Below are positions 1-38,004 of a DNA stretch of 38,004 nt, one piece after another; the stretch's first letter is position 1; each line of letters opens with the position of its first letter. The stretch lies in assembly GCA_001828935.1 (NCBI GenBank), contig MHZX01000077.1, positions 1 through 38,004 on the forward strand. The letters run 5' to 3'. This DNA comes from Rhodocyclales bacterium RIFCSPLOWO2_02_FULL_63_24. Its GTDB lineage: Bacteria; Pseudomonadota; Gammaproteobacteria; Burkholderiales; Rhodocyclaceae. The notes under the pieces were generated by a model. The model was not told where the DNA came from. It did not search any database and saw nothing but the letters and a program-made list of their open reading frames with translations. Made by a program: the position numbers and the translations under genes.

Positions 1-939
1 GGCGACGATCTCTCCGGCTTCGAGCAGACGCGCCTGCAGGACTGGCCGCGCCACGAAACGCTGGCCGGGGCCATCCTCGGCGGCTTCGCGCGGCGCGGCG
101 ACGAGTGGCAGGAGCAACTCGAAATCGCGCGTCCGGACGGCATGTCGCAGGCCCTGCTGGTACGCGGCACGGCCTTGCCGGCGGCGGGCGGCGGCGGCTA
201 TGTGGTGGTGTTCGACGACATCACGCGGCTGATCGCCGCGCAGCGCTCCGCGGCCTGGGGCGAAGTCGCGCAACGCCTGGCGCATGAGATCAAGAATCCG
301 CTGACGCCGATCCAGTTGTCCGCCGAGCGGCTGCAACTCAAGCTGTCCGACGAGTTGACGGGGGCCTCGCGGGAATTGCTGGACCGTGCGACGCAGACCA
401 TCGTCAATCAGGTCGAGGCGATGAAAAACATGGTCAATGATTTCCGCGACTATGCGCGCACGCCGCTGCCGCAACTCGCCGCGGTCGATCTCGCGGCCCT
501 GATCGGCGAGGTGCTGGGCCTTTACGAAAATTCGAAGGCCGCCATCGGCGTCGTGCCAGCGCCGACTCCTGGTACGCTGCCCACGGTGCTGGCCGACGCC
601 AACCAGTTACGCCAGGTGCTGCACAACGTCCTCACCAATGCCCAGGATGCCCTCGCCGACACCGTGGCGGAGCCGCGCATCACGCTTGGCATGGCGCAGG
701 AAGGCGGGCGCGTGCGGCTCACCGTCAAGGACAACGGTCCGGGTTTCCCGCCGCAAATCCTTTCCCGCGCCTTCGAGCCCTATGTCACCACGAAGTCAAA
801 GGGCACCGGGCTGGGACTGGCGATCGTCAAGAAAATCGTGGATGACCACGGCGGCGAGATTCGGTTGGCGAACAATCATGGCGGCGAAGTCAACATCTGG
901 CTGCCGCTGGCAACGCAGGATGCGGTAAAGAGGATCTAG
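1..939 (+). CDS. ntrY: Nitrogen-regulation sensor histidine kinase NtrY (3' part, N-terminus outside window)
   Basis: The reading frame is open from the first base, so this is the C-terminal 312 residues of a longer membrane kinase. The first 90 or so residues look like a PAS domain. The H-box follows (RLAHEIKNPLTP, phospho-accepting His at visible residue 95). Next come an N-box (VLHNVLTNAQDAL), a G1 box (DNGPGF) and a G2 box (GTGLGLAIVKK), so the catalytic core is complete. NtrY-type kinases autophosphorylate and pass the phosphate to NtrX. They respond to nitrogen or redox status in other proteobacteria. The stop lies 4 bp before the ntrX start, which supports a two-component operon. The membrane and HAMP part cannot be seen. 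The NtrY assignment rests on the kinase core and the partner gene. Confidence 0.9.
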   Translation, partial: GDDLSGFEQTRLQDWPRHETLAGAILGGFARRGDEWQEQLEIARPDGMSQALLVRGTALPAAGGGGYVVVFDDITRLIAAQRSAAWGEVAQRLAHEIKNPLTPIQLSAERLQLKLSDELTGASRELLDRATQTIVNQVEAMKNMVNDFRDYARTPLPQLAAVDLAALIGEVLGLYENSKAAIGVVPAPTPGTLPTVLADANQLRQVLHNVLTNAQDALADTVAEPRITLGMAQEGGRVRLTVKDNGPGFPPQILSRAFEPYVTTKSKGTGLGLAIVKKIVDDHGGEIRLANNHGGEVNIWLPLATQDAVKRI

Positions 940-943
940 GAAA

Positions 944-2179
944 ATGCCAAAGATACTGGTGGTCGACGACGAAATCGGAATCCGCGAATTGCTGTCGGAG
1001 ATACTGCGCGACGAAGGACATGACGTTGAGCTCGCGGAAAACGCCGCCACTGCGCGGGCGGCACGCGAGGCTGGACGCCCCGACATGGTCTTGCTCGACA
1101 TCTGGATGCCCGATACCGATGGCATCACTTTGCTGAAGGAGTGGGCCGGCAACGGCCAGCTCAACATGCCGGTGGTGATGATGTCGGGCCATGCCACGAT
1201 CGACACCGCGGTGGAGGCGACCCGGATTGGCGCACTGGATTTTCTGGAAAAGCCGATCGGCATGCAAAAACTGCTGGCGGCAGTGAGAAAGGCGCTGGAG
1301 CGCAGCGCTCGCCATGTCGGCGGCGGCCTGTCGCTGGCGGCGTTTGCGCGTCCCGGCCCCCTGCGCGACCTCAAGCGCCGGCTGGACCAGGTGCTGGCGA
1401 AGAGTCCGTTGCTGTTGCTGCGTTCCGCGCCCGGGGGTCTGGTCGAACTGGTGGCGCGCACCGCGCAGGTCGCCGGCAAGCCGTGGATCGACCTGGCGCA
1501 CGACTCAAATCCCTTGAGTATCGAAGTCCTGCAACGCGCCGCCGGAGGCGTGCTGTGGTGCGAGGAATTGGCGCGCCTGACCCGCTTGCAGCAGAAAAAC
1601 CTGCTGTTCGCCGCCGAACGTCTCGATCGCTACAGCCTGCGCCTGGTGGCGGCCACCACCCACAGCAGCGCGGAACTGGCGGCCCTGGGCTGGGAGGAGA
1701 CCGGGCTCGCGCGGCTGTTCGAAACCGGACTCGGGGTGCCCAGCCTGGCCGAATTGAAAGACGAGGTGCCGGACATCGCCGCGCATCTGCTGACGCAATT
1801 GATGGAAAGCGACGAGATTCCGTTGCGGCGTTTTTCCAGTGCCGCCCTCAACGCCCTGCGCCAGCATGCCTGGGAGGGCGGCTATGGCGAACTCAAGGGT
1901 GCGGTGAAGTCGCTGGCGCTGGCCAGCCTGGGCGAGGAGATCGGCGAAGAGGAAGCGCTGCAACTGTTGGCGCCGGGCGGCGAGCCCAGCCTGGTGCCGG
2001 CGGGTCTGGCGCCGGAAGTGATCGACCTGCCCTTGCGCGAGGCGCGCGAAGCCTTCGAGCGCATGTATTTCGAGTATCACCTGGCGAAGGACGGCGGCAA
2101 CATGACGCGCCTGGCGGACAAGACTGGACTGGAACGCACCCACTTGTATCGCAAGCTCAAAGACCTTGGTCTGCGTTAG
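944..2179 (+). CDS. ntrX: NtrX-like response regulator with degenerate AAA+ domain
   Basis: This 411-residue protein starts with a good receiver domain: acidic pocket D8/D9, phosphorylation site D52, S81 and K103. It ends with a Fis-type helix-turn-helix (GGNMTRLADKTGLERTHLYRKLK). The middle, about residues 120-345, aligns by eye to the AAA+ domain of sigma-54 activators but is eroded. The Walker A loop reads SAPGGLVELVART, without the GxGK lysine. Walker B reads GGVLWCEEL. The GAFTGA loop that contacts sigma-54 is absent because that stretch is much shorter than usual. The family role is the cognate regulator of NtrY. By inference this one binds DNA but does not hydrolyse ATP or open sigma-54 promoters. 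An AGGA ribosome site lies just before the ATG. trkA follows 10 bp downstream. Confidence 0.88.
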   Translation: MPKILVVDDEIGIRELLSEILRDEGHDVELAENAATARAAREAGRPDMVLLDIWMPDTDGITLLKEWAGNGQLNMPVVMMSGHATIDTAVEATRIGALDFLEKPIGMQKLLAAVRKALERSARHVGGGLSLAAFARPGPLRDLKRRLDQVLAKSPLLLLRSAPGGLVELVARTAQVAGKPWIDLAHDSNPLSIEVLQRAAGGVLWCEELARLTRLQQKNLLFAAERLDRYSLRLVAATTHSSAELAALGWEETGLARLFETGLGVPSLAELKDEVPDIAAHLLTQLMESDEIPLRRFSSAALNALRQHAWEGGYGELKGAVKSLALASLGEEIGEEEALQLLAPGGEPSLVPAGLAPEVIDLPLREAREAFERMYFEYHLAKDGGNMTRLADKTGLERTHLYRKLKDLGLR

Positions 2180-2189
2180 GCGCCACATC

Positions 2190-3620
2190 ATGAAAATCGT
2201 CATCCTCGGCGCCGGTCAGGTCGGCGCTTCAGTAGCCGAGGCGCTGGCCTCCGAAGCCAACGACATCACGGTGGTGGACCAAAGCGGGCCTTGTCTGGCG
2301 CAACTCGCCGACCGCCTCGACGTGCGCACCGTGACCGGCAATGCGGCGCTGCCCTCGGTACTCAAGAACGCCGGCATCGAGGACGCCGAAATGCTGGTGG
2401 CGGTGACCCAGTCCGACCAGACCAACCTGGTGGCCTGCAAGATCGCGCGGGGCTTGTTCAACGTGCCGACGCGGATCGCGCGACTGCGCGGAGTGGATTT
2501 TTTGGCGGACGAGGGAATGCTCGGCGACGACATGTTCAGCGTCAGTCACGCGATTTGTCCCGAGCAGGAGGTCACTGACTACATCGCGCGACTGATTGCG
2601 TTTCCCGAGGCGCTGCAAGTCCTCGAGTTTGCCGATGGCAGCGTTACCCTGGTGTGCGTCCGCGCCTACGAGGGTGGGCTGTTGGTGGGCAAGACCATCA
2701 ACACCATGAAGGAACATCTGGGATCCCGCGTCGAAGCCCGCATAGCGGCGATCTTCCGCGACTTGCAGCCGGTGGATCCGGAGGGCAACACGGTCATCGA
2801 GGCCGGCGACGAGGTCTTCCTCCTGGCGGCGACGCGTTTCATCCGCCCGGTCCTGCGCGAACTGCGACGCATGCAGAAGCCGGTCAAGCGGGTGATGATC
2901 GCGGGTGGCGGCAACATCGGGGCGCGCGTCGCCGAAGCGCTGCAAGCCAATCACGAGGTCAAGATCATCGAGCGCGATCCGCGCCGCGCCGAAACCATAG
3001 CGGTGCGTTTGCGCAAGGCGCTGGTGCTGTGCGCCGAAGCCACCGACGAAAAGATCCTGGCGCAGGAGAATATCGATGAAATGGACATGTTCCTCGCCCT
3101 GACCAACGACGACGAGGACAACATCATGGCGGCGTCGCTGGCCAAACGCTTGGGCTGTCCGCGCGTGTTGGCGTTGATCAACCGCCGCGCCTACGCCGAC
3201 ATGGTGCAGGGCGGCCCGATCGACATCGGCCTCTCGCCGGCGCAGATTTCCATCGGTTCGCTGCTGGCCTATGTGCGGCGCGGGGATGTGGAGCGGGTGC
3301 ACAGCTTGCGCCGCGGAGCAGCCGAGGCGCTCGAACTGGTGGTGCATGGCGATCGTTCGACGTCGAAGGTGGTGGGCCGTCGCATCGAAGAGTTGCCGGT
3401 GATCAAGGGCGCGCGCATTGCCGCCATCGTGCGCCGCGGCAGGGACGCCAGCGTCGTGCAGCGCGAAGGATTCCTGGTCGATGAGCTGCTCGACGAGGTG
3501 GTGATTCCCCATCACGATACCGTGATCGAGACGGGGGACCATGTCGTGGTGTTTTGCACCCGCAAGCAGCTCGTGGCGCAAGTCGAAAAACTGTTCCAGG
3601 TCAGCGCCGGGTTTTTCTGA
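2190..3620 (+). CDS. trkA: Trk potassium uptake system NAD-binding protein TrkA
   Basis: This peripheral membrane gating subunit of the Trk K+ uptake system is 476 residues long, close to the usual length of about 460. It has the expected duplicated layout. An N-terminal Rossmann (RCK) domain has GAGQVG at residues 7-12 and is followed by a TrkA-C domain. A second Rossmann domain (GGGNIG, about residue 240) is followed by a second TrkA-C domain. The start at MKIVILGAGQVG is preferred over an in-frame ATG 24 bp upstream, which overlaps the end of ntrX and would add eight unrelated residues. The stop overlaps the trkH start as TGATG, so the two subunits are probably translationally coupled. Confidence 0.95.
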   Translation: MKIVILGAGQVGASVAEALASEANDITVVDQSGPCLAQLADRLDVRTVTGNAALPSVLKNAGIEDAEMLVAVTQSDQTNLVACKIARGLFNVPTRIARLRGVDFLADEGMLGDDMFSVSHAICPEQEVTDYIARLIAFPEALQVLEFADGSVTLVCVRAYEGGLLVGKTINTMKEHLGSRVEARIAAIFRDLQPVDPEGNTVIEAGDEVFLLAATRFIRPVLRELRRMQKPVKRVMIAGGGNIGARVAEALQANHEVKIIERDPRRAETIAVRLRKALVLCAEATDEKILAQENIDEMDMFLALTNDDEDNIMAASLAKRLGCPRVLALINRRAYADMVQGGPIDIGLSPAQISIGSLLAYVRRGDVERVHSLRRGAAEALELVVHGDRSTSKVVGRRIEELPVIKGARIAAIVRRGRDASVVQREGFLVDELLDEVVIPHHDTVIETGDHVVVFCTRKQLVAQVEKLFQVSAGFF

Positions 3621-5080
3621 TGTTCTATCGCCTGCTGCCGGTCAGCCACGTCCTCGGCGGGATGCTGATGTTTTTCAGCATCACCTACCTGATGCCGATT
3701 GCAAGTTCGGTAATCTACAACGATGGCACCTTGCTCGACTTTATCGACGCGATGACGATCTCGTTCGCCGCCGGTTTCGTGCTCTGGTTCGGCACTCGCC
3801 GCCATAAGCGCGAACTGAAGCCGCGCGACGGTTTTCTGCTGGTGACCCTGGCTTGGATCCTGATGGCGGCGATCGCGACGCTGCCGCTGATACTGGTGAT
3901 CGACGGCCTGTCCTTCACCGATGCCTTTTTCGAGACCTTGTCGGGCTTGACCACCACCGGGGCCACGGTACTCACCGGACTCGAGAAGTTGCCGCCGTCC
4001 TTGAACGTCTGGCGCCATGAACTCAACTGGTTGGGCGGCATGGGCATCATCGTGCTTGCCGTGGCGATCCTGCCGCTCCTGGGCGTCGGCGGTATGCAGC
4101 TGTACAAGGCAGAGACGCCGGGGCCGATGAAGGACTCGAAGCTGACCGCGCGCATCGCGGATACGGCCAAGGCGCTCTGGCTGGTGTATTTCGGCATTAC
4201 GGTGGCTTGCATCCTTGCGCTCAATGCGGTTGGCATGAACTGGCTGGACGCCATCTGTCACGCTTTTGCCGCGCTCTCGCTAGGAGGTTTTTCAACCTAC
4301 GATGCCAGCGTCGGCCAGTTCGATTCGGCGGCCATCGAAGCCGTGCTGATTTTCTTCATGCTGGTGGCGGCGATCAACTTCGCCACGCACTACCTTGCCT
4401 GGCAGGGACGTTCGCTCAAGGCCTACTGGTCGGATATGGAAGCCAAGGCGGTGCTTGCGCTGATCGGCGTCAGCACCCTGGTCTGCACCATGTACCTGCT
4501 GGCGCGGGGGGTCTATCCGGATTTCGCGACCGCGTTTCGTCACGTCGCCTTCAACCTGGTTTCGATCGCCACCGATTGCGGCTTTGCCAGCCAGGATTAC
4601 GACAAGTGGCCGATCTTCGTGCCGCTGTGGATGCTGTTCCTGTCCTGCGTCACGGTGTCCTCCGGCTCCACCGGCGGCGGCATCAAGATGATCCGCACGC
4701 TGATTCTCGCCCAGCAGGGCCTGGTGGAACTCAAGCGCCTGGTACATCCCCAGCTTGTGGCGCCGTTGCGTGTGGGCAATACCGCGATTCCGGCGCAGAT
4801 TGCCGGCGCCGTGCTCGGATTCATTTTCCTTTACATCCTTGCCGTGGGCGAGCTGACCTTTTTCCTGGTCGCCAGCGGCCTCGATTTCACCTCGGCCATC
4901 ACGGCCATCGTCGCCTGCATCAACAATGCCGGCCCCGGCCTCAATGTCGTCGGTCCAGCGCAGAACTATGCCGCGCTGACCGACTTCCAGACCTGGGTGT
5001 GCGCTTTCGCCATGCTAATCGGGCGTCTTGAGGTGCTGTCGGTTTTTGTCCTGTTCACGCCGGCCTTCTGGCGCCGCTAG
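3620..5080 (+). CDS. trkH: Trk potassium uptake channel subunit TrkH
   Basis: This is the integral membrane K+-translocating subunit, 486 residues, full length. The four pore-loop filter regions of the TrkH/KtrB fold are visible: TTTGATV (residues about 113-119), LGGFSTYD, TDCGFASQDY and NNAGPGLN. Each carries the glycine that lines the selectivity filter. Long hydrophobic helices separate them. The start chosen (MFYRLLPVSHVLGG) overlaps the trkA stop by one base. A longer in-frame reading from 3554 only adds antisense-like residues inside trkA. It should pair with the TrkA encoded immediately upstream. The gene ends the ntrYX-trkAH block. Confidence 0.95.
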   Translation: MFYRLLPVSHVLGGMLMFFSITYLMPIASSVIYNDGTLLDFIDAMTISFAAGFVLWFGTRRHKRELKPRDGFLLVTLAWILMAAIATLPLILVIDGLSFTDAFFETLSGLTTTGATVLTGLEKLPPSLNVWRHELNWLGGMGIIVLAVAILPLLGVGGMQLYKAETPGPMKDSKLTARIADTAKALWLVYFGITVACILALNAVGMNWLDAICHAFAALSLGGFSTYDASVGQFDSAAIEAVLIFFMLVAAINFATHYLAWQGRSLKAYWSDMEAKAVLALIGVSTLVCTMYLLARGVYPDFATAFRHVAFNLVSIATDCGFASQDYDKWPIFVPLWMLFLSCVTVSSGSTGGGIKMIRTLILAQQGLVELKRLVHPQLVAPLRVGNTAIPAQIAGAVLGFIFLYILAVGELTFFLVASGLDFTSAITAIVACINNAGPGLNVVGPAQNYAALTDFQTWVCAFAMLIGRLEVLSVFVLFTPAFWRR

Positions 5081-5162
5081 GGCCACGGGTCAGCGGGGGC
5101 GGCGCTCCCGTGCCTGGGCGTCCGCCACGCGGCAGGCCGCTTTGCGTGTCTGGGCTTCTGCT

Positions 5163-5197
5163 TTATGTCCCGAAGGGACGGTATCCCCTTGTGGGAC
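5163..5197. repeat. Palindromic REP-like repeat, copy 1 (upstream of hemE)
   Basis: GTCCC at 5167-5171 and GGGAC at 5175-5179 form a perfect inverted repeat around GAA. A third GGGAC lies at 5193-5197. Read on the minus strand the unit is GGATACC-G-TCCCT-tip-GGGACATAA. The same framework occurs at 13993-14028 inside the ROK kinase gene with a different hairpin tip, which marks a dispersed repeat family. No open reading frame or U-run suggests another role. Confidence 0.55.
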
Positions 5198-5220
5198 GCA
5201 GGCGGGCAAGGTGCGATAAT
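5189..5220 (+). promoter_or_regulatory. Putative hemE promoter with extended -10
   Basis: An extended -10 reads TGC followed by GATAAT (hexamer 5215-5220), one mismatch from TATAAT. The best upstream hexamer, TTGTGG at 5189, is poor and too far away, so recognition would rely on the extended -10. The hemE ATG follows 28 bp downstream, which fits a short leader. The same CGATAAT core appears at the putative hicA and acyltransferase promoters of this window. Confidence 0.4.
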
Positions 5221-5248
5221 TCAGACTTTGCCTCGCTGGATCGCCCTC

Positions 5249-6355
5249 ATGTCACCTTCGTCCCGCCCCAAGAACGATACATTCCTGCGTGCGCTGTTGC
5301 GCGAGCCCGTCGACTACACCCCGGTCTGGTTGATGCGCCAGGCCGGGCGCTACCTGCCCGAGTACAACGAAACGCGTCGTCGGGCCGGCAGTTTCCTGAA
5401 TTTGTGCAAGAACCCGCAACTCGCTTGCGAGGTCACGCTGCAACCCTTGGCGCGTTTCGAGCTCGACGCTGCGATCCTGTTTTCGGACATTCTCACCGTG
5501 CCCGACGCAATGGGCCTTGGCTTGTATTTCGCCGACGGGGAGGGGCCGAAGTTCGAACGTCCCCTGCGCGAGGAATGGGCGATTCGCGACCTGACGGCGC
5601 CCGATCCCAATGTGCACCTGCGCTATGTGATGGATGCGGTGGCCGAGATTCGTCGTGCGCTGGCCGGCTCGGTACCGCTGATCGGCTTTTCCGGCAGCCC
5701 GTGGACCCTGGCCTGCTACATGGTGGAGGGTGGTTCCGGTGCGGCAACCGATTACCGCACGATCAAGACCATGCTCTACGACCGGCCCGATCTGCTGCAC
5801 CACGTGCTGAATGTAACGGCTACTGCGGTCACCGATTACCTCAACGCCCAGATCGAGTCCGGCGCGCAGGCCGTCATGATTTTCGATTCCTGGGGTGGCG
5901 CCTTGTCGCACGCGGCCTATCGCGAGTTCTCGTTGGCCTACATGCAGCGCATCGTCGCCGGACTCAAGCGCAGCCACGACGGCGAGCGCATTCCCAGCAT
6001 CGTGTTTACCAAGGGTGGCGGCCAATGGCTGGAGGCGATCGCCGACATCGGCTGCGATGCGGTGGGCCTCGATTGGACCACCGATCTCGGCGAGGCGCGC
6101 CGGCGCGCCGGTGATCGTGTTGCATTGCAAGGCAATCTCGATCCGATGGCCTTGTTTGCGTCTCCGGAAAAAGTTGCGGTCGAAGCGCGGCGCGTGCTGG
6201 ATAGTTTCGACGCGGCGGGAGGCGACGGCAAGAATTCGAGCGGACATGTCTTCAACCTGGGTCATGGAATTTCCCAATTTACCCCGCCCGAAAATGTCAA
6301 AGTACTGGTTGACACGGTACACAGCCACAGCCGGCGCGGCTCCGCGCGGGGCTGA
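5249..6355 (+). CDS. hemE: Uroporphyrinogen III decarboxylase
   Basis: HemE removes the four acetate carboxyl groups of uroporphyrinogen III to give coproporphyrinogen III, a cytoplasmic step of haem synthesis. The family signature [15 protein letters not shown], with substrate-binding arginines 30 and 34, lies near the N-terminus. FSDIL with the catalytic Asp follows. Later motifs [16 protein letters not shown] and the C-terminal FNLGHGI with its His are intact. It has 368 residues against the usual 350-360. The surplus is a short basic tail after the conserved [10 protein letters not shown]. The start is [12 protein letters not shown]. An in-frame ATG at 5165 would pull the repeat and promoter into the protein. 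It is probably transcribed alone. Confidence 0.96.
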
Positions 6356-6413
6356 TTCGGCAAGCCAACGGGGGTCTGGTCTGGGCCGCTTGCCCCCGCG
6401 AAAAAGGCCTTCT

Positions 6414-6448
6414 GGCAAGGCTTGCCGCGGAGGCAAAAAAACGCCTCC
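6414..6448. repeat. Two inverted repeats downstream of hemE
   Basis: GGCAAG (6414-6419) and CTTGCC (6421-6426) form a palindrome around one base. GGAGGC (6429-6434) and GCCTCC (6443-6448) form a 6-bp stem around an A-rich loop. Neither is followed by a T-run, so they are weak as intrinsic terminators. They may help end hemE transcription or protect the 3' end. Confidence 0.4.
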
Positions 6449-6458
6449 CGCTGTTGAC

Positions 6459-6657
6459 TTATTCACAGAAATCCGCAAAGACCCTAAAGTCCCTTTGGCG
6501 CCGGGAGTTTCTCCGGCGCATCTGCATAACTTATTGTTTCTTAACAATAATATTTTGTTCAAATATTGCACAGAGATGAAAATCGCCTTGCCGGACGGTG
6601 ACTTAGGTGTTTGCTCCGGTGCTTACTCACAAAGTTATCCACAGAATTTGTGGGTAA
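6459..6657. other. DnaA-box cluster with AT-rich palindrome (candidate oriC or DnaA-controlled region)
   Basis: The 384-bp stretch between hemE and priA holds no credible gene. It contains TTATTCACA at 6459-6467, fitting the DnaA consensus TTATNCACA, and a perfect TTATCCACA at 6635-6643. An inverted TTACCCACA (minus strand, 6649-6657) lies five bases from the perfect box. A two-mismatch TTACTCACA sits at 6623-6631, one helical turn upstream. Between them is an AT-rich segment (about 6526-6567) containing the 8-bp palindrome TTATTGTT / AACAATAA at 6531-6550. Clustered boxes beside an unwinding-type AT segment are the layout of a bacterial origin. hemE borders the origin in Caulobacter and Rickettsia. 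dnaA and dnaN are not in the window, so the role is inferred. Confidence 0.5.
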
Positions 6658-6739
6658 GCCATTTTCTCTTTTGTAGCAATAGCTTGAGCAACTATGCCAA
6701 CACTTTTTCGAGCATTTGCCGGCAAGCGACTGACCTGAC

Positions 6740-8733
<1,994 letters not shown>

Positions 8734-8737
<4 letters not shown>

Positions 8738-9516
8738 GACCGGGCAAGATCGACAGCACCCGCCTCAGCGCCCTGCAACCAGTCACGAACCTGGCGCGCG
8801 ACCCAGGCGCCGTCGTCGAGCGGAATGTCGTGGCCGGCTGCGGGATGTTCGGCGAAATCCGCTTGCCAGTGCTGCGCGAGTTGGCGCGAGCAGCGCGGGT
8901 TGACCAGGGCGTCGGCGGCGCTGGCCAGGATCAGCAAGGGCACGGCGGGCCGCCGCCGCGGGGCACGGTAGCGGCCCGCGGCCCAAAGCTGGCGCAGCGC
9001 GTTGGCGGGTGCCACCGGATACTGGTTTTGCCACGCGCTCCATGCCGCCACGATCGGCTCCGGATCGGAGGCCAGCCGGCTGGTCAGGCGCAGGATGCGG
9101 CGTTCGCGCGTCTCGGGGCTGCCGCCGGGCAGGAGAAGTTTGAGCAGCGTTCCGTAGCTGCCGGGCCGCAGGCGCTGGTGAATCGGGTTGAACGGACGCA
9201 GGCTGGTGTTGATCAGCACGCAGCCCGCCAGTTCGTCCGCATGCAGGTCGGCCCAGGCCACTGCCACCATCGCGCCGAGCGACATCGCCAGGATGTGGAA
9301 CGGCGGCCGCATGCCGCGCGCCTGGAGTTCGTCGCGGCAATGCCTGGCCATTGCCGCGACGCTGGTCGGGCTGCGCATCCGGCACAACTGGCCATTGCCC
9401 GGCAGGTCGAGTGCGACGATATCGGCATCGCCAATCTCGTCGCGAAAGAGGGCGGGGAAATTTCCCCAGTGACGGCTCTCGCGCGTCAGCCCGCGCAAAA
9501 AAACCCAGGTGCTCAC
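8734..9516 (-). CDS. Alpha/beta-hydrolase family protein
   Basis: This 260-residue protein has an alpha/beta-hydrolase fold. It has a typical opening (VFLRGLTRESRHWGNFP), an oxyanion-strand region and a nucleophile elbow HILAMSLGAM. The elbow has Ala instead of the first Gly of GxSxG. A likely acid is in ASAADALVNP and the catalytic His is in AAGHDIP. The size and LRGL/RHW start resemble BioH and RutD-like esterases, but the substrate cannot be told. The start codon is GTG (GTG AGC ACC TGG). It lies 37 bp downstream of the peptidase gene on the same strand, so the two may form an operon. Its end overlaps the priA stop in a tail-to-tail arrangement. Confidence 0.85.
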
Positions 9517-9553
9517 GGCGCTTCCCTCGCTGCGGCGCCGGCACGGACGGGCT

Positions 9554-10579
9554 TCATGCGCGGGTTCCGCGGTACCACAGCGCGAGCGCGGCTTCGCGCC
9601 GTTGCTCGCGCTCGGTGCCGGTCGGCAGCCAGCGCCGATAGCCGCTCGCGGCGCGGGTCAGAAAATCCAGCCACGACAAGTGGCGGCGCAGGACGCGCTG
9701 CTGCCGGTGTTCGATCAGGGGATTGAAGATGCCGTGGCGCGAGAACAGCTGGCGCGGATTCTTCTTGACCCAGAGCCATGATCCCATCTCCAGCGTCAGC
9801 GGCAGGAAGATGCGTCCGGGGCTCGCCGTCGCGCGCAGGTACAGGTAGTCCCACAGGTCGCCGTGGGCCAGGTACTGGCGGCTCTGCGGCTCGAACAGGT
9901 AGTTGTGGTTGGCATAGGTTTCGTCGTAGATGGATTTCAGCGAATGAATCTCGGCCAGATGCTCGATCGGTAGCGCGGTGTGGGCGTAGGGGAACCAGAT
10001 GCGGTCGCGGATACCGAATCCCGAGTGGCAGTCGACGGCAAGGCTGAATTCGCGCGCCAGCAGTTCCTCCTCGACCACGCGGCAGACTGCCTGGCTTTCT
10101 GCTTCCATCGGTGCATTCAGCGCGCCGCGATACCAGGGCAGTCCGGCACTGATGCGTTGGCCGCCGATCATGAATGGCACGCGCTCGGCCGATTCCAGCG
10201 GCGCGTTGCGCATCAGGTCGACGCCGTTCGGGTTGGCACGCGTGCCGCGCCAGATGCCGCCGGGATTGACCAGCGGCATGAAGACCAGGCGCACCGACTC
10301 CAGTTGCTTGTGCAGCAGGCTGTCCCAACGCAGCCGCGCCACCAGGCTGCGCAGGTAATCGAGGACGACCTCGGCGCCGATGCGCTCGAGGCCATGAAAG
10401 CCGCCGAAAAATCCTACCGCCGGGAGTTTCGCGCCAGGGTTGCCCAGTGTCACGGCATAGATCGGGAAGCGCCGCTCGCCGCTCGTCACTTCACACACTG
10501 TTTGCGCCCCGAGGTGGGCCGCGCCCTCCTCGATGATGCGCTCCAGCTCGTCCTGCTCGGTGAATCCACTTGGGTACAT
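9554..10579 (-). CDS. M14-family zinc carboxypeptidase-like protein
   Basis: This protein of about 341 residues resembles the DUF2817 / succinylglutamate-desuccinylase-like branch of M14 metallopeptidases. The zinc ligands can be placed: HxxE in GGFHGLERIGAE and a second His in VDCHSGFG. NPGGxxxGTRxNPNGVDLMRN is the substrate-binding NPxG/R region, and TLEMGSW holds the candidate catalytic Glu. There is no signal peptide, so it should act in the cytoplasm on a small peptide or amide. The start is set at MYPSGFTEQDELE. An in-frame ATG 63 bp upstream adds a low-complexity basic stretch without family likeness. The substrate is unknown. It is the first gene of a probable two-gene operon with the hydrolase. 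Confidence 0.8.
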   Translation of the reverse strand: MYPSGFTEQDELERIIEEGAAHLGAQTVCEVTSGERRFPIYAVTLGNPGAKLPAVGFFGGFHGLERIGAEVVLDYLRSLVARLRWDSLLHKQLESVRLVFMPLVNPGGIWRGTRANPNGVDLMRNAPLESAERVPFMIGGQRISAGLPWYRGALNAPMEAESQAVCRVVEEELLAREFSLAVDCHSGFGIRDRIWFPYAHTALPIEHLAEIHSLKSIYDETYANHNYLFEPQSRQYLAHGDLWDYLYLRATASPGRIFLPLTLEMGSWLWVKKNPRQLFSRHGIFNPLIEHRQQRVLRRHLSWLDFLTRAASGYRRWLPTGTEREQRREAALALWYRGTRA

Positions 10580-10656
10580 GTCGATCGGCGGCAAACATGG
10601 CAATGAGATTGAGTCGTGGCGGACATCCCGTCTGCCGCGCACTGCGCAACGATCAA

Positions 10657-10685
10657 TTGTCGCAGCGCTGAAACAGAGTCTTAAT
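10657..10685 (+). promoter_or_regulatory. Putative promoter for the small ORF pair
   Basis: TTGTCG (10657-10662) and CTTAAT (10680-10685) are separated by 17 bp. Each matches four of six sigma-70 consensus positions. Transcription would start about 45 bp before the 30-codon ORF at 10738. This is a weak match supported only by spacing and position. Confidence 0.3.
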
Positions 10686-10737
10686 GTGGCGCTGCTAAGG
10701 TGGCTGCATCCGCGATCCGATTGGGAGTGCCCTGGCG

Positions 10738-10830
10738 ATGACCCTGACCATCGAAATGATCGACCTGCAAAAAATCATCGACAAACTGTTCGACGGCCTG
10801 GTGACCCTGTGGTTGCTGGACGACCTGTGA
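10738..10830 (+). CDS. Small leucine-rich ORF (30 residues), unknown function
   Basis: This short ATG-initiated frame encodes 30 residues (MTLTIEMIDLQKIIDKLF...) rich in Leu, Ile and Asp. It would form one amphipathic helix. A GGGAG lies 10 bases before the ATG. The TGA overlaps a GTG start of the next small ORF as GTGA, the usual geometry of translationally coupled genes. I do not recognise the protein. It could be a small membrane-associated protein or a leader peptide for the next ORF. Support is limited to the ribosome site, the overlap and the composition. Confidence 0.4.
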   Translation: MTLTIEMIDLQKIIDKLFDGLVTLWLLDDL

Positions 10831-10988
10831 AGCAGGCGACTCCCGTGCGCCACCTCATCATTCGGGCAATTTCCCATCCGGCCTTGTCGCTGGGCAGTAC
10901 GGTGCTCTGGGGACTCCTGGAATTCCTTGCCCTGCAGCGCTCGCGCCTGGGAAATTGCGGCGCAACAGAAAAGCGACGCCTGCACTAG
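10827..10988 (+). CDS. Small membrane protein (53 residues), unknown function
   Basis: It starts with GTG overlapping the preceding stop by 4 bp and encodes 53 residues. A basic N-terminus (KQATPVRHLIIR) leads into one hydrophobic helix (ALSLGSTVLWGLLEFLAL). A basic tail (QRSRLG...EKRRLH) follows, suggesting a single-pass inner-membrane protein with the N-terminus outside or a hairpin. No family is recognised. A competing antisense frame with a strong ribosome site (10858-11124, minus) overlaps it. The membrane-like composition and coupling favour this one. Confidence 0.4.
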   Translation: MKQATPVRHLIIRAISHPALSLGSTVLWGLLEFLALQRSRLGNCGATEKRRLH

Positions 10989-11124
10989 CGCTGCCGACGG
11001 GCAGCGACTGTCCCTGCTGCATCACGGCGCGGCGGTCACCGCCGTCTTGATGGCCCGGCATCGGCAGGACGTGGGCGCCGATTGCGAGCCAGTCCCGCTT
11101 CTGCATGTACTGATCCCTGTTCAT
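10858..11124 (-). CDS. Possible small protein with strong ribosome site, unknown function
   Basis: On the minus strand an AGGAGG stands four bases before an ATG at 11124, among the best Shine-Dalgarno matches in the window. The 88-residue frame begins MNRDQYMQKRDWLAIGAHVLP, which looks protein-like. The last third overlaps the small membrane ORF on the other strand and turns Pro/Gly-rich as shadow frames do. The true product may be shorter, or the frame may have decayed. No family is recognised. It is listed because of the ribosome site. Confidence 0.3.
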   Translation of the reverse strand: MNRDQYMQKRDWLAIGAHVLPMPGHQDGGDRRAVMQQGQSLPVGSASAGVAFLLRRNFPGASAAGQGIPGVPRAPYCPATRPDGKLPE

Positions 11125-11328
11125 GTCGCCTCCTCGATCCATGTCTTTATGTAGCCGCCGCGCTTGAGTCGGCGGACGCCGCCCGGAGAGGACATCGAAT
11201 CGATCCGCGCAGCCCGTTGCGTTCCGCTGCCTCCGGTGGCCGACCAGAGTAGCGCGACGATATTGCATGGTCGTTACGCGTCCGTTACGGTCGCGCCGCT
11301 CGCGCCGGGGTCCGCAGACGGCGGGATC
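10989..11328. other. Gene-poor stretch between small ORFs and MFS gene
   Basis: Apart from the 5' part of the possible minus-strand ORF starting at 11124 I see no gene here. There is no T-tailed hairpin that would clearly terminate either the plus-strand small ORFs or the minus-strand MFS operon. Confidence 0.5.
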
Positions 11329-12513
11329 TCAAGCGCGTCGGAGAAACCAGAGCCAGCTCATTACCTGCAGCGCGAGCAAGCCGCCGAAAGTCAGCTGGTA
11401 GGCGGCGCGCGGTGCATGGCCGGCGGCCTGCAGGGCGTCCACCGTTGCGCCGAAGCCCCACTGGATGCAGAAGGCGCCGATGAACACCATCAGGTTCAGC
11501 GCAGTGTTTACGCGGCCGGCCAGCGCTCCGGCGTAGTGGCTCTGCAGCAGCGCATACGCCAGGTTGCCGACGGAGAAGACCAGGCCCAGCACCAGCCACA
11601 GCGGTTCGCTGGGGCCGATGCCGAGCACGATCAGCAGCGTGGCGAGCAAGCCCAGTCCCATGCCGACCTGCAGCATGCGCAACGGCGTCAGTCCGCGTCT
11701 GCCCAGGGGCGCGACGCCGAAGGCGATGCCGAGAAAGCCGACCAGCATGCCGCTGCCCATCAGCAGCAGATGATGCGCCGCGGCGCTGCGTTCGAGGCCC
11801 GAGAAGCTCATCAGCCAGGGCACTGCCCAGAGACCTTGCAGCGCCAGGAAGCCGCCGATGATCAGCGTCGATTGCGGCGCATAGCGCCAGAAGGCGCGGC
11901 TGGCGAGGATTTCGGCGAGGCCGTTGAGTTGGCGGCGCAGCGGCTCGGAGTGTGCGCTGCCGGGCTTGTCCGGCGAACTGAAAATTCCCGCTGCGGCCGC
12001 CACGCCGGCCACGGCCAGCGCGACGAAGACGGCGCGCCAGCCGAATTGTGGAATCGCCCAGGACAGCGGCGTCGACGCGGTCAGGGCGCCGAGGCCGCCG
12101 GCAGCCATGATGGCCGCATTGAGCGAGGCCTGGCGTTCGAGTCCGAACCACTGGCTGAAGGACTTGAAGGAGGCCATCAGGCAGGCCGAGACGCCGAGCC
12201 CGATCAGCGCCCGCGCCACCGCCAGCTGCGTCAGCGAAGTGCCGGCGGCGAACAGCGCGCAGCCGGCGGCGGCGATCAGCAGCAGCAAGGCCTCGACGCG
12301 ACGCGGACCGTAGCGGTCCAGTGCCAGTCCCAACGGCAGCTGCACGGCACCGAAGGCGAGCAGGTAGGCGCTGGTCAGCAAGCCCAGGTCGGCGGCCGAG
12401 ACCCCCAACTCGCGCGTCAGCTCCGGCGCGATGACGGCATTGACGTTGCGCAGGAAGTAGGAGAAGTAATAGCCCGCGGCGAAAGGCAGGAACACGCGCA
12501 ACCACACGTTCAT
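11329..12513 (-). CDS. MFS transporter
   Basis: This is a 394-residue major facilitator superfamily permease with about twelve hydrophobic segments. The family loop 2-3 signature is present as LGLALDRYGPRRV, with the usual G, D, R and G/R positions. The N-terminus (MNVWLRVFLPFAAGYYFSYFLRNVNAVIAPEL) resembles the branch that includes uncharacterised sugar-phosphate and organic-anion antiporters. The substrate cannot be assigned. The start at 12513 overlaps the stop of the MOSC gene as ATGA. An in-frame ATG 33 bp upstream lies inside the MOSC gene and is less likely. It is the last gene of the AsmA-ROK-MOSC-MFS run. Confidence 0.88.
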   Translation of the reverse strand: MNVWLRVFLPFAAGYYFSYFLRNVNAVIAPELTRELGVSAADLGLLTSAYLLAFGAVQLPLGLALDRYGPRRVEALLLLIAAAGCALFAAGTSLTQLAVARALIGLGVSACLMASFKSFSQWFGLERQASLNAAIMAAGGLGALTASTPLSWAIPQFGWRAVFVALAVAGVAAAAGIFSSPDKPGSAHSEPLRRQLNGLAEILASRAFWRYAPQSTLIIGGFLALQGLWAVPWLMSFSGLERSAAAHHLLLMGSGMLVGFLGIAFGVAPLGRRGLTPLRMLQVGMGLGLLATLLIVLGIGPSEPLWLVLGLVFSVGNLAYALLQSHYAGALAGRVNTALNLMVFIGAFCIQWGFGATVDALQAAGHAPRAAYQLTFGGLLALQVMSWLWFLRRA

Positions 12514-13193
12514 TTGTCGCTTCCCTGATTGTTGTTGCGCAGCCATTCGGCACGCTGCCTGAGTTTGCCGGTCCAGTTCGCATCGAGGCCGCTGGCGGCG
12601 GCCAGTCGCAGCAGCGAATCGACGGCCGGCTGCGGTGCGCGGATCACGCGCCAGAAGTCGGCCAGTGTCACCGCGTCGGCCGGACGCTCGATGTGCTCCA
12701 GCCGGTCGCCTGCCGCAAGTTCTCCGGCCGCCAGCACCCGGTAGTACCAGCCGGCCAGCCCGTGCTCGGCGATGAAGGCCGCGACGCCCTCGCAGTCTGT
12801 GCGATGGTCGATCTTCCAGCAGGGCGTGCGCGGCTGCGAGACCTGGATGCGTGCGCTGCCCAGGCGAAACACGTCGCCGATGCAGACTTCCGCCTCGGTG
12901 AGGCCGCGCGTCGAAAGGTTTTCGCCGAGGCTGCCCGGCGCCAGGTGTTGCGCATCGGGGAAAGCCGCCGCCAGGCGTGCGTAGTGCTCAGCCGGGTAGT
13001 GGTGCAGCGCCTTGCCGGTGCCGCCATGCACCCGCCGATCGGCCTGGGCGTCGCCTGCCAGGCCTTCCGTGGTCAGCCGGCAGGCGCCGCTCACGGCCCT
13101 TTTGACGATCGCGCTGCTGCGACTGTCGCCGGCAAGCTGCGCGACCTGCCCGGCGAACAGGCCGTCAATCGCGACGGGTGTGATCAGGGCCAT
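12510..13193 (-). CDS. MOSC domain protein, YiiM-like
   Basis: This 227-residue protein has the MOSC (molybdenum cofactor sulfurase C-terminal) fold followed by the three-helix domain seen in E. coli YiiM, whose length it matches. The conserved cofactor-binding Cys lies in SQPRTPCWKID. GDAQADRRVHGG and GSLGENLSTRGLTE are further family motifs. YiiM binds Moco and reduces N-hydroxylated purines, protecting against 6-N-hydroxylaminopurine. A similar role is likely but not proven here. The start MALITPVAIDGL overlaps the end of the ROK gene by 10 bp, and a long upstream extension is antisense-like. The stop overlaps the MFS start. Confidence 0.88.
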   Translation of the reverse strand: MALITPVAIDGLFAGQVAQLAGDSRSSAIVKRAVSGACRLTTEGLAGDAQADRRVHGGTGKALHHYPAEHYARLAAAFPDAQHLAPGSLGENLSTRGLTEAEVCIGDVFRLGSARIQVSQPRTPCWKIDHRTDCEGVAAFIAEHGLAGWYYRVLAAGELAAGDRLEHIERPADAVTLADFWRVIRAPQPAVDSLLRLAAASGLDANWTGKLRQRAEWLRNNNQGSDK

Positions 13194-14188
13194 AGCCACG
13201 CGGCGCCGCGTACGCCGGAAGAATCGCCGTGCCGATGCTTGAGCAGGCGGGTCGCGACTTGATCGGAGAACACATGCGCGGCCCACAGGCGCGGCACGTT
13301 GGCATACAGGCGATCCATATTGGAAAGCCCGCCGCCCAGCACGATGACGTCGGGATCGAGGATGTTGATCACCTGAGCCAGTGCGCGCGCCAGCCGCGCT
13401 TCGTAGCGCTGCAGGCTGGCCTCGCACTCCGCATCGCCGTTCGCCGCGCTGCTTGCGATGTGCATTGCCTGCAAGTCGGCGCGGGTGGTGCGGCGATGAT
13501 CGCGGGCGAGGCCGGGGCCGGAAAGATACAGCTCGATACAGCCACGGCGTCCGCAATAACAGGTTTCCTGATGATGCTCGCCGGGCATCGGGTTGTGGCC
13601 CCATTCGCCGGCGATGGCGTTGGCGCCGGTCAGTACCTTGCCGTCGACCACGATGCCGCCGCCGACACCGGTGCCGAGAATCACGCCGAACACCACCGGC
13701 GCGCCGGCACCGGCGCCATCGACCGCTTCGGACAGCGCAAAGCAGTTGGCGTCATTGGCGATGCGCACTTCGCGCTGCAGGAGTTTTTCGAGATCGCGCT
13801 TGAGCGGCTGGCCGATCAGGCAGGTCGAGTTGGCGTTCTTGATCAGTCCCGTGGCACGCGATTCGGCGCCGGGAATGCCGATGCCCACACTCGCCGCCGC
13901 ACCGGACTCTGTCTGCCGGGGATTCCGCTCGCCCGCCGCGAAGCGGAATCCCGGGTGTGTTGAGACCGCGGGCCGGCAAGCGCCGTCCGGGTGGATACCA
14001 TCCCTCGCGCAAGCGCGCAGGGACATAACTTTCGCCTCTGCCGTCGCAACCAGCCCGGCAACGGCCGCCAGCGTTCCCGCGTAGTCGCCCTGCGGCGTCG
14101 CCACGCGCTCGCGCAGCAGCACCGCGCCATCCTCATCCAGCGCGATGATTTCGATCTTGCTGCCGCCGAGGTCGACCCCAAGCCGCAT
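13184..14188 (-). CDS. ROK-family sugar kinase with in-frame repeat insertion
   Basis: ROK kinases phosphorylate sugars such as fructose or N-acetylhexosamines with ATP. The 334-residue protein has the ATP-binding opening GVDLGGSK (D6), the catalytic Asp in RIANDANCFAL, and the zinc site GEWGHNPMPG...CYCGRRGC. The last marks fructokinase / N-acetylglucosamine-kinase members. Residues about 54-96 are foreign to the family. They are Arg/Pro/Gly-rich and are encoded by a palindromic repeat (13900-14029) that keeps frame and has no stop. Without it the length would be about 291, near the usual 300. The insert lies just before the strand leading to GIGIPG, in a surface-loop position. Activity may persist but is uncertain. 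The end overlaps the MOSC start. Confidence 0.88.
   Translation of the reverse strand: MRLGVDLGGSKIEIIALDEDGAVLLRERVATPQGDYAGTLAAVAGLVATAEAKVMSLRACARDGIHPDGACRPAVSTHPGFRFAAGERNPRQTESGAAASVGIGIPGAESRATGLIKNANSTCLIGQPLKRDLEKLLQREVRIANDANCFALSEAVDGAGAGAPVVFGVILGTGVGGGIVVDGKVLTGANAIAGEWGHNPMPGEHHQETCYCGRRGCIELYLSGPGLARDHRRTTRADLQAMHIASSAANGDAECEASLQRYEARLARALAQVINILDPDVIVLGGGLSNMDRLYANVPRLWAAHVFSDQVATRLLKHRHGDSSGVRGAAWLWP
13905..14028. repeat. Composite palindromic repeat, copy 2, inside ROK kinase gene
   Basis: Two palindromes make up the unit. GGGATTCCGCT (13919-13929) pairs perfectly with AGCGGAATCCC (13942-13952). TCCCT-CGCGC (14001-14010) pairs with GCGCG-C-AGGGA (14013-14023) with one bulge. 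The second palindrome shares GGATACC (13993-13999) and GGGACATAA (14020-14028) with the repeat upstream of hemE. The element is translated in frame as part of the kinase. Confidence 0.65.
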
Positions 14189-14204
14189 CAGGAGCAGCTC
14201 GCCA

Positions 14205-16253
14205 TCATCTGCCGAACAGACCCTTGAGCGTGTCCTTCACCTTGTCCTCGACCTTGCTCCTGATCTCCTGCGTCTTCTCGGCGACCTTGGCCTTGGCCGC
14301 GTCGGACACCAGGCTGCCGAATTCGACCTTGTAGGACAGGTTCTCGAACGGACCGGTGACGCGCACCGGTATGGTCAGTCCCTTCAAGTGCTCAAGACCC
14401 TGGCCGCCCTGCCCGGCGCTGGAGGCGACCACGCTGGCTTTGGCCAGGTAGTTCATCTGGCCGCCGCCGATGTCGACGTCGCCGGCGCCCGAAAGCCGCA
14501 GGAAGGGCGATTTCATGGACAGGTCGTCATTGTGGGCAACGCCGTTGGCGATCTTCAGCGAGGCCGTGAGTTCCGAAAAGTCGGTCTTGTCGCCGGCCTT
14601 GGCCTGTTGCGTGGCGTCTTCGCGTTTGCCGGAGGCGGCGCCGAGCTTGGCCTTCAGGTCGCGCAGGCTTTGCGCCAGATTGATGCCCTTGATCGCACCG
14701 TCCTTGAGGCTCACCGCCACGCTTCCGCCCAGCGCCTTCTTCATTGCCGTGACGGTGTCGCCGTGACTGGTGACGTCGAGCGCCACGCTGCCGCGCCCTT
14801 CCACCAGATCCTTGTCGGCGAAATCCTTCAATAGCGGATGGATGCTGACGCCGGCCAGGTTCTGCTTGATGGCCACCGTGTTGCCCGCTGCGTTGAGTGA
14901 CAGGCTGCCGTTGGCCGAGCCTTCATAGAGGTTCAGCGTCAGCGGCGCGAGGTCGAGACGCCCGCCGGCGATCTTGATCTTCGCAGTCAGTTTGGCCAGT
15001 TTCAGCTTCGATACCTGCAGCGAGCCGATGCGGATCGCGCCATTCACGTCGAGGCCCTTCAGTGCCGAGAAGTCCAGCTTGCCTTCCTTGGCCGCCTTGT
15101 CCTCCTTCGTCGCAGGCGGCAGATACTGGTCCACGTTGAGCCGGTCGATGTCGAGATCGAAGCCCAGCGCCAGCGGCGCGAACTGGGCGACTTTCAGTTT
15201 GGTCGCGATCTTCGATTCGTCGAACTGCGTGGCGAGTTCGAGCGCCGCGGTCTGATGCGCGAAATCGGCGCGCAGATTGCCGCTGACCGGCAACTTGAGC
15301 TGTTTCATCGGCATCTGCGGGTTCACCAGAGCCACACTGCCGGCAATCTTCTCCAGTGCGAGGCTCTGTGCCGCGATGTCCGCGGTGACGGGTGAATCGA
15401 GATGGGCCTTGAGCGCCGTCTCGCCCGACGTGGCATCGACGTCGAGCGCCAGCTTGCCGATCTTCAGCGCCTGGGCGTTGCCTTCGACGCCCGACAGCAC
15501 CAGCTTGGCCGCGACATTGCGGCCGGCGCCGGAAAGCCTCGCGGCAAGGCTCAGCGATTCGCCGCCGGCTTTGTCTGGCGCAAGCGCGAGCTTCGGCGCT
15601 TCGAGTTTCACTTCGAAGGCGTCGGCTCCGCTCTTGCCTTTTGCCGCGAGCGACAAGGCTTCCACCGCCAGGGTCTGCTTCGCGCCCTCGGCCTGCACGC
15701 GCCCGCTGGCCAGGTCGAGAGCGGACAGTGTCGTGGTGCTGCCGCTTTTCTCGTCGCGCCAGATGAATTGCGCATTCGCAAGCCTGATGCCGGCAATGTC
15801 GATCTGCAGCGGCGCGCTCGCCGCCTTGTCAGCGCCGACTTTTGGCTGTTCGCCGCCGCCGCCGAGCAGATCGGCGATGTTCAGCGTGCCGTTTTTGCGT
15901 TTCACCAGCGTCGCCTTGAAGCCATCGATCTCGACGCGCCGCACCTTTACCTGCTTCGACAGCAGCGGCATCACGGCCACGGCCAGGCGTGCCGATTCGA
16001 GCGCCAGGAATTCTTCCTTGCCGCCGGGTTCCGACAGCGTCAGGCGGCCGAGCTTGATGCCGACGTCGGGCCAGATCGAGAGTTCGAGTTTGCCGCTGAT
16101 GTCGAGCTTGCGCTGCGTCTGTTCCAGCATGACGCGGCTTGCCTCGTCCTTGATCTTCTCGCCGTCGAACAGTGCATAGAGCAGGCCTGCGCCTGCCGCC
16201 AGCAGCGCTATGGCGAGGCCGCTGACCAGGCCAAGAATGCGGAGTGGTTTCAT
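14205..16253 (-). CDS. AsmA family protein
   Basis: This is a 682-residue AsmA-type envelope protein. One N-terminal membrane helix (ILGLVSGLAIALLAAGAGLLYALF) anchors it. It is followed by an AsmA-N-like segment (GKLELSIWPDVGIKLGRLTLSEP) and long beta-rich repeats. The C-terminal AsmA domain contains GSVAVSLKDGAIKGINLA and the GAGDVDIGGGQMNYLAKA strand pattern. AsmA relatives are bridge-like lipid-transport proteins spanning the periplasm that influence outer-membrane assembly. The ROK kinase starts 16 bp after its stop. The start codon faces the PKD-like gene across 62 bp, so the promoters are divergent. Confidence 0.9.
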   Translation of the reverse strand: MKPLRILGLVSGLAIALLAAGAGLLYALFDGEKIKDEASRVMLEQTQRKLDISGKLELSIWPDVGIKLGRLTLSEPGGKEEFLALESARLAVAVMPLLSKQVKVRRVEIDGFKATLVKRKNGTLNIADLLGGGGEQPKVGADKAASAPLQIDIAGIRLANAQFIWRDEKSGSTTTLSALDLASGRVQAEGAKQTLAVEALSLAAKGKSGADAFEVKLEAPKLALAPDKAGGESLSLAARLSGAGRNVAAKLVLSGVEGNAQALKIGKLALDVDATSGETALKAHLDSPVTADIAAQSLALEKIAGSVALVNPQMPMKQLKLPVSGNLRADFAHQTAALELATQFDESKIATKLKVAQFAPLALGFDLDIDRLNVDQYLPPATKEDKAAKEGKLDFSALKGLDVNGAIRIGSLQVSKLKLAKLTAKIKIAGGRLDLAPLTLNLYEGSANGSLSLNAAGNTVAIKQNLAGVSIHPLLKDFADKDLVEGRGSVALDVTSHGDTVTAMKKALGGSVAVSLKDGAIKGINLAQSLRDLKAKLGAASGKREDATQQAKAGDKTDFSELTASLKIANGVAHNDDLSMKSPFLRLSGAGDVDIGGGQMNYLAKASVVASSAGQGGQGLEHLKGLTIPVRVTGPFENLSYKVEFGSLVSDAAKAKVAEKTQEIRSKVEDKVKDTLKGLFGR

Positions 16254-16257
16254 GTAT

Positions 16258-16285
16258 TTGCCACGTTGGGGAAATGGGGTAGATT
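16258..16285 (+). promoter_or_regulatory. Putative promoter of the secreted PKD-like protein
   Basis: TTGCCA (16258-16263, five of six consensus bases) and TAGATT (16280-16285, four of six) are 16 bp apart. The gene starts 30 bp further on with AAGGAG as ribosome site. This sits in the short divergent region shared with the AsmA gene. Confidence 0.45.
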
Positions 16286-16315
16286 CGGCAGATTATCAGA
16301 CCAAGGAGCTTTCAA

Positions 16316-16894
16316 ATGAAATTCCAAATGAGTCTCGTCCTGACCCTGGCTTCGACGCTGGCCTTCGCCCAGCAGGGCGGCATCGGCGCCGTGAAGGTCG
16401 AACCCAGCCCCGCACGCGCAGGGCAGGAAGTGAAGATCACCGTTTCCGCTGAGGGCGAAGCCCCCACGTTTTGCGGCATGGTGGTGCATTTCGACGACGG
16501 CGGCGAGTCGCGCAATATCAAGATCGCCAGCGGCGAGAGCACGTTCCCGGTAAGCATCTCCAAGACCTATGCCAAGCCTGGCACCTACAGCATCAAGGCG
16601 GAAGGCAAAAAAATAACGACCCATTTTCCCTGTGTGGGTACTGCAACGGCCAAGCTGGTGGTCGAGGGCGCGCCGGCGGCTGCCGCAGCCAAGCCCGCGA
16701 CTGCCGCAGCCGTTTGTCCCGATGGCTACAAGATGACCGGCAAGATGGGCAAGATGGGCGATTTCGCGTGCAAGGGCGGTAAAGCTGCCGCCATGCCGGC
16801 GCAGGCATTGGCCTGTGGCGCTGGGCTTGAGTCCTTCGCCAATGAGAAAGCGCGGCAGGTCGGCTGCCGCAAGCCGGTCGGCAAGAAGAAGTAG
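16316..16894 (+). CDS. Secreted protein with Ig/PKD-like domain
   Basis: This is a 192-residue exported protein. Residues 1-18 are a signal peptide ending AFA before QQGG. Residues about 20-115 form a beta-sandwich of PKD or Ig-like type: VKVEPSPARAGQEVKITVSAEG, FCGMVVHFDDGGE, and SISKTYAKPGTYSIKAEG, where the last matches the conserved YxxPGTYxV strand. An Ala/Pro linker follows, then a small C-terminal domain with four Cys and KMTGKMGKMGDFACKGGK. An even number of cysteines suggests periplasmic disulfides. A clear AAGGAG precedes the ATG. The function is unknown. It may bind a polymer or partner protein in the periplasm. Confidence 0.8.
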   Translation: MKFQMSLVLTLASTLAFAQQGGIGAVKVEPSPARAGQEVKITVSAEGEAPTFCGMVVHFDDGGESRNIKIASGESTFPVSISKTYAKPGTYSIKAEGKKITTHFPCVGTATAKLVVEGAPAAAAAKPATAAAVCPDGYKMTGKMGKMGDFACKGGKAAAMPAQALACGAGLESFANEKARQVGCRKPVGKKK

Positions 16895-16909
16895 GGCAGG
16901 GTCTGCGTG

Positions 16910-16934
16910 GCGGGGACACGTTGTGTGTCCCTGC
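16910..16934. repeat. Hairpin downstream of the PKD-like gene
   Basis: GGGACAC (16913-16919) and GTGTCCC (16925-16931) form a perfect 7-bp stem around GTTGT. The stem extends to 10 bp with one G-T pair. It begins 16 bp after the stop codon, the position of a terminator, but no T-run follows. It may block 3' exonucleases or be a Rho-assisted end. Confidence 0.45.
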
Positions 16935-17083
16935 TGTCGCGTCGCCGCTGGAGCCGCGTCGGCGGAGGGATGTGCGGCAGCGCTGCTCAAGGCGCGTCTG
17001 GAATCCGCTTTTGAACGGCCGCAGTGACATCGAAGGCGATTTGCTATTTAATGCGCGCTATGACAAATGCGAGGATAGCGCCA

Positions 17084-17868
17084 ATGTTTCGTCTTTCCGA
17101 CATCAAGATATGGATCCGCCTGACGGCGTCAATTTGGGCTGTGCTCATTGTTGCCTGGGCCGGCGTCATTCTCTGGGAAAGCCATGCCAATCGCAAGGCG
17201 GCGATCGAGCAGGCGCAGGATTTCTCTCTGAGCATGCACGATTCGACCATGGCCGGCCTGACGGCCCTGATGATTGTCGAAAAGATGGAGAAGCGCCATG
17301 TGCTGCTGGACCAGATCAAGCAGCTGGCGGCGATCCGCGAACTGCGCGTGGTGCCCAGCGAACTGGCGATCGAGGGCGTCGAAAGCAGCAAGGACGCCGG
17401 CAAGGCGCGCAACGACCTGAAGCCGAACGGGCTTGAGGAGCGGGTCATCAAGAACGGGCAGGAGTTGATTCAGCTCGGCGAGGATGAGAACGAAGCCAGA
17501 ACGACACCTCGACCGCCGCCGCAGGTTCGGTCGAACAGATTGCCGCGAGCATTGCCTCGGTGGCGCAAAGCGCCGAGGAAGTGCGCGAACGGTCGCGCGA
17601 GAGCCTGCGTCGTTCGGAGGAGGGCAATGCAAGTCTGTCGCGGCTTACCGAGGGCGTCGGCATGGTCGAGACCACGGTGCGCGGCATTGCCGATTCGGTG
17701 GGCCAGTTTGTCTCCAGCACGGTCGCCATCAATCACATTACCGGCCAGGTGAAGGAAATTGCCGACCAGACCAACCTGCTCGCGTTGAATGCCGCGATCG
17801 AAGCGGCGCGCAGCCTGGAATCACTGGCCGAAGAGCAGCAGGGTACGGTGGGTCGTTTCAGGACCTGA
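17084..17868 (+). pseudogene. Methyl-accepting chemotaxis protein, internally deleted and frameshifted
   Basis: The first frame (17084 to about 17498) encodes a receptor N-terminus: a transmembrane helix (IWIRLTASIWAVLIVAWAGVILW) and the start of a periplasmic sensor (IRELRVVPSELA...QELIQLGEDENEA). The next frame continues as a cytoplasmic signalling domain (NDTSTAAAGSVEQIAASIASVAQSAEE... to NLLALNAAIEAAR). The second membrane helix, the HAMP domain and half of the sensor are missing at the first joint. At the second joint, about 17812, the conserved run after NAAIEAAR is replaced by the extreme C-terminus (SLESLAEEQQGTVGRFRT). The receptor tip that binds CheA/CheW is therefore lost. A GAGGA ribosome site precedes the ATG. 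No functional receptor can be made from it. Confidence 0.8.
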
Positions 17869-18132
17869 CCGGCTGCATCCGTACGGCATGGGAACTCCGC
17901 TCGCGATGGCGGGGATTTCCGGTTGTCGGCCGCCGCCGATCCGTTTCAGCGACACACCGGGAAAGTCGGCGTCTTTCCTCGGGACGCCAGACAGGGCACA
18001 ATCGGTCACGGATCAGGGAGGTCCGCGACCATGGGGACCAAGACAGCGAGTCTTGCGCCATGAAATTCCAGGACGACGACGCGATTTCCGGCGTGCCGCG
18101 CCACGCCGCAGCCTGCTGATGGCGGTGGCCTC

Positions 18133-20832
18133 ATGCCGATTCATGGTCTCAGCGCAGAGCAGGCTCTCGCCAGCCTGAACACCACGGCAGCCGGCCTTGC
18201 GGCGCCCGAGGCGGCGCGCCGCTTGGCGGAGTTCGGACCCAACCGCGTCGAGGAAGTCGATCGCGAGCATCTGCTGCTCGGCTTCGCTCGTGAATTCACC
18301 CACTTTTTCGCGATCATTCTGTGGATCGGCGCCGCGCTGGCTTTTCTCGCCGACCATTTCGATCCGGGCCAGGGCATGGGTCGCCTTGGCGTCGCCATCG
18401 TCGGCGTCATCCTCGTCAACGGCATCTTTTCCTTCTGGCAGGAATACAAGGCGGAACAGGCGGTGGCCGCGCTGCGCCGGTTGCTGCCGCAAAAGGTGCA
18501 GGTGCTGCGCGGCGGCGAAGTCGTGGAGTTGTTCGCTACCGATCTGGTGCCCGGCGATATCGTGTTGCTGGAAGAGGGCACGCTGGTCCCGGCAGACTGC
18601 CGCCTGATCGAGGCCAGCGGCTTGCGCGTGAACACCGCGACGGTGACCGGTGAGTCCCTGCCCAAGGCGCGCACGACGGAACCCAGCAGCGAGGACGCGC
18701 CGATCTATGCCAGGAATGTCGTGCTGGCCGGCACCGCAGTGGTGTCGGGCCAGGCGCGCGCCGTGGTGTACGCCACCGGCATGCGTACCGAATTCGGCAG
18801 GATCGCCCACCTGACGCAAACTGCCGGCGAGGCTTCGTCGCCGCTGCAGCGGGAAATTGCCCGGCTTTCCCGCATCGTCGCCGCGCTGGCTACGGCGATG
18901 GGCGTCGCGCTGTTCTTCGTCGGCCAGGCCATGGGCTTGCCGACCTGGGAGAACCTGCTGTTTGCCATCGGCATCATTGTTGCCAATGTGCCGGAAGGCC
19001 TGCTGCCGACGGTGACCCTGTCGTTGGCCATGGCGACCCAGCGCATGGCGAAACGCAACGCATTGGTGCGCCACCTGCCTGCCGTCGAGGCGCTGGGCGC
19101 AACGACCACGATCTGCTGCGACAAGACCGGCACGCTGACGCAGAACCGCATGTCGGTGCGGCGCCTGTGGCTGGGGGGCGGCTTTGTCGATTTCGACGAC
19201 CTGGCGCTGCAACCGCGTTTGCTCCGCGACAACCGCGAGTTGTTCGTCAATGCCGCGCTTTGCCACAATCTGAAGAGCATTGACGAACATGGTCGGCATA
19301 CGCAAGCGGGCGACCCGATGGAAATCGCGCTGGCCGGCATGGGGCGACAGGCGGTCGGCCCGCTTGCCGACCATCGACGCATCGACGAGATCGCGTTCGA
19401 CACCGATCGCAAGCGCATGTCAGTGCTCTGCGCAACGCCTGTGGGACGCGTACTCTACTGCAAAGGTGCGCCGGAGACGGTGCTCGCCGCCTGCGACTAC
19501 GTCCGCTTCGATGCTGCGGCTGACGTCCAACCGGTACCGCTCGATCCCTTGTCGAGAACCCGCCTGCTGGCGGCGCAGCGGCAGATGGCCGAGGCCGGTC
19601 TGCGCGTGCTGGCATTTGCCCATTGCGCGGTCAGCGACGGCGTGCCCGGCGCCGAGCAGGGCATGATCCTCGACGGCCTGGTCGGGCTCGAAGACCCGCC
19701 GCGGCCGGAGGTGCCCGATGCCGTTGCACGCTGCGCCACGGCTGGTATCCGCATCATCATGGTCACCGGCGACCATCCGCAGACGGCGCTGGCGATCGCC
19801 CGCCAGATCGGTCTGGTCAAGACCGAACGGCCGGTGGTCATCAGCGGCGACCAGCTGCGCTCGATCTCTCCGGCGCAACTGCAGTTGACGCTCGACGCCA
19901 GGGAGATCGTCTTCGCCCGCGTTGCCGCCGAGCAGAAGATGCTGATCGTCCAGGCCTTGAAGAAAAAGGGCGAGATAGTCGCCGTCACCGGGGACGGCGT
20001 GAACGACGCACCTGCGCTGAAGACCGCCGATATCGGCATCGCCATGGGCATTGCCGGCACCGACGTGGCCAAGGAGGCCGCCGACCTGATCCTGCTCGAC
20101 GACAACTTCGCCAGCATCGTCGCCGCCATCGAGGAAGGGCGCGCGGTGTTCGACAACATCCGCAAGTTCCTCACCTACATCCTGAGTTCGAACATTCCGG
20201 AACTGGTGCCCTATCTGGCCTTCGTCCTGTTCCGCATTCCGCTGCCGCTGACCATCATCCAGATCCTCGCCGTCGATCTGGGCACCGACATGCTGCCGGC
20301 GCTGGCGCTCGGGGCCGAGCCGCCGGATCCCGACGTCATGCGGCGGCCGCCCAGGGCGCCCCATGAGCGGCTGCTGTCATGGGGCCTGATCGCCCGCGCC
20401 TACCTGTTTCTCGGTGTCCTCGAAGCGGCGGCGGCAATGGCGGTGTTCTTCCTGGTGCTCGATGCGGCCGGCTGGCACTACGGCGTCAGCCTCGATCGCG
20501 TCGATCCCCTGTATCTGCAGGCGACTTCCGCCTGTCTGGCGACGATCGTGGTGATGCAGATGATGAATGTCATGCTGTGCCGCCATCCGGTCAAGTCGGC
20601 GTTCGGCATCGGCTTCTTTGGCAACCGCTACATCCTGCTGGGCCTGGCGGCGGAGCTGGGCGTGATCCTTTTCATCATCTATACGCCGGCCGGCAATTGG
20701 CTGTTCGGCACGGCGCCGGTCGGCGAGGAGGTCTGGGCAGTGGCGCTGGTCTGCGCGGCGCTGATGTGGGTGCTGGAGGAGGCGCGCAAAGCCTGGTTGC
20801 GGCGCCGTCCGACGCAGGCGGTCAGTTCCTGA
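18133..20832 (+). CDS. P-type cation-transporting ATPase, P2 type resembling Na+/K+-ATPase alpha subunit
   Basis: This 899-residue ion pump has all catalytic motifs: TGES (172-175, actuator), PEGL (287-290, M4), phosphorylated D330 in CDKTGTLTQN, KGAPE for nucleotide binding, MVTGDHPQTA, and the hinge GDGVNDAPALK. An N-terminal cation-ATPase domain (LSAEQALASL...GPNRV) and C-terminal helices complete it. M4 reads VANVPEGLLPTVTLSLA. M5-M6 reads SNIPELVPYLAF...DLGTDMLPALALGAEPPDPDVM. These match animal Na+/K+- and H+/K+-ATPase segments more closely than typical bacterial Ca2+ pumps, including both Asp of DLGTD. The ion is inferred to be Na+, K+ or H+. The end overlaps the convergent cupin gene by 11 bp. 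The start could lie slightly upstream. Confidence 0.9.
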   Translation: MPIHGLSAEQALASLNTTAAGLAAPEAARRLAEFGPNRVEEVDREHLLLGFAREFTHFFAIILWIGAALAFLADHFDPGQGMGRLGVAIVGVILVNGIFSFWQEYKAEQAVAALRRLLPQKVQVLRGGEVVELFATDLVPGDIVLLEEGTLVPADCRLIEASGLRVNTATVTGESLPKARTTEPSSEDAPIYARNVVLAGTAVVSGQARAVVYATGMRTEFGRIAHLTQTAGEASSPLQREIARLSRIVAALATAMGVALFFVGQAMGLPTWENLLFAIGIIVANVPEGLLPTVTLSLAMATQRMAKRNALVRHLPAVEALGATTTICCDKTGTLTQNRMSVRRLWLGGGFVDFDDLALQPRLLRDNRELFVNAALCHNLKSIDEHGRHTQAGDPMEIALAGMGRQAVGPLADHRRIDEIAFDTDRKRMSVLCATPVGRVLYCKGAPETVLAACDYVRFDAAADVQPVPLDPLSRTRLLAAQRQMAEAGLRVLAFAHCAVSDGVPGAEQGMILDGLVGLEDPPRPEVPDAVARCATAGIRIIMVTGDHPQTALAIARQIGLVKTERPVVISGDQLRSISPAQLQLTLDAREIVFARVAAEQKMLIVQALKKKGEIVAVTGDGVNDAPALKTADIGIAMGIAGTDVAKEAADLILLDDNFASIVAAIEEGRAVFDNIRKFLTYILSSNIPELVPYLAFVLFRIPLPLTIIQILAVDLGTDMLPALALGAEPPDPDVMRRPPRAPHERLLSWGLIARAYLFLGVLEAAAAMAVFFLVLDAAGWHYGVSLDRVDPLYLQATSACLATIVVMQMMNVMLCRHPVKSAFGIGFFGNRYILLGLAAELGVILFIIYTPAGNWLFGTAPVGEEVWAVALVCAALMWVLEEARKAWLRRRPTQAVSS

Positions 20833-21160
20833 TCCGGTCCGCGACATGCACCGCCAGCCAGACCGTCGGCGCGTCCGGTTCGGTCCATTCGACGCGGTGG
20901 CGCCGCCCGGACCCGATCTGCAGCCAGTCACCCGGATGCAGGACGCGGGCTTCCGCTTCATCCTCGAAGCGCAACAGCGCCGCGCCTTTCAGCAGCAGTA
21001 CCCATTCGGCATCTTCCTGCCGATACCAGAAGCCCGGCGGGCTTGCCTGGCCGCTGGAGACTATGCGTTCGATGCGCAGGCCGGGTTGCGCCAGCAGGAT
21101 TTCCAGGCGTTCGGCGGCTTCCGGTGCGAGGGGCAGGTCGGCAAAAAGATTGCCCGCCAT
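20822..21160 (-). CDS. Cupin domain protein (second of a pair)
   Basis: This is a 112-residue single-domain cupin. It begins with a short helical part (NLFADLPLAPEAAERLEILL). The barrel carries GFWYRQEDAEWVLLLKGAALLRFEDE and a second motif HPGDWLQIGSGRRHRVEW. The first motif has E and W where many cupins have His-x-His, so metal binding is doubtful there. The product is probably a small cytoplasmic binding protein or enzyme of unknown substrate. The ATG overlaps the preceding cupin stop by one base (TGATG), showing coupling. A TTG three bases upstream is an alternative start. The end overlaps the ATPase gene on the other strand. Confidence 0.8.
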   Translation of the reverse strand: MAGNLFADLPLAPEAAERLEILLAQPGLRIERIVSSGQASPPGFWYRQEDAEWVLLLKGAALLRFEDEAEARVLHPGDWLQIGSGRRHRVEWTEPDAPTVWLAVHVADRIRN

Positions 21161-21525
21161 CAAGCATCCTCCAGCAGCTCGGTGTCCTCATGCGAGTAGG
21201 GCGGACTGCAACAACAGAGGAAGCGTAGCGGCTCCTCGCCGGTGGCTTCGATCCGGTGCGGCGTGCCGGGTGCGATCAGCACCGTGTCGCCAGCGCCGAC
21301 TGTGAAGCGGCTCTCGCCCAGCGTCATGATGCCGCTGCCGGCACTGAGGTGATACAGCTCCTCCGTCAGCGCATGGCGATGCAGTTGCGTCCGCGCGCCG
21401 GGCTGCACGGTGGCCTCCGCCAGGCTTTGCAGGCGGTTGCCGTGCACTGTCGGGTGCATCAGTTCGCGAATTTCGGAACCGTCCTTGGTGAGGTAGGCGG
21501 GAGCATCTGCGTAGCGGTACTTCAT
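21160..21525 (-). CDS. Cupin domain protein (first of a pair)
   Basis: This 121-residue metal-type cupin has motif 1 HRHALTEELYHLSAGSG, with the His-x-His-x4-Glu ligand set, and motif 2 APGTPHRIEA with the fourth His. Such small cupins act as isomerases, dioxygenases or sensors. The substrate is unknown. It ends with SPPYSHEDTELLEDA. It starts 6 bp after the amidase stop and overlaps the next cupin, so amidase and both cupins look like one operon. The fold assignment is firm. The role is open. Confidence 0.82.
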   Translation of the reverse strand: MKYRYADAPAYLTKDGSEIRELMHPTVHGNRLQSLAEATVQPGARTQLHRHALTEELYHLSAGSGIMTLGESRFTVGAGDTVLIAPGTPHRIEATGEEPLRFLCCCSPPYSHEDTELLEDA

Positions 21526-21531
21526 GCTGGG

Positions 21532-22329
21532 CTATTCCGCCGCGGGGGGAGTGGCCGGGCTGCGCGCCTCGCGCTGCCGCTTGGCCTGGAGCAGGCAATG
21601 CAGCAGGGCTTGCTCGTCCGGCGCCAGCTCGGCATCGGCGTCGCTCGCCGCGAAGTGACGGCGGAAGGCCTGGCGCGCGGCTGCCGGGGCCGAGATGTCA
21701 TAGCCCAGCGCCTGCAGTCCCAGCAACGCATCGAAGCCGGCCGGCGCCGTCGGCGGCGGCGTCTCGCACCACAGGCCGAAGCCATGTTGGGCCAGTCGTT
21801 GCCAGGGGAACAGGCGGCCCGGGTCGACCTTGCGGGTCGGCGCGATATCGCCGTGCGCGAGTACATTGGCCGCGGGAATGCGGTGGCGCGTGCGCAGTTC
21901 GTCGAGCAGCGCCAGCAGGGCGACGATCTGCGCCTCGGCAAAGATTTCGTCGCCGGTATTGTCGAGCTCGATGCCGATCGAGGCGGAGTTGAGATCGGTG
22001 TTGCCGCCCCACCAGGACTCGCCGGCATGCCAGGCGCGCGCGGTTTCGTCGACCAGTTGCAGGACCGCGCCGTCGCGCCCGATCAGGTAATGCGCGCTGA
22101 CCTTGCGCTGCGGATCGGTCAGCGTCGCCAGCGCCGTGGCCGCGTTGTCGTTGGTGGTCTGGTGCAGGATGACAAAATTCGGCCGTCGCTGGTCGAAGTT
22201 CGGCGACGGCTGCCACAGTGCACCGCGTCCCTGATCCGGGCCCAGCGGCGCGCAGGCGGCGAGTGTCGTCAGCAGAAGCGCGGCCAGTCCGCGCGCCACC
22301 ATGGATGCTTGTTGCCGCTGGGCGGGCAT
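21532..22329 (-). CDS. N-acetylmuramoyl-L-alanine amidase, AmpD/AmiD-type lipoprotein
   Basis: This 265-residue amidase_2 protein should cleave the MurNAc-L-Ala bond of peptidoglycan fragments. It has a lipoprotein signal (RGLAALLLTTLAAC, lipidated Cys at residue 26), so it sits on a periplasm-facing membrane like E. coli AmiD. The zinc site can be read in VILHQTTND (first His), SASIGIELDN with Glu, and AHGDIAPTRKVDPG (His and Asp/Lys region). It ends with a putative peptidoglycan-binding tail (LLGLQALGYDIS...). The start is uncertain: ATG at 22329 or 22302 both leave a usable signal. Much longer upstream readings are antisense to other genes. Confidence 0.88.
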   Translation of the reverse strand: MPAQRQQASMVARGLAALLLTTLAACAPLGPDQGRGALWQPSPNFDQRRPNFVILHQTTNDNAATALATLTDPQRKVSAHYLIGRDGAVLQLVDETARAWHAGESWWGGNTDLNSASIGIELDNTGDEIFAEAQIVALLALLDELRTRHRIPAANVLAHGDIAPTRKVDPGRLFPWQRLAQHGFGLWCETPPPTAPAGFDALLGLQALGYDISAPAAARQAFRRHFAASDADAELAPDEQALLHCLLQAKRQREARSPATPPAAE

Positions 22330-22343
22330 CCAGGCGAGCGCCG

Positions 22344-22568
22344 TCAGGCGGTAACGATCGGCTTGGCGAGTCGCGCCCGGCTTTGCGCCTCGGACTTGTT
22401 CATCTCGGATACCTTGCGGCCATAGGCTTCGCGTGCGGCTTGGCCCTGACGGGTTGCCTCGATGCTGCGGATACAGCGCCAGCGCTTGCCGGCCTTGGTT
22501 TCGATCTGGCGCATCTCCGTTTTCGGATGATGCTGACGGCAGTGGTAGCAGAATGCGGTTTCGGCCAT
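22344..22568 (-). CDS. Small Cys-containing protein (74 residues), unknown
   Basis: This short basic protein begins AETAFCYHCRQHHPKTEM. A CxxC and a later Cys in KRWRC, with nearby histidines, suggest a zinc-ribbon-like site. The second half (EATRQGQAAREAYGRKVSEMNKSEAQSRARL) is helical and positively charged. It may bind nucleic acid, but no family is recognised. It lies 14 bp upstream of the amidase gene on the same strand. It diverges from the exonuclease gene across 141 bp. Confidence 0.65.
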   Translation of the reverse strand: MAETAFCYHCRQHHPKTEMRQIETKAGKRWRCIRSIEATRQGQAAREAYGRKVSEMNKSEAQSRARLAKPIVTA

Positions 22569-22709
22569 TCGTAAGAACTCGGGCAGTAAAGTAGGCGAAT
22601 TGTAAACCGATAATGCGTCCAGCGATTCGGTAGGCTGCAGCCTTGTCGAGTTTGGCAAGAGGCCGGCGGCGGTTTGCCGCAGCGGATTTCCAGAGGGCGG
22701 ACCACACTC

Positions 22710-23306
22710 ATGAATACCAGCCCAAGCATCGCCACCGATTCCGAGCTGCCCCTGTATGAGGGCGTCGCCATGGCCGACGTGGTGCTTGTCATATCGCCGG
22801 AAACCGCGGCCGAAGCCCGTCAGGCATTGCTGGCAGAAGATGTCGTCGGCTTCGATACGGAGTCGAAGCCGACCTTCAGCAAGGGTGAAATTTCCAGCGG
22901 ACCGCATCTGATCCAGTTGGCGACCGCGACCAGGGTTTATCTGTTCCCGGTCGGCCGCCTGCCCGAGCACCACGGCCTGAAGGCCATTCTCGAATCGCCC
23001 CGCATTCTGAAGGTCGGCTTCGGTCTCGGCACCGATCTTGCGCAGTTGCAATCGCGTCTCGGGATCGCTGCGCAAAACGTCCTCGACCTTTCCCGCGTCT
23101 TGCGTTGCGAGCAGCGTAATCACGGCCTCGGCGCCAAAACCGCCGTCGCACAATATTTCGGACAACGGCTGCAGAAATCCAGGAGGACGTCCACCTCCAA
23201 CTGGGCCAATCCGCGGCTGACGGAGCGCCAACTGCTGTACGCGGCCAATGACGCCCAGGTTGCCCTGCGGGTTTATCGCGCGGCACTCTGGCCACCGTCC
23301 GGGTAA
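22710..23306 (+). CDS. 3'-5' exonuclease domain protein (RNase D-like)
   Basis: This 198-residue protein is essentially one DEDDy exonuclease domain. Exo I is VVGFDTESKP (D and E). Exo II is KVGFGLGTDLAQL (third acidic residue). Exo III is LLYAANDAQVAL, with Tyr and the final Asp of YxxxD. It lacks the HRDC domains of full RNase D. Stand-alone proteins of this type degrade or trim RNA or DNA 3' ends. The target here is unknown. The start ATG at 22710 is preferred to an upstream in-frame codon at 22674, because the family likeness begins well downstream of both. Confidence 0.85.
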   Translation: MNTSPSIATDSELPLYEGVAMADVVLVISPETAAEARQALLAEDVVGFDTESKPTFSKGEISSGPHLIQLATATRVYLFPVGRLPEHHGLKAILESPRILKVGFGLGTDLAQLQSRLGIAAQNVLDLSRVLRCEQRNHGLGAKTAVAQYFGQRLQKSRRTSTSNWANPRLTERQLLYAANDAQVALRVYRAALWPPSG

Positions 23307-23346
23307 CGGAAACCGTCCATGCATTTAGACTAAGCTATTGAACGCT

Positions 23347-23375
23347 TTGGTGTTTTTCGCGAACGGCGGTACTAT
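23347..23375 (+). promoter_or_regulatory. Putative promoter of the HD-GYP-like gene
   Basis: TTGGTG (23347-23352) and TACTAT (23370-23375) are 17 bp apart. They match three and four consensus positions. The ATG lies 63 bp downstream, with AAGGGAG as ribosome site. Confidence 0.35.
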
Positions 23376-23437
23376 CCCGTCCGGCCATCGCGTCTCGGCC
23401 CATGTGCATCGCAAGCGGATAGCAAGGGAGCCTGGGC

Positions 23438-24571
23438 ATGCTGAAACAACGCATCAGTCTGCAAGAGTTGACAGTCGGACAGCCGCTGCCCTGGGATGCC
23501 TACGATCAGGATGGAGTCCTGTTGCTGCGTCGTGGCGAGGCGATTCCCAGCCAGAGATCGATCGACCGGCTGGTTGAGAGCGGGCTGTTCGCGCAGAAGG
23601 AAGAGTTCGCGCAGAGGGAGAGCGTTCCGCTTGCCGGCGAAACGCCGAGCGCGTTGCAGCACGTGGTTGATGGACGGCGGATACTGGCCGGCATGTTCGG
23701 TCAGAATCCGGACAGCATCGACGACTTCGCCGGCCGCATGGACAAGCTGGTGCAGACCGTGCGGAATGCTTGCGAGGCTCACGCCGCGGTCAGCCTGGCG
23801 TCTATTCTGCTGATGCAGGACACCGAATACCGGGTCAGGCATCCGATCAACGTAGGCATCCTGAGCTATTTTTTGGCCAAGGAACTGGCGCTGGACGACG
23901 CGGCGCAGCAGGCCACCGTGGCCGCGGCCTTGACCATGAACCTGGGCATGTACGAGGTGCAGGAAAAGGTCGATGCGATCCCCGGCGCATTGAACGACAA
24001 GCTGGTGACCATGATCCGCCGCCATCCGGCACTCGGTGCCGAGCGACTGGCGAAACTGGGCATCGCCGATCAGAAGTGGATCACCATGGTCCGCCAACAT
24101 CACGAATACCACGACGGCTCGGGATATCCGGCCGGCCTCGCGGGAGACGCCATCGAAATGGGCGCCAGGATCGTCGGCCTTGCTGACCGGTTTTGCGCAA
24201 TGGTATCGGTGCGCGGCTATCGGCCGCCGCATAAGCCCAACACGGCGCTGCGGGATCTGTACCTGAAGCATGGGCCGAAGATCGATGTGGTGGTCGCCGG
24301 CACCATGATCCGGCTGGTCGGCATCTATCCGCTCGGCACCCTGGTGCGGCTCAAGACTTCGGAAATCGGCGTTGTAACGGGTCCGGGCAATGGCCCGGAC
24401 ACTCCCGCGGTGCATGCCGTGATTGGCCGCAGCGGGGTGTCCCTCGAAGTGGCGTCCCATCGCAAGACGCACCTGACGGATTCAGCCATCGAAGACGTGC
24501 TCACGGTCGACAAGATCAGCGTGCCGATCCGCATGGCGACCATATGGGGAAAGGACGCCAGGCTCGCTTGA
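23438..24571 (+). CDS. HD-GYP-like domain protein with degenerate metal centre
   Basis: HD-GYP proteins hydrolyse cyclic di-GMP. This 377-residue protein has an N-terminal DUF3391-like region (ISLQELTVGQPLPWDAYDQDGVLLLRRG). The HD-GYP fold follows: H135 in YRVRHPINVG, H196 in RRHPALGAERL, QHHEYHDGSGYP at 220-231, and D250. The eponymous HD pair, which should stand in a motif like LLHDIGK, reads TMNLGM (167-168 are Met-Asn, Lys replaced by Met). Two metal ligands are therefore missing. By inference it binds but does not hydrolyse c-di-GMP, or partners another enzyme. A C-terminal extension of about 90 residues (LKTSEIGVVTGPGNG...) follows. It converges on xerC. Confidence 0.85.
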   Translation: MLKQRISLQELTVGQPLPWDAYDQDGVLLLRRGEAIPSQRSIDRLVESGLFAQKEEFAQRESVPLAGETPSALQHVVDGRRILAGMFGQNPDSIDDFAGRMDKLVQTVRNACEAHAAVSLASILLMQDTEYRVRHPINVGILSYFLAKELALDDAAQQATVAAALTMNLGMYEVQEKVDAIPGALNDKLVTMIRRHPALGAERLAKLGIADQKWITMVRQHHEYHDGSGYPAGLAGDAIEMGARIVGLADRFCAMVSVRGYRPPHKPNTALRDLYLKHGPKIDVVVAGTMIRLVGIYPLGTLVRLKTSEIGVVTGPGNGPDTPAVHAVIGRSGVSLEVASHRKTHLTDSAIEDVLTVDKISVPIRMATIWGKDARLA

Positions 24572-24622
24572 GTGCCGGGGCATCGGTAGCCGTCGCGACA
24601 AGGGCTGATTGCGGGTTTCTGT

Positions 24623-25528
24623 TCAGGCCTTTTTCGCGCGCGGATGCGCTGCGTCGTAGATTTTCGCCAGGTGCTGGAAGTCGAGATGGGTATAGATCTG
24701 CGTTGCCGCAATGCTGGCGTGACCAAGCATTTCCTGCACCGCACGCAGGTCGCCGGAGGATTGCAGCAGATGCGAGGCGAACGAATGGCGCAGCATGTGG
24801 GGATGCACATGCACGCCCACGCCCTGGCGCTGAGCCCACTGCGCGAGGCGGCCTTGGATCTGGCGCGGCGTCAGGCGCGTGCCGTTGCGGCCGAGGAAGA
24901 GCGCCGGCTGGGCGTCGGACGCAAATTGCGGACGCACTGCCAGCCAGGCTTCGAGGGCGCTGCGCGCCTGGTCGCCGACCGGCACCGTGCGCGTCTTGCG
25001 GCGTTTGCCGGTGACCGTGACTTCGCCTGCCGCCAGATCGAGGCCGCCGGGCAGGTCGAGGCTTACCAGTTCGGCCAGCCGCAGACCGGACGAATACAGC
25101 AGCTCGAACATTGCCGCGTCGCGCACCAGTAGCGGCTCGTTTGCTCGATCCGCCGCCAGACTCGCCGCCGACCCGTCGAGCAAGGCCGCCGCCTGATCGA
25201 TGCCCAGCGCCTTGGGCAGGCTGCGCGCGCGTTTCGGCGCGCGCAGGCCGTCGGCGGGATTCAGCGCGATGACGCCGCGCCTGGCCAGCCAGGTGTAATA
25301 GCCGCGCCATGCCGACAGGGTACGCGCGATCGAGCGCGGCGCGAGTTCCTGCGCATGCAGCTGCATCAGGCCGCGCCGTAGTTGCGGGCTTTTCAGTGCG
25401 GTCAGCTCGGCGCCGGCGGCCAGCGCCGTGAGGCGCGCCAAATCGCGGCGATAGGCATCCAGGGTATGCGGGCTGGCGCGCCGCTGCACCGCCAACTCGG
25501 CGAGATAGCTCTCGACCGAGGTGTCCAC
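24623..25528 (-). CDS. xerC: Tyrosine recombinase XerC
   Basis: XerC, with XerD, resolves chromosome dimers at dif. At 301 residues it is normal length. The N-terminal SAM-like DNA-binding domain (ESYLAELAVQRRASPHTLDAYRRDLARL) is followed by the catalytic domain. All six active residues can be placed: R150 (SSGLRLAEL), K175 (VTGKRRK), H244 and R247 (HMLRHSFASH), H270 (LGHAS) and nucleophile Y279 (IYTHLD). Its place after dapF and DUF484 matches the order known from other proteobacteria. A 221-bp gap separates it from DUF484, where the genes are often closer. Confidence 0.95.
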   Translation of the reverse strand: MDTSVESYLAELAVQRRASPHTLDAYRRDLARLTALAAGAELTALKSPQLRRGLMQLHAQELAPRSIARTLSAWRGYYTWLARRGVIALNPADGLRAPKRARSLPKALGIDQAAALLDGSAASLAADRANEPLLVRDAAMFELLYSSGLRLAELVSLDLPGGLDLAAGEVTVTGKRRKTRTVPVGDQARSALEAWLAVRPQFASDAQPALFLGRNGTRLTPRQIQGRLAQWAQRQGVGVHVHPHMLRHSFASHLLQSSGDLRAVQEMLGHASIAATQIYTHLDFQHLAKIYDAAHPRAKKA

Positions 25529-25749
25529 GTGGCTAGTGTGAAATAACCCGTTCGGAGCGACTGGTGAAAGTCGAGCGAAGCGAGCTGACCAGAAGCCTCC
25601 CCGTGAGGGGAGGATGGGAGGGGCGGGCCTTCAATTCGCCTTTAGTTACGGCCGCTGCGCTTAACGCCGATGATGCCGGCGTTAGCCTCCACTGAAACTT
25701 CGTTTTCGCGTGTTTCATCATCAGCGGGTGACTCTCACTGTCATGTGCG
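25529..25749. other. Intergenic stretch with two hairpins between DUF484 and xerC
   Basis: CCTCCCC (25596-25602) and GGGGAGG (25607-25613) form a perfect 7-bp stem capped by GTGA, a GNRA-type loop on the plus strand. TAACGCC (25662-25668) and GGCGTTA (25678-25684) form a second perfect stem with a 9-base loop. Neither has a T-run on either strand. No gene is evident. It may be a decayed repeat element inserted in the dapF-DUF484-xerC cluster. Confidence 0.5.
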
Positions 25750-26412
25750 TTAGGCGACCACCCTCAGCAAAGCCGCCGAGGCCATCTCGCCGATCCGTTC
25801 CAGGTACAGCGTGCCGAGTTCCGGGTAGAAGCGATGCGGCTCCTCGCTGGCCATCAGCAACAGGCCGAAGCAGACGCCGCCGGATTCGCGCAGCGGCACC
25901 TGGGTCATCGAGCGCAAATGGCCGGCGGCTTCGCCGAACCAGGCCAGCGATTGCTGTCCGTTCACCGTTCCACAGTAGGGCCGGTGCAGGCCCGCGGCAA
26001 AGGCCTTGACGCTATCGGCGACCGCGTCGAATTCCGGGCCGTCGCCCTGGCCGGCGCCCCACAGGCGCAGCGTCACGTGCGGTACGGCGAAGGCGCCGCC
26101 CAGATGCGAATACAGCGCGCGCACCACGCTGGCCTGGTCGGTGGCCGCGATCAGAGCTACGGCCAGGCCATGCACCTTGTCCGAAATCGAGTCGTTCTCC
26201 TCGCCGAAGCCGATCAGTTCGACCAGTTTCGATTCGAGCGTGCGCACCTTGTCGCGCAGGGTGAACAACTGCTTCTCGGTGATCGAGATGGCGCGTCCGC
26301 TGTGCGGATCGGGCAGGGTCACCAGGGTCAGCATGTCGGCATACTGGTCGAAGAATTCCGGGTGGTCGTGGAGGTAGTGGGCGACGTCTTCCGCTTTCAT
26401 GTCAGTTCTCAT
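25750..26412 (-). CDS. DUF484 family protein
   Basis: This 220-residue protein belongs to the DUF484 family, which has a GAF-like fold and is encoded between dapF and xerC in many proteobacteria (E. coli yigA position). The N-terminus [22 protein letters not shown] and the following [28 protein letters not shown] are the family signature, including a short coiled coil. The later part resembles a GAF sensor domain. Its function is not established. The ATG at 26412 overlaps the dapF stop as ATGA. A second ATG at 26400 (MKAEDV) is an equally plausible start. Confidence 0.88.
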
Positions 26413-27266
26413 AGGAGGTTGTTCGGGAGTTCGATTTCTGCGCTGAATACGGTGGTGGCCGGGCCGGTCATCATGACCGGCTGTGGGGTTCGCTTCGCCT
26501 CGCCGTCCCAGGCGATGGACAGGTCGCCGCCGCGTGTGGTGACGCGCACCGGCGAATCCAGCAGGCCGCGGCGGATGCCGGCGACCACCGCGGCGCAGGC
26601 GCCGGTACCGCAGGCCAGGGTCTCGCCGGTGCCGCGTTCATACACCCGCAGGCGGATCGCATGGCGGTCGACGATTTGCATGAAGCCGGCATTGACCCGG
26701 CGCGGAAAGCGCGGATGGGATTCGATCAGCGGGCCGAGCCGTGCCACCGGCGCGGCATCGACGTCGGCCACCACCTGCACCGCGTGCGGATTGCCCATCG
26801 AGACCACGCTGATGTCGATCCTGGCGCCATCCACATCGAGCGCCTGTACCACGGCATCCGATTCGCTGTCGAAGGGAATCTCGGCCGGCTGGAAGCGTGG
26901 CGCGCCCATATCGACGGTGACCTGGCCGTCGGCTTCGAGCCGCGGCGTGATCAGCCCGCATTTGGTCTCGACCCGGATCTCGCGCTTGTCCGTCAGGCCC
27001 TGCTCATGCACGAAGCGCACGAAGCAGCGTGCGCCGTTGCCGCACTGCTCGACCTCGCCGCCATCGGCATTGAAAATGCGGTAGCGGAAATCGACGCCGG
27101 GCGTGGCGGTCTGCTCGACCACCAGCAACTGGTCGCAGCCGACGCCGAAATGGCGGTCGGCGAGAAAGCGCGCCTGGGCCGGCGTCGGCACGAAGTCCTG
27201 GCGGATCGCGTCGAGCACCACGAAGTCGTTGCCCAGGCCATGCATCTTGGTGAAGCGGATCTTCAT
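26409..27266 (-). CDS. dapF: Diaminopimelate epimerase
   Basis: DapF converts LL- to meso-diaminopimelate, needed for lysine and peptidoglycan. The 285-residue protein shows the two-fold related active site: C75 in EQCGNGARC and C219 in LACGTGACA. The substrate-binding NDF near residue 13 and GNPH at 159-161 are intact. The start [15 protein letters not shown] is the family N-terminus. The longer upstream frame is non-coding. It is the first gene of dapF-DUF484, and its stop overlaps the DUF484 start. Confidence 0.96.
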
Positions 27267-27400
27267 GATCGGGATGGTACCGGAACGGTGCTCGGCTGAT
27301 GGCCGAATAGACCGGGCTATCCCGCCGTTATTCGCGGCGGCGAGGCGTCCTTGAGTTGATTTCGCCGTGCTGCCAGCGCCGACTGTCAGGCGTGCCGTGC

Positions 27401-28534
27401 TCAGGTTTTTGCGATGGCGTCGAGCGCCGTGGCAAGACTGTCCACCGTGCGCTCGATGTCGGCGAGCTTGTCCAGGCCGAACAGACCCAGGCGGAAGCTG
27501 CCGAAGTCCGGCCCTTCGTCGCATTGCAGCGGCACGCCGGCGGCGGTTTGCAGGCCCAGTGCGGCAAAGCGCTTGCCGCTGCGCAGGCCTTCGTCGTCGG
27601 TGTAGCTCACCACCACGCCCGGCGCCTGGAAACCCTCGGCGGCGACGCTCTGGAAGCCGCGGCTGACCAGCAGTGCGCGGACCCTGGCGCCCAGTTCGAG
27701 CTGGGCGTCGCGCGTGGCGGCGCAGCCGCGTTCGAGGGTTTCGCGCATGCTGTCGCGGGTGCGGCGCAAGGCATCGGTGGGCATCGTCGCGTGGTAGGCA
27801 TGGCCGCCCTGCTCATAGGCCGCCATGATCTGCAACCATTTCTTCAGGTCGCAGGCGAAGCTGGTGCTGCTGCTCGTCTCGATCCGCGCCCGCGCCGCCT
27901 CGCCCAGCATCACCAGGGCGGCGCAGGGCGAACCGCTCCAGCCCTTCTGCGGCGCGCTGATCAGGATGTCGATGGCGCTGGCGCGCATGTCCACCCACAT
28001 TGCGCCGGAGGCGATGCAGTCGAGCACGAACAGGCCGCCCACGCCGTGCACGGCGTCGGCCACGGCACGCAGGTAGGCATCGGGCAGGATCATGCCGCAG
28101 GCGGTTTCGACATGCGGGGCGAACACCAGCTCGGGCCGCTCGGCGTGGATCGCCGCGACGACTTCGTCTATCGGCGGGGGGACGAAAGGCTCCTGCCGGC
28201 CCGCGCGGAGGCGTCGGGCCTTGAGCACCGTGCAGGATGCCGGGATGCTGCCCATCTCGAAAATCTGCGACCAGCGGAAGCTGAACCAGCCGTTGCGGAT
28301 CACCAGGCATTTGCGGCCGGTGGCGAACTGGCGCGCCACGGCCTCCATGCCGAAGCTGCCGCTGCCGGGCACGATCGCCACGGCGCTTGCGTTGTAGGTC
28401 TGGCGCAGCATCACGGACATGTCGCGCATCACGCCCTGGAAGGCCGCCGACATGTGATTCAACGCGCGGTCGGTATAGACCACCGAGTATTCCAGCAGGC
28501 CGTCGGGATCGACGGCGGGAAGCAGGCCTGGCAT
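27401..28534 (-). CDS. Class V aminotransferase (alanine/serine-glyoxylate or phosphonate type)
   Basis: This 377-residue PLP enzyme of the class V fold has the Schiff-base lysine K197 in [12 protein letters not shown]. The PLP-ring Asp is D172 in [10 protein letters not shown], and a phosphate-binding GSGSFGMEA loop is at 57-65. SAPQKGW and the overall pattern resemble alanine-glyoxylate, serine-glyoxylate and 2-aminoethylphosphonate-pyruvate aminotransferases. Which substrate it uses cannot be decided from sequence alone. It starts 22 bp after the acyltransferase stop on the same strand, so it may be co-transcribed. It is separated from dapF by 134 bp. Confidence 0.88.
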
Positions 28535-28555
28535 TTCAGTCTCCGCAGCGAGGAT

Positions 28556-29425
28556 TCATGAAGTTCGGTAGGGCGAAGGCTCGCCCGGCGGTCGCGTCTT
28601 GAAGCGCTTGTGCAGCCAGTAGTATTGCTCGGGTGATCGCAGCACCTCGGCCTCGATGAAGGCGTTCAGGCGTCGCGCATCTGCCGCCTCGTCGGCGCCG
28701 GGGAAGCCCGCCCAGGGCTCGCCAACGGTGGCGACGTAGCCATTTTCGGCCATCCGCGTCACCACCGGGATCACCGTCGCTCCGGTCAGTTTCGCCAGGC
28801 GCGCGAGCCCGGTGATGGTCGCCGTCGGCACGCCGAAGAAGGGCACGAAGACCGACTCTTTCGGGCCATAGTCCATGTCCGGCGAATAGTGGAAAAAGCG
28901 GCCCGCCTTCATCGCCTTGAGCGCCTTGCGCGTGCCCTCCTGACGCGAGGCCAGGTCGCAGTTGCCGAAGCGCAGCCGGCCGCCGTTCATTGCCGCTTCG
29001 AAGACGCGGTTCTTCTGCCGCGTGTAGATCGCCACCAGCCCCTGCTCCAGCGCCAGCCGTATCCAGCCGGCATCGATGCCGACGAAATGCGGCACCAGCA
29101 GGATCACCGGCTTGTCCTGGTACGCCGCCAGCCTGTCGCCGCCGTCGAGCCGCACCAGGCGCCGGATGCGCGCCGGCGAGGCGTGCCACCAGAGCCCGAG
29201 TTCGAGGATGCTGCGACCGAAAGCCATGAAGTGGCGTCGCGCCAGCGCCGACTGTTCGGCCGCCGACAATTTCGGAAAGCACAGGCCGAGATTGGTCAGC
29301 GTGACGTGGCGGCGTTCGGCCACCAGCGCGTAAAGCGCCAGTCCAAGTCCGCGTCCGAGTGCGGCCAGCAGCGGCAGCGGCAGCCAGTGCAGGAGCCACA
29401 TCAGGGCGAGAAGGAGTCGTGTCAC
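28556..29425 (-). CDS. Lysophospholipid/lipid A acyltransferase, LpxL/HtrB type (copy 1)
   Basis: This 289-residue inner-membrane enzyme of the LpxL/LpxM family transfers a secondary acyl chain to lipid A. It has an N-terminal membrane helix (LLLALMWLLHWLPLPLLAALG). The catalytic HX4D is H113-x4-D118 in VPHFVGIDAG. It also has FHYSPDMDYGPKESVFVPFFG, which matches the acceptor-binding region, and a C-terminal PEQYYWLHKRFKTRP, the usual YxWxHKRFKTRP ending. The start is taken as GTG at 29425 with GAGG just upstream. The next ATG, at 29401, would cut into the membrane helix. The CHAT fragment ends two bases before this start. Confidence 0.88.
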   Translation of the reverse strand: MTRLLLALMWLLHWLPLPLLAALGRGLGLALYALVAERRHVTLTNLGLCFPKLSAAEQSALARRHFMAFGRSILELGLWWHASPARIRRLVRLDGGDRLAAYQDKPVILLVPHFVGIDAGWIRLALEQGLVAIYTRQKNRVFEAAMNGGRLRFGNCDLASRQEGTRKALKAMKAGRFFHYSPDMDYGPKESVFVPFFGVPTATITGLARLAKLTGATVIPVVTRMAENGYVATVGEPWAGFPGADEAADARRLNAFIEAEVLRSPEQYYWLHKRFKTRPPGEPSPYRTS

Positions 29426-29426
29426 C

Positions 29427-32118
29427 TTACCTCGCCGAGTTCTCGCAGCGACAGACACGCCGGCGCGCTTTCGATCCAGATCGCGAGGGATGCCACGTGG
29501 AAAGCCACTGCTCGCATGCAACTTCTATCCGGTGATCCAAGTCCTGTTTCCCCATTCCATCCCCAACCAGCGAAAAAGGCGCCCAAAAGGCAGGGTGCGC
29601 ATAGCTCAAACCAGCCTTTGGGTCGCCGGTCTTCATCACGTCAAGCATTGCGTGACGCAAAGCCTCCGCTCTTGGCAGGGATGGGTTCTCAACCTCACGC
29701 CGGAATAGTGCTGTAGTCAAGTGGCGGGCAGACGTGGTTTCCACTGCCCAGCTCGACACCAGCAGACTACGGGCGCCAGCGAAGAAGAAAGCTCGGCCGA
29801 GACCGGAAACTGCCTCGGAGGCTTTGCCGTCGGGACTGGCTGTATTGCACGCCGACAGCACCACCCAGTCGGCATCCAGCTTCAGACCGAGCACTTCTTC
29901 CATAGTAAGAAATCCATCTGCCTCAGTTTCTCCGGTGAGCGCGGGATTCGAAAGCACAAGAGCTGGCTGATCAAGGCCCACGACTTCTCCGGAGGCAATT
30001 CCGTGAGTTGCAAAGGCCACCACGCGCCGATCATCTAGATCCATGCGGAATCACGGAAAGCACCTTGGCCTGCCGCCAAAGTTCCGCTTCAGGAGCCAGG
30101 AATGCTTGAAAGAGCTTGCTTGCACGCGTCAGATCGAATGAAAGGGGCCGAACCTCATCATCATTGAACATCAATCCGGCGCGCAATTTCGCCACATCAG
30201 CGTCGACTTCGGCGCGCCCAACGGGAACGACCCGAAATCCCATCTTGCCCTGGTCTCCCACCGTCCAAACGTAGGATTGGGATTTGCCCAGATAGATGGA
30301 GACAAGAGCTTCGCCTGGAGCAAGGGCTTTCCTGACCTCGGCCAGGGTTGCGGGTCTGGGGGCGACAAGATCGCCGAACTCCGGGAAACGCCTCTGGATA
30401 TCGGCTTGCAGCACAAGGTGTTCCTTTCGCAAACGCTCAACCTCTGTCCGCATGTCGGCGATAACCTTTTTAAGCCGCTCAGCCTCTGGTGCGGTAACCA
30501 ACTTCGCCAGAATCCTGTCGAGCGCTACGGCCTGGTTCTGGGTGTCCTGATCGCGGCGCACCAACCCGGCCAACTCTGCATTCGGTAGCTGTGCCCGTGC
30601 TGCGCTCGCAGCGATGGCGGCCTGTACACTGGAGCCTCTTGCAAGATCGGCAATGCGAAAGGATTCCGCTATTGCATCAAGACCCGGCGGTACCTTGCCT
30701 TCTGCTTGAAGCCTTGTCAGCAGATCGACATAGGCTTCCAGAATCTCAGTGCGCCAAAAGACTCGCGTAACACCGGCCCCCTCAGCCGCACTATCATCCG
30801 AGTCTGATCGAACCATCTCCGGCAGTGCTTGCTGAAACGCTGACAGCGCAGCCGGCAAGTCCCCGAGGCTCGTCAATGTCATGCCCAGCACTCCCCGTTG
30901 ACGCGCAACGTAGGTTGGATTTGGAACGGACAGTTGATGCTGGGCAGCGATGAGTCGTCCGGCCATGTCCTTCGCTGCCTGCGACGAACCTGACCGATGC
31001 AGCGCCAATGCCCAGGCAACGGAATCCGTAGGTAGTTTCTGTGCCGGATTGGATTGCAGCCCATCGGCCCGTTGTTGGAAAACAGCCACCGCTTCCGACC
31101 AATTGCTTCGCTCCACCAGCAATTCGCCAAGGATATTTCGCATCTCGGCTAAAGGTACGGAATCAGCGGAAACGCCAGAGCTTAGCGCTGCGGTCAGGGC
31201 GTGCCGATAGAGCTTTTCCGCTCCGGCGAGATTGCCTGACTGCTGCCGGATGAATGCAAGCAAGGCTAGCACCTGTGCCGTCTGAATCGCCTTTGGTCCA
31301 ACGTACTTGATGGCGTCTTCCACCGTGGCCTGCGCATAAAACTCAGCCTCCCCCAATTTCCCATTAGATGCGAGGAGAAAGGCCAATTTTCCCCTGGCGT
31401 ACGCGAGGTTCATGGCAGATTCTCTTATCCATCTGGGGAAACGCAGTTGCTGATTGAAATCTTCCTGAGCATTGTCCAGGGCAAGTTTCCTCAGACGCTC
31501 TGCTTCTCGGACATTGCCTTGAGCGGTCATTAAATTGGCGTGTGTCCGCTGGTTCAAATACGTCGCGTTGTAACGGTTCCAGTCCCAATAACTTCTCGTG
31601 GCCATTTGCTTCAGCGACTCATCTGCCTCATTCAGAGACTGGTCGGCGGTAGCGAAATTGCCAAGATCGGTATGTATGCGTGCAAGGGCAAGCTTCGCAA
31701 TATGGTGTGCCCCCACGTTCGCCGCGTACTGGCGCGCAACAGCATCCCAATGCGACCGCTGCGCAAGGAGATCTCCCTTTCCGTAAAGTGCTGACCCAAG
31801 ATTGTCTTGCATGCGCCATAGATCACCCCAGCCGCCTGGGGTTAGACGGTTCGGCATATTGTTCTGTATAGCAAACTGGATGTCTTCGACGGCGCGAGTG
31901 TAGTTGCCCAGTTGGTAATGGGCCATGCCCCGTTTGTGGTGGAAGACCGCTATCTCATGTTTGTCGTCGGTTTGTGGTGGCGTCATGGCCACCAGCTCCT
32001 GAGCCTCACGGGTAGCAGTACTGTTTTGAAGCCGTCCGATCAGGCCGGAGGCTGCATCTTCCTGTGCCCATGTAGGGGCAGCCAAGCTACACAGTAAAAT
32101 CGCGGGAAGATTGTCCAT
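29427..32118 (-). pseudogene. Secreted TPR-CHAT protease-like gene, broken by an internal deletion and frameshift
   Basis: CHAT proteins are caspase-like peptidases. The first frame (32118 to 30031, 695 residues) has a weak export signal ending PTWAQ. Tetratricopeptide repeats follow (AVFHHKRGMAHYQLGNYTRAVEDI, GDLPAALSAFQQALPEM), then a coiled coil and the start of the CHAT domain (LVSIYLGKSQSYVWTV ... LSVIPHG), where it stops. The second frame (30044 to 29427) resumes at DLDDRRVVAFATHG and holds both catalytic residues: His in ATHG and Cys in LSACNTA. It ends YAHPAFWAPFSLVGDG. Complete relatives have roughly 130 residues between VIPHG and DRRVV, missing here, so the joint at about 30040 is a deletion. 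Base composition is visibly less GC-rich than neighbours, which suggests acquisition. Confidence 0.8.
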
Positions 32119-32148
32119 GCTCGGATTGGCTCGACCGACTCGAAATGC

Positions 32149-32580
32149 TCACGCCGGTTCCAGCCCAATCACCAGCCTTTGCCCGAGCACGCTGATCGCC
32201 TGCGCGATGCGCGGCAGTTTGGAGCCATAGTGCGGGTCGAGCAGCCGGCGGACTTCCTTTTCATCGACGCCTAGACGTCGGGCGAGTTGCAGTTTGCTGA
32301 TGCCAGCTTGTCGCATTGCCACGAACAAGGCGGCCTTTGCCATCGTCTCGGCTTGTGGCGCCACCAGATGCTCGCGCCGCTTCGCCTTGCTGGGCTCCGG
32401 AAACTCGATGCCTTCGATCATGTAGGTGGCGAACACCTCGTCCATCGCGTCAGCCGCCTGCTCCAAGGAATCTTGTTCGGTATCGCCCTGGGTGATGAGT
32501 TGCGGGAGGTCGCGACAGGTGACGACGAATCCGCCTTCTTCGGCGGGCGTAAGCAGAACAGGATATTGAAAGCGGTTCAT
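32149..32580 (-). CDS. hicB: HicB-family antitoxin with C-terminal HTH
   Basis: HicB neutralises HicA and represses its own operon. The 143-residue protein has the RNase H-like HicB domain first (YPVLLTPAEEGGFVVTCRDLPQLITQGDTEQDSLEQAADAM). An XRE-type helix-turn-helix follows (RQAGISKLQLARRLGVDEKEVRRLLDPHYGSKLPRIAQAI), which would bind DNA. It ends LGQRLVIGLEPA. The start MNRFQYPVLL is the family N-terminus. Longer readings run into hicA in another frame. It follows hicA by 10 bp. A matching operator lies in front of hicA. Confidence 0.9.
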   Translation of the reverse strand: MNRFQYPVLLTPAEEGGFVVTCRDLPQLITQGDTEQDSLEQAADAMDEVFATYMIEGIEFPEPSKAKRREHLVAPQAETMAKAALFVAMRQAGISKLQLARRLGVDEKEVRRLLDPHYGSKLPRIAQAISVLGQRLVIGLEPA

Positions 32581-32590
32581 GATTGGCCTC

Positions 32591-32803
32591 TCACAAGTCG
32601 AACGGTTTGATGCCCAGTTGCTTGCACATGGCATGGAAGGTGCCGGTTTTAAGTTCATCCTTCGGGTTGCGAACGATGGTGAATGCGGTGCCGAAGTACA
32701 GCGTTTGGTGGCTGCCCTTACCCCTCGCCGCATTCAGTGAAACGATCACCCGTCGTGCCTTGCCAAGAGCTTTCAACTTGCGGATGAAATCGTTTCCCGT
32801 CAT
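32591..32803 (-). CDS. hicA: HicA-family mRNA interferase toxin
   Basis: HicA is a small dsRBD-fold ribonuclease that cleaves mRNA and tmRNA and arrests growth unless bound by HicB. The 70-residue protein fits: TGNDFIRKLKALGKARR as first helix, then GKGSHQTLYFG with the catalytic His in the GSH motif, and a final helix GTFHAMCKQLGIKPFDL. This is longer at the N-terminus than the shortest HicA forms but within range. It is transcribed with hicB. The -10 box is so close to the ATG that the mRNA is probably leaderless. Confidence 0.9.
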   Translation of the reverse strand: MTGNDFIRKLKALGKARRVIVSLNAARGKGSHQTLYFGTAFTIVRNPKDELKTGTFHAMCKQLGIKPFDL

Positions 32804-32809
32804 GGGTGC

Positions 32810-32838
32810 ATTATCGGACGAAAACGTCCGGCAGTAAA
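32810..32838 (-). promoter_or_regulatory. hicAB promoter with palindromic operator
   Basis: On the minus strand TTTACT (32838-32833) and GATAAT (32815-32810) are spaced by exactly 17 bp. The spacer is filled by the perfect palindrome CGGACG-AAAA-CGTCCG (32815-32830). The -10 box ends 6 bp before the hicA ATG. A repressor on the palindrome would block RNA polymerase directly, fitting HicB autoregulation through its HTH. Confidence 0.65.
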
Positions 32839-32857
32839 GAGGGATGTGTCAATCAAG

Positions 32858-33727
32858 TCACGGCGCCGTCGCCGTGGTCTTGGGCAACTCCGCCCTCGCC
32901 GGCACCTTGTAGCGGTTGTAGCCCCACAGATACTGCCCGGGGCAGTGGCGAATCAGCGCTTCAAGTTCCCGGTTGAGTTGCGCCGCGCGCTGCATGAGGT
33001 CGCCTGCGAGGGGCGTGGAGAGCGGGAACAGCTTGAGGTGGTAACCGGCGCCGTAGTGCAGGCGCTCGGCGTAGGCCAGCAGCACCGTGGCGCCGCCGGG
33101 TACTGATTGGGCCAGGCGCGCCGCCAGCGTCATGGTGTAGGCGGGACGGCCGAAGAAGGGCAGCCAGGCGCCTTCACCGTTGCCGGGCACCTGGTCGGGC
33201 AGCATGCCCACCGCCTCGCCATTCTTCAGCGCCTTCAGCAGCCGGCGCACGCCGGACAGGTCGGCGGGGGCCAGCTTCAGATTGGCGCCGCGCCCCGCTT
33301 CGATCAGCGGCGCCAGCCAGTCCTGCTTGGGCCGGCGATAGAGCACGGTCATCGGCTTGCGCGCGGCGTAGTACTGTGCGGTGATCTCGAAGCAGCCGAG
33401 GTGCGGCGTCAGGAACAGGAGGCCGCGCCCGGCTGCCCAAGCGTTCTCCACCAGTTCCCAGCCGGATACCCTGACCACGCGCCCGACCACTTCGTCCTGC
33501 GGCCGCAGCCAGATTTTCGGCAGCTCCAGCAGCGCCTTGCCGGCTTCGGCAATCGCCGCCGTCTTCGCCTCGGTCATGCCGGCCTGCTCGATGTGTGTCG
33601 AAAAGTTGCGCCGGTAGGTGGCCGACAGCAACCACGCCGACCAGCCGGCCAGGGCGCCGAGGTTGTGCAGCAGCGGCAGCGGCAAGCGGGCCAGCGCCTT
33701 GAAGATGATCGGGAACGGGGATGGCAT
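32858..33727 (-). CDS. Lysophospholipid/lipid A acyltransferase, LpxL/HtrB type (copy 2)
   Basis: This is a 289-residue member of the LpxL/LpxM acyltransferase family. The N-terminal part is hydrophobic (ALARLPLPLLHNLGALAGWSAWLL). The catalytic motif is HX4E, H109-x4-E114 in LTPHLGCFEITAQYY, where copy 1 has HX4D. MLPDQVPGNGEGAWLPFFGRPAYTM and the C-terminal PGQYLWGYNRYKVP match the family's acceptor and YxWxxxRxK regions. It probably adds a secondary chain distinct from that added by copy 1. It diverges from gnnA. Copies 1 and 2 are split by the CHAT/hicAB segment but may once have been adjacent. Confidence 0.88.
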   Translation of the reverse strand: MPSPFPIIFKALARLPLPLLHNLGALAGWSAWLLSATYRRNFSTHIEQAGMTEAKTAAIAEAGKALLELPKIWLRPQDEVVGRVVRVSGWELVENAWAAGRGLLFLTPHLGCFEITAQYYAARKPMTVLYRRPKQDWLAPLIEAGRGANLKLAPADLSGVRRLLKALKNGEAVGMLPDQVPGNGEGAWLPFFGRPAYTMTLAARLAQSVPGGATVLLAYAERLHYGAGYHLKLFPLSTPLAGDLMQRAAQLNRELEALIRHCPGQYLWGYNRYKVPARAELPKTTATAP

Positions 33728-33753
33728 CGAGAAATGAAGGGAACTAAAGCAAG

Positions 33754-33763
33754 TAGAATTATC
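33754..33763. promoter_or_regulatory. Divergent promoter region between acyltransferase copy 2 and gnnA
   Basis: The 80-bp divergent gap contains TAGAAT (33754-33759, plus) and, overlapping it on the minus strand, GATAAT (33763-33758) preceded by GGC. Both resemble -10 boxes. No convincing -35 is seen for either. The overlap would make the two directions compete. Confidence 0.3.
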
Positions 33764-33807
33764 GCCTACTGTTTGTTCCCCCGGACCATTCTCCCGATTT
33801 CTCCGTC

Positions 33808-34782
33808 ATGACCAAGCCACTTCGTGCTGCCGTAATCGGCGTGGGCTATCTCGGCCGCTTCCACGCCCAGAAATATGCCGCGCTCAGCGCCGCGAATGCC
33901 GGCGTGGAACTGGTCGGGGTGGTGGACGCCCACCCGGAAACGGCGCAGCGCGTAGCGCAGGAACTGGGCGTCACGGCCTTCACCGATTACCGGGAACTGC
34001 TTGGCACCGAGCCAAAGGTGGACTTGGTTTCGGTCGCCAGCACCACCGAAACCCATCACGCTGTGGCGCGCGATTGCCTCGCCGCCGGCGTCCATGTGTT
34101 GGCGGAAAAGCCGATTACGGTCACCGTGAAACAGGCTGACGAGCTGATCGCGCTGGCCGACGCCAAACGTCTCGTTTTGCAGGTCGGCCATCTGGAACGT
34201 TTCAATCCGGCCTGGCTGGCGGTGAAGGACAAGATCAAGCGGCCGGTGTTCATCGAGGCCCATCGCATGGCGCCGTTCAAGGCGCGCGGCATCGACGTCT
34301 CGGTGGTGCTCGACCTGATGATCCACGACCTCGACCTGATCCTGCCGCTTGTCGCCAGCCCGGTGGCGGACCTGCGCGCCTCGGGCGTTTCGGTGCTGAC
34401 CGACGGCATCGACATCGCCAACGCGCGCATCGAATTCGCCAACGGCTGCGTGGCGAATCTCACCGCCAGCCGCACCTCGGCCGCCTCGCTGCGCCGCCTG
34501 CGCGTATTCCAGCATCACGAATATATTTCCGTCGATTTCGGCGATCGCCGCATCGGTATCAGCAAGAAGCGCGAAGCGCTGGTTGAAGGCGAGGAACCGA
34601 TCGACACCGAGACCTTGCAGCCGCCCCCGGGCGACGCGCTGATGACCGAGATCCAGGCTTTCGTCGCCGCCGTGCGCGACGGCAGCCCGCCGGTGGTCAG
34701 TGGCCGCGAGGGCCGCGACGCGCTGGCCATCGCGCTGGAAATCGACCGCATGATCGCCGCGCGCCAGAATTCACTTTCCTGA
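33808..34782 (+). CDS. gnnA: Gfo/Idh/MocA oxidoreductase, probable UDP-GlcNAc 3-dehydrogenase GnnA
   Basis: This is a 324-residue NAD(P)-dependent sugar oxidoreductase: Rossmann motif VIGVGYLGRFH (residues 9-19), EKP motif in HVLAEKPITV, and the His/Asp pair in DLMIHDLDLIL. In Acidithiobacillus ferrooxidans and Leptospira, GnnA oxidises the 3-OH of UDP-GlcNAc. A PLP enzyme, GnnB, then aminates the ketone and LpxA acylates the new amine. The same three protein types are encoded here in order, 5 bp apart and then overlapping. That context, more than the fold, is why GnnA is preferred over WbpB/WlbA, whose pathway would pair with a WbpD-type N-acetyltransferase instead. There is no WbpD here. 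Confidence 0.75.
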   Translation: MTKPLRAAVIGVGYLGRFHAQKYAALSAANAGVELVGVVDAHPETAQRVAQELGVTAFTDYRELLGTEPKVDLVSVASTTETHHAVARDCLAAGVHVLAEKPITVTVKQADELIALADAKRLVLQVGHLERFNPAWLAVKDKIKRPVFIEAHRMAPFKARGIDVSVVLDLMIHDLDLILPLVASPVADLRASGVSVLTDGIDIANARIEFANGCVANLTASRTSAASLRRLRVFQHHEYISVDFGDRRIGISKKREALVEGEEPIDTETLQPPPGDALMTEIQAFVAAVRDGSPPVVSGREGRDALAIALEIDRMIAARQNSLS

Positions 34783-34787
34783 AGTCC

Positions 34788-35888
34788 ATGCCCATGAACA
34801 TCCCGATGCTTGATCTCAAGGCCGAATATGCCTTGCTGAAGGACGAAATCGAACCCGCCGTATGCGAGGCGCTGGCCGCCTGCCAGTACATCGGCGGCCC
34901 CAACGTCAAGGCCTTCGAGGCGGAAGCCGCTGCCTATGCTGGCGTCAAGCATGCGATCTCCTGCGCCTCGGGCACCGATGCGCTGCTGATCGCCCTGCGC
35001 GCCATCGGTCTGGGGCCGGGCGACGAAGTCATCACGACGCCCTTCACCTTCGTTGCCACCGCCTCGACCGTGCTCATGTGCGGCGCCAAGCCGGTGTTCG
35101 TCGATATCGATCCGCGCACGTTCAACCTCGACCTGAACCAGGTCGAGGCCGCCATTACGCCTGCTACCCGAGCCATCGTGCCGGTGCATCTGTTCGGCCA
35201 GCCGGTACAGCTGGCGCCACTCAAAGCCCTGTGCGAGAAGCACGGATTGAAGCTGATCGAGGATGCCGCGCAGTCCTTCGGCGCCGACTACGCGGGGCGC
35301 AAGTCGGGCGCATTTGGTGATATCGGCTGCACCTCCTTCTATCCCTCGAAGAACCTTTCGGCCTTCGGCGACGGCGGCCTGATGGTCACTGACGACGACC
35401 GTCTTGCGGCGGAAATGCGGGTGCTGGCCAGCCACGGCTCAAGGGTGCGTTACCACCACCATGTGCTGGGCTACAACTCGCGCCTGGACGAACTCCAGGC
35501 CGTGATCCTGCGCATCAAGCTGAAGCGCCTCGACAATTTCAACCAGCGCCGTATCGCCATCGCCGACTCCTACAACCAGCAACTCGCGGGCCTGGTCGAA
35601 ACGCCGTTTGCCGACGGCCACGGGCGCCATGTCTATCACCAGTACACGATACTTTCCGATCGCCGCGACACGATCCAGAAGGTGCTGGCCGACTCCGGCA
35701 TCGCCTGCGCCGTGTATTACCCGGTGCCGCTGCACCGGCAGGAAATGTTTGCCGCGACCCACGGCGATGTCCGCCTGTCGGTCACCGAGCGCGTCGCGCA
35801 GCGCTGCCTGTCGCTGCCGATTTCGCCGATGCTGAGGGACGAGCAGATCAAGCGCATTACCGGGGCCATGCGCCAGGCACTGGCATGA
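34788..35888 (+). CDS. gnnB: DegT/DnrJ/EryC1 aminotransferase, probable GnnB
   Basis: This 366-residue PLP-dependent sugar aminotransferase has a full fold: SGTDALLIAL (phosphate cup, 61-70), D159 in LIEDAAQSFGA, and Schiff-base K188 in FYPSKNLSAFGDGG. NSRLDELQAVILRIKL and YHQYTI follow. In the proposed pathway it transfers an amino group from glutamate to 3-keto-UDP-GlcNAc, giving UDP-GlcNAc3N. WbpE/WlbC are close homologues with a related reaction, so assignment to GnnB depends on the lpxA neighbour. Its stop overlaps the lpxA start as ATGA. A second in-frame ATG two codons in (34794) is possible. Confidence 0.75.
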   Translation: MPMNIPMLDLKAEYALLKDEIEPAVCEALAACQYIGGPNVKAFEAEAAAYAGVKHAISCASGTDALLIALRAIGLGPGDEVITTPFTFVATASTVLMCGAKPVFVDIDPRTFNLDLNQVEAAITPATRAIVPVHLFGQPVQLAPLKALCEKHGLKLIEDAAQSFGADYAGRKSGAFGDIGCTSFYPSKNLSAFGDGGLMVTDDDRLAAEMRVLASHGSRVRYHHHVLGYNSRLDELQAVILRIKLKRLDNFNQRRIAIADSYNQQLAGLVETPFADGHGRHVYHQYTILSDRRDTIQKVLADSGIACAVYYPVPLHRQEMFAATHGDVRLSVTERVAQRCLSLPISPMLRDEQIKRITGAMRQALA

Positions 35889-36658
35889 AAATTCACCCCG
35901 GCGCCGTCGTCGCCCCGGACGCGAAACTGGGCGCAAACGTCCGCATCGGCCCCTTCGCCGTGATCGAGGAGGACGTGGTGCTCGGCGACGATTGCGAGAT
36001 CGCCGCGCATGCCGTGATCAAGCGCCACACCCGCATCGGCGCGCGCACCCGCATCGCCGAGCACGCGGTGATCGGCGGCGATCCGCAGGACTTCAAGTTC
36101 AAGGCGGACTGCATCTCCTACACCGAGATCGGCGAGGACAATTGGCTGCGCGAGGGCGTCACGGTGCACCGTGGCTCGCGCGACGGCAGCGCCACGCGCC
36201 TGGGCAACGGCTGCTTCCTCATGGCCTACAGCCATATCGCGCATGACTGCCGGGTCGGCAACCACGTCGTGATGGCCAATACCGCCGGTATTGCCGGCGA
36301 AGTGGTGGTGCATGACCGCGCCTTCATTTCGGCCGCCGTCACGGTGCACCAGTTCTGCCGCGTCGGCCGCAACGCGATGATCGGCTTGTCGGCCAAGGTG
36401 GTGCAGGACGCGCTGCCTTTCTGCATTACCGACGGCAACCCGGGGCGAGCCCGCGGCCTCAACCTGGTCGGCCTGCGTCGCAACGGCTTCGCCAAGGACG
36501 AGATTCGTGCGCTGAAGGAGGCCTATCGCTTGCTGTATTCGCGCGTGCCGCTGGAGCAGGCTCTGGCGCAGATGCGGGCAATGAACAGCGCCGCCGTCGC
36601 CGAAGTCGCCGACTTCATCGCAGCCAGCAAGCGCGGCTTCGCCCACCCGACGCGCTAG
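35885..36658 (+). CDS. lpxA: LpxA-type UDP-GlcNAc (or UDP-GlcNAc3N) O/N-acyltransferase
   Basis: This 257-residue left-handed beta-helix protein aligns end to end with E. coli LpxA (262). Hexapeptide repeats fill the first 180 residues. The catalytic H120 (E. coli H125) lies in SHIAHDC, with H117 (H122), H155 (H160), D69 (D74) and K71 (K76) conserved. The C-terminal helical domain (GLNLVGLRRNGFAKDEI...) is present. L168 stands at the chain-length ruler position occupied by Gly173 in E. coli, which predicts a shorter hydroxyacyl chain. V195 replaces E200. The usual neighbours lpxD, fabZ and lpxB are absent. Instead it is fused into an operon with gnnA and gnnB. It may be the sole LpxA or a dedicated paralogue. 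Confidence 0.85.
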   Translation: MKIHPGAVVAPDAKLGANVRIGPFAVIEEDVVLGDDCEIAAHAVIKRHTRIGARTRIAEHAVIGGDPQDFKFKADCISYTEIGEDNWLREGVTVHRGSRDGSATRLGNGCFLMAYSHIAHDCRVGNHVVMANTAGIAGEVVVHDRAFISAAVTVHQFCRVGRNAMIGLSAKVVQDALPFCITDGNPGRARGLNLVGLRRNGFAKDEIRALKEAYRLLYSRVPLEQALAQMRAMNSAAVAEVADFIAASKRGFAHPTR

Positions 36659-36704
36659 CTCTGCCTATCCGCGTCGAGCAGAGGGTTATCGGTTTGCGCC
36701 CCGA

Positions 36705-36734
36705 TTGACGCTTGCGGCGGTTCGGACCTACAAT
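36705..36734 (+). promoter_or_regulatory. Strong sigma-70 promoter of the metK leader
   Basis: TTGACG (36705-36710, five of six) and TACAAT (36729-36734, five of six) are 18 bp apart, the best promoter in the window. Transcription would start near 36741, exactly where the structured leader begins. Confidence 0.7.
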
Positions 36735-36740
36735 GCACGC

Positions 36741-36896
36741 TGTTCCGCCGAGTTAAAAAGACAACTTGCGAGGCGGAGAAGACCCCCGGGGAAACGCGGC
36801 GGTCGGAAAACAAATATCGCTAAAGCGTCGCCTGCTTCCGCCCCATAGCTGGCCTCGCCAAGTTGTGGGGCGTTGTGTTTTTTTGGAGCAGGACAA
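36741..36896 (+). ncRNA. Structured metK 5' leader, candidate attenuating riboswitch
   Basis: The roughly 155-nt leader offers two exclusive folds. Fold A is a 14-bp long-range stem, 36761-36774 with 36852-36866 (one bulged C). It encloses GACC/GGTC (36781-36784 with 36801-36804) and CGGAA/TTCCG (36804-36808 with 36836-36840). The second of these holds CGC-TAAA-GCG (36818-36827). Fold B is a 5' hairpin CCGCC/GGCGG (36745-36749 with 36772-36776) plus inner AGTT/AACT, with a terminator hairpin ending in a U-rich tract. The same bases serve both folds. Such switches before metK usually sense S-adenosylmethionine. I find no match to SAM-I, SAM-II or SAH riboswitch consensus from memory. Confidence 0.55.
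36839..36884 (+). terminator. Conditional intrinsic terminator in the metK leader
   Basis: CGCCCCA (36839-36845) pairs with TGGGGCG (36866-36872). An inner TGGC-CTC-GCCA stem lies within the loop. TTGTG and then seven T (36878-36884) follow. It lies 12 bp before the metK ATG, so it can only be regulatory. The alternative long-range stem would open it. Confidence 0.6.

Positions 36897-38004
<1,108 letters not shown>

Follow-up and report, generated by a model that had tools for sequence, protein, structure and literature searches.

A SAM-II/SAM-V-type leader upstream of metK in a Rhodocyclales bacterium, a probable variant SAM riboswitch of Betaproteobacteria

The window, the whole 38,004-nucleotide stretch of contig MHZX01000077.1 from Rhodocyclales bacterium RIFCSPLOWO2_02_FULL_63_24 that was analysed, has metK at its 3′ end. 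The gene was identified by TIGR01034 (563.2 bits; cut-off, 309.4), which bears out the original prediction that the gene under control makes S-adenosylmethionine (SAM). The promoter TTGACG-N18-TACAAT predicted upstream is present and matches 10 of the 12 consensus positions; because 0.4 such sites are expected in 35500–38004, where 1 was found, we count it as a match rather than as proof. From the promoter spacing, transcription would start near 36741. The leader between this point and metK (36741–36896) folds at −65.4 kcal/mol (z = −3.33), a value equalled by none of 200 shuffles. The region before metK very probably is a regulatory RNA, as had been predicted, and it has no Rfam annotation. 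Table 1 lists the features of the locus.

Table 1. Features of the metK leader, in window coordinates (models R1 and R2 and alignment A3 are described in the text).
Feature	Position	Strand	Basis
Sigma-70-type promoter match	−35 TTGACG 36705–36710, −10 TACAAT 36729–36734	+	N18 spacing
SAM-II/SAM-V-type aptamer region	36740–36841	+	Models R1 (83.5 bits, window in training set) and R2 (27.4 bits, independent)
P1 5′ strand UCCGCC	36744–36749	+	Pairs with 36772–36777; covariation in P1
L1, putative triplex third strand GAGUUAA	36750–36756	+	Alignment to SAM-V
P2a 5′ strand GAC	36760–36762	+	Pairs with 36827–36829; 91.3% of cells paired (helix 2, A3)
P2 5′ strand UUGCGA	36766–36771	+	Pairs with 36817–36820 and 36822–36823 (helix 3)
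P1 3′ strand GGCGGA	36772–36777	+	Pairs with 36744–36749; covariation
Variable P3 hairpin between P1 and P2	36781–36804	+	−13.9 kcal/mol, z −1.47, 15/200 shuffles equal
A-rich joining strand AAAACAAAUA, a candidate for A-minor contacts by analogy with SAM-V	36807–36816	+	Sequence conservation
P2/P2a 3′ strand UCGCUAAAGCGUC	36817–36829	+	Contact alignment, covariation
Anti-Shine-Dalgarno CCUGCUUC	36831–36838	+	Pairs with 36885–36892; coevolution
Platform hairpin, terminator-like in this genus	36839–36872	+	Folding; two pairs changed on both sides
U tract (7 T)	36878–36884	+	Sequence
Shine-Dalgarno region GGAGCAGG	36885–36892	+	Pairs with 36831–36838
metK, S-adenosylmethionine synthetase	36897–38003, extends past window end	+	TIGR01034, 563.2 bits (cut-off 309.4)

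The 5′ part of the leader had been predicted to form a hairpin of its own (36745–36776). This hairpin folds at −9.6 kcal/mol (z = −1.85), but it is not exceptional alone, because 12 of 200 shuffles fold equally well. Its 5′ strand also serves a pseudoknot (36760–36771 with 36817–36829), which the original prediction overlooked. Covariation of P1 and P2 across families identifies the core of the metK leader as an H-type pseudoknot of the SAM-II/SAM-V kind. Pairing was assessed in two alignments: (i) in A2 (12 metK leaders), 96.7% of cells were paired and slid partners paired at 52.5% or less. Changes on both sides occurred in 12 cells, compared with a shuffled mean of 3.4 (none of 500 shuffles as high), and the weaker measures, namely 4 both-side-changed pairs and 9 further pair types, were matched in 52 and 74 of the 500 shuffles, respectively; (ii) alignment A3 comprises 79 copies, of which 20 carry CAGCUUGC and are designated X type; the remaining 59, mostly with ACAACUUGC, are designated K type (35 located upstream of metK). 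P1, but neither P2 nor P2a, was used to fit A3. In A3, 94.7% of cells were paired, slid partners paired at 46.2% at most, and both-side changes occurred in 120 cells (shuffled mean, 42.6; none of 500 as high); both-side-changed pairs and further pair types were reached by 8 and 6 of 500 shuffles. Two of the six P2 pairs covary, and the other four are invariant and thus neutral as evidence. Columns 33 and 34 of P2 in A3 were changed on both sides in 25 and 3 cells, respectively, and 12 of the 14 unpaired cells of column 33 belong to X-type copies. An insert of at least 14 nt occupies the P3 position in 90 of 140 leaders, and 86 of these 90 inserts fold at −4 kcal/mol or better. The joining strand may make A-minor contacts by analogy with SAM-V (PMC6061858).

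In the SAM-V structure, U47 contacts the adenine of SAM and A50 its amino acid end, the U20:A48.U9 triple lies round the sulfonium next to a U19:A49.U10 triple, and U8 is bonded to U47 without a SAM contact (PMC6061858). By alignment, U36821, A36822, A36823, and A36824 are the equivalents of U47, A48, A49, and A50, and 36753 and 36754 would be those of U9 and U10 in the numbering of that paper. The equivalents of U19, U20, U47, A48, A49, and A50 are invariant in all 59 K-type copies, and at the U9 and U10 equivalents U is present in 58 of them and a gap in the remaining copy. In the X type, the A50 equivalent is A in 19 of 20 copies, and the other contact equivalents are invariant. The window has G36752 where SAM-II has U (U8 of SAM-V). 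This position is G in 132 of 140 distinct metK leaders (GAG, 127; GUG, 3; GCG, 2; 7 unparsed items and 1 duplicate were left out of 148), compared with U in 17 of the 20 X-type copies. Such a near-fixed pocket change in the metK leaders amounts to a natural experiment on the role of position 8.

The covariance models of Rfam 15 gave no match in the whole window at the gathering score, and in 36640–36960 no SAM family (including SAH, SAM-I, SAM-III, SAM/SAH, and SAM-VI) was matched at E up to 10; the matches to WT1-AS_2 and sX8 were taken as chance. The SAM_V model, whose family we take to be RF01826, matched neither the window region and the leaders scanned (E ≤ 10) nor the tandem-copy loci (E ≤ 2). 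In the original prediction the core was said to lack the conserved runs of SAM-I, SAM-II, and SAH riboswitches; these searches gave no match to such families, but the core is of SAM-II/SAM-V type.

Of 200 genomes of the order, 36 contained a match to the SAM_alpha model (RF00521) at or above its gathering score of 36 bits, and 86 contained one that reached E 0.001. Copies located just upstream of K-type copies scored 38.4 (L118) and 40 bits (L120). The best metK leader scanned (L035) scored 21.4 bits, none of those scanned reached the threshold, and no K-type copy was among the SAM_alpha matches in the tandem-copy loci. A model independent of metK, R2, was built from 22 X-type leaders (metX, metZ, or tandem), including L118, L120, and two others above the SAM_alpha cut-off (L253 and L254; 52.5 and 52 bits). 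R2 found the window leader with an E value of 9e-6 in 76 kb; with filters off on 401 bases, the score was 19 bits at 36745–36828. It also matched all 20 other metK leaders tried (21.2 to 51 bits). In the reverse direction, model R1, a covariance model of 12 metK leaders from 12 genomes, matched the metX leader of the same genome at 24.4 bits. These matches mark the metK leader as homologous to copies above the Rfam SAM_alpha threshold. In the metX leader itself (L042, 1341–1412), a SAM-II-type core is followed by a terminator-like hairpin; it scored 23.2 bits with SAM_alpha, which is below threshold. A new riboswitch class, as originally proposed, was rejected because this metX leader could be aligned with SAM_alpha with the contact nucleotides in register; the pseudoknot covariation and the R2 match likewise place the core in the SAM-II/SAM-V type. 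The metK leader lies below the RF00521 cut-off and thus is no RF00521 member; therefore, we set it apart as a variant of this type.

Downstream of P2a, the leaders read by eye (from this genus, other genera of its family, and Burkholderia-like and Cupriavidus-like bacteria) have the anti-Shine-Dalgarno (anti-SD), the hairpin, and the Shine-Dalgarno (SD) in this order. In the window, the anti-SD helix encloses the hairpin, a feature the original prediction had overlooked, and helix plus hairpin reach −37 kcal/mol (z = −4.44). Among 111 metK leaders from outside the genus, the leaders' own anti-SD/SD duplexes averaged −14.11 kcal/mol compared with −10.66 (sd 0.23) for permuted pairs, and after thinning to 99 leaders the values were −13.98 and −10.67 kcal/mol; in neither case was any of 5000 permutations as low, with the permutation leaving kinship between rows in place. 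In 28 genus leaders, own pairs were little better than swapped ones (−13.24 vs −12.48). In alignment A5 (12 genus leaders), 87.5% of cells were paired in the anti-SD helix, with one pair changed on both sides, and 93.8% in the hairpin, with two such pairs. The covariation sought in the hairpin appeared in the count of both-side-changed cells (8 vs 2.2 in shuffles; none of 500 as high), but not in the weaker measures, which lay within the shuffles (both-side-changed pairs, 97 of 500; further pair types, 500 of 500). Nested folding of 137 leaders gave a mean unpaired probability of the SD of 0.23 without the pseudoknot and 0.19 with it; on pseudoknot formation, the probability dropped by more than 0.2 in 16 leaders and rose by more than 0.2 in 2. 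The SD is thus predicted to be almost as inaccessible in the absence of the pseudoknot as in its presence, a negative result for the switch. L214 was left out of the duplex and folding tests on account of its start codon, and L026 and L069 out of the nested folding (leaders longer than 130 nt). The pair statistics identify the anti-SD/SD pairing, not the 14-bp helix described below, as the conserved platform. Closure of the SD is supported by these comparisons; the way in which it would open on loss of SAM is our proposal.

The original prediction rested on a complementarity between 36761–36774 (ACAACTTGCGAGGC) and 36852–36866 (GCCTCGCCAAGTTGT), which indeed comprises 14 pairs with one bulged C, and on a terminator hairpin, which is likewise present: for 36839–36872 we obtained −25.6 kcal/mol (z = −5.9 when the tail to 36884 is included), and UUGUG and then seven U come next. 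Pair counts inside and outside the genus led us to reject the 14-bp antiterminator as a conserved switch and gave no support for conserved attenuation through it. In the register of the original prediction, the only one counted, the inner half keeps 6–7 of 7 pairs in the 28 genus leaders and the outer half in only 6 of them, and only the row of the window's own locus (L001) has all 14 pairs. In the metK leaders, covariation was found in P1 and P2 of the pseudoknot; the 14-bp stem was not seen outside the genus. Other ON-state pairings are not claimed: a helix of GCNGGGCGG with UCGCC was considered by eye, and CGUCGCC with a downstream GGCNACG recurs in 62 of 139 leaders (16 expected under single-base shuffling), but one of its strands is too constant for a covariation test.

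The element is widespread. A DNA search gave leader matches in 29 of 30 genomes of the genus and in 41 of 61 genomes overall, including its own. Ten of 11 non-genus loci that were read carry the blocks G-N-GTTAA ... GACAACTTGC and GCTAAAGCGTC shortly before metK; all ten belong to other genera, five in the same family and five in other families, and the remaining one, L037, matched by chance. R1 matched 272 of 399 genomes of the order (its own included; completeness of 90 or more, stricter filters) and 126 of 165 genera, although not all of these matches precede metK. In the class, 76 of 276 genomes had matches, 73 of them outside the order and mostly with lower scores, and in the phylum 32 of 249, comprising 18 from the order, 12 from the rest of the class, and 2 from outside the class. 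Downstream genes were read at 85 loci, consisting of 60 R1 matches picked for family diversity, 24 of 30 search loci (the window itself, four repeats of loci already read, and L064 were left out), and the metX locus of the same genome. The downstream gene is metK at 59, metX at 1, metZ (O-succinylhomoserine sulfhydrylase) at 1, and another gene at 24.

A pattern scan of named genomes gave at least 118 stretches, 80 of which were taken as loci. Among the matches listed, 52 of these 80 passed the core test, and 49 of the 52 precede metK. A second look at the 28 that failed found the core with a longer insert in L176 (Accumulibacter); L136, cut by the locus end, was left out of judgement, and 26 appeared to be chance matches, some of them titled Betaproteobacteria (L141, L143, L147, L179, and L209). 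The core-bearing listed records include Burkholderia, Paraburkholderia, Cupriavidus, Ralstonia, Bordetella, Achromobacter, and Polynucleobacter, as well as Dechloromonas, Propionivibrio, and Accumulibacter. Those with specific enough titles are presumably all Betaproteobacteria; L140, L161, and L214 are titled only Proteobacteria, and the title of L180 is uncultured bacterium. Not all genomes have the element: of the 127 without an R1 match, 20 were checked, and all 20 have metK with no R1-type core evident by eye upstream of it; a loose text pattern matched 3 of these 20 upstream stretches. In one of the three (L297), the metK leader resembles a SAM-II core by eye (long P1, GATTTG, CTCC...GGGG), and it gave no Rfam match at E up to 1. 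In two others (L283 and L285), SAH riboswitches (RF01057; 52.3 and 67.9 bits) lie on the metK strand, apparently, from the locus layout, just behind metK.

None of the 59 metK leaders examined is tandem; each has one copy. Among the 26 non-metK loci, 17 have a MATE gene, 18 are tandem, and 13 are both. In 13 tandem loci (L080, L081, L082, L087, L088, L089, L090, L109, L110, L118, L119, L120, and L132), an X-type copy with a terminator is followed by a K-type copy near the start, and downstream lie a small ORF (MYDC/MFDC..., approximately 100 aa) and then a NorM-like MATE exporter. The small ORF proteins had no match in Pfam (two tried) or NCBIfam (one tried). At L078, L255, and L258, the last of which is tandem, K-type copies precede a gene that by eye resembles an AAA/MoxR-type ATPase and has no evident methionine link. 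RF02424 (Bp2_287, a Burkholderia sRNA) gave sub-threshold matches opposite X-type copies on the minus strand (L109, 64–199; L117, 131–253; L120, 76–220), and this family may be the reverse complement of such an X-type leader. The tandem arrangement is of a known kind, because a 2022 survey counts 44 tandem SAM-II arrangements, in some of which a terminator copy precedes a ribosome-binding site (RBS) copy (PMC9481103).

Taken together, the metK leader is most likely a riboswitch that senses SAM through a SAM-II/SAM-V-type structure, and its form is a variant typical of betaproteobacterial metK. Sequence evidence supports the pseudoknot, the contact nucleotides, the anti-SD/SD coevolution, and the wide conservation before metK; that SAM is the ligand, that its binding turns expression off, and that the RNA switches between two states is inferred. 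When SAM is bound, the strand 36760–36777 would be held in P1 and in the pseudoknot helices P2 and P2a, the adjoining anti-SD would then pair with the SD region, and the metK ribosome-binding site would be closed. In this genus, the enclosed hairpin and the U tract may also stop transcription early. When SAM is scarce, the pseudoknot would open and its strands would re-pair, which would free the platform and raise metK expression.

We consider it probable that the platform acts chiefly on translation. The same aptamer could instead be linked mainly to transcription termination in the window, with the 14-bp helix, or its inner 7 bp, acting as an antiterminator against the hairpin 36839–36872. 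The strong hairpin and the seven U behind it fit this reading, as do the U-rich stretch that precedes the SD in 23 of 27 genus leaders, the preserved inner half (GCGAGGC with GCCTCGC), and a pairing between strand and tail that beats shuffles within the genus (28 leaders; −14.5 vs −9.8 kcal/mol). It is opposed by the loss of the outer half in most genus leaders and by rows with GCGTGGC, which break one inner pair while GCCTCGC stays; moreover, the U tract begins five bases past the stem, with two G between. Outside the genus the helix was not seen, pairing between strand and tail does not exceed that with shuffled tails (111 leaders; −10.0 vs −10.2 kcal/mol), and the U-rich stretch occurs in 26 of 110 leaders. 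Termination as the main mode in the window is a reading we hold to be rather unlikely; termination may be an added feature in this genus, because the U-rich stretch is common there and not elsewhere.

The near-fixed change from U8 to G, which separates the metK leaders from most X-type copies, could also mean that the metK variant has kept the SAM-II-like fold and binds a ligand other than SAM. A precedent exists in another fold, as SAM-I variants sense spermidine, one of which precedes metK of Oceanobacillus damuensis (PMC10853860). All the other contact equivalents are kept, however, and metK is preceded by several known classes of SAM riboswitch (PMC4239095 and PMC2864571), so that a change of ligand seems improbable. 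A leader that binds a protein or mediates ribosomal feedback, or a DNA operator, might merely resemble SAM-II, given that the ligand of the window RNA is assigned from its sequence. The compensatory changes in P1 and P2, the conserved contact nucleotides, and the transitive match to copies above the SAM_alpha cut-off make this reading highly implausible. A further reading, which we hold to be rather unlikely, is that the metK leaders are a subclass of their own in the SAM-II/SAM-V superfamily, marked by the pocket change from U8 to G, an optional P3, and the anti-SD platform, and that they respond to another range of SAM, or to another SAM-related ligand, than do the metX copies of the same cell. 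If so, one genome would read SAM with two aptamer versions and balance methionine supply against SAM synthesis.

Leyn et al. (2014) list beta-proteobacterial metK as lacking a known methionine regulator and report an unsuccessful search for an element (PMC4239095). The leader described here offers a concrete candidate in front of metK across many genomes of the order, and represents a widely distributed form of a well-studied aptamer that Rfam 15 misses. The literature searched contains no description of a betaproteobacterial metK element, and an earlier mention among SAM-II copies is possible. Corbino et al. (2005; PMC1273637) report SAM-II from alpha-proteobacteria and, in a few cases, from other lineages, and Meyer et al. 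(2009; PMC2704228) name Alpha-, Beta-, and Gammaproteobacteria as its hosts.

Compared with SAM-II (RF00521), the metK leaders share (i) the H-type pseudoknot, the L1 third strand, and the P2 strands CUUGC ... GCUAAA; (ii) the P2a spacing of 5 and 6 nt given by the Rfam consensus; and (iii) a sub-threshold match on one metK leader, with sister metX and tandem leaders of the order above threshold. They differ in scoring below the gathering score, in the third-strand G for U, in the frequent P3 hairpin, in the anti-SD that pairs with the SD in the platform, and in the target, metK. The metXZ element of Leyn et al., which precedes metX or metZ in beta-proteobacteria, has, by its text description, six conserved regions, two crossing helices, and a terminator; a SAM-II-type core was found in leaders of both of these genes, namely the same-genome metX leader and a metZ leader (L093), and the accessible part of that paper does not call the element SAM-II (PMC4239095). 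As in the tandem SAM-II and SAM-II/SAM-V arrangements described previously (PMC9481103 and PMC11508383), a terminator-linked copy precedes an RBS-near copy in the sister loci, whereas the metK leaders examined are single-copy. The SAM/SAH riboswitch (RF01727) also precedes metK (PMC4239095 and PMC2864571) and also forms an H-type pseudoknot (PMC7367207), but it is known from Rhodobacterales, and the window has no RF01727 match. SAM-V shares with the metK leaders the pseudoknot core, the contact residues, the P3 hairpin, and the translational mode; its SD lies within P2a, whereas the metK leaders have a separate anti-SD after P2a, and the SD of the window lies outside the P2a 3′ strand (PMC6061858).
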